Positions 1 to 64,000 of a stretch of DNA of 64,000 bases are shown one piece after another (position 1 is the first letter of the stretch; each line of letters starts with the position of its first letter). The stretch is from Bacteroidaceae bacterium (GTDB taxonomy: Bacteria; Bacteroidota; Bacteroidia; Bacteroidales; Bacteroidaceae): NCBI GenBank assembly GCA_017447625.1, contig JAFSNB010000039.1, forward strand, positions 62,001-126,000, in the 5' to 3' direction. A program made the position numbers and the translations under genes. The notes beneath the pieces were generated by a model. It ran no database searches and was not told the origin of the DNA. It saw only the letters and a list, made by a program, of their open reading frames with translations.

Positions 1-65
1 ATGACTTCCAGCTCATCACAGACCAGATTGACGCGAAGCTCTACGGTCTCTTCCCGATGGAATAA
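1..65 (+). CDS. C-terminal end of an unrecognised protein (partial)
   Basis: An open frame enters from the left edge (frame starting at base 3) and ends with TAA at 63-65. Its last residues read DFQLITDQIDAKLYGLFPME. Twenty residues are too few to name the protein. It is separated from the next gene by about 140 bases that contain a clear promoter, so it is probably not part of the efflux operon. Confidence 0.5.
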   Translation, partial: DFQLITDQIDAKLYGLFPME

Positions 66-128
66 GAGCTTTAGTTACATTAAGGTGTGTTAAACGTTGC
101 TAATCTAATTCAACCTTTCAAAGCTGTG

Positions 129-160
129 TTTGTCAAATCCGATAAAAGTGCGTATCTTTG
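129..160 (+). promoter_or_regulatory. Bacteroidetes-type promoter of the efflux operon
   Basis: TTTG at 129-132 and TATCTTTG at 153-160 are separated by exactly 20 bases, matching the Bacteroidetes -33/-7 consensus (TTTG, 19-21 bases, TAnnTTTG). Transcription should start near 167, giving a leader of about 40 bases before the ATG at 208. Confidence 0.75.
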
Positions 161-207
161 CGCGCTGAAAGCGATTTACAAACACAAAAGAAAAAGTAAA
201 AAGGAAA

Positions 208-1539
208 ATGTATAAACGAATCATGACCTTTACGTGTGCGCTCCTCGCGGCTCTCTCCATGCAGGCACAATGGACTCTGCAGGAGTGTCTCAACTACGCA
301 GAAGCACACAATATTCAGGTGCAGAAGAACCGCATCAGTCAGCAGGAAGGCGAAGAGAGTCTGAAGCAGGCTCAGGCAGCCCTCTTCCCCAGTCTCTCGT
401 TTTCCATGAGCCAGAGCGCGGGCTACCGCCCTTTCCAGGAATCCACGAATATGGTGCAGAACGGCATCGTAACCAAGACATCGAACAAGCTCACCTGGAA
501 CGGCAGCTACGGACTGAACGCCAATTGGACTGTTTGGGACGGAGGAATAAACCGCAAGAACATCGAGGCTCAGAAGGTGCAGAACCAAATCACAGCCCTG
601 CAGACACAGCAGACGCTGAACTCCATTCAGGAGCAGATAGCACAACTATACGTGCAGATTCTCTATACAACCGAGGCTCAGAAAGTGAACGAACAGCTGC
701 AGGAGACAGCCCAGAAGCAATACGACCGCGGCCTTGAGCGCCTGAAGGTGGGAGACATCGCCAAGGCCGATTTGGCACAGCTTGAGTCGCAGCTCGCAAC
801 CACCAAGTACGATGTCGTAAACAGCAAGACTCAGGTGGAGGGTTACAAGCGCCAGCTGAAGGAAATTCTTCAGTTGGACATAGACGAGCCTTTTGACGTG
901 GCCCAGGATGAGATTCCTGACGCACAAGCCCTCTCCCCCATCCCGGGCAAGTCTGAAGTTTATGTGCAGGCTCTGGCACAACGCCCTGAAATCAAGAGCG
1001 CACAGCTGAGCCAGCAGGCCGCCGACATCCAGCTCAACATAGCCAAACGCGGCTATTATCCCAGCATCGGCATAAACGCAGGCATAGGAGACTCCCATTA
1101 CTCAGCCTCTGACGATTCCTATGGCAAGCAGCTGAAACTCAACCTGAACGGGAGTATAGGTCTCTCTGTCAGCGTGCCGATCTTCGACAACCGCCGCAAC
1201 AAGACAAACGTGGAGAAAGCCAAACTGCAGCGCACCACTGCCGCACTGGACCGTTCTGACAAGGAACTGGCCCTCGGCTCTACAATCGAGAACTACTGGC
1301 TGCAGGCCACATCCGCACAGCAGCGTTTCATAGCAGCCCAGACGGCTGTTAAGAGCCAGCAGACAAGCTACGAGCTGGTAAACGAGCAGTTCAAGGAAGG
1401 ACTGAAGAACATCGTTGACCTGCTTCAGGCACGCGACAACCTGCTAAACGCCCAGCAGAACAAGCTGCAGAGCAAATACACAACAATTCTCAACACACAG
1501 CTCCTCCGCTTCTATGCCGACGGAGTGATGGATTTGTAA
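208..1539 (+). CDS. TolC-family outer membrane efflux protein
   Basis: Outer membrane channel of a tripartite efflux pump. The 443-residue product starts with a signal peptide (about 1-20, cleaved after MQA) and then the typical TolC opening WTLQECLNYAEAHN. Two outer-membrane-efflux repeats follow (about 25-215 and 240-440), rich in Q, A and N as expected for the alpha-helical barrel. It is the first gene after a strong promoter and is followed 4 bases later by a MacA-like adaptor and then a MacB-like ABC transporter, so it most likely forms the exit duct for that transporter. The substrate cannot be inferred. Confidence 0.9.
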   Translation: MYKRIMTFTCALLAALSMQAQWTLQECLNYAEAHNIQVQKNRISQQEGEESLKQAQAALFPSLSFSMSQSAGYRPFQESTNMVQNGIVTKTSNKLTWNGSYGLNANWTVWDGGINRKNIEAQKVQNQITALQTQQTLNSIQEQIAQLYVQILYTTEAQKVNEQLQETAQKQYDRGLERLKVGDIAKADLAQLESQLATTKYDVVNSKTQVEGYKRQLKEILQLDIDEPFDVAQDEIPDAQALSPIPGKSEVYVQALAQRPEIKSAQLSQQAADIQLNIAKRGYYPSIGINAGIGDSHYSASDDSYGKQLKLNLNGSIGLSVSVPIFDNRRNKTNVEKAKLQRTTAALDRSDKELALGSTIENYWLQATSAQQRFIAAQTAVKSQQTSYELVNEQFKEGLKNIVDLLQARDNLLNAQQNKLQSKYTTILNTQLLRFYADGVMDL

Positions 1540-1543
1540 TAAT

Positions 1544-2704
1544 ATGAGAAAGCAAATAATGATTTTGGCAGCATCGGCACTTTTCTTTGCCGCATGCTCA
1601 GAAAAGCCGAAGGTGGAATATCAGACCACCATAGTAGAACAAGGCAACATCTTCACCAGCGTCACAGCAACCGGAACGATTGAGCCTGTGACTAAGGTGG
1701 AAGTGGGAACACAGGTATCCGGTATAGTCAGCAAGATATATGTCGATTACAACAGCATAGTCAAGGCCGGACAGGTTATCGCCGAACTGGACCGCACGAA
1801 CCTGACATCCGAGCTGGCATCTGCCCGCGCCAACCTCACTTCTCAGGAGAGTAATCTCGCTTACCAGCAGGCTAACTACGAGCGCAACAAAGCACTCTAC
1901 GACAAAGGCCTCATCAGTAGCAACGACTTCGAGCAGACCCGTCTGGCATATATCCAGGCACAGCAGCAGGTGAGCACCTCACGCGAGAACGTGAAAAAGG
2001 CAGAGACGAACCTCGGATATGCCACCATCACCAGCCCGATTTCTGGCGTGGTTCTCTCCAAAGCCGTTGAAGAAGGACAGACCGTGGCTGCCTCGTTCTC
2101 CACTCCTACCCTCTTCACCATTGCCCAGGACCTCACCGACATGCGTGTAATCGCTGACATCGACGAGGCCGATATAGGCGAGGTGCGCGAGGGACAGCGT
2201 GTGACATTCACCGTGGATGCCTTCCCCAACGACACCTTCGAGGGCCGCGTGACTCAGGTGCGCCAGGAGCCTACGACAGAAAGCAATGTAGTGACCTACG
2301 AGGTGGTGATCTCCGCCCCCAACGCCGACCTGAAACTGAAGCCGGGCCTCACAGCCAATGTCGTTATCTTCACTCTGGAGAAGAACGACGTGCTTACCGT
2401 TCCCTCCAAGGCTCTGCGCTTCTCGCCCAGCGAGGCTTTGCTGCAGAAGGACGAGACCATTGAGGACTGCGAAGGCAGAAGCAAACTGTGGATTCGCCAG
2501 GACAATGTATTCAAGGCTGTACCGGTGGAAATCGGTGTTACCAACGGCACAATGACTGAGATTCAGTCTGGCATAAAGGCCGGCACGGAGGTTATCGCAG
2601 AGATGACTGTTATCGAAAGCGGCGAACCCGATGCAGCAAGCCAGAACAAGAATCCGTTTATGCCAGGTCCGCGCAACAACAACAAGGATAACAAGAAGAA
2701 ATAA
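1544..2704 (+). CDS. MacA-like periplasmic adaptor (HlyD family lipoprotein)
   Basis: Membrane-fusion protein linking the inner-membrane ABC transporter to the TolC-like channel. It has a lipoprotein signal with lipobox FFAAC (Cys at about 18), a first lipoyl half-motif around 50-85 (GTQVSGIVSKIYVDY), an alpha-helical hairpin at about 85-160, the second lipoyl half (TITSPISGVVLSKAVEEGQ) and beta-barrel and membrane-proximal domains after it. The C-terminus is a polar N/K-rich tail. Its stop codon overlaps the ATG of the ATPase gene by one base (TAATG), pointing to translational coupling. Confidence 0.9.
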   Translation: MRKQIMILAASALFFAACSEKPKVEYQTTIVEQGNIFTSVTATGTIEPVTKVEVGTQVSGIVSKIYVDYNSIVKAGQVIAELDRTNLTSELASARANLTSQESNLAYQQANYERNKALYDKGLISSNDFEQTRLAYIQAQQQVSTSRENVKKAETNLGYATITSPISGVVLSKAVEEGQTVAASFSTPTLFTIAQDLTDMRVIADIDEADIGEVREGQRVTFTVDAFPNDTFEGRVTQVRQEPTTESNVVTYEVVISAPNADLKLKPGLTANVVIFTLEKNDVLTVPSKALRFSPSEALLQKDETIEDCEGRSKLWIRQDNVFKAVPVEIGVTNGTMTEIQSGIKAGTEVIAEMTVIESGEPDAASQNKNPFMPGPRNNNKDNKKK

Positions 2705-3456
2705 TGGACGAACGCAAAGTAGTTATAGAGCTGCAGGATGTCCGACGCAATTTCATTGTCGGTTCTGAGACCGTACATGCCCTGCGCGGAGTCTCCTTCA
2801 AGATCTACGAGGGGGAGTTCGTAACCATCATGGGAACATCCGGCTCGGGCAAATCGACCCTGCTTAACCAGCTCGGATGTCTCGACACCCCTACCAGCGG
2901 CGAATATCTCCTTGACGGCATAAGCGTTCGCTCCATGCGCCGCAGCCAGCGTGCCCGCCTCCGTAACCGCAAGATAGGCTTTGTGTTCCAGAACTATAAC
3001 CTTCTGGCAAAAACCACTGCTGTGGAGAATGTCGAACTGCCGCTGATGTACAACAGCGAGTACGATTCTCGCCAACGCCACGAAGCCGCCGTAAAGGCAT
3101 TGCAGGCCGTAGGTCTGGGCGACCGTCTGGAACATAAGAGCAACCAGATGTCCGGTGGACAGATGCAGCGCGTGGCCATAGCCCGTGCGCTGGTGAACAA
3201 CCCCGCCGTAATCCTTGCGGACGAGGCCACGGGTAATCTGGACACACGCACATCGTTCGAGGTACTTGTGCTCTTCCAGAAACTACATGCCGAGGGCCGC
3301 ACAATAATCTTCGTGACCCACAACCCCGAGATAGCACAGTACTCCTCACGCAACATCGTACTCCGCGACGGACAGATTCGTGAGGACGTGCAGAATCCCA
3401 ATATTCTCAGTGCAGCCGAGGCTCTCGCAGCTCTCCCGCTGCCACAGGACGACTAA
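2704..3456 (+). CDS. MacB-type ABC transporter ATP-binding protein
   Basis: Cytoplasmic ATPase that powers the pump. All key motifs are present in 250 residues: Walker A GTSGSGKST (44-52), Q-loop FVFQNYNLL (about 94), signature MSGGQMQRVAIARAL (about 148), Walker B VILADEATGNLD (about 169) and the switch histidine in FVTHNPE. It belongs to the MacB/LolD/FtsE group. In Proteobacterial MacB this domain is fused to the permease; here the two are separate genes. Confidence 0.92.
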   Translation: MDERKVVIELQDVRRNFIVGSETVHALRGVSFKIYEGEFVTIMGTSGSGKSTLLNQLGCLDTPTSGEYLLDGISVRSMRRSQRARLRNRKIGFVFQNYNLLAKTTAVENVELPLMYNSEYDSRQRHEAAVKALQAVGLGDRLEHKSNQMSGGQMQRVAIARALVNNPAVILADEATGNLDTRTSFEVLVLFQKLHAEGRTIIFVTHNPEIAQYSSRNIVLRDGQIREDVQNPNILSAAEALAALPLPQDD

Positions 3457-3471
3457 AAAGAACAGAGTAAC

Positions 3472-4692
3472 GTGTCAATAGCTAATCTACTGAAAGTAGC
3501 CCTCAAGGCTATACTCAACAATAAGGCCCGCTCCTTTCTCTCCATGCTCGGTATCATCATCGGTGTGGCTGCTGTCATCGTGATGATGGCCATAGGACAG
3601 GGCTCCAAAGAGAGCATACACAAAGAACTCTCTACCATGGGTACTAATCTGCTCACCATACGTCCGGGAGCCGACATGCGTGGCGGCGTGCGTCTTGACC
3701 CCTCGGCCATGCAGACATTGAAGCAAATCGACTATGAGACGATTCTCTCTGAGGCCAAGTTCGTGAAGAAAGCCTCTCCGGAAGTGACATCAAGCGGACA
3801 GGTGATAAACGGTTCGAACAACACCACTTCCACCTGCTATGGTGAATCTACAGACTACCCGTCCATCAAGCTGTGGAACATAGAGAGCGGTCAGTTTTTC
3901 ACCGAAGAGGACGTGAAGAAATCCTCCAAGGTGTGCATAATCGGAAAGACAGTGGTCAAGGAGCTCTTTCCCAACGGACAAGACCCTGTCGGCAAGACCA
4001 TCCGCTTCAAGAATATCCCGTTCCGCGTGATTGGCGTGCTCAAGGGCAAGGGCTACAACAACTGGGGCATGGACCAGGACAACGTGATTATCGCGCCCTA
4101 CACTACGGTGATGAAACGCCTCTCTGCCCAGACCCATTTCAACAGCATCGTTTGCTCCGCCCTCACCGAAGAGCTCACCGACGCTGCCATTGAAGACCTC
4201 ACGCAGATTCTGCGCCGCACACACAAGCTGAAAGAGGGCGAGGAGGACAACTTCACCATCCGCTCGCAGCAGGAATTCATGGACACGATGTCTTCAACCA
4301 TGGACACCATAACCATTATCCTCGTCGTGGCTGCCGCCTTCTCATTGCTCGTGGCCGGAATCGGCATCATGAACATAATGCTCGTGAGCGTAACCGAACG
4401 CACCAAGGAAATCGGTCTTCGCATGAGTGTAGGCGCACGGGGGCTGGATATCAGCAACCAGTTCCTCATCGAGAGTGTCACGATAAGCGTCACCGGCGGT
4501 GTCTTGGGCGTGTTGCTCGGAGGCCTGCTCACATGGGCCTGCAACACATGGGTGGGCTATCCCGCCGTTATCCCGATGTGGAGCGTCATCGTCTCCTTCG
4601 CCGTATGCGTACTCATCGGCATCGGATTCGGATATATCCCCGCTCAGAAAGCAGCCCGAATGGACCCAATCGAAGCAATAAGATACGAATAG
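3472..4692 (+). CDS. MacB-type ABC transporter permease (FtsX domain)
   Basis: Inner-membrane subunit of the efflux pump. The 406 residues contain one N-terminal membrane helix (about 15-40), a large periplasmic MacB core domain (about 45-270), and a C-terminal FtsX domain with three helices around 275-300, 330-360 and 370-395, including the typical stretch MNIMLVSVTERTKEIGLRMS. I take GTG at 3472 as start: it follows the ATPase stop by 15 bases and no ATG gives the full N-terminal helix. It completes the TolC-MacA-ATPase-permease operon. Confidence 0.9.
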   Translation: MSIANLLKVALKAILNNKARSFLSMLGIIIGVAAVIVMMAIGQGSKESIHKELSTMGTNLLTIRPGADMRGGVRLDPSAMQTLKQIDYETILSEAKFVKKASPEVTSSGQVINGSNNTTSTCYGESTDYPSIKLWNIESGQFFTEEDVKKSSKVCIIGKTVVKELFPNGQDPVGKTIRFKNIPFRVIGVLKGKGYNNWGMDQDNVIIAPYTTVMKRLSAQTHFNSIVCSALTEELTDAAIEDLTQILRRTHKLKEGEEDNFTIRSQQEFMDTMSSTMDTITIILVVAAAFSLLVAGIGIMNIMLVSVTERTKEIGLRMSVGARGLDISNQFLIESVTISVTGGVLGVLLGGLLTWACNTWVGYPAVIPMWSVIVSFAVCVLIGIGFGYIPAQKAARMDPIEAIRYE

Positions 4693-4693
4693 A

Positions 4694-4804
4694 TTTGACG
4701 ATTTAACGATTTACGATTTGACGATTTGCGGCTTCGCGCAGCCCAATTATGAATTATGACGTACTGATGAGCGAAGCCGAATAATTACGAATTATGAATT
4801 AAAA
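4694..4804. repeat. Short degenerate word repeats between genes
   Basis: Two kinds of short repeated words fill this spacer: several near-copies of GATTTGAC/GATTTAAC at 4694-4728 and near-copies of AATTATGAATT at 4745-4800. The stretch GAGCGAAGCCG near 4770 resembles a word that also follows the palindromic repeat at 5831. No gene or clear terminator is visible. Confidence 0.6.
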
Positions 4805-4814
4805 CAATAAAGCG

Positions 4815-5603
4815 ATGAAAAGAATTCTTTCAATCATGTTTCTCTCACTGCCACTTTTCGCTATGGCAGATAATGGGTATTTGCAGACATTGTCTGAAAG
4901 CCAGGACCTTATCCCCCTGCCTCGCACCAGAGAGGATAAAGTCAGAGATGAAGAGCCCAGATTTATGCGCAGGGCAAGACTAGAAGGAAAGGCAACTGTC
5001 CTCGATCCTCTGTCCGAGAAGCCGGCACCCACGGGCGAGAGCAAATATCTCGCTGGAGCTGTGCCCGAAGAGAACGGCATTGTAACCTTCAGGCAGACCT
5101 TCTACGTGCTGGACAAGAATCGCAAGGACACCTACCCCATCATGCTCGAATATGCCAAGAGCCTCGTGGCCGGAAGCGTTCCCAACAGCCTGCGTGCCAG
5201 AGTAATCAACGACGACCCGCAGAGCGGTAACGTAGTGGTGAAGGTGGAAGAGTACATGACATTCAAGAAGAAGTTCCTCAATCTGGACCGCGCCCAGTTC
5301 CGCTTCCTCTTCTCCGCCGAATGTTCCGATGGCGGCAAGGTGACAATGACCCTGACCCAGATTTCCTACGGTTACGAGGAGGATGGCGAGGGTAAGTTCC
5401 ACACCACATACAAGGCCGAGGAATGGATTACCGACAAGGAGGCCATAAACAAGTCAGGCAAGAAGCTCTATCCCCGCAGCGGCAAGTTCCGCCGCTTCAC
5501 GGTTGACCGCGTGGAGAAGATCTTCGACAACGCCCGCAACCAGTTCGAGGAGCAGAAGAAAATAACAGACAAAAAGAAAGTAGATGCCCTCGTCGGAGAA
5601 TAA
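4815..5603 (+). CDS. Exported DUF4468-like protein
   Basis: A 262-residue protein with a signal peptide (about 1-18, cleaved after FAMA). The middle and C-terminal part (about 90-250) resembles the Bacteroidetes DUF4468 family, which has a TBP-like fold: an FRQTFYVLDKNRK start, alternating strands, and a helix near the end (VEKIFDNARNQFEEQ). Function is unknown. It overlaps the next small TPR gene by 20 bases, so the two are probably expressed together. The DUF4468 assignment is from pattern recognition and needs a profile search. Confidence 0.65.
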   Translation: MKRILSIMFLSLPLFAMADNGYLQTLSESQDLIPLPRTREDKVRDEEPRFMRRARLEGKATVLDPLSEKPAPTGESKYLAGAVPEENGIVTFRQTFYVLDKNRKDTYPIMLEYAKSLVAGSVPNSLRARVINDDPQSGNVVVKVEEYMTFKKKFLNLDRAQFRFLFSAECSDGGKVTMTLTQISYGYEEDGEGKFHTTYKAEEWITDKEAINKSGKKLYPRSGKFRRFTVDRVEKIFDNARNQFEEQKKITDKKKVDALVGE

Positions 5604-5790
5604 TAATATAGAAGCAGCGCGCCAACTCTATGAACAGGGCAACGCCTTACGCCGGCAACAGCGGTGGGGCGATGCCCTCAACGCGTATTCAGAGGCAGTG
5701 GCTCTCGACCCCGAGTCGCCCGCCCGCCATGCGCGAGAGATGCTTGTGCAGATTATGGAGTACCGCTGCAAAGACTACTACAATCCTTGA
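5584..5790 (+). CDS. Small single-TPR protein
   Basis: A 68-residue protein whose residues about 8-45 form one tetratricopeptide-like helix pair (ARQLYEQGNALRRQQRWGDA followed by LNAYSEAVALDPESP). No signal peptide. It begins inside the end of the DUF4468-like gene in another reading frame. TPR units mediate protein-protein contacts, but one motif alone gives no specific role. A palindromic repeat follows the stop at once. Confidence 0.7.
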   Translation: MPSSENNNIEAARQLYEQGNALRRQQRWGDALNAYSEAVALDPESPARHAREMLVQIMEYRCKDYYNP

Positions 5791-5792
5791 AA

Positions 5793-5902
5793 AGCCCCCC
5801 TCCGACTCCCCCCTGGTGGGGAGAGACTGGTGAGCGAAGCGATAACTTCAAAACATTTTTAATTCTTAATTTTTAATTCTTAATTTTTAATTTAATAATA
5901 TC
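5793..5902. repeat. Palindromic GC-rich repeat plus AT-rich word repeat
   Basis: At 5793-5830 there is a copy of the GC-rich palindromic repeat (core CTCCCCCCTGGTGGGGAGAG) seen many times in this window, followed at 5856-5895 by near-copies of TTTTTAATTCTTAA. Both lie between the TPR gene and korD. Confidence 0.65.
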
Positions 5903-5906
5903 AAGC

Positions 5907-6137
5907 ATGGGAAAAATTAAAGGAGCTATAGTCATCAATGAGGAGCGCTGCAAAGGGTGCGACCTCTGCGCCGTGGCTTGTCCGCTCCATCTGATTGCTC
6001 CTTCGGGAAAGGTAAATCATAGGGGCTACCCCTATGTAGTTCAGGATGACGCCGAAGGACGCTGCACAGGCTGCACCGCCTGCGCTATTGTATGCCCTGA
6101 CGGGTGTATCTCTGTCTATAGAGTTAAAAGTGAATAA
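5907..6137 (+). CDS. korD: 2-oxoacid:ferredoxin oxidoreductase, delta (ferredoxin-like) subunit
   Basis: A 76-residue iron-sulfur protein with two complete [4Fe-4S] motifs, CKGCDLCAVACP and CTGCTACAIVCP. It carries electrons between the catalytic subunits of a 2-oxoacid oxidoreductase and the ferredoxin pool. It is the first gene of the operon korD-korA-small membrane protein-korB-korC. In Bacteroidales this set is usually called 2-oxoglutarate or branched-chain (Vor) oxidoreductase; the exact substrate cannot be read from sequence. Confidence 0.9.
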   Translation: MGKIKGAIVINEERCKGCDLCAVACPLHLIAPSGKVNHRGYPYVVQDDAEGRCTGCTACAIVCPDGCISVYRVKSE

Positions 6138-6164
6138 TGAAAAAGTGAAAACAGCAAAAGTGAA

Positions 6165-7256
6165 ATGAGCGACAACAATCAATCAATACTTCTTATGAAG
6201 GGTAACGAGGCCATTGCCCACGCCGCCATCCGCTGCGGATGCGACGGTTACTTTGGTTACCCTATCACCCCACAGAGTGAGATTCTGGAGACTCTCGCTG
6301 CCGAGAAGCCTTGGGAGACCACCGGCATGGTGGTAGTTCAGGCCGAGAGCGAAGTGGCCAGTATAAATATGATTTATGGCGGCGGCGGAGCCGGCAAACG
6401 TGTGATGACAAGCAGCAGCAGCCCGGGTGTGGCTCTGATGCAGGAGGGCATCACATATATGGCCGGAGCCGAGATCCCCGCACTTATCGTTAATGTGCAG
6501 CGCGGAGGCCCGGGCCTTGGAACCATTCAGCCCTCTCAGGGCGACTACTTCCAGGCCACACGCGGAGGCGGCAACGGCGACTATCAGGTTATTGTGTTAG
6601 CCCCTGCCAGCGTACAGGAGATGGCCGACTTCGTTGACCTCGCCTTTGAGCTTGCCTTCAAGTATCGCAACCCCGCAATGATTCTGGCCGACGGTATCAT
6701 CGGACAGATGATGGAAAAGGTGGTTCTGCCGCCCTTCAAGCCCCGCCGCACCGAGGAGGAAATCCGCCGCGAATGTCCGTGGGCTTCCATCGGACGCACA
6801 CCCGACCGCGAGCGCAACGTCATCACCTCCCTCGAACTCAACCCCTCTGCCATGGAGAGCCGTAACCTGCACCTGCAGGAGAAATACGCTCAGATCAGAC
6901 GCGATGAGGTGCGTTTCGAGGAAACCATGACCGAAGATGCCGACTACATCATAGTAGCATTCGGCAGCGCCGCCCGCATCGCAGCCAAAGCCATATCCAT
7001 CTGCCGCGCTAACGGTATCAAGGTAGGTCTGCTGCGCCCCATCACCCTCTTCCCCTTCCCCACTCTCCGCATACAACAGCTGGCAGAGAAGGTGAAAGGC
7101 ATCCTCTGCGTGGAGATCAACGCCGGACAGATGGTTCAGGACGTGCGCCTGGCCTCCGAAGGCCGCTGCCCCGTAGCTCACTATGGTCGCATGGGCGGTA
7201 TCGTGCCGACACCCGATGACATCATCAATGCCCTCACCAACGAGTTCAGAGGCTAA
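6165..7256 (+). CDS. korA: 2-oxoacid:ferredoxin oxidoreductase, alpha subunit
   Basis: Catalytic subunit of the enzyme that oxidatively decarboxylates a 2-oxoacid to acyl-CoA while reducing ferredoxin. The N-terminal pyrimidine-binding domain carries the typical GNEAIAHAAIRCGCDGYFGY and PITPQSEI (9-36) and the glycine-rich QRGGPGLGTIQPSQGDYFQ. The C-terminal transketolase-like domain (about 250-355) contains IVAFGSAARIAAKAI. Length 363 fits the family. It follows korD by 27 bases. Confidence 0.92.
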   Translation: MSDNNQSILLMKGNEAIAHAAIRCGCDGYFGYPITPQSEILETLAAEKPWETTGMVVVQAESEVASINMIYGGGGAGKRVMTSSSSPGVALMQEGITYMAGAEIPALIVNVQRGGPGLGTIQPSQGDYFQATRGGGNGDYQVIVLAPASVQEMADFVDLAFELAFKYRNPAMILADGIIGQMMEKVVLPPFKPRRTEEEIRRECPWASIGRTPDRERNVITSLELNPSAMESRNLHLQEKYAQIRRDEVRFEETMTEDADYIIVAFGSAARIAAKAISICRANGIKVGLLRPITLFPFPTLRIQQLAEKVKGILCVEINAGQMVQDVRLASEGRCPVAHYGRMGGIVPTPDDIINALTNEFRG

Positions 7257-7302
7257 TTTTAATTTTTAATTTTTACTTTTTAATTTTTAATTTTCTCGTA
7301 CA

Positions 7303-7473
7303 GTGGAAAGGGAAAACCTACGCACCATCCTCAACACCCTGTTTCTGATAATAGCAGTTATCGGCCTGATAGTCTATTTCTGCTATCCGAGCCACCACAT
7401 CTATGGGCTCAGCATCATAGGCGTGGCAATGGTGTTGAAGGTGGCTGAGTTCTTTATCCGATTCATGCTCTGA
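7303..7473 (+). CDS. 56-residue two-helix membrane protein in the kor operon
   Basis: A small open frame with a GTG start at 7303 and TGA at 7471-7473 fills the space between korA and korB. The product begins MERENLRTILNTLFLIIAVI, has a hydrophobic helix at about 10-28, a short polar turn with CYPSHHIYG, and a second hydrophobic helix at about 36-55. It is in the operon orientation, 46 bases after korA and 12 bases before korB. I do not recognise a named family. A likely role is to attach the oxidoreductase to the membrane or to assist it there; this is inference from position only. Confidence 0.7.
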   Translation: MERENLRTILNTLFLIIAVIGLIVYFCYPSHHIYGLSIIGVAMVLKVAEFFIRFML

Positions 7474-7485
7474 CATATTTTGATT

Positions 7486-8256
7486 ATGACTAGAAACGAA
7501 ATCATAGCACCCGAGAACCTCGTTTATCACAAGCCCACTCTGATGAACGACAACCACATGCACTACTGCCCGGGCTGTTCCCACGGCGTGGTGCACAAGC
7601 TTGTGGCAGAGGTAATTGAAGAGATGGGCCTCACCGACCACGCCGTTGGTATCTCACCCGTAGGCTGCTCTGTGTTTGCCTACAACTACATCGACATCGA
7701 CTGGCAGGAAGCTGCCCACGGACGCGCTCCCGCCATCGCCACCGCCATCAAACGCCTCTGGCCCGACCGTCTCGTGTTCACTTACCAAGGCGACGGAGAC
7801 TTGGCCTGCATCGGCACAGCCGAAACCATCCACGCCCTGAACCGCGGGGAGAACATCACCATCATCTTCATCAACAACGCCATCTACGGCATGACAGGCG
7901 GACAGATGGCCCCGACCACTCTGCTCGGACAGAAGACGTCCACCTGCCCCTACGGTCGTCAGGCCGACCTGCACGGATATCCCCTGAAGATAACCGAAAT
8001 CGCAGCCACACTCGAAGGCACATGCTACGTAACCCGTCAGTCGGTTCAGACCGTGGCTGCCATTCGCAAGGCCAAGGCCGCCATTCGCAAGGCGTTCGAG
8101 AACTCCATGAACGGGCGCGGTTCCAATCTTGTTGAGATTGTCTCCACATGCAGCTCCGGCTGGAAACTCACTCCCGTGGAGGCCAACAAATGGATGACCG
8201 AACACATGTTCCCCTTCTATCCCCTCGGCGACCTCAAGGACACCACAATTGAATAA
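7486..8256 (+). CDS. korB: 2-oxoacid:ferredoxin oxidoreductase, beta (ThDP-binding) subunit
   Basis: Thiamine diphosphate-binding catalytic subunit. Visible motifs are the cysteine motif CPGCSHGVVHKL near the N-terminus, the ThDP/Mg motif GDGDLACIGTAE followed by NNAIYGMTGGQ about 30 residues later, and QMAPTT. I choose the ATG at 7486 rather than the in-frame TTG two codons upstream. The length of 256 residues is slightly below that of some homologues but the domain is complete. Confidence 0.92.
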   Translation: MTRNEIIAPENLVYHKPTLMNDNHMHYCPGCSHGVVHKLVAEVIEEMGLTDHAVGISPVGCSVFAYNYIDIDWQEAAHGRAPAIATAIKRLWPDRLVFTYQGDGDLACIGTAETIHALNRGENITIIFINNAIYGMTGGQMAPTTLLGQKTSTCPYGRQADLHGYPLKITEIAATLEGTCYVTRQSVQTVAAIRKAKAAIRKAFENSMNGRGSNLVEIVSTCSSGWKLTPVEANKWMTEHMFPFYPLGDLKDTTIE

Positions 8257-8290
8257 TTCATAATTCTTAATGCATAATTCATAATTGATA

Positions 8291-8827
8291 ATGACTGAAG
8301 AAATCATCATATCTGGATTTGGAGGCCAGGGCGTGCTCTCTATGGGTAAGATTCTGGCCTACGGCGCTCTGATGGAGGGCAAGGAGGTGTCGTGGATGCC
8401 TGCCTACGGCCCTGAGCAGCGCGGCGGCACAGCCAACGTCACCGTAATCGTAAGCGATGACCCCATCTCATCTCCCATCCTCAGCCAGTACGACACAGCC
8501 ATCGTGCTCAACCAGCCCTCGCTGGACCGATTCGAGCCGCTGGTGAAGCCGGGCGGCAACCTCATCTACGACGGTTATGGCATCAGCGAACCGCCCACGC
8601 GCACGGACATTAATATATATGAGGTGTCGGCGATGGATGCAGCCGCAGAGATGGGCAACCCCAAGGGCTTTAACATGATTGTGCTCGGAGCTCTGCTCAA
8701 GATTCGTCCCATCGTGGGCATAGAGCACATCCTGAAAGGTCTGCGCAAGACTCTGCCCGAGCGCCATCACCACCTCATTCCCGCCAACGAGCAGGCTCTG
8801 CGCAAAGGCATGGAGATTGTGAAGTGA
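8291..8827 (+). CDS. korC: 2-oxoacid:ferredoxin oxidoreductase, gamma subunit
   Basis: A 178-residue subunit with the family opening ISGFGGQGVLSMGKILAYGA and the conserved PAYGPEQRGGTANVTV. It completes the four-subunit oxidoreductase. ATG at 8291 is chosen; an upstream in-frame TTG adds only two residues. Its stop codon overlaps the GTG of the porin gene (GTGA), so the membrane protein downstream is translationally coupled to a cytoplasmic enzyme subunit. Confidence 0.9.
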   Translation: MTEEIIISGFGGQGVLSMGKILAYGALMEGKEVSWMPAYGPEQRGGTANVTVIVSDDPISSPILSQYDTAIVLNQPSLDRFEPLVKPGGNLIYDGYGISEPPTRTDINIYEVSAMDAAAEMGNPKGFNMIVLGALLKIRPIVGIEHILKGLRKTLPERHHHLIPANEQALRKGMEIVK

Positions 8828-11064
8828 GGGTTCGTCTGTCCATACTAATCTGTTTACTGTGCTGGGGGGTAGCCTCCCTGGCACAGGACTTCGACACCGA
8901 GCGCAGCACGTTGGGTGTCGATGAGGAGAATATGGACGGAACCTCCGGCACGAACCGCGTGCAGTGGGGACGTGATACCACCGGCGTGGAGAAATCCGTT
9001 CCGATAGAGTACCACCAGTGGTTCATCGATGAGCAGTTCGGCGACCGCATCCCACAGGAGTACAACGACACTCTGCCGCACCTCTTCCAGAACTTCACCG
9101 CTGGCGAGGGGCCGAGGGGTGAGTACATGATGCTGGGCAATGTGGGTTCGCCGCGCTACCAAGTCAACTGGCTCGACCGCGAGCAGTACGACCACTTCTT
9201 TTTCATGGATCAGCTGAGTCAGATTCACGCCACACCCGGCAACACGCTGTTCACCAACACCAAGTGCCCCGTAACCAACCTGCAGTACCACAAGAGCGGC
9301 GACAAGCAGAACGGTCAGGACCGCTTCCGCGCCTACTTCGCCACAAACATAAACAAGCGGGCGGGTTTCGGCTTCAAGTTCGACTATCTCTACGGGCGCG
9401 GCTTCTATCTCTCATCCTCTCAGTCGCAGTTCGCAGGCCATCTCTTCGGCTATTATCATGGCGAACGCTATGAGATGCACGCCTTCGGAGGCTACGAGCA
9501 TTTCAAGATGGCTGAGAACGGCGGCATCGAGGACGACCGCTACATCACCGACCCGCAGAGTTTTCCGCAGAGCTACAGCAGCCGTGACATTCCCACTGTG
9601 CTCGACGACACGTGGAACCGCAACGACCAGCACACCTACTATCTCACACACCGCTACAACGTGGGCTTCTACCGCGAGCGCGAAGTGCCTGACAGCCTCA
9701 AACCGCAGATGCCGCCCGCCGCGGAACTGATGATGAAGATACGCCCGGACAGCCTGCGCAACGTCATCCAGGGCGACTCCGTACGCCTGGCCCTCACCCT
9801 CGACTCCCTGCGCAACGACTGGCAGTCGGCACAGCCCGTGCCCATGGATTTCGTGCCGGTAACCAGTTTCCTCCACACCTTCAAACTGAAACGCCTCGCA
9901 CACACGTTCTACAGCAAGGGCGGCATAAAAGACAACTACATCCCACACGCACCCCACTACACTTCGAGCTTCAGCAGCATCGAAGACCGCACCACCGCGC
10001 TCAGCATACGCAACCTCTTTGGAATACAGCTGCGCGAGGGCTTCAACAAATGGGCAAAAGCAGGCATCACCCTCTTCGCAGCCCACGAATACAGACGTCA
10101 GACACTGCCCGGAATAGGCACCACAGACAGCACCTCTGTGTTCGATATCTTCCACGAAAACCACATCTCCGTGGGCGGCTCGATAGCCAAGACGCAGGGA
10201 CGCACCATACATTTCAATGCCGGCGCAGAGTTCTGGGTTTTAGGCCCTGATGCCGGAGACATGGACATCCACGGCACAGCCGACCTCAACTTCCGTCTCG
10301 GACGGGACACAGTGCGATTCGAGACCACCGCCTTCTTCAAAGTCGTCACCCCCCACTTCTACTTCACTCATTTCCACACCGAACCGACACTGTGGGACGA
10401 TGATGAGCTGACCAAGGAGACCCGCACACGCGTCGAAGGCACGCTGACCATAGACCGCACACTCACCTCGCTCCGGTTCGGATTCGAGAACATATCCAAG
10501 TACACCCATTTCGCCACTGTTCTCACACCCAAAGACCCCGCCGCCACAAACCTCTCAACATCAATCAACAGCCAATGGGCACGCGATGTCGTGGTGCGGC
10601 AGCAGAGCGGAAGCGTACAGGTGCTGAGCGCCACCCTCAGCCAAGACCTCCATCTCGGCATCTTCAGCTGGGACAACTCCGTGACGTGGCAGCATTCCAC
10701 GAAACCCGACGTGCTCCCCCTGCCCGTAATCAGCATCTACACAAACCCCTACATCACCTTCCACATAGCCAAAGTCCTCCGTGTGGAACTTGGGGCTGAC
10801 ATGCGCTACTTCACCAAATACTACGCCCCCGACTACTCCCCCGTCCTCAACACCTTTGCCGTGCAGGACACCAACTACGAGCGCATAAAGATAGGCAACT
10901 GGCCCATAATCAACGTCTATGCCAACTTCGCCATAAAGCGTGTACGCGGCTACATAAACTACACCCACGCCAATGCCGGCAACGGTTTCGCCTTCTGGGC
11001 TCCCCACTACCCCATCGACCCCGCCAGCCTCCGTTTCGGCATCAGCTGGAATTTCTACGATTAA
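8824..11064 (+). CDS. Putative outer membrane porin (Bacteroidetes Porin_10-like)
   Basis: A 746-residue protein with a signal peptide (GTG start, MRVRLSILICLLCWGVASLA) followed by a long region of alternating aromatic/polar strands that ends in an aromatic-rich outer-membrane strand (LRFGISWNFYD). This is the pattern of the putative beta-barrel porins often annotated in Bacteroidales. The start overlaps the korC stop by 4 bases. Which small molecules pass is unknown. It is the last gene of the operon and is followed by a hairpin. Confidence 0.7.
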   Translation: MRVRLSILICLLCWGVASLAQDFDTERSTLGVDEENMDGTSGTNRVQWGRDTTGVEKSVPIEYHQWFIDEQFGDRIPQEYNDTLPHLFQNFTAGEGPRGEYMMLGNVGSPRYQVNWLDREQYDHFFFMDQLSQIHATPGNTLFTNTKCPVTNLQYHKSGDKQNGQDRFRAYFATNINKRAGFGFKFDYLYGRGFYLSSSQSQFAGHLFGYYHGERYEMHAFGGYEHFKMAENGGIEDDRYITDPQSFPQSYSSRDIPTVLDDTWNRNDQHTYYLTHRYNVGFYREREVPDSLKPQMPPAAELMMKIRPDSLRNVIQGDSVRLALTLDSLRNDWQSAQPVPMDFVPVTSFLHTFKLKRLAHTFYSKGGIKDNYIPHAPHYTSSFSSIEDRTTALSIRNLFGIQLREGFNKWAKAGITLFAAHEYRRQTLPGIGTTDSTSVFDIFHENHISVGGSIAKTQGRTIHFNAGAEFWVLGPDAGDMDIHGTADLNFRLGRDTVRFETTAFFKVVTPHFYFTHFHTEPTLWDDDELTKETRTRVEGTLTIDRTLTSLRFGFENISKYTHFATVLTPKDPAATNLSTSINSQWARDVVVRQQSGSVQVLSATLSQDLHLGIFSWDNSVTWQHSTKPDVLPLPVISIYTNPYITFHIAKVLRVELGADMRYFTKYYAPDYSPVLNTFAVQDTNYERIKIGNWPIINVYANFAIKRVRGYINYTHANAGNGFAFWAPHYPIDPASLRFGISWNFYD

Positions 11065-11089
11065 AACCCTTCCTCTTGCAAACAGTAAA

Positions 11090-11121
11090 CCCCGAACCCT
11101 GCAAAGGAGCAAGATTCGGGG
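11090..11121. terminator. Hairpin between convergent genes
   Basis: CCCCGAAC (from 11090) pairs with ATTCGGGG (11114-11121) around a 16-base loop. It lies between the porin gene and the convergent primase gene. There is no long T-run, only GGAGAAAATT after it on the plus strand, so termination strength is uncertain. Confidence 0.4.
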
Positions 11122-11156
11122 GGAGAAAATTGTGAAGCCTGTTGTGGAGTGTTCTT

Positions 11157-11189
11157 GTCCACAAGTGACTTTCTTACTTGCTGACTTTC
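11157..11189 (+). repeat. Copy A of a ~33-bp repeat at the left edge of the accessory region
   Basis: This stretch (GTCCACAAGTGACTTTCTTA followed by CTTGCTGACTTT) matches 18987-19019 in direct orientation at about 29 of 33 bases, and 18861-18887 in inverted orientation (GTCCACAAGTGACTT exact). It lies just beyond the 3' end of the primase gene. Together with copy B it brackets 7.8 kb of accessory genes. Confidence 0.65.
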
Positions 11190-11206
11190 TATGTGGCCTC
11201 AGTAGG

Positions 11207-13792
11207 CTAACCTATGCTCTGCACACGTTTGCGGTATTGACCGCGTTTGGTGCGCACAATGGATTTGTCCTCAAGCAAACGGTTGAGAGCCTTATTCGCG
11301 GAGCGGTTATTAGCGAAGTTGAAGACCTGCGCGAACTGTTCCGTTGTAAACTCCGATGGAAGATTTTGGAAGCAAAGCTCGTACCGCGATGTGCGACGGC
11401 GGAACATAGTGGCATCTTTCTGTTGCTCTTCGAAGTAGAGGCGTGCCAACTCGCCGAAATAGTGGTGTTGTGTCTTGTAGTGGATGTCCAAGACAAGCGA
11501 ACAGAGCGCCTTGTCAGTGTCGTCAATGACGTATGTGCCGGTCTGCTCACGCTCGTCCCAGTGCCGCATATCTATATACGGGGCAGAGATGCATAGACTG
11601 ACGAGGGAACAGCGCTTCAAAAGCATCTCATCTGCCTTATCGTCGTTGAAAGCAGCACGGTCCATGTGATCGTCTGTCCAGTGCCAGCAGTGTTCCACAA
11701 GTGGCCACAGAGGTAGCTCGCCGTGGCGCTTGTCTAAACGGTAAGCCCACTGCCTGAGCGTGTCGTCGGCTTCCAGCGCTTTCTGGCTCTGCTGCCGAAG
11801 TTCCATCATCTTGAAGCCCGTACCGAGCACAGGCAGTACGGCAAGACGAGTGGAATAGCCTGAACCGAAATTCCTATCATTCACCAGCATTTTCAAAGCC
11901 GGCGGTGTGCAAGTCCGGACAAGGTTCCAATAGACGTGGAAGAATCCTGTTACTGAGTCGAGGTTGGCGTACTGTTGAGAGTCCTTTTCGTTAGTGAATG
12001 CTTTGATTTCCATGACCTGTTTGTCAATCCACGAGCCACCCTTCTGCATCTTGATGCTGTTCAACGCCTCGGTGTCCACGGTAAGCATGTGCATCTGCAT
12101 ACGCTCGCCATCTACCTCTGTCCATGCATTGCACATGTCGTTGATAAATACGTTGTTTGAGGTTCTGGCTCCGTGAAGACGCACGATGCCTTTGGGTTTC
12201 GTAGCCTTGTCCTTGTTCGAACCTTTGCTTCGGGCTTCTTCTTTCCAAGCGTTTATGGCATCGTTTGCCAGCTGGTCGGACAACTCTATCGGCTCTGTCA
12301 GCAGGCTTGCTATTCTGACCAAGGCCCCCTTGCCGCTGGCGGGGTCGCCAACGCCAAGGATGTTGTAATTGAGCCTGCGCCGAAGCTCCGGTTGGTCATA
12401 GAATCGATACCAACACAAAGTCATCAACGTACCCATAAGCCCGGCTGATGCAAAGAGGAGGAAGGGCCACAGACGTTCGGGATGCGGCTCGCATATCTCG
12501 CGCACACAGGGATAAGTGTCAAAGAGTTCGCGAATCTTCTCAATCCATTCCTCGAAGGGTAAATCTTCTTCAGGAGAAGTTGTTTCGGCCTGAACATCTG
12601 TGTCTATGCCTGCCTTCGAGAGGAGTTCCTGCAAACGCTTGGGGCGGCGGGTCAAGAGAGGTTTCTTTGCCACCGTAGCTATGCAGTTCTCCAGTTCGCC
12701 GATACTCTGGTCAGTCCAATTCTTAATATAGTTAAGCAGACGAGCCATAGTGAGAGCCTTCTGTGCGTTGTTATCCGCAAGCAGAAGGAGCCAGGGGGCA
12801 GTCTCGCTGATAAACGTCTCATGACGGCGACCTTCGGGCAGACTCTCACCGTAGAACTCATTTAGAGCCTTGACTATGGCTAAGTCACGCTCTGCGAGAG
12901 AAGAGACTTGAGGGCTGACGGATGATGGCTGAGTGGTGACCTCTGAGGGTTGAGTCTCAGCTGCCTTGCGAGCGGCTTTGCGCTGACTTTCAAACTCCTG
13001 CCAACGGGGTTGAGTGGGGTCTGATTCGCCGTTGCGGTAAGCCTCACCATAACGTGCTTCAAAATCAGGATTCTCGTATGAAAAGAGAGCCTCCGGGTCA
13101 ATATATTTGATATCCTCGAAGCGTGGGATAAAGTGCGCGTGGTCGCTGTTCTTGCATTGTGGGTCGGCATACTCCAAAACACCCAACTTCTCAGCAAGCG
13201 TATAGTAGTTGTCGGCCAAATTGCCCACCTCTACGTCGGCCTTGAACACGAGCTTCACGCCCTCGCCGCTCGGCGTGATGAATATCCAGACGATGCCCAG
13301 ATTATTGAAGTCTTCACGCGCCAACCATTGCGGAATGAGCTCTTCGATGTTAGGCACGTGGTCAAGATCGAGTACGGCAAGACCACTGAGATAGCCGTAC
13401 TTCTGCACACGCCAAGTCCCCTCGCGTCCCCACTGGTCTTTGCTCTCGGTGAAGTGGGTGACTGTTGGGATAACGGCGGGTAGTCCGCTCTTGAACGAGT
13501 CAATGAAAAGCTTCACCCGCTTAGCGTCATCCTCGGGGATGAGCTTTCGTTTGCGGCGTTCGTCCTTCTTCAGAGCTCCACAGAGCCACATTTTGAACTC
13601 CGGGAGTTCCACGACGTCGGCAACAAAAGCCTCAACAGCCTTTTTAGCCTGAGCCTCAGCCATCGCAAGTCGAAACTTGCGATAGCAGTCGATAGCCAGA
13701 TTGTTCTCGGATGCCTGTGTCAGCCCTTTCAGGATGTCGGCTGAAAGCTCAATAGTGGGCTGGGAAATTGTTTTTTGGTAAATACGTTTCAT
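11207..13792 (-). CDS. BT4734-type primase-like / DUF3987 P-loop protein
   Basis: An 861-residue protein. Residues about 90-250 resemble the BT4734/BF3469 (VirE N-terminal-like) domain with LAVLDLDHVPNIEELIPQW and VWIFITPSGEGVKLVFKADV, a primase-polymerase type fold. Residues about 430-800 resemble DUF3987, with Walker A GVGDPASGKG near 480-488 and a candidate Walker B LTVDTEAL. Such proteins occur on Bacteroidetes mobile or accessory regions and are thought to act in DNA replication, but the role here is not established. It overlaps the upstream 167-residue gene by ATGA. Its stop codon lies in TAGGCTAACCTA, which resembles the 10-bp repeat found 7 kb away. Confidence 0.8.
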   Translation of the reverse strand: MKRIYQKTISQPTIELSADILKGLTQASENNLAIDCYRKFRLAMAEAQAKKAVEAFVADVVELPEFKMWLCGALKKDERRKRKLIPEDDAKRVKLFIDSFKSGLPAVIPTVTHFTESKDQWGREGTWRVQKYGYLSGLAVLDLDHVPNIEELIPQWLAREDFNNLGIVWIFITPSGEGVKLVFKADVEVGNLADNYYTLAEKLGVLEYADPQCKNSDHAHFIPRFEDIKYIDPEALFSYENPDFEARYGEAYRNGESDPTQPRWQEFESQRKAARKAAETQPSEVTTQPSSVSPQVSSLAERDLAIVKALNEFYGESLPEGRRHETFISETAPWLLLLADNNAQKALTMARLLNYIKNWTDQSIGELENCIATVAKKPLLTRRPKRLQELLSKAGIDTDVQAETTSPEEDLPFEEWIEKIRELFDTYPCVREICEPHPERLWPFLLFASAGLMGTLMTLCWYRFYDQPELRRRLNYNILGVGDPASGKGALVRIASLLTEPIELSDQLANDAINAWKEEARSKGSNKDKATKPKGIVRLHGARTSNNVFINDMCNAWTEVDGERMQMHMLTVDTEALNSIKMQKGGSWIDKQVMEIKAFTNEKDSQQYANLDSVTGFFHVYWNLVRTCTPPALKMLVNDRNFGSGYSTRLAVLPVLGTGFKMMELRQQSQKALEADDTLRQWAYRLDKRHGELPLWPLVEHCWHWTDDHMDRAAFNDDKADEMLLKRCSLVSLCISAPYIDMRHWDEREQTGTYVIDDTDKALCSLVLDIHYKTQHHYFGELARLYFEEQQKDATMFRRRTSRYELCFQNLPSEFTTEQFAQVFNFANNRSANKALNRLLEDKSIVRTKRGQYRKRVQSIG

Positions 13793-14292
13793 TGTTTTGA
13801 ACTTTTAGTTTTTTTGATAAAATTGCTGAATCTTTCGTTTGCGGGCAGACGGCGCACCATAAGCTGCACTTGTCGCAAGACCTCGGCTTGCCAATCTCGG
13901 CTGTGCTTCGTTAGGTCGATAATGCCAGAAAAAGACAGTTCGCTTTTCTCGGTATCTAACCAACACTGCATTCCGCCTTCTGCAGCCACGCGCTGCTCCA
14001 AAGGTTGCTCCACAGGTTTCTTGGGCTTCAGGTCTCGGGTCAGTGCCGCAAACTGCTTGCAGAGCTCTGCGTACGGGTCGGGAGACGACTCTTTGCACTT
14101 GAGCGTCAGCATTTTTGACGGGTCTGAACCCGTGGTTGTCCAACGTTTGCCGCCGCCCGCGCATCGTTTTAGATTTGTTTGAGTTGACGGGCCTTCATTG
14201 TAAGCGGTAAAGTCAAACGAGTTGTCTGTGAGGTCGAAAGTACCGGTCCCTCGAACCTTGACTTTCTTTTGTTTTAAGTCTGAAATTTCCAT
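13789..14292 (-). CDS. Unknown 167-residue protein coupled to the primase gene
   Basis: No signal peptide or membrane helix. The N-terminal part is polar (EISDLKQKKVKVRGTGTFDL), with KRCAGGGKRWTTTGSDPSK around 43-60; the C-terminal half contains a strand-rich part (MQCWLDTEKSELSFSGIIDL) and ends in a basic tail. It overlaps the primase gene by 4 bases (ATGA), so the two are a translationally coupled pair. I do not recognise the family. Position suggests a DNA-associated partner of the primase. Confidence 0.7.
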   Translation of the reverse strand: MEISDLKQKKVKVRGTGTFDLTDNSFDFTAYNEGPSTQTNLKRCAGGGKRWTTTGSDPSKMLTLKCKESSPDPYAELCKQFAALTRDLKPKKPVEQPLEQRVAAEGGMQCWLDTEKSELSFSGIIDLTKHSRDWQAEVLRQVQLMVRRLPANERFSNFIKKTKSSKQ

Positions 14293-14380
14293 TTTGACTA
14301 TGCTATTAATTAATAATTAATGTGTAGGGGAGAACGCGTCTCGATGCTCTATTATCCTTAAAGCGCGCTGGATAAAAAAA

Positions 14381-14437
14381 GCACCGCAACCAGATTACCT
14401 GAATTGCGGCGCAAAGATAGGACATTTCTAAGTGTCC
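14381..14437 (-). promoter_or_regulatory. Putative promoter with inverted repeats, upstream of the primase pair
   Basis: On the minus strand TATCTTTG (plus coordinates 14412-14419) fits the -7 element TAnnTTTG. The inverted repeat GGACA...TGTCC (14420-14437) lies directly upstream, where a -33 region and repressor would sit, and GCACCGCAA/TTGCGGCGC (about 14382-14413) forms a hairpin in the leader. I find no good TTTG at the right distance, so this is a candidate only. Confidence 0.4.
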
Positions 14438-14536
14438 AACTAACACATTTTATGGATTATTTCTCGATAATTCTATCACACAAACACAACACAAACACTT
14501 TGTGCGATGATTACACAAATCGCACAAATCGCACAA

Positions 14537-14568
14537 ACAAAAAGAGCAGCAACTTATAGTTACTGCTG
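14537..14568 (-). terminator. Rho-independent terminator overlapping a stop codon
   Basis: On the minus strand AGCAGTAACT-ATAA-GTTGCTGCT is followed by CTTTTTGT. The stem begins within the last codons and stop (TAA) of the 445-residue gene. Just past it, repeated CGCACAAAT words lie at 14513-14537. Confidence 0.7.
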
Positions 14569-15897
14569 TTTCTTTCTCCTTCTTCTTAAAGCCGTATCAA
14601 AGTTTTGATAGGAGTTACTTTCAAGGATTTTTGCAGCATGTAGCACTCTCCACATGTCTATGTTATTTGTCTTAGGTGAAATTTTGTTTTGCTGCATTCG
14701 CTCGAAGATAATATCTGCTATCTCGGGGTCTGTTTTGCCGCTCATCTCGTCAATGATGTTCTGTGCGACTTTTTCGTCTTCATAACAGAAGTGAGAGAAT
14801 AATTCAACCACCCACGCCTTGTTTTCCGCATCTTCATTCTTAGCCTCTTCATTTGGGCGGTTGGTCAACTCTAACTGTAAACGCTTGTTCGTTTCTTCTA
14901 AATCTTTATTTTCCTTCTTCAGCTCTTGAATCTTCGCCTTATAGTCAGCCAATGCTCTGTCGAAATCTGCTCTGGTGAACACTTCTGTCTGATTTGGAGA
15001 ATCACCGATGTAATCGTAATCGTCGAAAGGTTGCTCTTTATCTAAATAGTTCTTAATCGGTGTGATTTCTCCAAGCACATCCATGTCGGAATATCTCGCA
15101 AAAGCTAAATTCTCCATTGCGCTTATGAATTTAGTGAAATGGGTATTATCCTTAGCCGAGCGAACCATTGCATAAACGCAAATCAAGATAATCTGTGAAC
15201 CACGATATCCGTCGTAGATTTGACCGTGAACGAGACTTGTTGCAGCACGTTTAATAAAGAGCTCAGGATATCGTAAATCCCTCAACGCATGAACCACCTG
15301 CTTAGCATTGAACCATACGTTTGCCTCGTCAAGATTGGTATCGTATTTTTCTGAGAGCCCTCTTATTAACCCAGCCATCTTTCTAAACAGAAGTTCATCG
15401 CTGTATTCATCATACAGGCGATCCATTTCCGGTCTAGAATGAGCAACATAGGCAAAAACTGGTTTTACTTCCTTTTTCTCTTCGGCCCTTGCTTTCTCCA
15501 GTAGTTCATCCTGCTCTATAATTTTATCAATCGTTGGTTTTATGATATTTTTCAGAACATTGTCTCCGCCATATGCCCCCATGTTCCACACTAACTCGGG
15601 AAACACTATCGTTTGAAAAATAGAATCCTTGGCATGACGGTAGTATAACAATATGTAAACACGCACCAGAATGTGATGGTAATAATAATACCCAGACCCC
15701 AAAGAGCCATTTTTCTTCTTGGCTTCTGCTATTACGCTATCAACAGCCCGAGGTTCACTCTCAATCTTCATGCATAACTCTGTGATGCCATCCCACATCG
15801 TGTCAGAGCTATGCCCTTGAAGATGTAGAAGTCTCCTACAAACCCGCTCTGACAACTGGGCTAGTGTATATTCTGGTAAGAAGTTTGATTTGTTCAT
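14560..15897 (-). CDS. Unknown 445-residue protein with coiled coil
   Basis: A cytoplasmic-looking protein without signal peptide. Residues about 1-300 are helical and rich in aromatic residues (YYYYHHILVRVYILLYYRH). A coiled coil lies at about 310-355 (KAKIQELKKENKDLEETNKR). A distinct C-terminal module (about 360-435) reads KAWVVELFSHFCYEDEKVAQ, then an IADIIFERM helix and ends basic (RRRRKKQQ). I do not recognise a named family. It is transcribed alone, ending in its own terminator. Lower GC than neighbouring core genes suggests acquisition. Confidence 0.75.
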   Translation of the reverse strand: MNKSNFLPEYTLAQLSERVCRRLLHLQGHSSDTMWDGITELCMKIESEPRAVDSVIAEAKKKNGSLGSGYYYYHHILVRVYILLYYRHAKDSIFQTIVFPELVWNMGAYGGDNVLKNIIKPTIDKIIEQDELLEKARAEEKKEVKPVFAYVAHSRPEMDRLYDEYSDELLFRKMAGLIRGLSEKYDTNLDEANVWFNAKQVVHALRDLRYPELFIKRAATSLVHGQIYDGYRGSQIILICVYAMVRSAKDNTHFTKFISAMENLAFARYSDMDVLGEITPIKNYLDKEQPFDDYDYIGDSPNQTEVFTRADFDRALADYKAKIQELKKENKDLEETNKRLQLELTNRPNEEAKNEDAENKAWVVELFSHFCYEDEKVAQNIIDEMSGKTDPEIADIIFERMQQNKISPKTNNIDMWRVLHAAKILESNSYQNFDTALRRRRKKQQ

Positions 15898-15966
15898 ATT
15901 GATACATTTTAAACAACTTGTCCACGCAATTACGTAAACACTACTATGAAATTTAGCCGCAAATGT

Positions 15967-16001
15967 ACAAAAATCCCCGGAACTCTATGCGAATTTCGGG
16001 G
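15967..16001 (-). terminator. Rho-independent terminator of the LRR gene
   Basis: On the minus strand CCCCGAAATTC and GAGTTCCGGGG form an 11-bp stem with two mismatches around a 5-base loop, followed by ATTTTTGT. It lies 28 bases after the stop codon at 16029. Confidence 0.7.
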
Positions 16002-16028
16002 AAAAATATGAATTATATGTGCTTCTTT

Positions 16029-17522
16029 CTATTTTACAAACACTTTTACTATCTCATCTGCTGCCTTTACGATATAAGTTTGCTCCTTAGCAAGGTGAAG
16101 TGTGATTGGTGAGCCATTTGATGTGGCAGTAGTTTGAAGATGACCTTCGATGTCATATACCGACACGTTTTCACCTGCATTGAGTCCGCTGACAACAACA
16201 TTGTTTTGTAAAACAGTAATCTTTACATCTGCTTTGCCACCAACGCCTTTTATAGCATTTCCTTTTGCATAAGTGATGTTTAGTTCTGAACTTTCGGCCA
16301 TCGCTGGGGTTGTGAATTCTTTATCGCTATTCAACGAACTTGTCACGTCGGCACCCTTGAATGTGACAGAATGGATATGCCAACCTTCTACTGGTTCTAT
16401 TCTGAACGTATATGCTTTTCCACGTTCACATTTCAGTTTCGTGCAACCACGTTCCGCATCAACGATGGATAACCAGATTGGATCTCCATCTTCCTTCTCC
16501 TCTACCTCTTTAAAGTTTGCAGTCCACCCTTTTTCGACATATTTACTCCGTGTGCCAGCGGGAATAACAAGTTTGCAATTTGTCTTTGTATTATTAGGAA
16601 ACACATTATCTGGAAATGACATGGGATTAACCATATAACACGTAAGGGTGTTTAATTTTTCGCATCTAAAGAAAGCATAACTACCTATGAGCGAAATACT
16701 ATTTGGAATATTTATTGAGGTTAGGTTTCGACAATCATAGAAAGCATAATCACAAATGTATGTAACATCATCTCTTAAATGAATACTTATTTCATTAGAC
16801 AATGATCCTTTATATGAATAAACATACTTCCCAGCATAAATAACACCATCAGGTTGTGATTCTATCCACCCTGTATTATCCAAAGCACCATGTTGTAAAA
16901 AAATATTATCTGGAATTTCTATCGTGAACAAATTACTACATCCATCAAAAGCATATTCACTAATTTGTATTACACTTTCTGGAATGTTTATAGAAGATAA
17001 ATTACTACAATTCTTAAAAGATTTCAGTCCGATGTAGGTAACAGATTCGGGGAGTTTAATCGAAGATAAACTGGTACAGCCATAAAAAGCTTCTCCATCT
17101 ATAGAATTGATACCTTCCGGAAGTTGTATTGATGTAAGGCTGCTACAACCGTAGAAGACTTGATTTGTTATAAGCTTAACGCTATCAGGTATATTAATAG
17201 ATCTAAGGCTGCTACAACCATAAAATGCACCTGTGGAAATATATTTCACGCTTTCTGGTAGAATGAGGGATTTTACATTCCTGCAATTATAAAAAGCTTG
17301 ATACCCGATACTTGTTACCTGATAATAACTTTGATTATCTATGCTATATATTTCACTTGGTACAACAATATTTCCATAATAATCATTTTTTTCCCCATGA
17401 GTAACTGATGCCGTTTTATATATGTCGTCAAGATCGTACCATATACCACCAATCTTTTGTTTCTCCGCATAAGAAACTATTGGGAGCAACATCAAAGCTA
17501 AGAAAAGAATTTGTTTTTTCAT
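16029..17522 (-). CDS. BspA-type leucine-rich-repeat secreted protein
   Basis: A 497-residue secreted protein. It has a signal peptide (about 1-19, cleaved after SYA), then about nine LRR_5 (BspA) repeats from about 70 to 330, each with the pattern AFYGCSSLTSIQLPEGINSI. Residues about 350-420 form an extension with IHSVTFKGADVTSSLNS, and the C-terminus (about 430-497: VSVYDIEGHLQTTATSNG then YIVKAADEIVKVFVK) resembles a type IX secretion sorting domain. BspA proteins of oral and gut Bacteroidetes bind host proteins or other cells; that role here is inferred. It has lower GC than the core genes. Confidence 0.85.
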   Translation of the reverse strand: MKKQILFLALMLLPIVSYAEKQKIGGIWYDLDDIYKTASVTHGEKNDYYGNIVVPSEIYSIDNQSYYQVTSIGYQAFYNCRNVKSLILPESVKYISTGAFYGCSSLRSINIPDSVKLITNQVFYGCSSLTSIQLPEGINSIDGEAFYGCTSLSSIKLPESVTYIGLKSFKNCSNLSSINIPESVIQISEYAFDGCSNLFTIEIPDNIFLQHGALDNTGWIESQPDGVIYAGKYVYSYKGSLSNEISIHLRDDVTYICDYAFYDCRNLTSINIPNSISLIGSYAFFRCEKLNTLTCYMVNPMSFPDNVFPNNTKTNCKLVIPAGTRSKYVEKGWTANFKEVEEKEDGDPIWLSIVDAERGCTKLKCERGKAYTFRIEPVEGWHIHSVTFKGADVTSSLNSDKEFTTPAMAESSELNITYAKGNAIKGVGGKADVKITVLQNNVVVSGLNAGENVSVYDIEGHLQTTATSNGSPITLHLAKEQTYIVKAADEIVKVFVK

Positions 17523-17866
17523 AATCCAATTATTTGTTTGTTAATGCGTTAAGAAATACAACAAAAAGAAAACGTGGACAATTTACTTCGCCTACGTTTC
17601 TGAGGTATCGCCAAACACCTATTTGTCTTAAACGAGTAAACGTCCACGCCAAGCGGCGTGAACTATCTACTTTTATTCTTAACAAATTCCTCAAATTTGG
17701 CGATTTATCAGAAACAAGAATCAAAAGTGGATGTTCATCCTTTATGTCCTAGAAATGTTAATCTATGCTCATAGGCAATATGGTTTTAGTGGTTATGCGC
17801 CGCAAATATACAAACTCTTTTTTGATTGGATGGCATTTTCTATCTTATTTTTCGCAAATCATCTTT
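17523..17866. other. Gene-free spacer with hairpins and a weak promoter
   Basis: No gene seen. It contains a hairpin CACGCC-AAGC-GGCGTG near 17650, the pair ACGTGGAC (about 17572) and GTCCACG (about 17641) some 70 bases apart, and a minus-strand TATATTTG (plus 17803-17810) that fits the -7 consensus for the LRR gene, though no matching -33 TTTG is present. Confidence 0.45.
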
Positions 17867-18523
17867 TCATCTCCTTAATTCTTCTATCTGTTTCTTGAGA
17901 GCGGCGTTTTCGGCCTTAAGGCGTTGGTTTTCGGTTTCAAGCGAGCGCAGGTGTGCGTCTTGTTGTTGCCTGTAGCCGGTGCGGGCAGCATACATACGCT
18001 CCTTGATGCCGCCCTCGGTGACGAAGCGTTTCTCCAGTTTCTCGATGTATGCGTACATCATCTTATCGGTCTGATGGCAGAGGGTGAGGAGGAGGTTGGC
18101 CATCTCCTCGTCGTTCATCTTCGCCACAAGCGGCTCGTAGGAGCTGTAGTCGTTATGGTGGTGGCAGAAATCGCGCAGGCGACGCTGGCGTTCGCTGTCG
18201 GAAGCCCATGCAGGTAGGTGGTGGGTGTTGAGGTAGTCCTGATAGTCTAAGCGCAGTTCCTGAAGGCTGCCACGGGCTACATTCAGGAGCTTTATCTCCG
18301 ACTCAGAGCTTGTCTGCCCGTCCTCGCTGCCTTCAGCGATATTCTGCTTGCCCGAGCGGGCCGCCTGTATCATCTGATCTACAGTGCGGTCACCATAAGG
18401 GGGGAGGAAACGATGACAGAACTCCACCGTCAGCTGGTAGATGGCATCGCTCTTGCGGTAGAAGTACAGCTGCTCCCAGACAACAGGCTTCTTCAGCACC
18501 TTCCCTCTTGTATCGTATTCCAT
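17867..18523 (-). CDS. Four-helix-bundle suffix protein
   Basis: A 218-residue protein. Residues about 15-110 match the four-helix-bundle family related to 23S rRNA intervening-sequence proteins and Avd (FCHRFLPPYGDRTVDQMIQA, then ARSGKQNIAEGSEDGQTSS and EIKLLNVARGSLQELRLDYQ). A 'suffix' region follows (about 110-180) and a coiled-coil tail (about 185-218, LRSLETENQRLKAENAALKK). These bundles form pentamers that bind nucleic acid in characterised relatives. The start codon ATG (18523-18521) is only about 10-30 bases from a 10-bp tandem array, so the array occupies the untranslated leader. A second family member lies at 27200-27943. Confidence 0.85.
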   Translation of the reverse strand: MEYDTRGKVLKKPVVWEQLYFYRKSDAIYQLTVEFCHRFLPPYGDRTVDQMIQAARSGKQNIAEGSEDGQTSSESEIKLLNVARGSLQELRLDYQDYLNTHHLPAWASDSERQRRLRDFCHHHNDYSSYEPLVAKMNDEEMANLLLTLCHQTDKMMYAYIEKLEKRFVTEGGIKERMYAARTGYRQQQDAHLRSLETENQRLKAENAALKKQIEELRR

Positions 18524-18550
18524 AGTTTCTAGGGTTTTAGGGGTTAGGGT

Positions 18551-18758
18551 TAGGAGATTCTAGGAGGTTCTAGGGGTTTCTAGGATTTCCTAGGGGTTCC
18601 TAGGTTTTCCTAGGTTTTCCTAGGCTTTCCTAGGCTTTCCTAGGTTTTCCTAGGTTTTCCTAGGATTTCCTAGGTTTTCCTAGGTTTTCCTAGGCTTTCC
18701 TAGGTTTTCCTAGGTTTTCCTAGGCATTCCTAGGTTTCCTAGGTTTCCTAGGGGTTCC
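18551..18758. repeat. 10-bp tandem array 1 (TAGGNNTTCC, about 21 units)
   Basis: From 18551 the sequence repeats in strict 10-base register: TAGGNNTTCC, with NN mostly TT, CT or AT. Three degenerate units (TAGGAGATTC, TAGGAGGTTC, TAGGGGTTTC) come first, then 15 well-matched decamers, two 9-base units (TAGGTTTCC) at 18731-18748 and a last decamer. Each junction makes the palindrome CCTAGG. There are no spacers, so it is not CRISPR. It lies directly upstream of the four-helix-bundle gene. A more degenerate run (TCTAGGGTTTTAGGGGTTAG) reaches to within 10 bases of its start codon. Confidence 0.95.
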
Positions 18759-18860
18759 TATCCTCTCATTTCGCCTGCAAAGTTAAGCATTAGTGGGAAG
18801 ACCGCCAAAAAGAAAAAGGATTTTCTGCGTTTTTCTTTGGCTAATAAAGCTGAGATAGTA

Positions 18861-19019
18861 GGAAAGTAACTAAGTCACTTGTGGACGGGAAGGGTTCATA
18901 AGGTGGTAATAAAAGTATAAAATCTATATATTTAAAACTCTATTAATAATCTTATAAAGATGTAAACATCGGGCGTTTCTGTTCCTGTCTATAAGTTACT
19001 TTCTTACTTGCTGACTTTT
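18861..19019. repeat. Inverted pair (copies C and B) around an AT-rich core
   Basis: 18861-18887 read on the minus strand begins GTCCACAAGTGACTTAGTTA; 18987-19019 on the plus strand begins GTCTATAAGTTACTTTCTTA. They form an imperfect inverted repeat around about 100 bases of AT-rich DNA, between decamer arrays 1 and 2. Copy B abuts array 2 directly. Both match copy A at 11157-11189. Confidence 0.65.
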
Positions 19020-19020
19020 C

Positions 19021-19100
19021 TGGGATTTCCTAGGATTTCCTAGGATTTCCTAGGCATTCCTAGGCATTCCTAGGGTTTCCTAGGGTTTCCTAGGGTTTCC
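19021..19100. repeat. 10-bp tandem array 2 (8 units)
   Basis: Eight decamers in exact register, TGGGATTTCC followed by TAGGATTTCC twice, TAGGCATTCC twice and TAGGGTTTCC three times. Same unit as array 1. It ends 15 bases before the inverted repeat of the HU-like gene promoter. Confidence 0.95.
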
Positions 19101-19114
19101 TATAAAAAAACTTT

Positions 19115-19175
19115 GAAAATCTTTGATTTTTCTTTGCAAATAATTTGCGGGAGTCAAAGATTTTTCGTACCTTTG
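19115..19175 (+). promoter_or_regulatory. Promoter of the HU-like gene with operator-like inverted repeat
   Basis: TTTG (19144-19147) and TACCTTTG (19168-19175) are 20 bases apart, a full Bacteroidetes promoter match. The inverted repeat GAAAATCTTTGA (19115-19126) and TCAAAGATTTTT (19154-19165) has one arm upstream of the -33 box and one arm between -33 and -7, the geometry of an operator. Transcription should start near 19182, giving a GC-rich 125-base leader. Confidence 0.75.
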
Positions 19176-19306
19176 TGGCAGCAAAGGGGACGAAGGAGAC
19201 TCGTCCGACCCTTCACGGAGACTACGCGCGGACTCCACGGAGGGTAAGGCGAGAAACCATGAAGTCCCCGACGCAACTTTTTGTTTAACCTTAAATTTTT
19301 ACCATC

Positions 19307-19780
19307 ATGATTGATTATGCTGTTGCAATGCTCTCCAACATCCGTACGGGAGAGAAGAAGGCTTACGCCTTCCTACAGAGTCGCGGGACTCTCAGCATCG
19401 ACGAAATCGCAGACCATCTGGTCAGCCACGGCTGCAACTACGACCGAGGCGACGTCATCGCCATCATCACCAAGCTCGTGAACTGCTCCAAGGAGCTGAT
19501 GCTCGACGGCTACCGCATCGAGCTGGGCGATCTGGGCAAGCTCTATCTGACCTGTCAGAGCGAGGGCGCCGTGAGCAAGGAGAAGTTCACCCGCGCCAAC
19601 ATCAAGAGCATCAACGTGAAGTTCTCTGCCTCGAAGCTCTATGACGACCTCCTGCAGAGGGTGTCACTCCACAAGGCTCCCACCCGCAAGGCTTCTGCCG
19701 CCGCGCTGGAAGCAGAGCTGTCCGGTTTGACCACCGCCGACTGGAGCGCCGACGACGACGCTGAAGGCGAAGGCGATTAA
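19307..19780 (+). CDS. HU/IHF-like DNA-binding protein (Bacteroidetes HU-HIG type)
   Basis: A 157-residue protein. Residues about 10-125 resemble the long HU-type domain common in Bacteroidetes: helices with TLSIDEIADHLVSHGCNYDR and VIAIITKLVNCSKELMLDG, then strands YRIELGDLGKLYLTCQSEG and IKSINVKFSASKLYDDLLQR. The C-terminus is acidic (SADDDAEGEGD). HU proteins bend or bridge DNA. The gene sits between two arrays of the same 10-bp repeat (ends 19100 and starts 19782). Since the unit is close to one helical turn, the arrays are a plausible target, but this is inference. Confidence 0.8.
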   Translation: MIDYAVAMLSNIRTGEKKAYAFLQSRGTLSIDEIADHLVSHGCNYDRGDVIAIITKLVNCSKELMLDGYRIELGDLGKLYLTCQSEGAVSKEKFTRANIKSINVKFSASKLYDDLLQRVSLHKAPTRKASAAALEAELSGLTTADWSADDDAEGEGD

Positions 19781-19781
19781 G

Positions 19782-19864
19782 CTAGGGTTTCCTAGGAGAA
19801 CCTAGGCTTTCCTAGGAGAACCTAGGCTTTCCTAGGCTTTCCTAGGCTTTCCTAGAGTTTCCTA
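19782..19864. repeat. 10-bp tandem array 3 (9 units)
   Basis: Starting directly after the stop codon of the HU-like gene: decamers CTAGGGTTTC, CTAGGAGAAC, CTAGGCTTTC, CTAGGAGAAC, then CTAGGCTTTC repeated and degenerate CTAGAGTTTC. The same CCTAGG core as arrays 1 and 2. Two units carry GAGAA instead of CTTTC between cores, so the sequence between palindromes is reversed in sense there. A hairpin-like stretch with a G-run follows at 19872-19900. Confidence 0.93.
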
Positions 19865-19932
19865 AAATCACCTCGGCACCCCTTCCAGAGATGGAGGGGG
19901 TGTCTGTGTTGTATGTTAAAAAAGGCTTTCGC

Positions 19933-19965
19933 TTTCGTTATTTCGCATGAAAATCATTACCTTTG
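19933..19965 (+). promoter_or_regulatory. Promoter of lon
   Basis: TACCTTTG at 19958-19965 matches the -7 element. TTTCG at 19933-19937 is an imperfect -33 at the right distance. Transcription should start near 19972, about 23 bases before the ATG of lon. Confidence 0.6.
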
Positions 19966-19994
19966 CGCCCGATTTATAAATAGGGAAGATTTTT

Positions 19995-22451
19995 ATGCAA
20001 GATAAAAGCAGCCATTCGATTTCTGTTTTCAGTGACGGAAGTGCAACCGACGATGCCATTTACAACATGAACGTGCCCCCCACCCTGCCTCTGCTGGTGC
20101 TGAGGAATATGGTGATTTTCCCGGGGATTCTGATGCCCGTGGGAATAGGGCGGCAACGCTCGTTGGACGTGGTGAAACGCGCCTACAACTCCGACACACT
20201 GATAGTGACGGCCACACAGACCAACCCCTCGATTGAGGAGCCGGGCGAGGGAGATATCCACCCCTACGGCACAGTGGCCAAGGTGGTGAATATGATGGAA
20301 CTGCCCGACGGCACCACGACGGCCATAATTCAGGCTTTCGCGCCGGTGATAATCAACGAGCTGATAGACCGCGGCTCGCACTACGAGGCTTTCGTGATAA
20401 AGCGCAACGAGCGCACGGAGGAGACCGAGGACAGCACCTACACAGCTCTGATGCAGACGCTCAACGAGCGCGTGGCAGAGCTGTCGGGACTGGTGGAGAT
20501 GCCTGCCGAGACGATATTCTCGCTGAAGCAGATGGCAGACACGCCCGTGTTCCTGAATTTCGTATGCACCCACATGCCCGTGCCCATCAAGGACAAGATT
20601 CAGATGCTGGCCACGGAGAGTCCGCTGGAGCGCGGCACACTGATTCTCCGCGCCCTGGCCCACGAGATTCATTTCGCACAGATACGCCGTGACCTGAGAA
20701 GCAAGACGCAGGCGGATATAGACCAGCAGCAGCGCGAGTATTTCCTGCAGCAGGAGATTCGCAACATTCAGAATCAGCTGGGCAACCACCCCGATGCCGA
20801 GATAGAGGAGCTGCGGAAGAAGGCCAAGAAGATGAAATGGGGCGAGGAGATGGACAAGACCTTCGAGCGCGAGCTGACGAAGCTGGAACGCATACAGCCG
20901 CAGAACCCCGACTACAACGTGCAGATGAATTACCTGCAGACGCTGCTGCAGTTGCCCTGGAACGTGCTGACCACGGACAATCTGGATCTGCGCAACGCCG
21001 AGCGCACACTGAACCGCAACCACTACGGAATGAAGGAGGTGAAGGAGCGCATACTGGAACATCTGGCCGTGCGCCACATGCGCGGACCGGAGATGAAACC
21101 CACCATTCTGTGTCTCTACGGCCCTCCGGGTGTGGGTAAGACATCGCTCTGCCGCAGCATAGCCGACGCGCTGAAACGCAAGTATGTGCGCGCCTCGCTG
21201 GGCGGTATGCACGACGAAGCGGAGATTCGCGGCCACCGCCGCACATACATCGGAGCCATGCCCGGACGTATCATCAAGAACCTCATAAAGGCCGGTTCCG
21301 CAAACCCCGTATTCGTGCTGGACGAGATAGACAAAGTAACGGAGAACACCATACACGGAGACCCCGCATCGGCTCTGCTGGAGGTGCTCGACCCCGAGCA
21401 GAACGAGACCTTCCACGACAATTTCTTAGACGTGGATTTCGACCTCTCGAAGGTGATGTTCATAGCCACGGCAAACAACGTGGGCGCTATACCCCGCCCA
21501 CTGCTGGACCGCATGGAGCTGATTGAGGTGTCGGGATATATCACCGAGGAGAAGATAGAGATTGCGAAGCGCCACCTCATTCCGCGTGTGAAGGAGGCCT
21601 GCGGCATAGCCGACCACAAAGAGATACGTTTCTCGAAGGACGGACTGGAGTTCCTCATAGAGAACTACACCCGCGAGAGCGGAGTGCGCGGGCTGGAGAA
21701 AGAGCTGAACCGCTTCTTCCGCAAGGTGGTGCTGAGATACGAGCTGGATCAGGTGTTCCCCTGCACCACCATCAAGCGCGAGGATATAGTGAAGCTGCTG
21801 GGCAAAGTGAAATACCAGCGCGACATCTATCAGGGCAACGGCTACGCAGGCGTGGTCACCGGACTGGCTTGGACCAGCGTGGGCGGCGAGATTCTCTTCA
21901 TAGAGACAAGCCTCTCGAAGGGCAAGGGACAGAAGCTCACCCTCACGGGCAATCTGGGCGACGTGATGAAGGAGTCGGCTATGCTGGCGCTGGAGTTCAT
22001 CAAAGCCCACGCCGAAGACCTCAACATAGACATACGCATCTTCGACAACTACAACATACACCTGCATGTGCCGGAGGGAGCTGTGCCAAAGGACGGCCCC
22101 AGCGCCGGTATCACTATGGCCACAAGTCTCGCCTCGGCTCTGACGCAGCGGCGCGTGCGCAAGAATCTGGCCATGACGGGCGAGATAACGCTCAGAGGCA
22201 AGGTGCTGCCCGTGGGCGGTATCAAAGAGAAGATTCTGGCAGCCAAGCGTGCCGGCATCACCGACATCATACTCTGCGACGACAACCGCAAGGACATCGA
22301 GGAGATAGACGAGCTCTATCTGCGCGGCCTCAACTTCAGATATGTCCGCAACGTAATGGATGTGCTCGACATCGCCCTGCTGCCGGAGAAGGTGGATCAC
22401 CCGATAGAGTTTAAATTTGAAAAAGACTCTCCCCCTACCCCTCCCTGTTAG
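19995..22451 (+). CDS. lon: Lon protease (ATP-dependent, class A)
   Basis: Cytoplasmic AAA+ protease that degrades misfolded and regulatory proteins. The 818 residues hold the substrate-binding N domain ([20 protein letters not shown]), AAA+ module with Walker [10 protein letters not shown] (about 376) and Walker [10 protein letters not shown] (about 438), and the protease domain with catalytic serine in [10 protein letters not shown] (about Ser703) and lysine in GGIKEK (about 744-746). The last 9-10 residues (KDSPPTPPC) and the TAG stop are encoded by a palindromic intergenic repeat, not by the conserved domain. First gene of lon-tgt-lptG. Confidence 0.97.
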
Positions 22452-22467
22452 GGAGGGGAGTAATTAG
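22425..22467. repeat. Palindromic GC-rich repeat over the end of lon
   Basis: CCCCTCCCTG-TTA-GGGAGGGG is flanked by GACTCTCCCCCTA on the left. The loop TAG is the stop codon of lon. The same element, in variants, occurs at many places in this window. Confidence 0.85.
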
Positions 22468-22497
22468 AAGACAAGAAAGGGGATTCTAGTTTAATTG

Positions 22498-22600
22498 ACA
22501 AGTTGAGAGTTGAGAGTTGAGAGTTTAGAGTTGAGAGTCAGTTTAAAAGTTTTAGAGTTTAAAAAGTTTAAGGGGTTTAAGGAGTTTAAGAGTTTAGAGT
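22498..22600. repeat. Short word repeats upstream of tgt
   Basis: Near-copies of GTTGAGA (22502-22540, period 7) pass into near-copies of GTTTAAGG/GTTTAAGAG (22540-22595, period about 9). The second word is the reverse complement of the CTCTTAAAC word in the array at 25179. No promoter is evident. Confidence 0.75.
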
Positions 22601-22601
22601 T

Positions 22602-23819
22602 ATGGATAAAGATAATGCATCCAGCCATATAGTAACTACTCCCCTCCCTCACAGGGAGGGGCAGGGGGGAGAGTCCGTTGGGGGTGGGTCTTCTTTTACC
22701 CTCCTCGCCAACGACCTGCAGACGTCGGCACGTGCAGGACTGCTGCAGACGGACCACGGCCCCATAGAGACCCCGATATTCATGCCCGTGGGAACAGTGG
22801 GGTCGGTGAAGGGCGTACAGCTGAAGGATCTGACAGAAGACATCCACGCACAGATTATCCTCGGCAACACATACCATCTGTATCTGCGTCCGGGCACCGA
22901 GGTGCTCGAAGCAGCCGGTGGTCTGCACCGCTTCAACGGTTTCGACCGCCCCATGCTCACGGACAGCGGCGGCTTTCAGGTATTCTCCCTCACTGGCATA
23001 CGAAAGCTGCGCGAAGAGGGCTGCGAGTTCCGCAGTCATATCGATGGCAGCAAGCATTTCTTCTCACCCGAGAAGGTGATGGATATAGAGCGTTCCATAG
23101 GTGCGGACATCATCATGGCTTTTGACGAGTGTCCTCCCGGAACGGCTGAATACGACTACGCGAAGAAGAGTCTGGCGCTGACACACAACTGGCTCGACCG
23201 CTGCATACGCCGCTTCAACAAGACGGAGCCCAAATACGGCTACCACCAGAAACTCTTCCCTATAGTTCAGGGCTGCACCTACCGCGACCTGCGCATACAG
23301 AGCGCGGAGTTCGTGGCCTCGAAAGGGGCAGAGGGCAACGCCATTGGCGGACTGGCCGTGGGCGAACCAACGGAGGTGATGTACGAGATGATAGAACTGG
23401 TCAACGGCATCCTGCCCAAGGACCGCCCCCGCTATCTCATGGGAGTAGGCACACCGGTGAATATACTGGAAGCCATTGCTCTCGGCGTGGATATGTTCGA
23501 CTGCGTGATGCCCACCCGCAACGGGCGCAACGCCATGCTCTTCACCTCCGAAGGCACAATGAATATGCGCAACGCGAAATGGGCCACGGACTTCTCACCC
23601 ATAGACTCCGCCGGAACATCATACGTGGACACAGCCTACACGAAAGCATATCTGCACCACCTATATAAGGCTCAGGAACTGCTCGCCCTGCAGATTGGCA
23701 GCATCCACAATCTGGCCTTCTACCTGTGGCTCGTGGGTGAAGCCCGCAAGCACATCATCGACGGCGATTTCCGCCAGTGGAAAGATATGATGATTCCAAA
23801 ACTAAGTCAGAGACTATAG
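22602..23819 (+). CDS. tgt: tRNA-guanine(34) transglycosylase with repeat-derived N-terminus
   Basis: Exchanges guanine-34 for a queuosine precursor in tRNAs. Conserved motifs are present: GPIETPIFMPVGT, DSGGFQVFS, GGLAVGEPTE, YLMGVGTP and FDCVMPTRNGRNA. The first about 32 residues are extra: after MDKDNASSHI comes VTTPLPHREGQGGES, encoded by a palindromic repeat, before the normal start of homology (FTLLANDLQTSARAG). No start codon exists after the repeat, so the long form is the only one. The zinc cysteines (CxCxxC) of classical bacterial Tgt are replaced here by DSAGTSYVDTAYTKAYLHHL. Confidence 0.95.
   Translation: MDKDNASSHIVTTPLPHREGQGGESVGGGSSFTLLANDLQTSARAGLLQTDHGPIETPIFMPVGTVGSVKGVQLKDLTEDIHAQIILGNTYHLYLRPGTEVLEAAGGLHRFNGFDRPMLTDSGGFQVFSLTGIRKLREEGCEFRSHIDGSKHFFSPEKVMDIERSIGADIIMAFDECPPGTAEYDYAKKSLALTHNWLDRCIRRFNKTEPKYGYHQKLFPIVQGCTYRDLRIQSAEFVASKGAEGNAIGGLAVGEPTEVMYEMIELVNGILPKDRPRYLMGVGTPVNILEAIALGVDMFDCVMPTRNGRNAMLFTSEGTMNMRNAKWATDFSPIDSAGTSYVDTAYTKAYLHHLYKAQELLALQIGSIHNLAFYLWLVGEARKHIIDGDFRQWKDMMIPKLSQRL
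22633..22693. repeat. Palindromic repeat translated within tgt
   Basis: CCCCTCCCTCACAGGGAGGGG plus flanks up to GGGGTGGGTCTTC, in frame with tgt. It is almost identical to 23959-24016 within lptG, and both are read in the same frame. Confidence 0.9.
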
Positions 23820-23820
23820 A

Positions 23821-23863
23821 CCCTCCCCCCTGTCCCTCCCTTGTAGGGCGGGGAGTGATTACT
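23821..23863. repeat. Palindromic repeat between tgt and lptG
   Basis: A variant of the GC-rich palindrome (CCCTCCCTTGTAGGGCGGGG) directly after the tgt stop codon. It may form a hairpin in the operon transcript. Confidence 0.75.
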
Positions 23864-23871
23864 CACCAGAC

Positions 23872-25131
23872 ATGGAAATAGAAGACAAAACTCCTCAAAA
23901 TATTTCGCAGAGCGAGACTGAGAGCACATCCGAGGCTCAGGGCCTTTCTACTGCAGAAGTTACTACTCCCCTCCCTCACAGGGAGGGGCAGTGGGGAGAG
24001 TCCGCTGTGTCTTCTTTTATTTCCAATGTTAGGCGCAACCTGTTCTCGCGCTTGGACCGCTACATAATGGCGAAGTTCCTGGGTACGTATGTGTTCTCCA
24101 TCGTGCTCATCATCACCATCGCCGTTGTGTTCGACTTCTCGGAGAACTCGGACAAGTTCGCATCCAACCACGCTCCGATGGCAGGACTGGCATTCTACTA
24201 TCTTGACTTCGTGCCCTTCTACGCCAATATGTTCTCTGCCCTGTTCGTATTCATCTCCGTGATATTCTTCACCGCAAAGCTGGCGGAGAACTCAGAGATT
24301 ATCGCGATGTTGAGCACGGGCATGAGCTTCAGCCGACTGCTGCGCCCCTATCTGATTTCCTCGGCTCTGATTGCAGCCCTCTCCTTCTACCTCGGCTCAG
24401 AAGTGATTCCACGAGGGTCGGTGGACCGCATCCAGTTTGAATACCGCTACAAAACCAGCAAGAACAAGAAGCCGCAGACGGCCACGAACCTGCAGCTGCA
24501 GGTGGATACGGGCGTGATTGCCTACATAGAGTTCTTCGACGGCATACGTAAGAACGGCACCCACTTCTCGTTGGATAAATTCGAGAACAAACAACTGATC
24601 AGTCACCTCACCGCCGAACGCATAGAATACGACACGCTGGCTGACGAGCGCTTCCACTGGAAATTGAGGCGCGTAAAGATACGCACGCTCAAAGGCCTTC
24701 GCGAACATATAGTAACGAAAGAGCTGATGGACTCCGTTATTCTGATGGAACCCAGCGACTTCCTGCCCATATCCAACATAGAAACCACGATGACCAACTC
24801 CGAACTGCTCGCATACATAGACAAACAGCAGCTGCGCGGGGCAGGCGGCATCAAAGTGTTCGAGGTGGAATATCACAAGCGCTTCTCCTCACCTTTCGCC
24901 GCCTTCATCCTCTCCACCATAGGTCTCTGCCTGAGTTTCCGCAAACGCAAAGGGGGCATGGGCGGTTCGCTCGGCATCGGCATAGCCCTCTCCGCCGCAT
25001 ACGTGATGTTCCAGACCATATCTTCCACCTTCGCCATAAACAGCAACTGGCCTGCCATCATAGCAGCCTGGACACCAAACGTAATATTCACCGCCATCGC
25101 CTTCTGGCTGTACAGAAAATCGTTGAGATAA
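23872..25131 (+). CDS. LptF/LptG family lipopolysaccharide export permease
   Basis: Inner-membrane permease of the YjgP/YjgQ family that moves lipopolysaccharide toward the outer membrane with LptB and LptC. The 419 residues contain membrane helices at about 70-92, 115-135 and 150-170, a periplasmic jellyroll-like region (about 185-320) and three C-terminal helices (345-415). Extra residues at the N-terminus (up to about 55) include VTTPLPHREGQWGES, encoded by the palindromic repeat; homology seems to begin near FLSRLDRYIMAKFLGTY. It follows tgt in the order known from other Bacteroidales. Confidence 0.88.
   Translation: MEIEDKTPQNISQSETESTSEAQGLSTAEVTTPLPHREGQWGESAVSSFISNVRRNLFSRLDRYIMAKFLGTYVFSIVLIITIAVVFDFSENSDKFASNHAPMAGLAFYYLDFVPFYANMFSALFVFISVIFFTAKLAENSEIIAMLSTGMSFSRLLRPYLISSALIAALSFYLGSEVIPRGSVDRIQFEYRYKTSKNKKPQTATNLQLQVDTGVIAYIEFFDGIRKNGTHFSLDKFENKQLISHLTAERIEYDTLADERFHWKLRRVKIRTLKGLREHIVTKELMDSVILMEPSDFLPISNIETTMTNSELLAYIDKQQLRGAGGIKVFEVEYHKRFSSPFAAFILSTIGLCLSFRKRKGGMGGSLGIGIALSAAYVMFQTISSTFAINSNWPAIIAAWTPNVIFTAIAFWLYRKSLR
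23959..24016. repeat. Palindromic repeat translated within lptG
   Basis: CCCCTCCCTCACAGGGAGGGG with the same flanks as the copy in tgt (TTACTACT on the left, GGGGAGAGTCCG on the right). It encodes TPLPHREGQWGES, in frame. Confidence 0.9.
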
Positions 25132-25178
25132 GGGCCCCTCTCCAACTCCCCCCGTGGGGGGGAGAGACCTGCGGGAAG
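25132..25178. repeat. Palindromic repeat after lptG
   Basis: CCCCTCTCCAACTCCCCCCG-TGGGGGGGAGAG, nearly identical to the copy inside aguA at 61691-61732. It directly follows the lptG stop. Confidence 0.8.
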
Positions 25179-25287
25179 CTCTTAAACTCTTAAACTATTA
25201 AACTCTTAAACTCTTAAACTCTTAAACTCTTAAACTCTTAAACTTCTTAAACTTCTTAAACTTCTTAAACTTCTTAAACTTCTTAAA
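25179..25287. repeat. 8-bp then 9-bp tandem array (CTCTTAAA / CTTCTTAAA)
   Basis: Eight units of CTCTTAAA (one CTATTAAA) occupy 25179-25242; then five units of CTTCTTAAA occupy 25243-25287. The unit gains one T and the period changes from 8 to 9 at a sharp boundary. It lies between lptG and the helicase gene. Confidence 0.93.
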
Positions 25288-25308
25288 CTCATAAAAAATA
25301 CCTCTTGT

Positions 25309-25354
25309 CCTCATTTCGCTCCCTCCCTACAAGGGAGGGCGGGGGGAGAGTCCG
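25309..25354. repeat. Palindromic repeat upstream of the helicase gene
   Basis: TCATTTCGCTCCCTCCCTAC-AA-GGGAGGGCGGGGGGAGAGTCC, nearly identical to 61021-61066 at the end of aguA. It ends about 19 bases before the helicase ATG. Confidence 0.8.
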
Positions 25355-25372
25355 AAACCTACTATATTATTA

Positions 25373-26803
25373 ATGAAATTTGAAGACTTAGACCTGAACT
25401 ACGACGTGCTCGATGCACTCGATGACATGAATTTCGTGGAGTGTACACCCATCCAAGAACATACTATCCCGCCCCTGCTAGAAGGACGCGACCTCATCGG
25501 CGTGGCACAGACCGGCACGGGAAAGACTGCCGCATACCTGCTGCCCGTGCTCTCGAAGCTGCGAGACGGAGGCTACCCCAAGGATGCCATCAACTGTGTC
25601 ATAATGGCACCAACACGCGAACTGGCACAGCAGATTGACCAGGCCATGGAGGGATTTGCCTATTATCTCGACGACATCAGCAGCGTAGCCGTTTATGGAG
25701 GCAACGACGGCATACGCTACGAGCAGGAGAAACGCGGTATGCAGATGGGCGCAGACGTGGTAATAGCCACTCCGGGACGTTTCATCTCACACCTCTCACT
25801 CGGGAACATAGACCTCTCGCATGTCAGTTTCTTCATCCTTGACGAGGCGGACCGTATGCTGGACATGGGCTTCTCCGAGGACATAATGCAGATTGTGAAA
25901 TATCTGCCCAAGGAGCGCCAGACCATCATGTTCAGCGCCACCATGCCGCAGAAGATCATCGACCTTGCAAAGACCATCCTCACCGACCCCGTTGAGGTGA
26001 AACTGGCTGTCTCCAAACCAGCGGAGAAGATTCAGCAGTCGGCTTATATCTGCTACGAACCCCAGAAACTGCGCCTGATTGAATATATCTTCAAAAGCCC
26101 CACCTCAGCCCCCTCTGAAGGGGAAAAGTTGCACGGCGACTCTGCATCAGAAAGTCTCCCCTCACGGGGAGATTTAGAGGGGTCTTTGAACCGAGTCATA
26201 ATCTTTGTTGGCAAGAAGAGCTACGTGAAGGACGTCACCTACACGCTGAAACGACGCGGATTCAACGCCGAAGCGATGCACAGCGACCTCTCACAGCCAG
26301 AGCGCGATGACGTGATGTGGCGCTTCAAGACGGGCAAGATTAGCGTGCTCGTGGCCACAGACATCGTGGCACGCGGTATAGACATTGATGATATCCAGCT
26401 GGTTATCAACTTCGATGTGCCACGAGACTGCGAGGATTATGTCCACCGCATAGGACGCACAGCACGCGCTAACCGCGACGGACGTGCCATCACCCTTGTC
26501 AGCGAGAAGGATCAGCCTCTCTTCCGGGACATCGAACGTTTCCTCGAGAAGGAAATCACCAAGAATCCTATTCCCGAGGAACTCGGCGAAGGCCCTGAAT
26601 ACACAGGCCGCGCCTCAGGCGGAAATGAACGAGGCGGAAAACGCAAACGCCGTGGACGCGGAGGACACGGTCGCGGACGCGGAGACCACGGCAAAGACAA
26701 GCACAGCTCCAACAGCGGCAAGCGCACCCACGGACGTGCAGACCGCCCCCGCAGCGAGAAAACGAAAAGCGAAAAGCCCCGCAATAATAACTCAACGAAT
26801 TAA
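25373..26803 (+). CDS. DEAD-box RNA helicase with a repeat-derived insertion
   Basis: ATP-dependent RNA helicase for RNA unwinding in ribosome assembly or RNA turnover. All motifs are present: Q motif (ECTPIQEHTIPPLL), I AQTGTGKT, Ia PTRELAQQ, II DEAD, III SAT, V DIVARGIDID, VI HRIGRTAR. The C-terminal tail is basic and glycine/arginine-rich (KRKRRGRGGHGRGRGDHGK). Between the two RecA domains about 30 extra residues (PTSAPSEGEKLHGDSASESL, then PSRGDLEGS) are encoded by a palindromic repeat at 26092-26188, in frame, just before RVIIFVGKK. The insertion falls at the domain linker, where it may be tolerated. Confidence 0.93.
   Translation: MKFEDLDLNYDVLDALDDMNFVECTPIQEHTIPPLLEGRDLIGVAQTGTGKTAAYLLPVLSKLRDGGYPKDAINCVIMAPTRELAQQIDQAMEGFAYYLDDISSVAVYGGNDGIRYEQEKRGMQMGADVVIATPGRFISHLSLGNIDLSHVSFFILDEADRMLDMGFSEDIMQIVKYLPKERQTIMFSATMPQKIIDLAKTILTDPVEVKLAVSKPAEKIQQSAYICYEPQKLRLIEYIFKSPTSAPSEGEKLHGDSASESLPSRGDLEGSLNRVIIFVGKKSYVKDVTYTLKRRGFNAEAMHSDLSQPERDDVMWRFKTGKISVLVATDIVARGIDIDDIQLVINFDVPRDCEDYVHRIGRTARANRDGRAITLVSEKDQPLFRDIERFLEKEITKNPIPEELGEGPEYTGRASGGNERGGKRKRRGRGGHGRGRGDHGKDKHSSNSGKRTHGRADRPRSEKTKSEKPRNNNSTN
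26092..26188. repeat. Repeat translated inside the helicase gene
   Basis: CCCCACCTCAGCCCCCTCTGAAGGGG, then about 35 bases, then TCTCCCCTCACGGGGAGATT. It contains two stem-forming halves and encodes about 30 residues without a stop. It belongs to the same GC-rich palindromic class as the intergenic copies. Confidence 0.8.
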
Positions 26804-27021
26804 ACGAATTTTTCTCAAACAACGGATTAAACGGATTAAACGGATTTTTAAGTGAACACGAGATTTGTCGCAGACCCACGAGGAACGCAGTAATCTCACA
26901 AATCTAACGAATTAAAATCGCACCAGCCATATTCGTACAATTAACTTTGTTGATTGTACTCCCGCTCGGCAGACTGAAAGCAAGCTTTCGTATGCTCTCG
27001 CTTATTCGTACAATTCGTACA
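26804..27021. other. Gene-free spacer of short repeated words
   Basis: No gene. It holds near-copies of ACGGATTAA (26822-26848, period 9), AATCTAACGAATTAA-like words and TTCGTACAA repeated around 26930 and 27005-27020. Confidence 0.6.
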
Positions 27022-27183
27022 ATTCGTGTTCGAAAATTCTTCAACATTAATTGCCATTAATTAACCCGTTAATTTATCATTAATGAATAATTATATGGAC
27101 AATTTTATAGTAATTATACGTTAATAGTCTAAAGCACCACTCCATCTAAATTCGTGCGATTTGCGAGATTCGTGTTCGAAAAT
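27022..27183. repeat. 78-bp repeat unit flanked by 16-bp direct repeats
   Basis: 27040-27117 (TTCAACATTAATTGCCATTA onward) is matched at about 90 percent by the reverse complement of 31943-32020. The core is itself a loose palindrome of ATTAAT words around CCCG. The 16-mer ATTCGTGTTCGAAAAT stands on both sides, at 27022-27037 and 27168-27183, enclosing 130 bases. This looks like a small non-coding repeat element with possible target duplication, although related words are common nearby. Confidence 0.7.
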
Positions 27184-27199
27184 AAAGTTTTTCGATTAT

Positions 27200-27943
27200 T
27201 CATTTCTCGATTCTCTTAGTCCCATGACAGTCGGGATAGGCAGAACAACTCCAGAACTCATTGCCGGAGTTAACACCTTTCTTAGCCATACGGCGTATCA
27301 TGGGTTTGCCACAGAGCGGACATTGTGGCGCACCAGCCTCAATGTTCTGCTGGGTTCGTTTGGACAATCGCTCGGCAGTCAGAGCCTCGGTGAATCCGCC
27401 TTCCTCGCCAAAGGTGGCAAGCTGCTGTTCTATCTGCTTGCTTAGCATAGCGGCCAGTCGGTTACAAAGAACAATTATGCATCGGGCCACCTGGAAAGAG
27501 TCGCTGTCCTTAAGCCAAAAGTCGAAGCGTTGTTTCTGTCGTAGTATGTGGATGCTGCTTTGATACTGCAAGTCGTCATCGTATGTGGGCTTGTCTAATT
27601 GTATTGACAACACTTGCTTGTACTCTGGTGAGTGTACAGACCACGGCAGCTGCTCGTACTGCAAAAGCCAGTTGAAGTAATCGTTTGTCAATTCGGCCAA
27701 AGTCGCACGAGCCACGTCGGTAAGTTTCATCTCGGTCTCCCTGGATGTAGTATGACGCGAGTTGCCCTCGGCGATATTGGCAGGAGCAGACCGCGCCGCT
27801 TGAGTCATCTGATCGTACTGACGGCCTCCCGGGTCGTTGCTGTGATTTAGAAAACGTCTGCAGAAATCCTGCGTAGCCAGTTGTATGATGTTAGCCAGCA
27901 CCCATGTGTCAAGCCAATAATATCCAAAGCGAGATATTTTCAT
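27200..27943 (-). CDS. Four-helix-bundle protein with C-terminal topoisomerase-type zinc finger
   Basis: A 247-residue paralogue of the protein at 17867-18523. The N-terminal bundle (about 15-110) has the family pattern FCRRFLNHSNDPGGRQYDQM, then ARSAPANIAEGNSRHTTSRE and MKLTDVARATLAELTNDYFN. A middle region follows (about 110-195), and the C-terminus (about 208-247) is a four-cysteine zinc finger (CPLCGKPMIRR and WSCSAYPDCHG) of the type at the end of topoisomerase I, which binds single-stranded DNA. An 8-bp tandem array begins 34 bases upstream of its ATG. Confidence 0.85.
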   Translation of the reverse strand: MKISRFGYYWLDTWVLANIIQLATQDFCRRFLNHSNDPGGRQYDQMTQAARSAPANIAEGNSRHTTSRETEMKLTDVARATLAELTNDYFNWLLQYEQLPWSVHSPEYKQVLSIQLDKPTYDDDLQYQSSIHILRQKQRFDFWLKDSDSFQVARCIIVLCNRLAAMLSKQIEQQLATFGEEGGFTEALTAERLSKRTQQNIEAGAPQCPLCGKPMIRRMAKKGVNSGNEFWSCSAYPDCHGTKRIEK

Positions 27944-27976
27944 AAGAGAGGTTATGAGGGTTAATAATTTTTCTTT

Positions 27977-28096
27977 CGTTTATTCGTTTAAACGTTTATC
28001 CGTTTATTCGTTTACTCGTTTACTCGATTAACCGTTTATTCGATTATTCGATTACTCGATTAACCGATTATTCGATTAACCGTTTCCACGATTTAT
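27977..28096. repeat. 8-bp tandem array (CGWTTANY, about 13-15 units)
   Basis: From 27977 the sequence repeats in strict 8-base register: CGTTTATT, CGTTTAAA, CGTTTATC, CGTTTATT, CGTTTACT twice, CGATTAAC, CGTTTATT, CGATTATT, CGATTACT, CGATTAAC, CGATTATT, CGATTAAC, then degenerate CGTTTCCA and CGATTTAT. The CG and TTA are constant while positions 3, 7 and 8 vary. It lies immediately upstream of the four-helix-bundle gene. Confidence 0.93.
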
Positions 28097-28193
28097 TATA
28101 TTAACGTCTCTGCCCCATTGATTATTGTCAGAGTGAGGTGCCAAAGTTTAACATAACTCAGCACTCGATGCGCCTGCATCCACAACTTAGTAT

Positions 28194-28325
28194 ACAGCCG
28201 TGTGTTAATTAGTAGACAGCCGTGTGTTAATTAACATACAGCCGTGTGTTAATTAGCAGACAGCTGTGTGTTAATTAACATACAGCCGTGTGTTAATTAA
28301 CATACAGCCGTATGCTAAGTGACGA
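28194..28325. repeat. 22-bp tandem array (6 units)
   Basis: Six 22-base units without spacers: ACAGCCGTGTGTTAATTAG plus TAG or CAG alternates with ACAGCCGTGTGTTAATTA plus ACAT; the last unit is degenerate (GTATGCTAAGTGACGA). Each unit contains the palindrome TTAATTAA or GTTAATTA. The 22-base period is close to two helical turns. Confidence 0.93.
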
Positions 28326-28378
28326 ACCAAGGCAGACAAGCACGCGAGCCAAGGGGCAAAAGTAGGTATCACATATGG

Positions 28379-28431
28379 TAAACAAAAGCAACAGCAGCTA
28401 TATGCTTCGAACTTGAAGTTATAGCTGCTGT
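28379..28431 (-). terminator. Strong hairpin terminator
   Basis: ACAGCAGCTATA (28391-28402) pairs perfectly with TATAGCTGCTGT (28420-28431), with an inner pair CTTC/GAAG. On the minus strand it is followed by TGCTTTTGTTT. It can end transcription coming from the small gene at 28641 and resembles the terminator at 14537. Confidence 0.7.
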
Positions 28432-28559
28432 CGCTAATATATAAAGGTTCTAATTAACCAATTGTCAACAAGACCTCAAAAGTCAATTATCGTGCAAACC
28501 GAACGCAATCAAACTCATTTGAATTGCTGAGGTGCAGCCGATATTCAAGGCTTTGCCTT

Positions 28560-28625
28560 AATGTTCAATGGTCAATAATCAATGATCAATGGTCAATGAT
28601 CACGAATTGTTGAGCGAAGGCGAAA
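28560..28625. repeat. 7-bp word repeats (CAATGGT / CAATGAT)
   Basis: Near-copies of TCAATGGTCAATGATCAATG lie just past the end of the small gene. The same word forms a longer array at 33999-34094, so both ends of this accessory region carry it. Confidence 0.75.
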
Positions 28626-28640
28626 AATGTTCAATGGTTT

Positions 28641-28826
28641 TCACCATTCGTCGTCCCAGAAGCCGTCGCGATCTTCCTTGACCATAGCGTCGGTTTCTGC
28701 ATTGTCATCAAAGAACGTGGCTGTTCCAGAATCGCCGGAAATATGAAGCGAACCTTCTAAGAGAATACCGTGCTTAACCTCAATATTGAATTTCTCAACA
28801 GTCGGCTTAATATATATCTTTTTCAT
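28641..28826 (-). CDS. 61-residue peptide with YIKPTVE-type start
   Basis: Starts MKKIYIKPTVEKFNIEVKHG, then ILLEGSLHISGDSG, and ends in an acidic tail (FWDDEW). It has no signal peptide or helix. Short proteins with an N-terminal (K/N)YIKP(T/E)-E motif are, as I recall, frequent in Prevotella and Bacteroides, but I know of no assigned function. It lies 42 bases downstream of the Ig-like surface protein gene in the same direction, so the two are probably co-transcribed. Confidence 0.65.
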   Translation of the reverse strand: MKKIYIKPTVEKFNIEVKHGILLEGSLHISGDSGTATFFDDNAETDAMVKEDRDGFWDDEW

Positions 28827-28868
28827 AATCTTGAATGTCTAATATTTACATTTTACATTTTGCATTCA

Positions 28869-31808
28869 TCACTTGATGACTACCTTCTTGCCATTCACGA
28901 TGTTCACGCCCTTCTGCATCTTGCTAAGACGCTGGCCGGCGAGGTTGAAGATGCTCCCCTCGCTCACGGGAGAGGGGGTGAGGCTGTCAATTGCCTCAAT
29001 GCCTGTCTCATCAAAGCCGGGCAGTGCGATGAACTCCTTGACGTTTGACGAACCCCAGATGCTCTCGTCAATCTGGATATATGCGCGGTTCTTGGCAACC
29101 GTTCGACCATTGGCTCTGTAGAAACCAATAGCTCCACCCTTATTGTTCAGGATATAGTTGTGCTTTGTTGTTTCAATTACAGAGGCTACTGCTATGCCTG
29201 TGCCGGGAACAAATACGTTATTTCCCAAATAGTCGGTTGATTCGGTTGTAACAGGAATTTCTTCTGTTGCACCACCAGCCTTGTAGAGCAGAACACCAGT
29301 ATTGGCAGGAATCTTGTTCACCTGAGTGAACGTAACGCCCGTAGTACCATTCGGCTCGGCGACATAAGCCTTGATTTCCTTACCTGTGAAGTCAACAGCT
29401 GCTTTAGCGGCAAATGTAGCATAGCCGGCTGCTGTAACTACGGCAGGAACAGAAACGGCAGAAATCTCGGATGTACCCTTAATACCGTTTACACTGAAGT
29501 ATGTATCTTTATTTCCTTTAAGGAGAACCTTATAACCAATTACATAATTTGAAAGTGGCCCCCAGTTCGTTCTCATAGTTCCCTTATTAGGCAATTCAAT
29601 GGGAATGGTATTTGAGATTGTTGTTTCATCGGAAGCGTCTGCCAAAGAAAGATTGGTATCGCCTGTTGCCGGATTAACAACAGCAGTGGTACTATAATTA
29701 CCGACGATAAATCCCACCACATATATGTTAGTACCAGTAGCAGTACCGTCAATCACATCTGCTACCGTATAAGGATTTCTCTTTGTACCCTTCTTGTTGG
29801 GGTCGGTGATGGTGATTGTATAACTTGCGTTGCCGGCAAGATACCAATCGTTAGTTGTGAAGGAAGCTTTGATGGTGACTGTGCCTTCAGCTGTTGTAAT
29901 CAGGGTGAGAGCACCTGTGCTTGCATTTACCGTGGCAACGTCAGTATTGTTGGATTCCCAAGCAACAGTCAGGCCATTGGGGTTATTCAGTGTCGGAGCC
30001 ACGAAGCTGTCGTCGTTCAGGTCTATGTCGAACGCTGTCTCGTCGAAGGAGAGACCTGCGGCAGCCTTGTTCACGGTCAGAGTGTAGGAAACTTCTGCGG
30101 GCATATAATCTTCGTCGCCTTCAAAGGTTGCCTTGATGACTGATGTGCCGGCCTTAACGATAGTAACGGCACCTGTACTTGCATTTACTGTTGCAACAGC
30201 GGGAACGGTGCTTACGTAGGAAACCGTCAGGTCGTTGGGATTAGTCAGTCCCTGACCAGAGAAACTCTCGCCCCATGTCTTGGTTACGGTAGCATTGGCA
30301 AATTCAATGCCTGCGCTTGCTCTGCCATCCGTGACGTTCAGCGTTACTTCCTCATACCATTCAATGTTGCCAGCGCCTTCTGCGAGAGTAGCACGAATGG
30401 TAACTTCGCCCTCTGTTTTGGGAGTTACAACACCTGTCGAGGAGTTAATCTCGGCAATGTCTGTGTCGCTCGAGCTGTAGGTGATAGTGCCAGAGGGTGA
30501 AGAGGTCGCGCTGATGGTCAGCGAGCCGTTATAGGCAACCTCGTAAGAATCCTCGCCAAAGGTAATAGTCGGCTTGATTTTGCCGTTAAGAGAGTAGATA
30601 TAGTTGCCAGTATTGATTTCGGGAGTTGAATTGTAGTTATACAATTGTCCGTAGATGATTAATTCATCGCCAACACTGATGTCGCTCGTTGAAGCAAAGT
30701 CGGTATTACCAATGTTCTTACCTCTAAATACCTGAATCGTGTTAGAGCTTGTTCCGTCGATGGAAATAAAGTAGGTCAGCATTGTGCTATTATATATCGA
30801 GCCTATTGAAGACACTTTACCTTTTGTGTAGACACTTCCAGAAGAACCGCTACCACTGCTGTAACCACTGATGAGAGCCAGAGCTTCAGCCACGGTGTAG
30901 GGCTTAGACAAAGAACCGTCGCCGGGGTTGCTGTTGGTTACCGTTAACGCATAGGAACCATTAGAACCACTATAATCTTCATCACCAGCGTAAGTGGCCT
31001 TGATATTGGCAGAACCTACAGCCCAAAGGGTCACGGCACCAGTTGAAGAATTAACCGTTGCAACGCTTGTGTTATCGGAACTCCAAGTGATTGCCGGACT
31101 TGACAAAGCAGATTCTCCTTCTGGAGTTACGGTTGCTGTCAGCGTGCCTGCTGATACGCCAGTACTGCCATTCAGGTCTGTAACAAAGCCCACAGGAGCT
31201 GAGACGGCTGTGGAAGTGGATGTCTTACTACCGCCATCAGTATATTCATAAAACTCTACCTTGGAGAATTGTACATATGTGTTACTCTTACCTTTTAGGG
31301 TTGCATTAATGGTAAACTTATAATATAAATTACTATCCCAATTAGTTCCAGACGTAGGGCTAAAAGTCAATGTGGAACTTGCGCTAGGAGAAGATTCTGT
31401 AATTTCATCGGTAATAGATGAAAAATCAGCCTTACTTGACACTGTTAGTTTAACAGATGAAAAGGTATTAACGGTGACATCTCCGATATAAAGCTTTATG
31501 CTTTCTATCTCATCTTCCATAGGGGTCGCTGTGTAAACCGTTCTACTAACGTCTAGTGTAGCTGTTGTTGAAGATGAACTCGCTTTTCCTCCAATTCTCC
31601 ATGGCTGCATTTGCATATTACCTGTAGCATACCAAATTATTCCATTAACATCTTTTGAGCCTTCAGATGCGTATGCACTATTCGTTCCCGCATTTGCAGA
31701 CAGAGATGTATCTAAAGTATAACACGGAGTTGTCTGCGCCCAAGCACTTTCGCTTCCTACTATGAGGGCGCATAGCAGGAGCAATAGATTTAGTAGTTTT
31801 TGTTTCAT
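28869..31808 (-). CDS. Large secreted Ig-like (Big_2) surface protein
   Basis: A 979-residue secreted protein: signal peptide (about 1-24), an N-terminal strand-rich domain (about 28-195), then Ig-like Big_2 domains (about 200-295, 415-495, 500-585 and 585-675, each with a TVNASTGAVT-type motif). Two intervening OB-like/DUF6359-type modules begin LSKPYTVAEALA and KRNPYTVADVI. The C-terminus (FNLAGQRLSKMQKGVNIVNG then KKVVIK) is a sorting-signal-like domain for surface secretion. Residues DSLTPSPVSEG just before it are encoded by a palindromic repeat. Likely an adhesin or structural surface protein; no enzyme domain is visible. Confidence 0.82.
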   Translation of the reverse strand: MKQKLLNLLLLLCALIVGSESAWAQTTPCYTLDTSLSANAGTNSAYASEGSKDVNGIIWYATGNMQMQPWRIGGKASSSSTTATLDVSRTVYTATPMEDEIESIKLYIGDVTVNTFSSVKLTVSSKADFSSITDEITESSPSASSTLTFSPTSGTNWDSNLYYKFTINATLKGKSNTYVQFSKVEFYEYTDGGSKTSTSTAVSAPVGFVTDLNGSTGVSAGTLTATVTPEGESALSSPAITWSSDNTSVATVNSSTGAVTLWAVGSANIKATYAGDEDYSGSNGSYALTVTNSNPGDGSLSKPYTVAEALALISGYSSGSGSSGSVYTKGKVSSIGSIYNSTMLTYFISIDGTSSNTIQVFRGKNIGNTDFASTSDISVGDELIIYGQLYNYNSTPEINTGNYIYSLNGKIKPTITFGEDSYEVAYNGSLTISATSSPSGTITYSSSDTDIAEINSSTGVVTPKTEGEVTIRATLAEGAGNIEWYEEVTLNVTDGRASAGIEFANATVTKTWGESFSGQGLTNPNDLTVSYVSTVPAVATVNASTGAVTIVKAGTSVIKATFEGDEDYMPAEVSYTLTVNKAAAGLSFDETAFDIDLNDDSFVAPTLNNPNGLTVAWESNNTDVATVNASTGALTLITTAEGTVTIKASFTTNDWYLAGNASYTITITDPNKKGTKRNPYTVADVIDGTATGTNIYVVGFIVGNYSTTAVVNPATGDTNLSLADASDETTISNTIPIELPNKGTMRTNWGPLSNYVIGYKVLLKGNKDTYFSVNGIKGTSEISAVSVPAVVTAAGYATFAAKAAVDFTGKEIKAYVAEPNGTTGVTFTQVNKIPANTGVLLYKAGGATEEIPVTTESTDYLGNNVFVPGTGIAVASVIETTKHNYILNNKGGAIGFYRANGRTVAKNRAYIQIDESIWGSSNVKEFIALPGFDETGIEAIDSLTPSPVSEGSIFNLAGQRLSKMQKGVNIVNGKKVVIK
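28951..28988. repeat. Palindromic repeat translated in the Ig-like protein
   Basis: GCTCCCCTCGCTCACGGGAG with AGGGGGTGAGG after it. On the minus strand it encodes LTPSPVSEGS, in frame, at the join to the C-terminal sorting domain. Confidence 0.75.
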
Positions 31809-31849
31809 TTGAGTTGATTATTTAGTTAATGAATTAATGTTCTGATCCC

Positions 31850-31880
31850 CGTGCCCCCGGAGTGGGGAGTTGGGGTTGGG
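31850..31880. repeat. Palindromic repeat fragment
   Basis: GTGCCCCCGGAGTGGGGAGT with TGGGGTTGGG, a shorter member of the GC-rich class, in the leader of the Ig-like gene. Confidence 0.5.
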
Positions 31881-31942
31881 TGTATGGGTTCTGACCACGG
31901 ATTGCTCGGATTTAACGGATTAGCTCGAAGCCTTTTTCACAT

Positions 31943-32020
31943 GTAATTACCATAAATGAATCCATATAATTCTTCATTAATGATAAATTAACGGGCCAAT
32001 TAATGGCAATTAATGTTGAA
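31943..32020. repeat. Second copy (inverted) of the 78-bp repeat
   Basis: Reverse complement of 27040-27117 with about 8 mismatches in 78. It lies in the leader of the Ig-like gene, so the two copies enclose the four-helix-bundle gene, the small peptide gene and the Ig-like gene. Confidence 0.75.
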
Positions 32021-32048
32021 AGATTATCCGTGTGCCGCAAAACAGCTG

Positions 32049-32080
32049 CAAAGGTACATTAATATATGGTCTTTTCCAAA
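32049..32080 (-). promoter_or_regulatory. Promoter of the Ig-like surface protein gene
   Basis: On the minus strand TTTG (plus 32077-32080) and TACCTTTG (plus 32049-32056) are exactly 20 bases apart. Transcription should start near 32042, giving a leader of about 235 bases that includes the 78-bp repeat. Confidence 0.75.
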
Positions 32081-32330
32081 AATATATGTTAAAAAATGTA
32101 TGGGAATGGTCAATTAATGATTAATGCCATATTTGGGCCGCATGTGCATCAACGTAACCGGCGAGTGGATAACCTCCAGCTGAGGTTTAGGAAGCTTTCT
32201 CTATAGATAGAGGAAGTTAGAAGAAGACAAACGGAGATAAAAGACGTTAGTTTTGCAGCTTAGCCTTGTTACCTGGACATAGGACAAAATGGAGACTGAG
32301 CAAACCCTCCATGGAGACTGAGCATGGAGA
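32081..32330. other. Gene-free spacer with two hairpins
   Basis: No gene. It contains ACCTCCAGCTGAGGT (about 32170-32186) and CTTTCTCTATAGATAGAGGAAG (about 32193-32216), two adjacent palindromes, then the repeated phrase ATGGAGACTGAGCA around 32288-32330, next to the 3' end of the nuclease pseudogene. Confidence 0.5.
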
Positions 32331-33562
32331 CTATTTTTTACTCATCAACCGCTTTGTATGCTTCAGTTCTTTTTTCAATAGTTCCATCCGCTCTTTCAGT
32401 TGCTCTTGGGTGGGCAGCATGTCCTTGATGCGAATGTTGTTATAGGTGGCAACGCCCATTGGTGTGCTGATACCCTTGAATGACCACTGAACTTCCGTCT
32501 TGTTCATATCAGAGCATATCAGAAGGCCAATGGTTGGGTTGTCATCAGGAGCCTTCTTTAACTCGTCAACAGCATTTACATAGAAATTTAACTTGCCTGC
32601 GAATTCTGGCTCAAAGGGTTTGGCCTTTAGTTCGCAAACCACGTAGCAACGCAGACGGATATGATAGAACAGCAGGTCTATCTTACGCGAACGCCCACCA
32701 ACGATAATCTCCCGTTGTTTACCCAAGAATGCAAATCCATTGCCCATCTCTAGGAGCAGGTTCGTAACGTTTTCAGTAAGAGCTGCTTCTAATGCATCCT
32801 CGTCGTACACCTCATGCTCTACGGTGGCAAAGCCAAAATCGTAGTTCTCCTTCAAGACCTCCTGTATCAGCTTACTCTGCAGTTCAGGCAGATGCTCGGA
32901 GAAGTTGTTCACAATCTTACCCTGCGTCTCATACAAACGAGCCTTAAAGCAGTTGACAAGTGCTGTCCTGCTCAAGCCATTTGTTATCACTTGGTTTATG
33001 TAAATAGAGCTTCTTCTACACTTCTACTTCTGCTAACAATCTCAATATGCTGCCCCCATGGAACAAGTGCGAAAGGCAGAGGGAAATCAATAGACGTGCT
33101 ATTACTATATTCTGAAACAGGCTGTTTCACAATTTCTCCAACGGGTCGTTGGAGTGTTATGCGTTCCTGATTTATAGACGCTTGCAATTCTCCAATGAGT
33201 CGTTGGAGTTTTTCTGTATCAGCATCGTTAGAATAGAACAGGAACCACTTTTTCATATACCAGAGATTGGATGTAGAGAAGCCATCCTCATTGGGGAACT
33301 CTCGCCTCAAATCCAGGCTTACCTGTTCTACTATTCCTGCACCCCATCGTTCTTCGGCTTTTTTCTGCACAAGGTCGCGTCCCATCTGCCAGTTCCAAAG
33401 AAGCTTCTCAGCATTCACCTTAACGGCAGCCTTCACTTGTGCCGAGCGGTAGCGGTGCTTCACTTCCGCTATCCACTCTGCATACTCTGAGTCCAATGTC
33501 ACATCATGTGACTTTACGATGAGCGGTTTGGATATTATCTCTTCCATTTCATCTTTCTTCAT
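32331..33562 (-). pseudogene. Frameshifted DUF1016 (YhcG-type) PDDEXK nuclease
   Basis: Two consecutive frames join into one DUF1016 protein. The N-terminal part (32996-33562, 188 residues) ends ...VEEALFT-stop. The C-terminal part (to 32331) resumes in another frame with (Y)INQVITNGLSRTAL and carries the nuclease motif KIDLLFYHIRLRCYVVCELK. The break is explained by the loss of one base in a short T-run at plus 33002-33004 (TTTAC where TTTTAC would restore the frame). The catalytic part is otherwise intact (D in KIDLL, E and K in CELK). Family members are putative nucleases, often near defence or mobile regions. A sequencing error cannot be excluded. Confidence 0.8.
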
Positions 33563-33743
33563 TTGGTTTGTGGAATACGTCCTTGAAGGTTCGATTGCGA
33601 CTATCTACCCATCCTATGTTTCCATTTGTTAAAGCACCAGTACAGAAACTCGCAGAGTCAGAACGCCCTAAGCACATTTATTTGGCAAACCACTATATAT
33701 GGGATACCTCCGAGCAAAGAAGTGTAGAGGTGCAGCAACTTTT

Positions 33744-33851
33744 TCAAAATTCTGCCATCGTGTCTGCCCACGCCACGTTGATGCCTAAACTTACGAGTAG
33801 GGCGATGAGCATGGTTACCCGTAAGGCAAGAGAATGTAATAAGTGTTTCAT
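33744..33851 (-). pseudogene. Signal-peptide stump of a lost secreted protein
   Basis: The minus strand reads MKHLLHSLALRVTMLIALLV, then SLGINVAWAD, TMAEF and a stop: a complete signal peptide with nothing after it. The bases upstream (GTTGAAATATTTAAG and TTTCATTTGAG around the ATG) resemble those of the Ig-like gene at 31808 (TTTCATTTGAGTTGA), and a TACCTTTG promoter element (plus 33891-33898) stands in the same place. I infer a remnant of a paralogous surface protein gene. The following 180 bases (33563-33743) hold no recognisable gene. Confidence 0.55.
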
Positions 33852-33890
33852 TTGAGTTGAAATATTTAAGTGATTTGTTGAAATTGTCCA

Positions 33891-33898
33891 CAAAGGTA
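33891..33898 (-). promoter_or_regulatory. -7 promoter element before the signal-peptide stump
   Basis: Minus-strand TACCTTTG in the phrase CAAAGGTACATTAAT (plus strand), which is shared with the promoter region of the Ig-like gene at 32049. No exact -33 TTTG at 20 bases. Confidence 0.5.
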
Positions 33899-33939
33899 CA
33901 TTAATTTGGTGAAAATAGGAAAGAGAAAAGAAAAATATA

Positions 33940-33995
33940 TAGAGAAAAGAGTAAAAAAGAAAAGAGAGGCTGCGTCACGCGATGGACACAGCCTC
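33940..33995 (-). terminator. Rho-independent terminator of the FAS1/SusCD operon
   Basis: On the minus strand GAGGCTGTGTC (plus 33985-33995) pairs with GACGCAGCCTC (plus 33966-33976) across an 8-base loop, followed by TCTTTTCTTTTTTACTC. It lies about 100 bases after the last stop codon of the operon at 34096. Confidence 0.8.
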
Positions 33996-33998
33996 ATA

Positions 33999-34094
33999 AA
34001 TGGTCAATGGTCAATGGTCAATGATCAATGGTCAATGTTCAATGACTAATGTTCAATGTTCAATGTTCAATGTTCAATGTTCAATGTTCAATGG
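33999..34094. repeat. 7-bp tandem array (CAATGGT to CAATGTT)
   Basis: About 13 units: CAATGGT-type units first (with CAATGAT) and then six exact CAATGTT units, ending at the stop codon of the SusD gene. The unit variant changes along the array but the 7-base period is kept. Confidence 0.9.
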
Positions 34095-34095
34095 T

Positions 34096-36246
34096 TTACA
34101 TTCCGATTTGGTTCTTCCAGTTGATGAACCAGGTGCGCTTGTCGGCTACGTTGAGGGACGGGTCGCGGCGGCGCAGCTTCTCAGAGAAGTAGGCTTCCGG
34201 AGACGGATAGCGACCCGACTGGGTATATGAGTTGCGATAAGCGGCACGAACGAGGTCGCCGAAGCGGTGGCCCTCGAAGCAGTCCTCAAGAGCCTGCTCC
34301 ACATCGATGAGGGAGTCAACGACGAGCTGCTGGATTGGCTTCACCTGCGGAACACCATACTTAGAGTACCAGACATCACACTGATGCATATACTTGTTTT
34401 CCCACTCTGTACGCCAAGCGGCGAGAGAATCGGTGAAGGCGGCCATGCGGAGGTTGAACTCGCGGGTGGTCTCGCCATCCAGCTTAACGGGGTAAGGATA
34501 GCTCAGCTCGAACGTAGCCTGCGTGGTATCTGGATACTGAGGATAACCGTTGAATTTTGTACCATCATACTCGTATTCACCGACGGTGCTGTCTTTCGGA
34601 GCGTCGGCATAAGCGGGATAGTAGTTGGCGTTGAACGGGGTGTCGCCGCTGCCACGGCTGTGCAGACCGATGTTATAGACGCGGTTGGCATCGCCGGTGT
34701 ATTCCACGATGTTGTCGTAGTTGTCGTAGTTGATGCTGGCACGGAAGATGTTTACGGGGAAGGAGAACTGCTGTACCCAGGCGGAGTCGGCTGCGTTGTT
34801 GCACTGTGAGAGCACGTCGTGGGCGATGATGTTGTCATCGACACCGGTGGAGAGGATGGCAAGTGCGAACTTCGGGAAACCGGCCATGTTCAGGGCCTCG
34901 GCCAAACGGAGATAGACGATACCGTTGCGGTAGAGGACTACGTTACGGGTGTAGATCTTGGAGATCTCACTGAGTTTCATAGCCTCAGCGTTATAGGTGG
35001 TGTTGTACTCGAAGTAGTTGTCTGACATGCGCAGGTCGCCCACGAGGTGGTCGTTGAGCTCATCGTCGGAGAAGGTGCCGCTCTCGAGATAGAGCACATC
35101 GCCGTTGGTCATCTTGGCGCAGTAGGCCTGGCTGTCACTGTAGTCCCAGCATACCTGTGAGGGAATGAGACAGGCTTCAACGAGGTCTCCTCCGGCTTCG
35201 TCATAGTCGTATGCATAGAGCTTGCGGAGGGTGTTGAACTGTCCGTCGGCGCTCAGAGAGTCCATAGGGATGATGGAGAGACATTCGTCACCTACAAGAA
35301 TGCTTGATGACACCATGCTGTACGCACCGCTGGGAAGGTTGAACATGTTGTTCTTCACGGCCGTCTCCTGCCAATAGGCTCGTATGGATGACTGTGTGAC
35401 GGAGTAGGGCTTGTAGCCTTTGTTCCAATAGATGAAGCTGTAGTAGCTCAATGCAGCCTGCTTGGCGTAGGCGATGCGTGAGGCTTCGTTGGCCTCGAGG
35501 CTGGCACGCCACAGGTAGAGGTCGCCGCGGATGAGGTCGAGGGGGATAGCGCAGAGGTACGGGGGAGCCGTGGTCTGGTCGTAGGTGGTGTGCTTGGGAT
35601 AGTCGTAGTCGTTGTTATCCTTCTGCAGGGGGAGAACTGCGAGGTCCTGGATGAAGTAGTCGCAGATGTCCTTGATATCCACCTTGGTGTAGTTGGCCAG
35701 ATTGGCATCGAGCTCGGTGAGGATAGGCTCAGTCACGAGGGGGATGTTAGCTCCATAGACCTGTCCGAGCTGGAGATAGACCCAAGCACGGATGCAGCGC
35801 ACGGCATCGGCCTCACGCTTGAAGATGTAGTCGAACTTGTTGTTCTGCAGCGCGGTGTCGGCGTTGGCCAAGAAGTAGTTGCAGTTGTTGATGATGGCAT
35901 AGTAGTCTCGCGGATCGTTGTAGGCGTTGTAGTCGTCAACGTTGAACGCAGAGATGTCCTTGATGTCAGTTGTCGCATTCTGACGGACTGTGGTCAGGTC
36001 ACCGCGCAGCTCGCCCAGCAGGTTGGTGCGCACGGCGATGCGCTGGAGCTGATAGAGGATTCCCGTGTAGGAGTTTACGGTGTCGCCTGCGTTGACCAAG
36101 TGGTTCTTGTCGCCGTACATCACGTTCTCGTTGCCCTTGTCAAGCATGTCGTTGCAGGCTGTGAAGCCGAAGCTAACGACAGCGAGGAGACCGAGGACAC
36201 AGAACGGTGCTTTTGCTCTATTGTATATATACTTTATTGTGTTCAT
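34096..36246 (-). CDS. SusD/RagB-family nutrient-binding lipoprotein (second pair)
   Basis: Outer-membrane lipoprotein that acts as the substrate-capturing lid of a SusCD transporter. The lipobox is GFTAC (Cys about 31, within SFGFTACNDML). The 716 residues, longer than usual (500-600), contain the SusD fold with the C-terminal signature ALEDCFEGHRFGDLVRAAYR (about 660-680). It follows the SusC gene by 35 bases and is the last gene of the operon, just before a terminator. No carbohydrate enzyme is nearby, so the ligand is unknown. Confidence 0.9.
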   Translation of the reverse strand: MNTIKYIYNRAKAPFCVLGLLAVVSFGFTACNDMLDKGNENVMYGDKNHLVNAGDTVNSYTGILYQLQRIAVRTNLLGELRGDLTTVRQNATTDIKDISAFNVDDYNAYNDPRDYYAIINNCNYFLANADTALQNNKFDYIFKREADAVRCIRAWVYLQLGQVYGANIPLVTEPILTELDANLANYTKVDIKDICDYFIQDLAVLPLQKDNNDYDYPKHTTYDQTTAPPYLCAIPLDLIRGDLYLWRASLEANEASRIAYAKQAALSYYSFIYWNKGYKPYSVTQSSIRAYWQETAVKNNMFNLPSGAYSMVSSSILVGDECLSIIPMDSLSADGQFNTLRKLYAYDYDEAGGDLVEACLIPSQVCWDYSDSQAYCAKMTNGDVLYLESGTFSDDELNDHLVGDLRMSDNYFEYNTTYNAEAMKLSEISKIYTRNVVLYRNGIVYLRLAEALNMAGFPKFALAILSTGVDDNIIAHDVLSQCNNAADSAWVQQFSFPVNIFRASINYDNYDNIVEYTGDANRVYNIGLHSRGSGDTPFNANYYPAYADAPKDSTVGEYEYDGTKFNGYPQYPDTTQATFELSYPYPVKLDGETTREFNLRMAAFTDSLAAWRTEWENKYMHQCDVWYSKYGVPQVKPIQQLVVDSLIDVEQALEDCFEGHRFGDLVRAAYRNSYTQSGRYPSPEAYFSEKLRRRDPSLNVADKRTWFINWKNQIGM

Positions 36247-36281
36247 AATTATGAATTCTAAATTATGAATTATGAATTGAA

Positions 36282-39200
36282 TTAGAGGTTAATCTTCACA
36301 CCTACGTTAAACGAGCGGCCCTGAGAGAGGAGTCCGCGGTCAATGCCCTGGAACAGCACGCCGTTGCCCATGGAGAACTCGGGGTCTGCGCCGAGATACT
36401 TGGTGAGGGTGAACACGTTGTTGGCGCGTACCCACACGCTGATGCCCTGGATGTAGGTGTTGTTGATGGGGAGCTGATAGCTGAGCGTGATGTGTTTCAG
36501 GCGCAGGTAGGAGCCGTCCTCGATCCAGCGGTCGGAGAAGTCGCTGTTGCCCATGGGATCGCCGTAGGCGGCACGTGGGATGTCGGTGACCTGTCCCTCG
36601 TAGCTCCAGCGACGCAGCATAGCTGTGGTCTGGTTCATGAAGCGTGAGCCGCTCTCAAGCTGCTGGCGGTTGTAGTTATAGACATCACCGCCGAGGCTGT
36701 AGTTGAAGCCCACGTCGAGACGGAGGCGCTTGAAGCTGAGGCTGGTGAAGAGGTTACCGTAGATGTCGGGAGTGGCGTCGCCGATGATGGTGCGGTCGTC
36801 CTCGGAAGCAACGGAAGAGGCTTTGATCTCGCCGTCGCCGTTCTGGTCAACGTATTTCACGTCGCCGGCTCCGAAGTAGGTGATAGCTCCGCTGGCGTCC
36901 TTCTTGTAGAGACCGTCGCTTGCAGCCTCAGCTGCTGTGGCATAGACGATGGTTCCGCTGCTTGTGGGCGCGGTCTTGAAGCCGTAGAAGCTGTTGATGG
37001 ACGAGCCGATCTGACTGCGGATGGTTGCACCGAGCACCTGGTTATCGACATACTGCTGGTCGTCGGGCAGAGCGGTGAGTTTGTTCACATAGTGGCCGAG
37101 GCTGGCTCCTACGCTCCAGTTCCAGTCGTTGGTGGAAACGAGATGTGCGTTGAGGGTCAGATCCACGCCCTTGTTCTCCAGACTGCCGCCGTTGCTCCAG
37201 TTCTGCTTGATACCGCTCAGGAAGGAGAGCTCGCGCAGGGTGAGCAGGTTGTCTGTCCAGGACTTGAAGTAGTTGAAGGCGATAGAGAGGCGGTTGTTGA
37301 ACATCTTGGTCTCAAGGCCGAAGTTGAGGCGGCGGGTGGTCTCCCACTGCAGCTCGGTGTTACCGATGTTCTCGAGCACGTAGGAAGGCACCTTGGTCAG
37401 GAAGAGGTGGCTGGCGAAATAGGTGCGAGAGGCGTCGTAGGTGAGGTCGTCGTTACCGCTCACGTCGATGCCGGCGGTGAGTTTCAGATAGTTGACGACT
37501 TTGTTGTGGAACCACGACTCGTTGCTCATAACCCACCCTGCCTGCAGGCTGGGGAAGATGCCCCACTTCACGCCGCCGATCTTGATGCCGCTCTTGGCAT
37601 CGCGACCGAACTGGCTGTTGGTGTCCATGGTCAGGTTACCCTGGACATAGTAGCGGTTCTTCCAGTTGTAGGCGGCCTGAGCGTACCAGGTCAGAGTGGC
37701 CCACTTCTCGTTGAAGCCCTCGTTGACTTTGTTCGAGGCGCTGTTGATATACGGGGTCTTGTCGTTACCGGTGTTGTAACCGCTCTGGTGGTTGCTGCTG
37801 TAGGTCTGGTTCATGAAACGGAAGCCGCCGAGCAGGTCGATGTTGTGTCCGTTGTAGGAGTTCTTCCACTGGATGCGGGTGTCGCTGGTAACGGAGTTGT
37901 GTTTGCCGTAGAGCGAACCGATCTCGTTCTTCATGGTGTTCTCCAGAGCTGCCACATAGTAGCTTGGCACACCGTTGAGGGGCACGTAGTACTTCTCGTT
38001 GGTGTTGACCAGAGTGTAGTTGAAAAGCGAGCTGATGCGCAGGTGCTTGTTTGGATTCCACTCGGGGGTAACAGAGAGAATCACGTAGGAGTTGTCGAAG
38101 TAGTTCTTGTTCTCGGCCGTTCCGTACTCGTGGATGGCGAGCGGGTTGGCCAGCTGCCAGTTGGCGTTGCGAAGCGAGCTGACTTCGGAGAGGTAGTCCT
38201 CATCGACGATGTCGAGGTGGGCGTTGTTGACTACACCCACGCCAGTGGTGGGATCGGGCACGAAAGAGTAAGGACTGAGCATCGGGCTCTTGGCGTAGGC
38301 CAGGAAGTTGGTGCTGGTCACAGCTCCGTTGTTATAGTCGGCAGGAGCACCTGTATCGAGTAGCTTGCGTGTGGTGTTGGTGAACGCAGCGTCGAAACGC
38401 ACACCGATGTAGTCGGTGATCTTGATGTCGGTGTTGAAGCGGATGTTGAGGCGGTTCATGTTGTTCTCCTTCAATGTCTCGTTGGCACGGGTGTAACCGA
38501 TGGAGAGCATGTAGTTGGCAATGTCACCACCACCCTGAACGCTCAGTCCGTAGTTCTGAGTGACGGCCTGGCGATAGATATCGTCGGCCCAGCGGGTGTC
38601 GTTGTTGTACTTATTGTACCAGTAGTATGACTTGCCGTTGACGACCTCGGGCTTAAGGAACTTGAATTCCTGCAGGCGTGTGCCTGTGCTTTGGAGGAGG
38701 CTGGAGGCGTAGCCCTTGTACTGCGGGCCGTTCATCACGTCGATCTGCGTGGGCATAAGCTCTATGCCGACGGATGCGAAGGCATCGATGCGGGTGGCGA
38801 GAGAGCGGTTGCGCTTGGTCTTGATCAGGATGACGCCGTTGGAACCGCGTGAGCCGTAGAGGGCCGTTCCGTTCTTCATCACCTCGACCTGCTCAATGTC
38901 GTTCACATTGATGTTGGAGAGGATGTCGTTGTAGAAGCCCGAATGGAGCATCTCGCGCTCGTACTGCATGTCGGTGATGACACCGTCGATGACCACGAGC
39001 GGCTGTGCGTTGCTGTTCAAGCTGTTCACGCCGGCAATCTGCATATAGGCTCCGATGCCGCTGACTCCGGAACGCTGCACGGTGCGAACCTCGGCTCCCA
39101 GCTGATTCTCGATCTCGGCGGAGATGTTGATTGCGTTGGAGTAGTTGAAGTTCTTGGCACGGGCGTTGTTCATGATGTTGTCATCGTCATCATAAAGTGC

Positions 39201-39584
39201 ACGGGCGGCATCGCTCTGCAGAACGATGTCATGGAGCTGGCCACTCTTGCTAAGGCCTACACGTACTTTGTTGTATCCGGGGATAGTCACATCCACGGCA
39301 GCGGAATAGAGAGGCACCTTGATGGTGAAGGTACCGTCGGCTTCGGTAAGGCCGGAATAGCCTTCGCCTGCCACCGACTGCACTAGCACACCGGCGAGCG
39401 GCGTGTGCTTGTCCTGGCTGACCACACGACCCTTGATCTCCCTCGTGGGCTCAACCTTCTTGGTCTTACGGACACGGCGCACAAGGGTCGTGTCAACTGC
39501 TGCGTCATCCTCATCCTGAGCATAACTTGTCATGGGCAACGCCATGAGCAGCGATAAGCATAGTATGGTTTTCGCGGTTTTCAT
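36282..39584 (-). CDS. SusC/RagA-family TonB-dependent transporter (second pair)
   Basis: TonB-dependent outer-membrane channel of 1100 residues: signal peptide (about 1-22), a carboxypeptidase-like regulatory domain (about 50-120, EIKGRVVSQDKHTPLAGVLV), plug domain (about 145-270, with VQRSGVSGIGAYMQIAGVNS and ALYGSRGSNGVILIKTKRNR) and a 22-strand barrel to the end (final strand RSFNVGVKINL). Its ATG overlaps the stop codon of the FAS1 gene before it, and its SusD partner follows. Confidence 0.95.
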   Translation of the reverse strand: MKTAKTILCLSLLMALPMTSYAQDEDDAAVDTTLVRRVRKTKKVEPTREIKGRVVSQDKHTPLAGVLVQSVAGEGYSGLTEADGTFTIKVPLYSAAVDVTIPGYNKVRVGLSKSGQLHDIVLQSDAARALYDDDDNIMNNARAKNFNYSNAINISAEIENQLGAEVRTVQRSGVSGIGAYMQIAGVNSLNSNAQPLVVIDGVITDMQYEREMLHSGFYNDILSNINVNDIEQVEVMKNGTALYGSRGSNGVILIKTKRNRSLATRIDAFASVGIELMPTQIDVMNGPQYKGYASSLLQSTGTRLQEFKFLKPEVVNGKSYYWYNKYNNDTRWADDIYRQAVTQNYGLSVQGGGDIANYMLSIGYTRANETLKENNMNRLNIRFNTDIKITDYIGVRFDAAFTNTTRKLLDTGAPADYNNGAVTSTNFLAYAKSPMLSPYSFVPDPTTGVGVVNNAHLDIVDEDYLSEVSSLRNANWQLANPLAIHEYGTAENKNYFDNSYVILSVTPEWNPNKHLRISSLFNYTLVNTNEKYYVPLNGVPSYYVAALENTMKNEIGSLYGKHNSVTSDTRIQWKNSYNGHNIDLLGGFRFMNQTYSSNHQSGYNTGNDKTPYINSASNKVNEGFNEKWATLTWYAQAAYNWKNRYYVQGNLTMDTNSQFGRDAKSGIKIGGVKWGIFPSLQAGWVMSNESWFHNKVVNYLKLTAGIDVSGNDDLTYDASRTYFASHLFLTKVPSYVLENIGNTELQWETTRRLNFGLETKMFNNRLSIAFNYFKSWTDNLLTLRELSFLSGIKQNWSNGGSLENKGVDLTLNAHLVSTNDWNWSVGASLGHYVNKLTALPDDQQYVDNQVLGATIRSQIGSSINSFYGFKTAPTSSGTIVYATAAEAASDGLYKKDASGAITYFGAGDVKYVDQNGDGEIKASSVASEDDRTIIGDATPDIYGNLFTSLSFKRLRLDVGFNYSLGGDVYNYNRQQLESGSRFMNQTTAMLRRWSYEGQVTDIPRAAYGDPMGNSDFSDRWIEDGSYLRLKHITLSYQLPINNTYIQGISVWVRANNVFTLTKYLGADPEFSMGNGVLFQGIDRGLLSQGRSFNVGVKINL

Positions 39585-41431
39585 CAGTTCTGATAATCGT
39601 TAAGGTCAGACAAATTGAAGTTCTTTGCCTCCTCTTCCGTGTCAAACGGGATATAGATGAGGCGGTTGATACGCAGGTGGTTGTTCCAGGTGCGGTCCAG
39701 CTCGCTGCTCTTGACCTTGGTCTCAATGCGGTAGCGCATGGAGTAGGTGTCCTGATTGTAGGAGCTGAATGTGGTCTGACGAGCAATGTCAATAGGAATA
39801 ATGCAAACCTGGTCGGCAATGGTCTGGAAGGCGCTGGCGCTCTCCTTGTATCCGAGGGCGTCGGCCTGGTCGGAGACCTTCAGGGCTGAACCCCAGGAAG
39901 CGGGATAGTTGAGATCCTCGTTGGGATCCTTGTCATTGTTCTTCTTCTTGCGCGGCTCGTCCAGACGGTGCATGTAATAGACCTGGAACTTCACCGGCAG
40001 ACGGTCGGCTGCGGATGCCTTGGGGTTGGCAGCGATTGCGGGACACATCACAGCATATACATTATAATATACACCTGAGAGTGTGTTGGGCAGCTCGTAA
40101 TAGATTTCCGCATTACCGGTACCTGTGCTGGCGACCTCCATAAAGAAGTCGTTGTAGATGTCATCGAAGGAGTACAGGGTGTCAAGCACATTGCCCTCAT
40201 CATCAACACTGACGATGTTGTCGTAGGTGGTGCGCGGGGTCAGGGTTCCCTTGTCTATGGGCTGATCCTCGGCGGTCTTTGGCATCCAGTAGTAGTTACC
40301 ACGGTTGGCCATGATGCTGCGCTGGTACATGAATGTCTTGCGCGGATCGATGCGGCCCACGGGGTCTATCAGCACACGGCCGTTGGAGCAAGAGGCTGAA
40401 TCCAGACCGGCATAGATGCCGCCTGCCTGCCAGGGATTCTCAAACATGTTGAGACCCCAGTAGTTGCGGTTGTCCATGTACTGGGTGTTGATGACAGAGT
40501 CCTTCTCGCTCTTCTGGATGTTGTTGTTGAAGGTCAGGCCCTGATAGATGGCCTCGCGTGCATAGCGGTTCTGCAGGGAGTCCTTGTAGTTGACGGCCTT
40601 GGCGAAGTTGAAGTAACGGGCGTAGCGCTCGTACTGTGCGGCCCACACCTCGTTGGTGGGAGCCACGACGGTGTAGTTGGAGTCCTCGCGCTGGATGAAG
40701 GTGCGGTAACGGCTCAGAATCTCGTTGGAGAGGCGCATAACAGAGTCTGCATAGACTGTGCGGCCATCCACGATGCCCTGGGCCACGGACTCGTTCTCGT
40801 CAAGCTCGTACTTGTCGAACTCCTTGATGAAGTTGTAGATAGAGTCGAAACGGGCTCCGGCGAAATCGCTGTTGAGCTGGAAGTACTCGCGCAGGTTCGG
40901 GTGGAAGCTGAGCGGCTGTTCCAGAGTGAAGAAGATACCGTTGCTGGACGGGATAAACTGCGGGAACGGTTTGCCGTCAAGAGTGCTCTTGGTGAAGATG
41001 AGGTTCTTGCCGTTCAACATCTTAATCGTGGTGTCGGCCATAACGGGCGATACGCTGTGATTGTACAGAGCGATATGGTTCTGAATGAACTGGCTGATGA
41101 CGGAGTTGTCGTCGTCACGTACACCAGCTGTGCTTTCTGTCTGATAGACCTGGATGAGTGAGTCGGCAACAGCATCACTGATGGCCGGAGCCCAGAGGGT
41201 GAGCGCCTGGGGTGAAGCGAGCACCCGGTCATAGCCCGTGGCTTCCAGCACTTTGAGGAAGCCGCTGAGCTGTGGGTTGGCTTTCACCCGCTCCAAGAGA
41301 GTCGGGGCATCGACCGAAGTCTCGAAGCCCGTCCCCTGATAATGCTCATCCCAAGCATCGCTGCATGAGAGGAATCCCATGCATGAAGCCGCAACGAGCA
41401 GAAAAGCAAAGTGTTTGCGATATGTTTTCAT
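39584..41431 (-). CDS. FAS1 (fasciclin) domain lipoprotein, 615 residues
   Basis: Lipoprotein with lipobox FLSC (SCMGFLSCSDAWDEHYQG, Cys about 23). The N-terminal half (about 38-185) is a FAS1 domain: LLERVKANPQLSGFLKVLEA, then LTLWAPAISDAVADSLI and ISQFIQNHIALYNHSV. A second, more divergent FAS1 domain seems to cover about 195-330 (NYTVVAPTNEVWAAQYERY). The rest (about 400-615) is a beta-rich region. FAS1 domains mediate adhesion or binding of extracellular ligands. One-base overlap with the next SusC gene (A of stop and start) suggests coupling. Confidence 0.85.
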   Translation of the reverse strand: MKTYRKHFAFLLVAASCMGFLSCSDAWDEHYQGTGFETSVDAPTLLERVKANPQLSGFLKVLEATGYDRVLASPQALTLWAPAISDAVADSLIQVYQTESTAGVRDDDNSVISQFIQNHIALYNHSVSPVMADTTIKMLNGKNLIFTKSTLDGKPFPQFIPSSNGIFFTLEQPLSFHPNLREYFQLNSDFAGARFDSIYNFIKEFDKYELDENESVAQGIVDGRTVYADSVMRLSNEILSRYRTFIQREDSNYTVVAPTNEVWAAQYERYARYFNFAKAVNYKDSLQNRYAREAIYQGLTFNNNIQKSEKDSVINTQYMDNRNYWGLNMFENPWQAGGIYAGLDSASCSNGRVLIDPVGRIDPRKTFMYQRSIMANRGNYYWMPKTAEDQPIDKGTLTPRTTYDNIVSVDDEGNVLDTLYSFDDIYNDFFMEVASTGTGNAEIYYELPNTLSGVYYNVYAVMCPAIAANPKASAADRLPVKFQVYYMHRLDEPRKKKNNDKDPNEDLNYPASWGSALKVSDQADALGYKESASAFQTIADQVCIIPIDIARQTTFSSYNQDTYSMRYRIETKVKSSELDRTWNNHLRINRLIYIPFDTEEEAKNFNLSDLNDYQN

Positions 41432-41473
41432 AAATATCTAACTATTTGACTGTTTTAAAATACTCGTTGAATA

Positions 41474-43588
41474 TCAGTTATCGTCCTCGCCTTCGCCGTC
41501 GGTGTCAACGGCATAGACGCTCTTAGGCACAATCTCGAGATAGTCGATCATCAGCTCTGCGCCGCCGAGCGCAAGAACGCTCTTGATGCGCATCGTGTGA
41601 ACTTCCTCCTCGTTGAGTAGCATGTTGGAAGCGATAACGCGGCGTATGGTTCGATGCTGGTTACAGAAGACATCGCCCTTGGATGAGAGCTGACCGTCCT
41701 TGTGGCCCGAACCGGCCATGGCGAAGATAGAGCCGCCGCCGTGGTACCAGCCCTGGTTGTGGAGGTTCTTCTTCATGGCCTCCTTATCCTCCTGCTGAGC
41801 AGCGGAATAGGAGTTCAGAGCCTTCCAGCCGTACTTGGCTGCCCAAGTGTCATCGTTTGAACGCATGTCAAGAGGAATACCCTGAGGTTTGCCGTCGAGA
41901 TAGAACTGGCCGATGCCTCGTGAAGGAATCAGACAGAATCCCATGCGAACCTGATAGGTACCAGTCGGCACAGTGGGCAGACGGAAGGTGATGTCGTAGG
42001 AGTTGTTGTCCGAACGGAGGTTGAACTCGTCGCCCTCGTAGCTCCAATACCAGTTGCGTGCGCCCTGATAGATGAAGTCACCGTCGGCATTCATATCGAC
42101 ATGGTCAAGATAACCGATGGGGAAGATGAAGTTCTCGGCCGGGATTCCCTTGGTCTTGTCCGTTGTGGCGTAGTAGGTCCAAGTGTCCTGCTTGCGGATG
42201 TTATTGGAGAAGAGCTCGGGGAAGAGGTCGTAGAGGTCCACACGCATACGAGTGTTGAACACTTTCTCCTTTGTAACGTCGTCGTAGGCAATGATGTCGT
42301 CGATATAGAAGTAGCGGCCGTTTGCTGCGGCGTTCTTGATACCGGCCATAGTGGCGATACGTGCGCCGCGCTGCACCTGTGTGGACTTCACCTTATCGCC
42401 GAAGTTGCGGTTGATGAAGATGTCGTTCAAATTCGCATCTGGGTCGGTGTCGTAGCTGGAACGGAGCTTCAGCATCTCGATCTTCATCGTGGACATCTCG
42501 TCCATGGTGCGATACCACTCTACGGGATTCACCAGACGGGTGTCGATGGTGCAGATGGTGGTGAGCATCTCACGTGTGGTGTTGAACGGCAACACGTGGT
42601 AGGCCATCATGCGGTTGAGCGGGTTGCGCTCATCCTCGAGGTCTGCCATACCTGCCTCTGTGGATGCATACTTCTTTGTAATGTTGTCGTTGGCATAGTG
42701 TGAAGCGGCATACTCATAGAGTTTCTGCATGGCCACATCCATACCGTCGGTGGGTGCGAGACCGAGTTTCTCCCTAACGATGGAGTCAGGCACCATGAAG
42801 GCGATGAAGCCATAGCGGCGCTCCTCGGGAACGTGGCAGAAGTTGTCGTGGTTATCCGAGTGGTAGAGACCCTCGCGATCGATATGTGCATCCCAATCCC
42901 AAGACGGGTCTTTGAGCAGACGCAGCTTGCGGTCGATGCCGCAGGCGCGGAGTGCCATAGAGTAGATGGAGATGGTTGAGTCCTTGGCCATCAGGTCGGG
43001 AATCTCACCGGCGGAAGCCATGATGACGGCATCCACGGGATGTACCATACCGTTCTCCACGGAGTCGTTGGCCATGCTCAGGATGATGGCGCCGGACTCG
43101 TTGAACTTGTATGTGAAGATGGTGTCTCCGTGCTCATCGATGTCGTCCATTACCTCGTCAATCTGGAGGTAGTTGTTGAGCATATTGGGCGATGAGGTGG
43201 AGGTGACACCGCTGAAATCCACTGTGCTGTAGATGCCGTTGGCAAAAACAGAGGTGCAGACGATGGTATCACAGATTTCAGTAGGAATCTGGTCGATGCT
43301 GGTATATCCGTGTTCAGCAAGATAAGCATTCACGGCATCGTTGGTCGGAGCCAGACAGGTGTATGTGCCGTAGGCTGAGAAGAGGTCCATCTTGCCAGCG
43401 CGCTTCACGATCTCGGCGAACTGCGTGAAATCGTGGTCGGGGTTCTGCAAGTAGTCACTTAGCATCTCACCCGTGAACGTGTAATAGGAATCTTCCGTGA
43501 GGTTGTCGCCGCAGGACACGGTGAAGGCCGTGCTCACGGCGATGAGGGAAGCTCCCATCAGTATTTTGATTCTATCTAACAAATTCAT
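41474..43588 (-). CDS. FAS1 (fasciclin) domain lipoprotein, 704 residues
   Basis: Lipoprotein with a signal region ending FTVSC (Cys about 26). A FAS1 domain covers about 40-195 (LQNPDHDFTQFAEIVKRAGK, then YTCLAPTNDAVNAYLAEHGY). A second FAS1-like region covers about 205-410 (KYASTEAGMADLEDERNPLN, then MMAYHVLPFNTTREML). The C-terminal part (about 420-690) is strand-rich with YDITFRLPTVPTGTYQVRMG, resembling a carbohydrate-binding or jellyroll module. It lies between the first SusD and the 615-residue FAS1 gene. Confidence 0.82.
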   Translation of the reverse strand: MNLLDRIKILMGASLIAVSTAFTVSCGDNLTEDSYYTFTGEMLSDYLQNPDHDFTQFAEIVKRAGKMDLFSAYGTYTCLAPTNDAVNAYLAEHGYTSIDQIPTEICDTIVCTSVFANGIYSTVDFSGVTSTSSPNMLNNYLQIDEVMDDIDEHGDTIFTYKFNESGAIILSMANDSVENGMVHPVDAVIMASAGEIPDLMAKDSTISIYSMALRACGIDRKLRLLKDPSWDWDAHIDREGLYHSDNHDNFCHVPEERRYGFIAFMVPDSIVREKLGLAPTDGMDVAMQKLYEYAASHYANDNITKKYASTEAGMADLEDERNPLNRMMAYHVLPFNTTREMLTTICTIDTRLVNPVEWYRTMDEMSTMKIEMLKLRSSYDTDPDANLNDIFINRNFGDKVKSTQVQRGARIATMAGIKNAAANGRYFYIDDIIAYDDVTKEKVFNTRMRVDLYDLFPELFSNNIRKQDTWTYYATTDKTKGIPAENFIFPIGYLDHVDMNADGDFIYQGARNWYWSYEGDEFNLRSDNNSYDITFRLPTVPTGTYQVRMGFCLIPSRGIGQFYLDGKPQGIPLDMRSNDDTWAAKYGWKALNSYSAAQQEDKEAMKKNLHNQGWYHGGGSIFAMAGSGHKDGQLSSKGDVFCNQHRTIRRVIASNMLLNEEEVHTMRIKSVLALGGAELMIDYLEIVPKSVYAVDTDGEGEDDN

Positions 43589-43621
43589 AGTTCTGTAGTT
43601 TTAGTGTGAGAGTGTTTTCAG

Positions 43622-45445
43622 TTACTTTGCATTGTTATGGTAAGCCTCGTTCTCTTCAGCACCTGCATAGAAGGTCTTCTGAGTCAGGTTCGGATTAACC
43701 TTACATTCGTTCTTGTTGTAAGGCCAGTAGAGTGACTCCATACTGGAGAAGAGGGCGTTTGAACCGCCATTGGTGCCTGCCGTGAACTTCGAGCTCACCC
43801 ACGAACGGACGACTGCTGTGCTGTTGGCACGGCGTGCATAGCGCACGAGGTCGAACCAGCGCTTGCCCTCGAACATAAGTTCGCGGTTGCGGGCGGCAAG
43901 AATGTATTCTTCCATCTTGGCACGGTTCATATAACTGGCCATACGCGGCATGTCGCTCGTGGTGTTGGACCCCATATATGAGCGGTACTCGATGGGATAG
44001 ATCAGGAAGAATGCCTTCTGGAAGTTCTCGCGGTCGCTCTCCAGGGTGTCTGTGCCGGAGGTGAGCATACAATAGGCTTCTGCCTGCATCAGCATCACGT
44101 CGGTGAGACGGTAGAAGATGAAGTTGCGGTCGAGGTTGGTGTTGTAGGAGCGTGTAGCCTTGTATTGCAGTGAGCCGTTATCTCCGCGCTGAAGTGACAA
44201 AGACCTATAGACGTACTTGTTTACATAGCCGGAATTCAAGTCCTCGGCTTCGTGAACGTTGCCCCAGAAGCGGGCATCCTTGTCGTTGAGCCAGTACTTG
44301 TGGTTGGCGGCAGTGATGTCTGTCACAAGAGCATCAGGGGGAGCCAGAAATCCCTTGCCCTGATTACCTTTTTCATTGGGTTCAAAGTTTCCAAAGAGAG
44401 AGCCGGGAGCTGTGTTTCGGATGAAGTTGCTACCGCTGGTCCAGTTGAAGCTAAGCTCGAAGATGCTCTCGAAGGAGTTTCCACTTCCAAAGATGGAGTT
44501 GAACACCGATCCGTAAGAGCTTACAGATGAAGAACGTTCGCTGTAGAGAGGATAGCCGACTCCCTGGTCGCCGGAGTATTTAACCAATGAGAGGATTCCG
44601 GAGGAAGATACCATGCCGCCGCTGGAGACTACGGTGATAGTCTGTCCGTGAGAATAGTCTTCCTGATACTCTTTATACTTGGAGTCGATGACTTCCTGGC
44701 AGGCATCCACAGCCTTCTGATACTCGCCGCTCCACAGATACATATCTGCCAGGATGGCGTTGATACCGTTCTGGGTGATGCGGTTGCAGTTGCTGTCGTA
44801 CTGGCTGCTGCTGTCCTTCGGATAGCGTTTCATGCCATATCTCTTCACAGCCTCCAGGTCGGTGATGATGCGTGTGAGGATTGAATCGAAAGGCACGGGA
44901 GCGTTATAGGTGATGGCATCCTCGTCATAGATAGCATCGAACTGAGCCGGCACCTCCTTGAAGGCACGAATCAGATAGAAGTAGCAGAGCGAGCGGATGG
45001 CAGTCATCTCTGCGATGGTTGCGTTCACATCGTCCTGAGTGTATGAGGGGTCTTTCTCACGCACTTTCGGAGCCTTCTCGATGATGATGTTACATTTGTT
45101 GATTACGTGATAGAACGCAGCCCACGAGGTATAGCTGTTCGTGGAAAGCAGGTTCTCACGCTCAATGTTGTAGAGGTCTGTGTTGTCGTCGATGTTATAA
45201 CCGTTGTAGAGGTTGTCGCTGCGGCCTTCGCCCCAGATGAGGCATCGGCTGATGAAGGCATCGCTCTGCATTGCGGTATATACACCGGCCACCATCTGGT
45301 CAACGTCGTTCTTCTCATCCCAGAAATTATCCTCGCTTACAAGGTCCTTGGGCTTGATGTCAACGAAATCGCCACAGCCGGCCAGCACCAGACCCGCGAA
45401 GGCCAGTGCGGCTACATTATATAATATGTGATGTATCGTTTTCAT
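43622..45445 (-). CDS. SusD/RagB-family nutrient-binding lipoprotein (first pair)
   Basis: A 607-residue lipoprotein with lipobox LVLAGC (Cys about 24, followed by GDFVDIKPKD). TPR-like helices typical of SusD (WAAFYHVINKCNIIIEKAPK, TAIRSLCYFYLIRAFKEVPA) and the family signature AARNRELMFEGKRWFDLVRY (about 530-550) are present. It follows its SusC partner by 19 bases. Confidence 0.93.
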   Translation of the reverse strand: MKTIHHILYNVAALAFAGLVLAGCGDFVDIKPKDLVSEDNFWDEKNDVDQMVAGVYTAMQSDAFISRCLIWGEGRSDNLYNGYNIDDNTDLYNIERENLLSTNSYTSWAAFYHVINKCNIIIEKAPKVREKDPSYTQDDVNATIAEMTAIRSLCYFYLIRAFKEVPAQFDAIYDEDAITYNAPVPFDSILTRIITDLEAVKRYGMKRYPKDSSSQYDSNCNRITQNGINAILADMYLWSGEYQKAVDACQEVIDSKYKEYQEDYSHGQTITVVSSGGMVSSSGILSLVKYSGDQGVGYPLYSERSSSVSSYGSVFNSIFGSGNSFESIFELSFNWTSGSNFIRNTAPGSLFGNFEPNEKGNQGKGFLAPPDALVTDITAANHKYWLNDKDARFWGNVHEAEDLNSGYVNKYVYRSLSLQRGDNGSLQYKATRSYNTNLDRNFIFYRLTDVMLMQAEAYCMLTSGTDTLESDRENFQKAFFLIYPIEYRSYMGSNTTSDMPRMASYMNRAKMEEYILAARNRELMFEGKRWFDLVRYARRANSTAVVRSWVSSKFTAGTNGGSNALFSSMESLYWPYNKNECKVNPNLTQKTFYAGAEENEAYHNNAK

Positions 45446-45464
45446 ATTCTAAATAGCTTTCAGG

Positions 45465-48400
45465 TTAGAATCCAATGGTCACGCCCACGGTGTATGACTT
45501 GGAGCGCGGGGTCTTGCTTGAATCGGTAGAGATACCCTCGCCGCCGTAGCCGATTTCGGGGTCAACACCCGAATACTTGGTCAGACAGAAGAGGTTGTTC
45601 GCACTGGCGTAGAGACTCAGCTGGTTGAAGCCCCATTTCTTGATGAGCTTGGTGTCGAAGCTGTAGGAGAGCTGCAGGTAGTTCAGACGAAGGAACGTAC
45701 CGTCCTCAACGAAGCGGTCGCTGACCAGAGTGTTGTAGTTGGTTCCGTCGCCGTACATAGCGCGCGGGATAGAGGTGACGTCACCCTCCTTGCGCCAGCG
45801 GTAGTTCACGGCCTGGCTCTGGTTGTTGTTGCTGACCATGGACTCCATGTCCAGACGAGCCATGTTGAAGATGTCGTAGTCGATACGGTAGTTGAACTGT
45901 GCGTTCAGAGCCAGACGGTCCCAATGCAGTTTGAAGCCGAAACCGCCGGTGAGCTTTGGCAGAGAGTTACCGAGATAAACGATATCGAGCTCGTTGATGT
46001 TACCGTCGTGGTTGATATCCTCGTAGATGGCATCGCCGCCCTTGAACTTATAGAGGCTGCTGCCTTCCTCATAGCAGAACTGCATCTGCAGAGGATCACC
46101 CTTGGCATCGGTGATGACCTGACCGTTGGCGTTCAGGGCAACAGGATAGGTCTTGCCGGCGTCGATGTTTGCCTGCAGGGCAGCCAAACCCTGTGACTTG
46201 GCAACGCGGAGGGCGCTCTTCGTGGTTCCGTCGTAGTTGTACTGATAGACACCGTTGTAGCGGAAACCGTAGATGGCGCCGAACGGGTTGTTCACCTGCA
46301 CACGCTGCAGGAGAGCACGGTTCTTACGCTCGAAGTCGCGGTTCTTGGTCTCCAGGATGAGCGGGTCGAGTTCGGTAATCACGTTGTGGTTGTTGGCGAA
46401 GTTGACGTTCACGTCCAGATAGAACTTGCCTTTCTTGGCCAGACGCTCGCCGACGATGCTGAACTCCCAACCGTTGTTGCGCATGTTACCGGTGTTGCGG
46501 TAAGCCAGTGAGCTGTAACCGTTGGAGCTCGGAATCTGGAAGTTGCTAAGCAACATTCCCTTGGTTGTCTGCGAATAGAGGTCGATGACGAACTTGAGTC
46601 TGTCCTCGAAGAAGCCGAGGTCGAAGGCTCCGTTGATCGTGTATTTGTTCTCCCAGCGCAGCTGAGTAAGCTTCAATCCGTTGGGGTTCATGGCGATGGT
46701 ACCGAGATACTGATTGCCTGAGCTGTAGGTGTTCATGTAGAGGTTTGAACCGATGTTACCGTTACCTACACGACCCCAACCGAGACGAATACCGAACATA
46801 CTCATTTCAATCTTGTCCTGAGCCCATTTCATGAACTTCTCATCGATGACGTTCCAACGGCCGGAGACAGCGGGGAAGACACCCCAGCGGTTGCTCGGGC
46901 CGAACTTGTCGGTTGCGTCAGCACGGACGGAGAAAGAAATGGCATATTTGCTCTTGTAGGAATAGTGAGCAGAGAAGGTGTAGAAGAGAGAACGCCACTG
47001 GCCGAAACCGCTACCCATCTCTGTAACCAGACCACCGGCGGTGGCGTTGGTAAGACCTGACGGCAGACGGCTCACGCCGTTGTTCTGGCTGCTGCTGCTA
47101 CCGCTCACCAGCTGGAAGCGGCCCATCATCGTGAGGAAATGATCCTCGTTCTTGAAGTGAGGCTTGAAGTTGAGTGTGTGGGTAGTGGTGAAAGCCAGAC
47201 TCTTGCTTGAAGAGTTGCTCGTGGAGTGGGTGTTGATGTAGTCAGCCGTAGAGAGGGCACGCGGATAGTCGCGGTCGCTGTAGGCGTTATATACATTCAT
47301 AACGACACGTCCGTTGTAGTTCAGCTGTGTCTTGCTGTCGTCGATGCCGAGCAACTTATACTCCAGCTCAAGTTCAGGAGTGATGTCGTAGGTGGTATAG
47401 ATGTTCTTTGACAGAGCTGCACTTGCCAGCGGGTTGGCAAGTCCTTTCTGGTCTTTGAGCTTGGTATCTGCACTCTGCAGCATATAGTAGAACTCACCTG
47501 TCGGCTGGTTGTCACGGGTCATCTCATACGGAGAGAGGTTAGGCATCTTCTTGTAGGCGATACCCAGGAGGTCGTCGGAGTTCTGATAGTTCTTCGTATA
47601 TGTGAGGGCGAAGTTGGAGATGATCTTGATGCGGTCGTTCACGAAATAGTCCAATGCCATACGGGTGGAGAAGCGGTCGAGCTTCTGCTGTAAGACAGTA
47701 CCGGTTTCGTGGTCGTAACCGCCGGAGATACGGAACAGGGTCTTGTCGTCACCACCGCTGATGCTGACGTAGTGGTTCTGGCGCAGACCGGTCTTGCGGA
47801 CGAGATTCACCCAGTCGGTGTTCTTGTTGTACATGTTGTACTCGGAGAAGTTCTCGTCGTAGTTCAGCTCGTTGACGTTGGCTGCGGTGGGATCCTGCTT
47901 GGGGTTGAAGTAGCTCTCCTTCAGGAGCATGGTGTACTGGTCACCGTTGAGTAGCTTGAGGCCGGTGGGCTGATGTGTGAAGGTCAGTTTACCGGAGTAG
48001 GTCACACGGGCAGGACCGCGGCTACCGCGCTTTGTGGTGATTTCGATGACACCGTTGGCACCCTGGGAACCCCAGATGGCTGTTGCGGCGGCATCCTTCA
48101 ACACCTTGATGTCAGCGATATCCTCGGTGTTCACGTTCAACAACTGTGCGAAGCGCTCCTCGTTGGCGGTGGAAACATCGAAGTCCGTCTGGTCAACGTT
48201 CCACACGTTTCCGTTCACAACGATAAGGGGCTCGTTACCCAGCTGTGAGATGGTGGAGGCACCGCGCAGACGCATGGATGAGGCCTTACCGAGGTCACCG
48301 CTCTGCACGATATCCAGACCGGCGATACGTCCCTGCAGGGCTTCATCGACGCTGGTGATACCGAGTCCCTCGAACTCCTTGGCAGAAATGCCCTGAGCAG

Positions 48401-48788
48401 AGAAGGAGACCTCACGTTCAGGAATAGCCAGACCGCTGGTCTTCATCGTCTTCTTGGCGACGATCTTCACCTCCTTCATGGTCTTGGTGGCATCTTCCAT
48501 CTTAATCTTATACACAGTCTTGTTGATAGGCAGCTTCTGGGTCTTGAAGCCCATAAAGCTGATGCGCAGGCTGTTCTTCGGACTCTTGATGGCGAGCACG
48601 AAGTTACCGTTCATATCTGTAACGGTGGAGTTCAGGATACGGTTTGAGGCATCGATCTCCACTACGCTCGCACCGGGGAGCACATCGACATCGTCGCTGA
48701 CGGTACCACTGATGCGGCTGATCTGACCCATAGCCAGTGTTGAAACGAGCATTAGGCCAAGTGTTAATGCATATTTTAGGTGTCTCAT
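45465..48788 (-). CDS. SusC/RagA-family TonB-dependent transporter (first pair)
   Basis: A 1107-residue outer-membrane transporter: signal peptide (about 1-21), regulatory domain (about 24-100, ISRISGTVSDDVDVLPGASV), TonB-box region, plug with LRGASTISQLGNEPLIVVNG and AIWGSQGANGVIEITTKRGS, then the barrel with the terminal strand SKTPRSKSYTVGVTIGF. Its ATG overlaps the stop of the 939-residue FAS1 gene (ATGA). The two SusC proteins of the operon are only distantly similar, so this is not a recent duplication. Confidence 0.95.
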   Translation of the reverse strand: MRHLKYALTLGLMLVSTLAMGQISRISGTVSDDVDVLPGASVVEIDASNRILNSTVTDMNGNFVLAIKSPKNSLRISFMGFKTQKLPINKTVYKIKMEDATKTMKEVKIVAKKTMKTSGLAIPEREVSFSAQGISAKEFEGLGITSVDEALQGRIAGLDIVQSGDLGKASSMRLRGASTISQLGNEPLIVVNGNVWNVDQTDFDVSTANEERFAQLLNVNTEDIADIKVLKDAAATAIWGSQGANGVIEITTKRGSRGPARVTYSGKLTFTHQPTGLKLLNGDQYTMLLKESYFNPKQDPTAANVNELNYDENFSEYNMYNKNTDWVNLVRKTGLRQNHYVSISGGDDKTLFRISGGYDHETGTVLQQKLDRFSTRMALDYFVNDRIKIISNFALTYTKNYQNSDDLLGIAYKKMPNLSPYEMTRDNQPTGEFYYMLQSADTKLKDQKGLANPLASAALSKNIYTTYDITPELELEYKLLGIDDSKTQLNYNGRVVMNVYNAYSDRDYPRALSTADYINTHSTSNSSSKSLAFTTTHTLNFKPHFKNEDHFLTMMGRFQLVSGSSSSQNNGVSRLPSGLTNATAGGLVTEMGSGFGQWRSLFYTFSAHYSYKSKYAISFSVRADATDKFGPSNRWGVFPAVSGRWNVIDEKFMKWAQDKIEMSMFGIRLGWGRVGNGNIGSNLYMNTYSSGNQYLGTIAMNPNGLKLTQLRWENKYTINGAFDLGFFEDRLKFVIDLYSQTTKGMLLSNFQIPSSNGYSSLAYRNTGNMRNNGWEFSIVGERLAKKGKFYLDVNVNFANNHNVITELDPLILETKNRDFERKNRALLQRVQVNNPFGAIYGFRYNGVYQYNYDGTTKSALRVAKSQGLAALQANIDAGKTYPVALNANGQVITDAKGDPLQMQFCYEEGSSLYKFKGGDAIYEDINHDGNINELDIVYLGNSLPKLTGGFGFKLHWDRLALNAQFNYRIDYDIFNMARLDMESMVSNNNQSQAVNYRWRKEGDVTSIPRAMYGDGTNYNTLVSDRFVEDGTFLRLNYLQLSYSFDTKLIKKWGFNQLSLYASANNLFCLTKYSGVDPEIGYGGEGISTDSSKTPRSKSYTVGVTIGF

Positions 48789-51604
48789 CTTCTTCTATGG
48801 GTTTTATGACGTTTTACTTCACCGCCGCCTTCGCCGCCTTCTTCCTCTTCAGCTACGACTGGAGGTGCAGGTATAGGCGCTTTGAGCAGTTGTGCATTCT
48901 TATCGTAGAACAGCGGAGAGTTGATCTTGTGCAGCACCATATACGATGCGTTGTAGATGAAGTTCGCGTTCTCCACGGTGGTCTTACCGGGGCTGTCGCC
49001 CTGATTCAGAGCGAAGAGATACTGGGTAGTCATCACGTTGCTGTCGGAGCCTTTGATAACGTTGTGGGTGTCACCATTGAGGTCAGTAACGTTGATGTTC
49101 GAGCCGTCGTAGGTCACGGTGAGGCTGCGGAATCGGTTCGATGCGGTGTCCAGGAGGGCAGTCTCATAAGGCTGGTTGGATACCAGTTCGCCGTCGAAAT
49201 AGACAGAGTTATCCTGGATGTGGTAACGAACGAAGCTCTCAATCTTGGAACGGATCAGAGCCATGATGGAATCCACCTCGCGCACGGAATAGGTCTCGTC
49301 GCCTGTAGATTTGTACTCTGACCAAGCGTCGTAGAGATCCCAGGTGGGGAGCTGTCCGGAATCGATCAGCGGCCTGAGAGATGTGCTGTCAGGAACAAAC
49401 ATCGTGTAGTGGTAAGCGCTAAGGAAGCTGATGGCGCGGTCGAGAGTGGCCAGATTGTTGTCTGCTTTCACAGTCACGGTCTGCTTCAGGAAGTCGCATC
49501 CGCGAAGCAGAGATCCGAACAGATTGAAGTCTGTGTGATTGATTGTGTCGGACAGAGCTGCATACGGGCTGGTGAGTGTGGACGAGGGAATAGTGTTCAC
49601 CACGTATGTGATACCGTTACCGTCGTTCTGCAACTGGTTATAGGTGCGCTCCACGGGAATCAGCTGTCCGGCCTCGTATTCGGCACTTCCGCCTAATGCG
49701 CTCACGCTGTCGCCGGAGAATTCCACGATGATCGGGGCACCGGCTTTGTTGACATAAATGGTCTGACCGCGATGGAATTGGGGCTGAGCGTCAGTCTGAA
49801 CGATGATGGTGTTGTCCAGCAGATCGCCCAGACGGTTCTGAATCATCTGTGTCGTGGGCTGTGCGGACTTGATGGCCAGGGTGCGGGTGGTGTCCGCCGG
49901 GTCTTCATTAATTATATACGCGCGCGCGCTCACGACATCGGTTGCATCCGGGTCGATGTAGAACTCATAAAAGACCGGACTGCCGTTCTCCTCCGTACGG
50001 TTCAGGGTCACAGGGTCAACATAGTGCCTCATGGCCACGTCCGTAGGCAGGATATATGAGTACTTCGAGCCGGTGGAGTTCAGATAAGCCTGATAGTCAG
50101 CCAGCGTCCAAGCGGAGTTCGATGCATAAACCGAGGTGTAGATGGTGCTCATGTCTGTCGTTCCGCGGATGATGGCGGGGAAGAACACGCTCTTATACTC
50201 AGGAGCGGTAAACACCTTGTTTACCTTGTAGATGACACCGTTGTTGCAGACTAAGCAGCTCTCGATGTCACCGGTGGTGATGCCCATCTCGTCGCCGGCG
50301 GTGTTCTTCATCTGGGCGAACTTGCTGGGAACGGTGCTGCTGAAGCTTGAGAGCATGTGGTTGTTCAACAGGGGCTGAATCACATTGTCGGGAACAGCAT
50401 CCCAGCCGCCTTCCTTATAGCGCTCATAGAGGGGGCCGTCGCGGAAGAAAGCCTCCATAGCTGAGTCTGTGGGAACGATCATTGCTGCGCAGTCCTCCTG
50501 GTAGTTGATGTGGTTGTCACCGGTATAAACGCGGTAGCGGTTCCAACCCGGGTCGAACATCAGAAGGCCGTTGTTCTGCACGGTTGTCGTTCCGTTGTTG
50601 AACGACTTGTGGGTGTTTGTGCCCTTGCTGTTACTGTTGTCCTGATTGAAATAGCGCTTCACGAACACGGAGTCTGTCTTGCCCGTGAGCTCGCGGTAGG
50701 TGGCCGTAGCGGTGGCGCTGTACTCAGGATAGCTGAAGCGGTCCATCAGACGGCTGAATATTGAGAAGTCGTTACTCTTGGCAATCTCGTTTGCCATATT
50801 GTCCAGAGCCTCCGGAACTTCTTCCAGCACGTGGATATAACCGTTCTGGCAGGTGATGTCAGCTTCTGTCACCACGTGGCCGTTGATATACGAACGGCTC
50901 ACGTCGTTGGCCTTGCCGTTGGTGATCAGGCTGTAGTCATCGTTGGTGATGGACTTGTTTGTCATATAGTCAGGCAGGAAGTGGATCATCGTCTGCGAGT
51001 TCTCATCCTGAAGAATGAGGATGCTGTCTCTGCCACGCAGGTACGACCAGAAGTCCACTACCCTATTGTTCTTATCCACACGAGTAGGTATCACGGCGGG
51101 GAACTCTGCCGGACGCATCACGGGGATGCGGTCCATCGGGTCCTGCAGCGATTCGCGACGCATACAGGCACCGCGCTCCGGCTCGTCGCCTGCGAGGTTG
51201 CTGAGCAACTCAATCAGATAAGCGCTGTTCACCATACTCGATTTCAGGATCATCTTCTTGTCCGCGGTCGAGAGGCCGCTGAGACCCGAGATCCCCTTTC
51301 TTTGGAAGAACCGCTGCCAGGCCGCATCGTCGGCCACAAACAGGGTTCGACTACCCGTTCGGCGCAGCACGTCGGCATAGCCGGCCTCTGCCATTTCCGG
51401 GTCGTTGATGAGAGCTAAGGTCGTCTGGAAGTTCCCTCGGCTCTCCAGTTCTTCATAAATACTGCTTCCTAACCACGACGGCGTTCCCACCAGCAAATCG
51501 TCCTTACATGACGACAAGCCCGCAGAACCTCCGAGCGCCAGGAGTGCAGTACACATGGCTACCGTCATTTTAGACAGTCTCCGTTTGAAAATACTGTTTC
51601 CCAT
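48785..51604 (-). CDS. FAS1 (fasciclin) domain lipoprotein, first gene of the operon
   Basis: I choose the ATG at 51604 (MGNSIFKRRLSKMTVAMCTA) because it gives a proper lipoprotein signal with lipobox GLSSC (KDDLLVGT following); the upstream in-frame extension to 51805 is AT-rich leader. The 939-residue protein has several FAS1-like units: about 45-140 (ELESRGNFQTTLALINDPEM, then RTLFVADDAAWQRFFQRKG), about 290-470 (DCAAMIVPTDSAMEAFFRDG), about 480-640 and about 690-860 (HYTMFVPDSTSLRPLIDSGQ). The tail is glycine/glutamate-rich and basic (EEEEGGEGGGEVKRHKTHRR). Translationally coupled to SusC. Confidence 0.82.
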   Translation of the reverse strand: MGNSIFKRRLSKMTVAMCTALLALGGSAGLSSCKDDLLVGTPSWLGSSIYEELESRGNFQTTLALINDPEMAEAGYADVLRRTGSRTLFVADDAAWQRFFQRKGISGLSGLSTADKKMILKSSMVNSAYLIELLSNLAGDEPERGACMRRESLQDPMDRIPVMRPAEFPAVIPTRVDKNNRVVDFWSYLRGRDSILILQDENSQTMIHFLPDYMTNKSITNDDYSLITNGKANDVSRSYINGHVVTEADITCQNGYIHVLEEVPEALDNMANEIAKSNDFSIFSRLMDRFSYPEYSATATATYRELTGKTDSVFVKRYFNQDNSNSKGTNTHKSFNNGTTTVQNNGLLMFDPGWNRYRVYTGDNHINYQEDCAAMIVPTDSAMEAFFRDGPLYERYKEGGWDAVPDNVIQPLLNNHMLSSFSSTVPSKFAQMKNTAGDEMGITTGDIESCLVCNNGVIYKVNKVFTAPEYKSVFFPAIIRGTTDMSTIYTSVYASNSAWTLADYQAYLNSTGSKYSYILPTDVAMRHYVDPVTLNRTEENGSPVFYEFYIDPDATDVVSARAYIINEDPADTTRTLAIKSAQPTTQMIQNRLGDLLDNTIIVQTDAQPQFHRGQTIYVNKAGAPIIVEFSGDSVSALGGSAEYEAGQLIPVERTYNQLQNDGNGITYVVNTIPSSTLTSPYAALSDTINHTDFNLFGSLLRGCDFLKQTVTVKADNNLATLDRAISFLSAYHYTMFVPDSTSLRPLIDSGQLPTWDLYDAWSEYKSTGDETYSVREVDSIMALIRSKIESFVRYHIQDNSVYFDGELVSNQPYETALLDTASNRFRSLTVTYDGSNINVTDLNGDTHNVIKGSDSNVMTTQYLFALNQGDSPGKTTVENANFIYNASYMVLHKINSPLFYDKNAQLLKAPIPAPPVVAEEEEGGEGGGEVKRHKTHRRR

Positions 51605-51741
51605 TGATTGAACTTGAATATATGTTTTAATTATTTGTTTTATAGCACTTTCCTCAGCACTGCACAGCACCAATTTTGCGCAATTTTGCGCATTTCCGGC
51701 ACTTTTCAGCACGTTAAACAGCACATTTGACGCCAAAATTA
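51605..51741 (-). promoter_or_regulatory. Leader and candidate promoter of the FAS1/SusCD operon
   Basis: Minus-strand TAATTTTG (plus 51734-51741) fits the -7 consensus, giving a leader of about 120 bases; I find no -33 TTTG at the right distance. The leader repeats CAGCAC about five times (plus 51655-51718) and has overlapping TTTTGCGCAATTTTGCGCA around 51672-51690. These words could be regulator sites, but no regulator gene is adjacent. Confidence 0.45.
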
Positions 51742-51935
51742 ACACTAATTTTTGTTTCGTGCTTCTTTTTATCAAAAGAATAATGTTAAATATGCTCAAT
51801 AACATAAACTCAACACATTTTCAGTTAAATAACAACACAGCCCTTACTGGCAGGCGAAAACAGCCCGCTTTTCCCAAAATAGACAAATATTTAAATTTTT
51901 CTCCATTTTTATTTTCTTATGTCGGCATAAAGCAG

Positions 51936-51943
51936 TAATTTTG
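51936..51943 (+). promoter_or_regulatory. -7 promoter element of thrS
   Basis: TAATTTTG, about 32 bases before the ATG of thrS; transcription should begin near 51950. The -33 region (TATTTTC) is weak. It is divergent from the operon promoter 200 bases away. Confidence 0.55.
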
Positions 51944-51974
51944 CGCCGCAAATTATAAAAACGAACAAAAACGA

Positions 51975-53918
51975 ATGATTAAAATTACGTTGCCCGATGG
52001 TTCCGTACTCGAAAAAGAGGCGGGCGTAACGGGTTTGCAGATTGCCGAGGGCATCTCTCCGCGCTTGGCTGCCGACGTGCTTGCATGCAGCGTCAATGGT
52101 GAAACCGTAGAACTGAACCGTCCGATTACGGAGGATGCCACACTGGTTCTCTATAAGTGGGACGACGAAGAGGGCAAGCACGCTTTCTGGCACACCAGTG
52201 CCCACCTGATGGCAGAGGCTCTCCAGGAGCTCTACCCCGGTATCCAGTTCGGCATTGGCCCTGCCATAGAGCGCGGCTTCTACTATGATGTTATGCCGCC
52301 CGAGGGCGTTACGATTCGCGAGGCCGACTTCCCCGCTATCGAGCAGAAGATGATGGAGCTGGTTCAGCGCAAGGAAGAGCTTGTGCGCCGCGACATCAGC
52401 AAGGCAGACGCACTCAAGTTCTTCGGCGACCGCGGCCAGACATACAAGAACGAGCTCATTGCCGACCTCGAAGACGGCCACATCACCACATACACCCAAG
52501 GTGCATTCACCGACCTCTGCCGAGGCCCGCACCTCACGAGCACAGCCCCCATCAAGGCAGCCAAGATGACAGCCGTAAGCTCTGCCTACTGGCGTGGCGA
52601 TGAGAAGCGTCCGCAGATGACCCGCATCTACGCCATCACCTTCCCGAAGAAGAAACTCCTGGATGAGTACGTGACTCTGATGGAAGAAGCCAAGAAGCGC
52701 GACCACCGACGCATCGGTAAGGAGATGGAATTGTTCATGTTCTCAGAGCGTGTCGGCAAGGGCCTCCCGATGTGGCTGCCGAAAGGCACAGCACTCCGTC
52801 TGCGCTTAGAGGATTTCTTGAAGAAAATCCAAAAGCGTTTTGGGTATCAGCAGGTTATGACACCGCATATCGGCGGCAAGAATCTCTATGTAACCTCTGG
52901 CCACTGGGCTCATTACGGCAAAGATTCCTTCCGTCCCATCACCACTCCGGAGGAGGGCGAGGAGTATCTGCTGAAGCCGATGAACTGCCCTCACCACTGT
53001 GAGATTTACGCCTCCAAGCCCCGCTCGTACAAGGACCTGCCACTCCGTCTCGCTGAGTTCGGAACGGTATATCGCTACGAGCAGAGCGGCGAGCTCCACG
53101 GCCTCACCCGCGTGCGTTCGTTCACTCAGGACGATGCCCACCTCTACTGCCGTCCAGAGCAGGTGAAAGAAGAGTTCATCCGCGTGATGGACATCATTCA
53201 GATTATCTTCCGCGCACTCGACTTCAACAACTTCGAGGCTCAGATTTCCCTGCGCGACCCCAACGACAAGGAGAAGTACATCGGCTCCGACGAGGTTTGG
53301 GAACAGGCCGAACGTGCTATCATCGAGGCTTGTGAGGAGAAGGGACTTCCCACCCGCACAGAACTCGGCGAAGCCGCCTTCTACGGCCCGAAGCTCGACT
53401 TCATGGTGAAGGACGCCCTTGGCCGCCGCTGGCAGCTGGGTACAATCCAGGTCGATTACAACCTGCCCGAGCGCTTCCAGCTGGAATACACCGGCGAGGA
53501 CAACCTCAAGCACCGTCCCGTAATGATCCACCGCGCCCCGTTCGGCTCTATGGAGCGTTTCGTGGCCGTGCTCATCGAGCACACCGCCGGCCACTTCCCC
53601 CTGTGGCTCGCTCCCGATCAGGTGGCTATCCTGCCCATCTCTGAGAAATATAATGATTACGCATATCGCCTGCGCGAGTATTTCGAGCAGCAGGAAGTGC
53701 GCTGCATCATCGACGACCGCAACGAGAAGATCGGACGCAAGATCCGCGACAACGAGATGAAACGCATCCCCTATATGGTCATTGTTGGTGAGAAAGAAGA
53801 GGCAGATGGCCTTGTCAGCGTAAGAAAACAGGGCGGAGGAGACCAAGGAAGCATGAAATTTGAGGATTTTGCAAAGAAAATCCTCGATGAGGTGCGCGAA
53901 ATGACGGAAAAGTACTAA
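51975..53918 (+). CDS. thrS: Threonine-tRNA ligase
   Basis: Charges tRNA-Thr. The 647 residues contain the TGS domain (about 1-62, [20 protein letters not shown]), the editing domain with [16 protein letters not shown], the class II catalytic core with zinc cysteine in [10 protein letters not shown], motif 2 [20 protein letters not shown] and motif 3 [11 protein letters not shown], and the anticodon-binding domain (about 540-640). First gene of thrS-infC-rpmI-rplT. Confidence 0.98.
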
Positions 53919-53923
53919 ATTTG
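53916..53923 (+). promoter_or_regulatory. Possible internal promoter element for infC
   Basis: TAAATTTG overlapping the thrS stop codon matches the -7 consensus, 18 bases before the infC ATG; no good -33 box upstream. A promoter this close would give a nearly leaderless infC mRNA. Confidence 0.3.
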
Positions 53924-53940
53924 CGCCCGATTTGGGAAAT

Positions 53941-54582
53941 ATGAAAAAAGACAATCTGAAAAGCCAGTATCGTGTCAACGAGCAAATCCGCGTTCGCGAA
54001 GTGCGTATCGTCGGAGATGACATCGAATCAACAGTGATGGATACACGCCAGGCCCTGCAGCTCGCAGAGCAGAAAGGCGTGGATCTGGTTGAGATCTCAC
54101 CGAACGCCACACCTCCCGTGTGCCGCCTCATCGACTACTCCAAGTTCATCTACCAACAGAAGAAACGCCAGAAGGAGATGAAGGCCAAGCAGGTGAAGAT
54201 AGACATCAAGGAAATCCGCTTCGGACCGCAGACGGACGACCACGACTATGAGTTCAAACTCAAGCACGCCAAGGGCTTCCTGTCCGACGGCGACAAAGTC
54301 AAGGCATACGTCTTCTTCAAGGGACGTTCCATCCTGTTCAAGGAACAGGGCGAAGTGCTCCTGCTCCGTTTCGCACAGGATCTGGAGGAATACGGTAAGG
54401 TGGAGTCGATGCCCGTGCTTGAAGGCAAGCGCATGACTATGTTCATCTCACCCAAGAAGACCACTCCTAAAGCCCCGAAGGTGGAGGAAGAAGCTGACGA
54501 GACAGAAGTTGTCGAGCGCCGCAAACCCCAGCAGAAAGCCCAGAAGGAATACACCGGGCCGAAAGTCGAGGGAGAAGATTGA
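53941..54582 (+). CDS. infC: Translation initiation factor IF-3
   Basis: Keeps ribosomal subunits apart and checks start-codon pairing. N-domain about 8-80 ([20 protein letters not shown]), linker, C-domain about 85-170 ([20 protein letters not shown], then VMFISPKK-like MTMFISPKK). A C-terminal extension of about 40 charged residues ([20 protein letters not shown]) is longer than in E. coli IF-3. ATG at 53941 is used; the TTG three codons upstream is less likely. Confidence 0.96.
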
Positions 54583-54767
54583 TAATCAATGCATAATGCA
54601 GAATTCATAATGCATAATTAAGCTGGCGCAAAGTTGCCAAGAAGAGCAGAGGCTCATTATTATGAATTGTGAATTAAGAATTAAGAATTAAAAAAAGGCT
54701 GTGCGCTGCGCCTGGTATATGCGTTGCCACGCCGTTAATTAAATAACAATTTAAACAAACAAAAAAA

Positions 54768-54965
54768 ATGCCAAAAGTAAAGACGAATTCCGGTGCCAAA
54801 AAGCGTTTCGTGCTTACCGGAACGGGTAAGATCAAGCGTCATCACGCTTATCACAGCCACATCCTGACAAAGAAGGAGAAGACGCAGAAGCGTAACCTCC
54901 AGCACAGCGACCTTGTCGTAACAGCCAACCGCCGCCAAGTGCGCGAGCTCCTGCTGCTCCGTTAA
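54768..54965 (+). CDS. rpmI: 50S ribosomal protein L35
   Basis: A 65-residue basic protein with the family opening [20 protein letters not shown] and [12 protein letters not shown]. It lies between infC and rplT. The spacer after infC (54583-54767) contains TAATGCATAATGCAGAATTC-like words and no gene. Confidence 0.97.
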
Positions 54966-55073
54966 TCCTAAACTTTATTCAGGAAAGAGATTTACCCACA
55001 CAGTCATTAACCGGATTCATGGCACTCAAAGACTGAAACATTTCAGCGCCTGCATCCAAAAAGAAACAAAATT

Positions 55074-55418
55074 ATGCCAAGATCAGTGAATCACGTGGCT
55101 TCAAGAGCCAAGAGAAAGAGAATTTTAGGTTTAACACGCGGCTATTTCGGCGCACGCAAGAACGTGTGGACCGTTGCCAAGAACACCTGGGAAAAGGGTC
55201 TCACCTATGCCTATCGCGACCGCAAGGCTAAGAAGCGCAATTTCCGCGCTCTGTGGATTCAGCGTATCAACGCTGCCGCACGCCTCGAAGGACTGAACTA
55301 CAGCCAGTTCATGGGCCGCATCCACAAGGCTGGTATCGAAATCAACCGCAAGGTGCTCGCCGACCTGGCCATGAACGCTCCCGAAGTGTTCAAGACCATC
55401 GTGGAAAAGGTAAAGTAA
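55074..55418 (+). CDS. rplT: 50S ribosomal protein L20
   Basis: A 114-residue rRNA-binding protein needed early in large-subunit assembly ([20 protein letters not shown], then [20 protein letters not shown] and [20 protein letters not shown]). It completes the conserved infC-rpmI-rplT order. Confidence 0.98.
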
Positions 55419-55447
55419 ACCGATTCTCCTTCCAAAGAAGAACTGAA

Positions 55448-55471
55448 AGGGCTCTCCCCAAAGGAGGGCCC
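55448..55471 (+). terminator. Terminator after rplT
   Basis: GGGCTCTCC-CCAA-AGGAGGGCCC forms a GC-rich stem 30 bases after the rplT stop, followed by ATTTAAG. The T-run is short. Confidence 0.55.
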
Positions 55472-55493
55472 ATTTAAGACCCACAAATCTAAT

Positions 55494-55608
55494 TGAAAGG
55501 AAGTTAAAAGGAATGGAAGGGACGATACTCACAACAATGACATTTGTCCCTTTAACTTCCAAACGTAGCGATAACTTCTCTTTAACTTCCCTTTAACTTC
55601 CATAAATT
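55494..55608. repeat. TTTAACTTCC repeats and long inverted pair
   Basis: GGAAGTTAAAAGG (about 55499) pairs with CCCTTTAACTTCC (about 55549), and the word CCCTTTAACTTCC or CTCTTTAACTTCC recurs at about 55577 and 55590. It lies in the leader of the epimerase gene. Confidence 0.65.
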
Positions 55609-55623
55609 TAAACCATCAAAAAA

Positions 55624-56037
55624 ATGAAAATCTCTAAAATCGAACATCTCGGCATTGCCGTGCAGAGCATCGACGAAGTGCTCCCCTATTTCGAAAACGT
55701 ACTGGGCCTGAAGTGCTACAAGACAGAAGTCGTTGAGGACCAGAAAGTGAAGACCGCCTTCCTGCAGGTCGGCGAGGTAAAGCTGGAGCTCCTGGAGCCC
55801 ACATGCCCCGAAAGCACCATCCAGAAGTGGTTAGACAAAGGCAACAAGGGCGTTCACCACGTAGCCTTCTGCATCGAGGACGGCGTAGCCAACGCACTCG
55901 CTGAATGTGACGAGAAGGGCATCCGCCTCATCGACGCCGCTCCGCGCAAGGGTGCCGACGGTCTCCAGATCGCTTTCCTCCACCCGAAATCCACTGTCGG
56001 CATCCTCACAGAGCTCTGCGAAGACCCGAACAAGTAA
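55624..56037 (+). CDS. mce: Methylmalonyl-CoA epimerase
   Basis: Interconverts (R)- and (S)-methylmalonyl-CoA in the succinate-to-propionate pathway of Bacteroidales. The 137-residue glyoxalase-fold protein contains IEHLGIAVQSIDEVLPYFEN, KVKTAFLQVGEVKLELLEPT, NKGVHHVAFCIEDG and ends in HPKSTVGILTELCE, with the metal-ligand His and Glu positions of the family. Its stop is followed directly by the ATG of the NUDIX gene. Confidence 0.93.
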   Translation: MKISKIEHLGIAVQSIDEVLPYFENVLGLKCYKTEVVEDQKVKTAFLQVGEVKLELLEPTCPESTIQKWLDKGNKGVHHVAFCIEDGVANALAECDEKGIRLIDAAPRKGADGLQIAFLHPKSTVGILTELCEDPNK

Positions 56038-56577
56038 ATGAGGAATATGGACTGGAAGGTGCTCAAGTCAGAGTACCTTTTCAAACGCCCCTGGCTCACC
56101 GCACGCCGCGACACCTGTCAGCTGCCGGACGGCCGCATCATGGACGAATACTACGTGCTGGAATATCCCACGTTCATCAACGTCATCGCCATAACCAAAG
56201 ACGATGAGATGGTGCTCGTGCGTCAGTATCGTCACGGACTCGGCCGCACCTGCTTCGAACTGGTGGCCGGCTGCGTGGAGGAGGGCGAAGACCCGATGGT
56301 AGCCGCCCAGCGCGAACTGCTCGAAGAGACGGGCTTCTCAGGAGGCGAATGGACAGAGACCATGTGCTACTAATGCAACGCCAGCGCGATGAACAACCTC
56401 TCCCACAGCTACCTCGCCGTAGGAGTGGAGCGCACGGACACCCAGCATCTTGATGCCAACGAAGACATCGAAGTCTATACCTTCCCTAAGGACGAGGTCC
56501 ACCAGATGCTTCTTCGCGGCGACTTCATGCAGGCCTCCATGATCGCCCCACTCTACAAGTTCTTCGCTGAACATTGA
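56038..56577 (+). pseudogene. NUDIX hydrolase interrupted by one in-frame TAA
   Basis: One continuous frame encodes a NUDIX hydrolase of about 179 residues, but codon 112 is TAA (56371-56373; ...GEWTETMCY-stop-CNASAMNNLSHSYLA...). The NUDIX box before it is complete: GCVEEGEDPMVAAQRELLEE then TGF. After the stop the frame continues with normal coding character to 56577 (ending LYKFFAEH). A single base change (for example TCA to TAA) would explain it. It starts immediately after mce. Either a recent pseudogene, a truncated product of 111 residues, or a base-call error. Confidence 0.8.
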
Positions 56578-56671
56578 CCAATCTACATTCTACAGGTACT
56601 TTAAAAATGTCGAATCACAAAATTTAATCGCAAGTTTCGTGACTATCTCACGATATTTAATGTCTAATAAG

Positions 56672-56777
56672 TACCTTTGGAAGCTGAAACGTGCAAAAAC
56701 AGTAATAATTAAAAATGTATTCATCAGTTTCATCAACCATTTTCGGTAAAAAGGCCTGCCAATTGTTCAATGATTAA
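56672..56777 (+). CDS. Possible 20-residue peptide gene with its own promoter
   Basis: TACCTTTG (56672-56679) fits the -7 element, and an ATG at 56715 preceded by AATAATTAAAA (an A-rich Bacteroidetes-type ribosome site) opens MYSSVSSTIFGKKACQLFND, stop at 56775-56777. It ends against the 3' end of the HAD gene on the other strand. It may be a small peptide, the stump of a lost gene, or chance; no -33 box is found. Confidence 0.3.
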
Positions 56778-56778
56778 C

Positions 56779-57858
56779 TCAGTTGTTGAAAGTGAAGTCA
56801 ACTTTCTGCACGTTGTCGCCATAGATGGTGCGGAAGTCGTCGCGCATGGAGATGACGTGGTAGCCGTTTGCACGCCACTGCTCCCCTAACGCGAGAGCTT
56901 TGTCACGGTTGGCGTGGTCGCGGGCATCATCGTCGGCGATGAGCATGAAGGCGGCGGTGCGATGTTCCTTGTTGCTCAGGCAGTAGTTGTGCATAGCGCT
57001 GTCGCCACCGCTGTTGCCGAACGAGAGCACAGGCACCTTGCCAATCTCCTGCGAGATCTGCAGCACTTTGTTGGTCTTCAGGTTCTTGATAATCAGGCTG
57101 TCGGTGCGGACGAGATACTCCGCCTGACTCATGGTGTAGTTGACACCGGCCACCTCGCCCTGATTGCTCGACTTGTACCACACGTCCATGCCGATGACGC
57201 GGTTGGGCGCTATGCCGATGCTCTCGACCAGAGCTCGGCAGATGGCGCGGTCGGAGCCGGAGACGACATAATAGGTGAAGCCGTTGTCTTTCAGATAGTC
57301 GAACACTTCGAGCATCGGTTTGTAGAAGCTCTGGGCGTAGGTCATGCCGGTGAAGCCGTTGGCGGGCAGGGCTGCGTAGGCCTTCACATAAGCATCGAAC
57401 TCGGCGACGGTCATTCCGGCGTAGGCTTTGGCTGCGGCACGGGCGTGAATCATATCGAAATGGTCAGGCAGTTTCTTGCCGGTGCGGACGAAATCGCGTA
57501 TGGCTTGTGCTGCCTGGCGGACATCCTCGGGCGCTCTGTCGCGATACGTGGTGTCGTCGAGCACGCGGTATTCCAGCATGTTGTACTCGAAATAGGTGGG
57601 ATAGAGCTCACCGACGAAGGTGCCGTCCATGTCGAAGGTGGCTATGCGGTCTTCCACGCGGATGAAGTTGGCCGACTGCGGGTTAGTCACGTCCTCGACG
57701 TATGTCTTCAGGGCTGTGAGGGCGTCGCACTGGTTCCACGACTGGAAATAGACCTTCGCAGCCGGCACCTCAACGCCATTGTTATCTTCTTTGCTGCACG
57801 ATGTCAGCGTCACGGTAGCCATCATGGCGGCTACGACCAGAAATAGAAGCTTCTTCAT
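56779..57858 (-). CDS. HAD-superfamily phosphatase lipoprotein
   Basis: I start at 57858 (MKKLLFLVVAAMMATVTLTS), which gives a lipobox LTSC with Cys21; nine upstream residues are excluded. The HAD motifs are motif I FDMDGTF (nucleophile Asp76, acid/base Asp78), motif II YVVSGSDRAIC and motif IV GNSGGDSAM. The cap region lies between I and II (about 85-190). It is probably an envelope-anchored phosphatase; the substrate is unknown. The 359-residue protein is the last gene of a minus-strand group with the TPR gene. Confidence 0.85.
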   Translation of the reverse strand: MKKLLFLVVAAMMATVTLTSCSKEDNNGVEVPAAKVYFQSWNQCDALTALKTYVEDVTNPQSANFIRVEDRIATFDMDGTFVGELYPTYFEYNMLEYRVLDDTTYRDRAPEDVRQAAQAIRDFVRTGKKLPDHFDMIHARAAAKAYAGMTVAEFDAYVKAYAALPANGFTGMTYAQSFYKPMLEVFDYLKDNGFTYYVVSGSDRAICRALVESIGIAPNRVIGMDVWYKSSNQGEVAGVNYTMSQAEYLVRTDSLIIKNLKTNKVLQISQEIGKVPVLSFGNSGGDSAMHNYCLSNKEHRTAAFMLIADDDARDHANRDKALALGEQWRANGYHVISMRDDFRTIYGDNVQKVDFTFNN

Positions 57859-57920
57859 TGTCTCCACATGAAAAGGGGGAACCAACGGCTCCCCTTTATG
57901 TTATAATTTAAGTTTCGAAA

Positions 57921-59327
57921 TTACTTTTTGCCACCGGCTTTCCAGAAGTCTTCCTCAGCCTTCAGCTCGGCCTGCTGCTTGTCGTAGGCGGCCTTCTGAC
58001 GGGCGTACTCGGCGTTGTGTGCCTGAACGGTCTGGATGTTCTGCTTCAGACGGTTGGCAGAACCGCTGACGGTGATGTCGGCCTCGGCTGCTTTGTTGCA
58101 GAAAGCGATGGCCTGATCATAGTTCTTCTGCTTGATGGCGATGTTTGCACGCTGCATGAAGGCCTTGCCCTCGAGGTCGGCGTTGAACTGTACGGCTTTG
58201 TCGAGATACTGACCAGCTCCGGTGAAGTCGCCGCTCTTCTGCATGGCGTTGGCGATGCGGATGCAGATGCTGCCCTTCTGGTTGTCGCTCTTGCAGAGGT
58301 CGAGGGCTTCGTTGTAGTACTTCACGCTCTGGGCGGCGTTCTGCTCCTTAGCGTACTTCTGTGCGAGGGCGATGGCACTCTCGTAAGAGGGTTCGAGGTT
58401 GAAGGCGTATTCAGCGGCCTTGTAATAGACGGGGGTATCGTCGCAGTCGTTAGCTGCCATCACGGTGAGGGCGCCCTTGAGGTATCCGAGGTTGTCCTTG
58501 TTAGCCTCCACCTTCGGGGTGAAGATGGCTATTATCTGGTCGCGGTCGGCGGCCTTGGACTGTGCGAAGAGGCCCTCGATGGTGTTCAGCGGAGCATCGT
58601 ACTTGTCCACGATCTTCTGTGCCTTGGCTGCATCGGGCTCTTCCTTGGCGAGCTGGAGCATACGGTCGCACACGTCCTTGCTCTCGAGGTAGTCCTGCAG
58701 GAACTGCTCGCGGAAGCCGTTGTTGTCTTTCTGGTACATGGCGTATGAGGTGCGGAAGTAGCTGTCGAGAACGAAGCCTTCGACCTCGCGACCGCCGTGT
58801 TCATTAATTTTCTTGATACCGTCGGAGAAGAGGGCGTAGCTCTTTTCAAGGGTGAAGGCGGGATCTGCCTGCGGGCCGAGGAATGCGTAGTCGTAGGCTT
58901 TGCGGGCTATGACGTCGCCCTCGGTGGCCTGTTTGTGGGGAGCCTCGAAGGAGTTGAGTCCGGCGAGGTTCTTGACGCGGAGGTCATAGAGATCCATGAG
59001 TTCCTTGAAGAGTTCCTGCTTCTTGGCAACGTCCTGCTCTGCCTGAACCATCATGAAGAGCATATATGCGCCGTTGGTGTAGATGCCTTTCTGTGCGAAG
59101 GGAACTTTGTTGATGAGCCATTTCCAGCACTCGTGAGCCTCGGCCCAGTTGCTCTGCTCTACGGCCATCTGGAAGAGGCTGAGCTGCTGACGTGCCTGAG
59201 TGGCCTCGTCGTTGTCCGGCAGCATCATGTTGATGCGGTCGATAGTGCTTGTGCCTTCATATTGAGCCATTGCGGGAGCCGAGATAGCGGCCAGACCGAT
59301 GGCAAGGATAAAATTACGCAGTTTCAT
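57921..59327 (-). CDS. Exported tetratricopeptide-repeat protein
   Basis: A 468-residue protein with a signal peptide (about 1-21, cleaved after PAMA). TPR-like helix pairs occupy much of it, clearest at about 320-420 (YESAIALAQKYAKEQNAAQS, then VKYYNEALDLCKSDNQKGSI and GAGQYLDKAVQFNADLEGKA). The C-terminal end is a charged helix (EYARQKAAYDKQQAELKAEE). It is probably a periplasmic scaffold. It lies between the 202-residue unknown protein and the HAD lipoprotein, all in one direction. Confidence 0.85.
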   Translation of the reverse strand: MKLRNFILAIGLAAISAPAMAQYEGTSTIDRINMMLPDNDEATQARQQLSLFQMAVEQSNWAEAHECWKWLINKVPFAQKGIYTNGAYMLFMMVQAEQDVAKKQELFKELMDLYDLRVKNLAGLNSFEAPHKQATEGDVIARKAYDYAFLGPQADPAFTLEKSYALFSDGIKKINEHGGREVEGFVLDSYFRTSYAMYQKDNNGFREQFLQDYLESKDVCDRMLQLAKEEPDAAKAQKIVDKYDAPLNTIEGLFAQSKAADRDQIIAIFTPKVEANKDNLGYLKGALTVMAANDCDDTPVYYKAAEYAFNLEPSYESAIALAQKYAKEQNAAQSVKYYNEALDLCKSDNQKGSICIRIANAMQKSGDFTGAGQYLDKAVQFNADLEGKAFMQRANIAIKQKNYDQAIAFCNKAAEADITVSGSANRLKQNIQTVQAHNAEYARQKAAYDKQQAELKAEEDFWKAGGKK

Positions 59328-59380
59328 AATCAGTTTGTGTTTTTTCGTTATTGTCTGTCTTTGTCGTATGATTTTGTTAT

Positions 59381-59989
59381 TTAGACCTCGATTTCGTCCA
59401 ATGGTTTAAGACCAAGGTATCTCCACTTGAAGTTCTTGCCCTTGATGGAGGGGAACTGGCTGCGGGGGTCGATGTCTCCGCGACGGCGCAGATGATCCAC
59501 GACGCGGTCGTAGCTGTCCTGGACGCTGTAGGCCTTGAGGCGTGCACCGAACGGGGTGTCAATATAGTCGTACTTGCCCGTGCGGGGATTGAGCATGACA
59601 CGCTTGAAGTACATCTCGACGTCGTACCAGCCGGGGTTGATGTCCGAGAGACGCATCTGCAACTGCTCCTTGCGCGAGGGCTTGGCGGGCTGCGGTTCGC
59701 CGCCTTCGGGGGCAGCAACGGCGGGGTCGTCTATCACCTGTGCGCCCTTGCCGTTGGCCTTGAACTCTTCCAGATTGTTTGCCAGAGTCTTTATTACTAT
59801 AAAGTACACGCGCGGGCGTACCTTATATCTCTTTGGATAAGGAACACTACTTGTGGCGTACTCGCGGAATTCAGCCTCGAACTGAGGTGTCATGTTGAAT
59901 CCCTGAAAACTGGCGATGAACTGGAGTGCTTCCTCCACGCTGGTCACGACACATTCATCATCAAAGTAGCGAATGTAAAGGTTCATCAT
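59381..59989 (-). CDS. Unknown 202-residue protein
   Basis: No signal peptide or membrane helix. The N-terminal part (about 1-75: YIRYFDDECVVTSVEEALQF, then RPRVYFIVIKTLANNLEEF) and the C-terminal part (about 115-202: LQMRLSDINPGWYDVEMYFK, then RVVDHLRRRGDIDPRSQFPS) are separated by a proline/alanine-rich linker (about 85-112). I do not recognise the family, though the composition suggests a conserved Bacteroidales cytoplasmic protein. It heads the group of three minus-strand genes and has a promoter upstream. Confidence 0.7.
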   Translation of the reverse strand: MMNLYIRYFDDECVVTSVEEALQFIASFQGFNMTPQFEAEFREYATSSVPYPKRYKVRPRVYFIVIKTLANNLEEFKANGKGAQVIDDPAVAAPEGGEPQPAKPSRKEQLQMRLSDINPGWYDVEMYFKRVMLNPRTGKYDYIDTPFGARLKAYSVQDSYDRVVDHLRRRGDIDPRSQFPSIKGKNFKWRYLGLKPLDEIEV

Positions 59990-60107
59990 TTATGACTAAA
60001 GTAAAAAGTATAAATTAAAAATTAAAAGGTTAAACGCGGCCTACCTTTCGCGTTATTACGTTATACCGTTATATCGTTATTACGCCGGGCCGACTTAAAA
60101 ACGGCTG

Positions 60108-60139
60108 CAAAGGTAGAGCTTTTAGTGTGATTATGCAAG
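60108..60139 (-). promoter_or_regulatory. Promoter of the three-gene group ending in the HAD lipoprotein
   Basis: Minus-strand TACCTTTG (plus 60108-60115) is a full -7 match; the -33 at 20 bases reads CTTG (plus 60136-60139), a near match. Transcription should start near 60101. The leader contains near-copies of CGTTATTA (60050-60082, period 8-9). Confidence 0.55.
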
Positions 60140-60159
60140 CAAATCGGCCGTTTTTATGC

Positions 60160-60921
60160 TTATTTAATATTCGCACGCAGGCGACCCCACTCATCAAAAG
60201 CCCTACGGGAGGAGAGCCAAACGGCGAGCATCAGCGACACCATGGAGGCTACGAGGGTGATGACGGTGATGACCAACTGATACTGAACAGCTATGCCGGG
60301 CGACTGACCGCCGAGTATCTGACCAATCATCGTGCCGGGCAGAGCCACTATGCCCATAACGGCCATGTTTGCGATACATGGTGAGAAGCTCTTCACCACA
60401 CCCTCGCGAAGAAAAGGCAAGAGGGCATCGAAACGCGAGAGGCCGTTGCCGAGATAATAGTAGTAGGCCGCCTGCCCGTGTTGCAGGTCTCGGTAGAAGG
60501 TGGAGAGAGCCACGACGTTCACACCGAGCATATTCCCGAAGAGGATGCCCATGATGGGGATGAAGTACTGGGCGGCGAAGACGTTGTCCAAACCCATCAC
60601 GACGGCCAGCGTGTAGCCTCCGACAAGCACGGCAGCAACGAACATACCGACAAAGACGGGTACGGCAGCTATGCTACGCGGCAGACTCGTGCGGCTCACG
60701 GTGGTGTGTGTGGCTATGAGAGCCATGATAATCACCCAGAGCATATTCACCCACGGGTTGTTCCACTCGAAGAGGTAGCGCAGATAGATGCTGATGAACG
60801 CCAGTTGCACAATCATGCGCAACGTAGCCACAAGCATCGCCTTGACGAGACCTGTGCGCAGCCGCCACAAGAAGAACAGCGGGATAAGCAGGATGGGGAT
60901 GGAGAAGATTAGAAGTCTCAC
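60160..60921 (-). CDS. fetB: FetB-type ABC transporter permease (UPF0014)
   Basis: Inner-membrane permease of 253 residues with about seven hydrophobic helices and the conserved segments PWVNMLWVIIMALIATHTTV, FFIPIMGILFGNMLG-like QYFIPIMGILFGNMLGVNVV and LPGTMIGQILGGQSPGIAVQ. E. coli FetAB was reported to export iron and to aid oxidative-stress resistance. GTG at 60921 is the start. Its ATPase partner fetA lies 2.4 kb upstream, separated by aguB and aguA. Confidence 0.88.
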   Translation of the reverse strand: MRLLIFSIPILLIPLFFLWRLRTGLVKAMLVATLRMIVQLAFISIYLRYLFEWNNPWVNMLWVIIMALIATHTTVSRTSLPRSIAAVPVFVGMFVAAVLVGGYTLAVVMGLDNVFAAQYFIPIMGILFGNMLGVNVVALSTFYRDLQHGQAAYYYYLGNGLSRFDALLPFLREGVVKSFSPCIANMAVMGIVALPGTMIGQILGGQSPGIAVQYQLVITVITLVASMVSLMLAVWLSSRRAFDEWGRLRANIK

Positions 60922-60927
60922 TGTTAA

Positions 60928-60960
60928 AGGGTCCCCCGTAACCCCCCGAGGGGGTGTTTG
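60928..60960. repeat. Palindromic GC-rich repeat upstream of fetB
   Basis: GGGTCCCCCGTAACCCCCCG-AGGGGGTG, another variant. Then near-copies of TTAGAGATT follow (60966-61005). Confidence 0.65.
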
Positions 60961-61020
60961 GGTTGGAGTTTAGAGGTTAGAGATTAGAGATTTGAGATTA
61001 GAGATAGCGGCATTTCCGGT

Positions 61021-61066
61021 CTTCATTTCGCTCCCTCCCTACAGGGAGGGCGGGGGGAGAGTCCTA
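61021..61066. repeat. Palindromic repeat over the end of aguA
   Basis: TCATTTCGCTCCCTCCCTAC-AGGGAGGGCGGGGGGAGAGTCC. On the minus strand it encodes RTLPPPSL and the TAG stop of aguA. It is nearly identical to 25309-25354. Confidence 0.85.
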
Positions 61067-62226
61067 AGAGTTCCTTTTGGATATTGCATCGCGGAGCAAT
61101 GGATTGAGCCATGCTGACGGATGAGGACGCGGCTGTCGATATTCACTATCTCGTGGCGCGGGAAGGCACGCTGGAGCTGGCGGCGGGCTTTCTCATCGTT
61201 TACGGGCTGGCCATAGGTTGGCATCAGAACTGCTCCGTTTATCACGAGGAAATTCGCGTAGGTGGCAGGCAGCCGGTGGCCGTCGTCGGGATCGCAGATG
61301 GCATCGGGCATCGGGAGCGGATAGAGCTGACGGTCGTGCTCGGCGGCAAACGCCTGCAGTTCCTCTTCCATAAGACGCAGGTCGTCAAAGTGCGGGTCGG
61401 AGGGGTCGGAACACTGGACGTAGGCTATGGCTCCTCCCGGGCAGAAACGTGCCAGCGTGTCTATATGTCCGTCGGTGTCGTCGCCCTCGAGGTGGCCGTG
61501 GGTTAGCCATACGAGGCGGTCGGCGTGGAACCAACGGAGCAGACGCTCCTCAATGTCGGCCTTTGTCAACGGCTGATTGCGGTGGGGAGCCAGCAGACAA
61601 CTCTCGGTGGTGAGGATTGTTCCTGCGCCGTCGCTCTCTATGCTTCCTCCCTCAAGGACGAAGTCAAGATGGGACTCGTAGGTTCCATTGAGAAGCCCCT
61701 CTCCAACTCCCCCCGTGGGGGGGAGAGCTGCCTGTTCGGGGGTGACTAATTTAAGATTTATGGCGTTGTCGAGCTCGGCGTTGAACTTACCGCCCCAGCC
61801 GTTGAACTGGAAGTCGAGAAGACGCGGCCCCTTGGAGGTGATGAGGGTGAGGAAGGCATGGTCACGCGCCCAGGTGTCGTTGGTGTCTATCTTCGCAAAG
61901 CGTATGTTCGGCAAGAGGCGAGATGGCAGTTTCTCGTTCAACAGCCGGCTCACGGCCTCCGGTTCGGGAGTGACGATAAGCAGCTGCTCGCGCGATGCAA
62001 TCTCGAAAGCCAGAGTGACGTAGCATTTCGTGACCTCATCCAAGATGGGAGCCCAGTCGGTGGCGGCGTGCGGCCACGTCAGCTGCACTCCGCTCTGCGG
62101 ATACCACTCTGCCGGCCAGAACGTGGAGCGCTGCTCCGTCTGCTCGGGACCTGCCGGCCTAACCTCATGCAGAGGCAGTGTCAGGTCGGTAATTACGGGT
62201 GTGGATGGTGTGAAGTGAATTGCCAT
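61039..62226 (-). CDS. aguA: Agmatine deiminase
   Basis: Hydrolyses agmatine to N-carbamoylputrescine and ammonia. Member of the PAD_porph family; 395 residues with FWPAEWYPQSGVQLTWPHAA, NDTWARDHAFLTL, LEGGSIESDGAGTILTTESC, HGHLEGDDTDGHIDTLARFC and the catalytic cysteine in HGSIHCSAMQYPKG (about Cys377). Two parts come from palindromic repeats: an internal loop LPPTGGVGEGLL (about 166-177) and the C-terminal RTLPPPSL with the stop. The internal loop precedes the conserved substrate strand but leaves the active-site motifs intact. Confidence 0.93.
   Translation of the reverse strand: MAIHFTPSTPVITDLTLPLHEVRPAGPEQTEQRSTFWPAEWYPQSGVQLTWPHAATDWAPILDEVTKCYVTLAFEIASREQLLIVTPEPEAVSRLLNEKLPSRLLPNIRFAKIDTNDTWARDHAFLTLITSKGPRLLDFQFNGWGGKFNAELDNAINLKLVTPEQAALPPTGGVGEGLLNGTYESHLDFVLEGGSIESDGAGTILTTESCLLAPHRNQPLTKADIEERLLRWFHADRLVWLTHGHLEGDDTDGHIDTLARFCPGGAIAYVQCSDPSDPHFDDLRLMEEELQAFAAEHDRQLYPLPMPDAICDPDDGHRLPATYANFLVINGAVLMPTYGQPVNDEKARRQLQRAFPRHEIVNIDSRVLIRQHGSIHCSAMQYPKGTLRTLPPPSL
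61691..61732. repeat. Palindromic repeat translated inside aguA
   Basis: CCCCTCTCCAACTCCCCCCG-TGGGGGGGAGAG, almost identical to 25132-25178 after lptG. Read on the minus strand it gives LPPTGGVGEGLL, in frame. Confidence 0.9.
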
Positions 62227-62235
62227 ACTCGTTTT

Positions 62236-62357
62236 AATTCATAATTCATAATGCATAATGCATAATTAGCTGCGCGATGTAACCTAAGTTCTTTTAACCT
62301 CACAAAGCGCTAGTTGCTCCCCTCCCTTCGCAGGAGGGGTTGGGGGTGGGTCTTTTA
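62236..62357. repeat. Word repeat and palindromic repeat between aguA and aguB
   Basis: Near-copies of AATTCATAATGCATAATGC at 62237-62268, then GCTCCCCTCCCTTCGCAGGA-GGGGTTGGGGGTGGGTC at 62317-62353, another palindromic variant that reaches the end of aguB. Confidence 0.75.
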
Positions 62358-63230
62358 ATCAATATACCTCTTGGTGATTTCCCCGTAGGCGTCTATGCGG
62401 CGGTCGCGGAGGAAGGGCCACCAACGGCGGACGAACTCCGTGCGATTCATATCTATATCAACAATCAGAGTCTTGGGGGAGTCTGTGGGAGCTTCGGCGA
62501 TGAGCTCTCCCTGCGGGCCTGCCACAAAGCTGCTGCCCCAAAAGCGTATGCCGTTGGTCTGACCGCTGGGGTCAGGCTCCTCTCCCACCCTGTTCACAGT
62601 TATTACGTGAAGGCCGTTGGCCACAGCGTGTCCACGCTGAACCGTCTGCCAAGCACCGCGCTGCCGCTCCTGCTCCTCGCGTGTGTCGCTGCTCTCGTAA
62701 CCGATAGCCGTTGGATAGATGAGCAGGTCGGCTCCGGCAAGCGCCATCAGACGAGCTCCCTCGGGATACCACTGGTCCCAGCACACCTGCACGCCGAGAT
62801 TGCCCACACTGGTCTTTATCGGCCGGAAGCCCAAATCGCCCGGAGTGAAATAGAATTTCTCGTAGTAGGCGGGGTCGTCGGGAATGTGCATCTTGCGCTG
62901 TATGCCGGCAATCTGCCCGTCGGCCTCAATAACCACAGCCGTGTTGTGGTACAAGCCCGCAGCCCTCTTCTCGAAGAGGCTGAGGACGATGACCACACCG
63001 AGCCTGCTGGCCACGTAGCTGAACATATTTGTGCTTGGGCCGGGGATAGTCTCTGCGAGATCGAAGTTTGAGACATCCTCAATCTGACAAAAATAGGGGG
63101 TGTTGTGCAGCTCGGGCAACACAATGAGCTGTGCCCCCTGCTCGGCGGCGGCTTCTATTTCCTTGACGAGGAGCTTGCGGTTCGTCTCGATGTCCGGCGT
63201 GAGGACTGTTTGGATTAGAGCAACTTGCAT
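62355..63230 (-). CDS. aguB: N-carbamoylputrescine amidase
   Basis: Carbon-nitrogen hydrolase that converts N-carbamoylputrescine to putrescine, CO2 and ammonia, the step after AguA. The catalytic triad is visible: Glu40 in IVLPELHNT, Lys113 in GIQRKMHIPDD and Cys150 in VQVCWDQWYPE. The 291 residues match the family length. Product of the aguA/aguB pair feeds polyamine synthesis. Confidence 0.93.
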   Translation of the reverse strand: MQVALIQTVLTPDIETNRKLLVKEIEAAAEQGAQLIVLPELHNTPYFCQIEDVSNFDLAETIPGPSTNMFSYVASRLGVVIVLSLFEKRAAGLYHNTAVVIEADGQIAGIQRKMHIPDDPAYYEKFYFTPGDLGFRPIKTSVGNLGVQVCWDQWYPEGARLMALAGADLLIYPTAIGYESSDTREEQERQRGAWQTVQRGHAVANGLHVITVNRVGEEPDPSGQTNGIRFWGSSFVAGPQGELIAEAPTDSPKTLIVDIDMNRTEFVRRWWPFLRDRRIDAYGEITKRYID

Positions 63231-63240
63231 GATGATATTG

Positions 63241-63350
63241 GCCCCCCGTAACCTCCCAAAGGGGGGTGTTGGGGTTTAATGTTTAACGTTTAATGTATAT
63301 AGTTGAAGCGAGGTGCTCCCATCATCCCCCGCCGGGGGATTATAGGGGGC
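63241..63350. repeat. Two palindromic repeats between aguB and fetA
   Basis: GGCCCCCCGTAACCTCCC-AAAGGGGGGTGTTGGGG at 63240-63274 and ATCCCCCGCCGGGGGAT at about 63325-63343, with GTTTAACGTTTAATG words between them. They fill the spacer after fetA and before aguB. Confidence 0.7.
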
Positions 63351-63962
63351 TTATAATTTAACCACATTGTTGCAGGCTGCGAGGAAATGCTGGTCGTGGG
63401 AGGCGACGAGGATGGCTGTGCCGTTTTCAGCGGCGGTCTGGCGGAGTGTGGCAATCACCTTCTGAGTGGTGGCGGGATCGAGTGCCGAAGTGGGCTCGTC
63501 GGCCAGCAGAACCGCTTTCTTACGCAGGAGAGCTGTAGCCAGCAGGATGCGCTGACGCTGTCCGCCTGAGAGCTGCGCGGGATGGGTGTCCCAGAGCGAG
63601 AGTTCCAGTCCCACACGTTCCCAAAGGCTGTCCATCTCCTCGCGCCGCTCGTCTATCGAGGGGCAGGTCATCGCAATCATATCCCGGACAGAAGCCACGG
63701 GCAGATGCAAATCCTGTGGCAAGTAGGCTGTGTGGCGGCGGATATAGTCGATATTCGCGGGAGTCACCTCGCGTCCGCACATCTCTATTCGCCCCTCTGA
63801 CGGGGATACGAATCCCAACAGAGCACGCAGTATGGATGTCTTGCCCGACCCGCTGGCGCCGCATATACCAACCATTTCACCGGCCTTCACGCTGAAAGAG
63901 AGACCGGTGAAAAGAGGCTCGGAGCCAAATGATATTGCGACCGAATCGAGGGCTATCGACAT
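63351..63962 (-). CDS. fetA: FetA-type ABC transporter ATP-binding protein
   Basis: A 203-residue ATPase with Walker A CGASGSGKTS (about 33-42), Q-loop TAYLPQDLHLP, signature LSGGQRQRILLATALL (about 130) and Walker B AVLLADEPTSALD. It is the likely partner of the FetB permease at 60160. The gene order on the minus strand is fetA, aguB, aguA, fetB. Confidence 0.85.
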   Translation of the reverse strand: MSIALDSVAISFGSEPLFTGLSFSVKAGEMVGICGASGSGKTSILRALLGFVSPSEGRIEMCGREVTPANIDYIRRHTAYLPQDLHLPVASVRDMIAMTCPSIDERREEMDSLWERVGLELSLWDTHPAQLSGGQRQRILLATALLRKKAVLLADEPTSALDPATTQKVIATLRQTAAENGTAILVASHDQHFLAACNNVVKL

Positions 63963-64000
63963 CTTAGTGTTTTAAGTTTCGCTGGGCTCAGCTTCTTTGG

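Follow-up and report, generated by a model that had tools for sequence, protein, structure and literature searches.

The array locus described here belongs, at a probability that we put at about 0.7, to a large class of mobile cassettes, small elements that resemble intervening sequences (IVSs) and that leave short tandem arrays behind or spread them. Mobility of this cassette class is well supported. The cassettes carry arrays at their ends, with matching units on both sides of the gene and units that track the encoded protein; identical sites are filled in some genomes and empty in others, and both ORF-less and deleted derivatives occur. A first-pass annotation of the window (the whole stretch of DNA analyzed, 64,000 nucleotides from a Bacteroidaceae bacterium) had read the arrays as a DNA-protein structure. 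Overall, that interpretation is partly supported; a mobile cassette is likelier than a static structure because the element is present or absent at identical sites.

The array locus and its neighbors

The following features of the window were considered.

17867..18523, minus strand: cassette gene, encoding a 218-aa four-helix-bundle protein with a suffix domain (TIGR04258 and TIGR02436 matches)
18551..18760, no strand: array 1, period 10 with a CCTAGG core, on the 5' side of the four-helix gene (repeat and CTAG counts)
19023..19102, no strand: array 2, CCTAGG core, period 10, with array 1 on one side and the HU-like gene on the other (repeat and CTAG counts)
19307..19780, plus strand: HU-like gene, 157 aa, a neighbor probably outside the system (PF18291 HU-HIG, 68.8 bits)
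19782..19864, no strand: array 3, CCTAGG core, period 10, from the second base past the HU-like stop codon (repeat and CTAG counts)
27200..27943, minus strand: another four-helix suffix gene, the second in the window (TIGR04258, 44.5 bits)
27975..28105, no strand: period-8 array of TTCGTTTA/TTCGATTA with TCGA as its core, lying about 30 bp from the 5' end of that second gene

The three arrays, previously put at about 21, 8, and 9 units, are real and hold 20, 7, and 8 CTAG tetranucleotides, respectively. These are spaced at 10 bp, except at an end of array 1 where two steps measure 9 bp, and the spacers vary while the CCTAGG cores are constant. The strict motif TAGGNNTTCC occurred 29 times in the window against 1.29 expected, a count reached by 0 of 100 shuffles, and 28 of the 29 copies lay inside the arrays. 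The scarcity of CTAG elsewhere, also remarked on in the first-pass annotation, was borne out: 48 copies were found in the whole window where base composition predicts about 249, and 36 of them fell between 18500 and 19900. All 30 CCTAGG hexamers of the window lie at the array locus, as do all 25 in-phase CCTAGG pairs (CCTAGGNNNNCCTAGG, plus strand) in the host assembly (2.56 Mb, 73% complete). Two placings can be refined: array 3, put directly past the HU-like gene, starts at the second base after its stop codon, and array 2, said to lie upstream of that gene, ends about 200 bp before its start codon. The start of array 3 beside a stop codon matches a tendency of dispersed arrays elsewhere.

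The four-helix gene of the window has an array on its 5' side only, the 3' side being without one. RNA from the gene strand of array 1 (260 nt) was predicted to form a ladder of CCUAGG pairs at -105 kcal/mol. In the second four-helix gene, a C-terminal CPLCGKPM...CSAYPDC segment resembles, by eye, a zinc ribbon.

The HU-like gene, which had been proposed as a possible member of the system, looks like a bystander; it was rejected as a partner since HU relatives lay near four-helix relatives in only 3 of 130 other loci (some stretches overlapping) and in 1 of 80 loci. Linkage of the four-helix gene to lon was likewise rejected: lon is present in 87 of 101 genomes, and among 131 loci including the window it was found at the window alone.

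The four-helix protein and its relatives

The window protein matched TIGR04258 at 76.4 bits (cutoff, 40), which places it in the four helix bundle suffix family, and TIGR02436, the S23/IVP-type four-helix ORF, at 38.6 bits (cutoff, 24). Its PF05635 score of 30.8 bits is under the cutoff of 33.8; canonical four-helix relatives score well over that cutoff. One relative, XCC0516, has a solved structure (2gsc). No transposase-, recombinase-, or nuclease-type domain was seen in the four-helix protein in Pfam and NCBIfam scans, and no HuH/Y1 transposase domain was detected in the window copy in either collection at E <= 0.001. A phage origin was rejected, as the suffix protein has no relatives in viral contigs or phage records; the canonical protein likewise has no relative in phage records.

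Relatives tend to have short arrays at their gene ends, the units of which have lineage-specific cores and periods (TCGA/8, CTAG/9, CTATAG/9, CCGG/9, and CCTAGG/10). The earlier suggestion that a 10-bp period sets every core on one face of the helix fails because homologous systems use periods of 7, 8, 9, 10, and 11.

Arrays at the ends of related genes

Flanks were scored as carrying a palindrome array when they contained at least four in-phase identical palindromes, in genomes that are mostly metagenome assemblies. By this threshold, 59 of 114 suffix genes had an array on either flank, compared to 40 of 446 control genes, and 15 had arrays on both flanks, compared to 2 controls. Thus, the concern that homologues would mostly lack adjacent arrays was not borne out, and the four-helix gene and the arrays do belong together. 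Among 70 further loci, none common to the 114-gene set, 53 had an array on either flank and 13 on both. The other 55 suffix genes were under the threshold; certain suffix genes carry nonpalindromic or intragenic arrays, and at L104 an in-frame array lies at G049:C4:33157-33189 (L104:4258-4290), with the gene's own 5' array at 33513. Among the named loci, 8 of 80 were identical to genus loci and hence were removed; the 12 relatives at 74% or more include L326, which is also a genus locus.

Matching units on the two sides of a gene were then scored as shared 8-mers. At least two inverted 8-mers were common to both flanks in 23 of 24 canonical genes, against 16.7% of mismatched pairs and 10.8% of 752 control ORFs. 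Suffix genes instead shared direct copies, with at least two direct 8-mers common to both flanks in 57 of 112 (mismatched, 13.8%; control ORFs, 17.8%) and in 32 of the 70 further loci (mismatched, 14.9%); inverted sharing was weak in these genes (32 of 112 against 9.9% mismatched, and 13 of 77 against 12.3%). On plasmids, 7 of 13 four-helix genes shared at least four inverted 8-mers (six cyanobacterial, one from Riemerella) and one more had direct arrays; neither L398 nor L409 had arrays. When unit type was mapped on the protein tree, 10 changes were required compared to 29 to 40 in 500 shuffles, an agreement that vertical inheritance of adjacent DNA could also cause.

It might be argued that the arrays are neutral microsatellites, produced by slippage in intergenic DNA and close to four-helix genes by chance. 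The background is indeed high: arrays with a period of at most 12 lay upstream of 90, downstream of 84, and on both sides of 29 of 369 control genes, and Tandem Repeats Finder matches alone, being too frequent at control genes, were rejected as proof. Array length also differs between near-identical gene copies, as in the 18-bp step between L107 and L116, although such pairs are uneven, often differ otherwise in their flanks, and are not main evidence. However, the corresponding counts for the 114 suffix genes were 70, 71, and 43, and neither the enrichment at both ends, nor matching units across the gene, nor cores that track the protein tree and stay constant while spacers vary, nor arrays that begin at a stop codon are expected of slippage, which makes this explanation very improbable.

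The flanks of canonical genes also pair as RNA. Predicted 5'/3' pairing was -49.2 kcal/mol against -23.7 for mismatched flanks, compared to -32.2 against -30.7 for control genes. Such strong and specific pairing fits an IVS acting at the RNA level, whose arrays would fold the cassette out of an operon mRNA for cutting by RNase III, so that the insertion is harmless; the protein would protect or process RNA, and mobility would be ancient or incidental. Some cassettes do lie inside operons, several of them between the stop codon of one operon gene and the start codon of the next, and, in the available part of the source, the Coxiella 23S rRNA IVS contains an S23 ORF, ends in inverted repeats, and is excised by RNase III (PMC4990558). 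Against this, suffix arrays are mostly direct, their 5'-3' pairing (-31.3 kcal/mol) does not exceed the control-gene value in strength, and gene-less solo arrays lie past stop codons. As a full account it is therefore rather doubtful, but it is compatible with the mobile-cassette explanation and can form part of it.

Filled sites, empty sites, and gene-less arrays

Presence and absence were compared across genomes at two slots distinct from the window's own site, with no transfer observed. Between etfA and acd (50 genomes), the genes abutted, leaving an empty site, in 31; 8 carried a full cassette, 1 an internally deleted cassette with both arrays retained, and 4 ORF-less inverted arrays (judged by eye). 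Between a LysM-glucosaminidase gene and an ABC ATPase gene, a suffix cassette lay between CTATAG arrays in 1 of 30 (L288), and gaps of at most 18 bp were found in 10 of 28. In L289, the next most similar match to L288 (ATPase 98% identical), a continuous CTATAG array with an identical tail was present and the gene was absent.

The solo array of L289 could be a preinsertion target, and suffix flanks are mainly direct copies in one orientation; both points suit a target preference, in which four-helix cassettes insert into arrays that are older host repeats. Yet the ends of canonical cassettes are inverted and therefore do not derive from the splitting of one array, 31 of the 50 etfA-acd sites are too short for any array, and the unit tracks the protein. 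We consider target preference unlikely.

CCTAGG arrays were found on many contigs of three genomes (G086, G037, and G026). A stop codon lay within 20 bp of 15 of 24 dispersed CCTAGG arrays and a start codon within 20 bp of 2. Of 20 stretches around such arrays, none contained a four-helix or HU gene, and the arrays adjoined unrelated genes. Arrays scattered without the genes, which the first-pass annotation had named as evidence against its reading, thus do occur in these genomes; in the host genome, in-phase CCTAGG pairs occur only at this locus. TIGR04258 had no match in the incomplete assemblies of array-rich G086, G037, and G025 (CCTAGG) or G017, G097, and G059 (CTATAG), so that a strict rule by which dispersed arrays require a resident gene of their own type is unsupported. 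Palindromic repeats of the kind that border the gene are thus dispersed in other genomes, but those of the window are confined to this locus in their own genome. Some cassettes were found in cas and restriction-modification loci.

These observations also bear on whether the arrays are immobile DNA sites that the four-helix protein, alone or together with HU, binds as its operators or in a permanent nucleoprotein structure. Palindromic cores separated by variable spacers would suit a symmetric DNA-binding protein, the arrays abut the gene, and the unit tracks the protein tree. Nevertheless, the occurrence of both filled and empty sites, of solo arrays that lack the gene, of ORF-less inverted arrays, and of arrays beside unrelated genes is at odds with a fixed site; periods of 7 to 11 give no single helical face, and HU is not conserved nearby. 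Autoregulatory or structural DNA sites are thus quite unlikely.

Proposed mechanism

In the mobile-cassette explanation, a cassette would consist of a single four-helix gene of the 23S-rRNA-IVS/S23/Avd superfamily with arrays of 7- to 11-bp units at its ends. The two arrays of canonical cassettes are inverted copies able to pair together; in the suffix branch, including the window locus, the unit is often a palindrome, and each array can therefore fold on itself. Cassettes lie between genes, and gene-less solo arrays, often past stop codons, would remain when the two arrays of a cassette recombine or would result from spreading in trans. The cassettes would thus work in the manner of REPtrons, but with no HuH transposase. 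We infer that the four-helix protein recognizes its own lineage's array in folded form, binding it as RNA or single-stranded DNA, and that the bound protein may aid the copying or moving of cassette and arrays through an intermediate. Possible helpers in trans would be a reverse transcriptase or repair machinery, comparable to the presumed dependence of REP elements on TnpA-REP.

Comparison with known systems

Available parts of the literature describe the Coxiella burnetii 23S rRNA IVS as selfish and as having been gained through horizontal transfer; like the cassettes, 23S rRNA IVSs with an S23/IVP ORF belong to the PF05635/TIGR02436 superfamily and have terminal inverted repeats around one ORF, in about 0.4 to 0.5 kb (PMC4990558). 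In contrast, the cassettes lie between protein genes, end in short tandem arrays, and have gene-less arrays dispersed elsewhere, and the suffix branch has palindromic units. The window copy itself sits between protein genes, outside a 23S rRNA gene; its palindromic units are confined to the 5' side, while inverted ends able to pair around the ORF are seen in 23 of 24 canonical genes. REPtrons (REP plus TnpA-REP/RAYT), as far as the excerpted source goes, resemble the cassettes in joining a gene to adjacent palindromic repeats, in pairing repeat types with protein types, and, for genomes other than the window's own, in having further copies genome-wide (PMC8266576). They differ in that the cassette protein is a four-helix bundle in which no HuH domain was found, and in that the cassettes have tandem 7- to 11-bp units, REPs being, in that excerpt, single palindromes of about 20 to 40 nt. 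The canonical protein also matches PF22296 (bAvd-like) at 28 bits, under the cutoff of 40, which suggests a family related to the bAvd of diversity-generating retroelements.

Short tandem repeats of Cyanobacteria (STRRs) were reportedly treated by Mazel in 1990. Within the portions of the sources available, TAACTGA heptamer repeats form dispersed short tandem arrays that lie for the most part between genes (PMC4679880), a hairpin-capable STRR lies between hupS and hupL (PMC2670836), and the GGGAATC and GGGGA(T/C)T repeats of Xanthomonas and Nostoc form short, mostly intergenic tandem arrays (PMC4692102). The Xanthomonas repeats lie at an average of 28 nt from the preceding ORF and 160 nt from the next, and generally without mobile elements (PMC4692102, in part); like the present arrays, they are nearer to the preceding ORF. 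Those portions name no partner gene for the dispersed heptamer repeats and STRRs, whereas a cognate four-helix cassette is proposed here. No description of array-bounded four-helix cassettes was found in the open-licence literature among the matches listed, judged by titles and the starts of abstracts.

Implications

Tentatively, and at somewhat less than even odds, these cassettes may be a new class of mobile element, in which a four-helix protein recognizes a lineage-specific folded tandem array and mobilizes itself and, in trans, arrays that lack a gene. Such a class would be the source of the dispersed 7- to 11-bp repeats of Cyanobacteria, Bacteroidota, and perhaps Xanthomonas, and 23S rRNA IVSs would be members that landed in rRNA. 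Cyanobacteria and other bacteria have been known for decades to carry short tandem arrays between genes, arrays for which the parts of the literature examined name no source; array families paired with their own four-helix genes would provide a concrete and testable one. The 23S rRNA intervening sequences, usually regarded as an rRNA curiosity, would become part of a widespread class of cassettes between operon genes, and these cassettes may account for puzzling repeats scattered across many bacterial genomes.

Arrays and genes at the window locus

Three period-10 CCTAGG arrays, which the first-pass annotation had placed around a four-helix-bundle gene and an HU-like gene, were present as described, and the strict unit TAGGNNTTCC occurred 29 times in the window against 1.29 expected, with none of 100 shuffles reaching that count. 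The claim that CTAG is scarce and locally in excess was likewise borne out, since CTAG was found 48 times in the window versus about 249 expected from base composition, with 36 of the 48 lying within 18500-19900; all 30 copies of CCTAGG (30/30) fell within the three-array region. The TIGR04258 suffix domain was matched by three genes of the same genome, each with an array close upstream (3/3) and each with a different unit.

Features of the window locus and the suffix genes of its genome
17867-18523, minus strand: four-helix gene (TIGR04258, 76.4 bits, cut-off 40; TIGR02436, 38.6, cut-off 24; PF05635, 30.8, below the cut-off of 33.8); upstream array CCTAGG, period 10
18551-18760: array 1, period 10
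19023-19102: array 2, period 10
19782-19864: array 3, period 10
Window locus: HU-like gene, PF18291 HU-HIG match
27200-27943: second suffix gene of the window; upstream array TCGA-type, period 8
L024, 5268-6008: third suffix gene; ATGTCGAA arrays, period 8, on both sides of the gene

A 22-bp tandem repeat (5.8 copies, 28192-28318) lies just past the period-8 array of the second gene. Separately, CTTAAAC arrays of period 8-9 are spread over 16 contigs of this genome (65 pattern matches with at most one mismatch), including window positions 25179-25295.

Arrays beside suffix genes in related genomes

Of 101 genomes from the genus, 67 had a TIGR04258 match, which exceeded the cut-off in 63. The proposal that arrays would lie beside homologues was examined for the four-helix gene with 114 different proteins, those of the window and L024 among them, leaving out identical proteins and hits shorter than 150 residues, and it was upheld: at least four identical 4-letter palindromes in phase were found on either flank of 59/114 suffix genes versus 40/446 control genes, and on both flanks of 15/114 versus 2/446. 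Tandem Repeats Finder (period up to 12) reported arrays upstream of 70, downstream of 71 and on both sides of 43 of the 114 suffix genes, compared with 90, 84 and 29 of 369 control genes, indicating that the background of short arrays is high, yet clearly exceeded at suffix genes. As judged by eye, most 5' arrays stop about 20-40 bp ahead of the start codon, 3' arrays often start at the stop codon, and some arrays extend into the coding ends.

Array core and period vary between lineages. With the 58 labelled suffix genes placed on a protein tree, 10 changes of unit type were needed, compared with 35.6 on average (29-40) in 500 shuffles. A scan of named genomes, limited to the best 80 loci of a longer list, included Hoylesella timonensis, H. 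loescheii, Hallella multisaccharivorax and Prevotella sp. tc2-28; after removal of the eight loci identical to genus loci, 70 were testable, and flank arrays were present on either side in 53/70 and on both sides in 13/70. Twelve relatives among these best 80 matched the window protein with 74% identity or more over the best segment, and by eye all except L327 carried CCTAGG-type repeats, those of L318 being degenerate.

Type I restriction-modification genes were observed near suffix cassettes at 15/111 genus loci and 15/80 named loci, sets that overlap by eight (including L036, L032, L067, L069, L072, L073, L108, L121, L318, L319 and L320), and near 0/100 control loci, which were shorter in total (0.42 versus 1.33 Mb) and picked for other genes; Pfam confirmed three HsdR-type queries and one HsdS query.

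Arrays away from the genes

Counting those next to four-helix genes, triple CCTAGG arrays occurred in 23/101 genomes and triple CTATAG arrays in 30/101. The suggested tie between arrays and the two genes held in the window's own genome, where all copies of CCTAGGNNNNCCTAGG (25/25) lie at the locus (assembly 2.56 Mb, 73% complete), and failed in three other genomes (G086, G026 and G037), where the listed CCTAGG arrays were spread across many contigs and a four-helix or HU gene was found in 0/20 stretches around them. A stop codon lay no more than 20 bp away from 15/24 of these arrays, and a start codon from 2/24; in another genome (G080), such arrays adjoined a sugar-kinase gene and a rhamnose isomerase gene. 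TIGR04258 was not matched in several array-rich genomes; although their assemblies are incomplete, this speaks against a resident four-helix gene being strictly required. The HU-like gene, earlier proposed as a possible builder of the array structure, is most likely a neighbor that received arrays.

In L104, a CTATAG period-9 array (4258-4290) lies in frame within an ORF (2088-4607) that by eye appears membrane-protein-like, and codes IESIETIESIESIE.

Filled and empty sites

PF05635 was matched in 37/41 genomes of the genus; the window's own genome has three full canonical genes (PF05635, without the suffix domain), all with short arrays on both sides (3/3), and one fragment. In several genomes, etfA and an acyl-CoA dehydrogenase gene (names by Pfam) have a canonical cassette between them. 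The dehydrogenase was present in 83/101 genomes, and 50 sites (the 30 best and 20 others) were compared. The site was empty in 31/50, with the genes -8 to +24 bp apart, and held a full four-helix cassette in 8/50, with gaps of 485-536 bp; for one of the eight (L262), the arrays were read under its other handle, L221. One site (L256) held an internally deleted cassette with both inverted arrays kept, and four (L241, L264, L283 and L285) held ORF-less elements ending, by eye, in inverted short repeats. A second single-gene cassette type with inverted ends, whose first 45 residues are weakly DUF559-like (16.1 bits, under the cut-off), occupied L250 and L254, its ORF-less relatives occupied 3/50 (by eye; L257, L258 and L265), and another short ORF occupied 1/50. 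Between genomes the arrays switch on both sides together, among GAAGATAGAA, GTAGTTAA, GAAGTTAAAG and GAAGTTATAA (by eye).

For the suffix branch, the slot between a LysM-glucosaminidase gene and an ABC ATPase gene, the latter adjoining L102 and present in 94/101 genomes, was compared at the 30 best sites. A suffix gene between CTATAG arrays was found in one (gap of 1009 bp); in the next most similar hit (ATPase 98% identical), the gap was 102 bp long and consisted of a single gene-less CTATAG array ending in the same tail, and another site had a gene-less CTAGAG array. Gene-less gaps measured at most 18 bp in 10/28 measurable sites, and the upstream gene was not found in one of the 30 loci. 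By eye, other repeats with a period of roughly 20 bp occupy the gap in L299, L305, L308 and L310.

Matching ends and RNA pairing

Twenty-four canonical genes were recovered from 32 loci, not all independent since several occupy one shared site; in 23/24, at least two 8-mers of the 5' flank recurred as reverse complements in the 3' flank (mismatched pairs, 16.7%; control ORFs, n = 752, 10.8%), and direct sharing was found in 6/24. Suffix genes shared 8-mers mainly directly (57/112; mismatched, 13.8%; control ORFs, 17.8%) as opposed to inverted (32/112; 9.9% and 10.8%). The named-genome set, drawn from the best 80, gave 36/77 direct (mismatched, 15.6%) and 13/77 inverted (12.3%). Predicted RNA pairing between canonical flanks averaged -49.2 kcal/mol versus -23.7 when mismatched, and the true partner ranked best of 21 in 16/24 genes. 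The corresponding values were -31.3 versus -23.9 (24/112) for suffix genes and -32.2 versus -30.7 (11/142) for control genes, and suffix flanks self-folded more strongly than mononucleotide shuffles (mean z, -2.61; control, -1.15). Based on these predicted energies, canonical ends pair with one another and suffix arrays tend to do so within themselves.

Occurrence beyond the phylum and known systems

The canonical protein matched 33 plasmid records, many from Nostoc and Calothrix. Fourteen were examined, 13 with gene coordinates, and at least four inverted 8-mers were shared between flanks in 7/13 genes (Riemerella L407 and cyanobacterial L400, L403, L404, L405, L410 and L411; mismatched genes, mean below 0.7, maximum 4). 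L401 had direct AAAGCTA arrays; by eye, L399, L402 and L408 had imperfect purine-rich arrays, and an unannotated Gemmatirosa copy (L406) had inverted arrays. The flanks of L398 and L409 carried no arrays. One plasmid cassette lies within a ribonucleotide-reductase beta-alpha gene pair, on the opposite strand. In the CRISPR loci of two cyanobacterial plasmids (L401 and L404), a four-helix cassette separates cas6 from cas4. Neither the canonical nor the suffix protein was matched in phage records, and viral contigs gave no match to the suffix alignment. Sequence searches linked the canonical protein to structures 2gsc (E = 5e-18) and 2rld, each entry having five chains of a single sequence; 2gsc was also hit by the suffix profile (E = 1.7e-4).

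The Coxiella IVS, an S23 ORF with terminal inverted repeats that is excised by RNase III, is termed a selfish element by authors who refer to a proposed role of the ORF in mobility (PMC4990558). REPtrons are described as TnpA-REP genes, encoding a HuH enzyme, with REPs nearby and genome-wide (PMC8266576). TAACTGA repeats are reported as lacking an evident mechanism of horizontal transmission (PMC4679880), and GGGAATC repeats as closer to the preceding ORF and generally not with mobile elements (PMC4692102). In Flavobacterium columnare, four-helix genes are tabulated between guanylate kinase and nucleotidyltransferase genes (PMC5524665), a position comparable to that of the present cassettes.

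Recognition of the arrays by the four-helix protein is inferred, as is the chemistry by which cassettes would move. Mobility is supported for the class, through site comparisons at loci other than that of the window copy. The window locus itself belongs to a class of four-helix cassettes that are bounded by arrays and occur widely.
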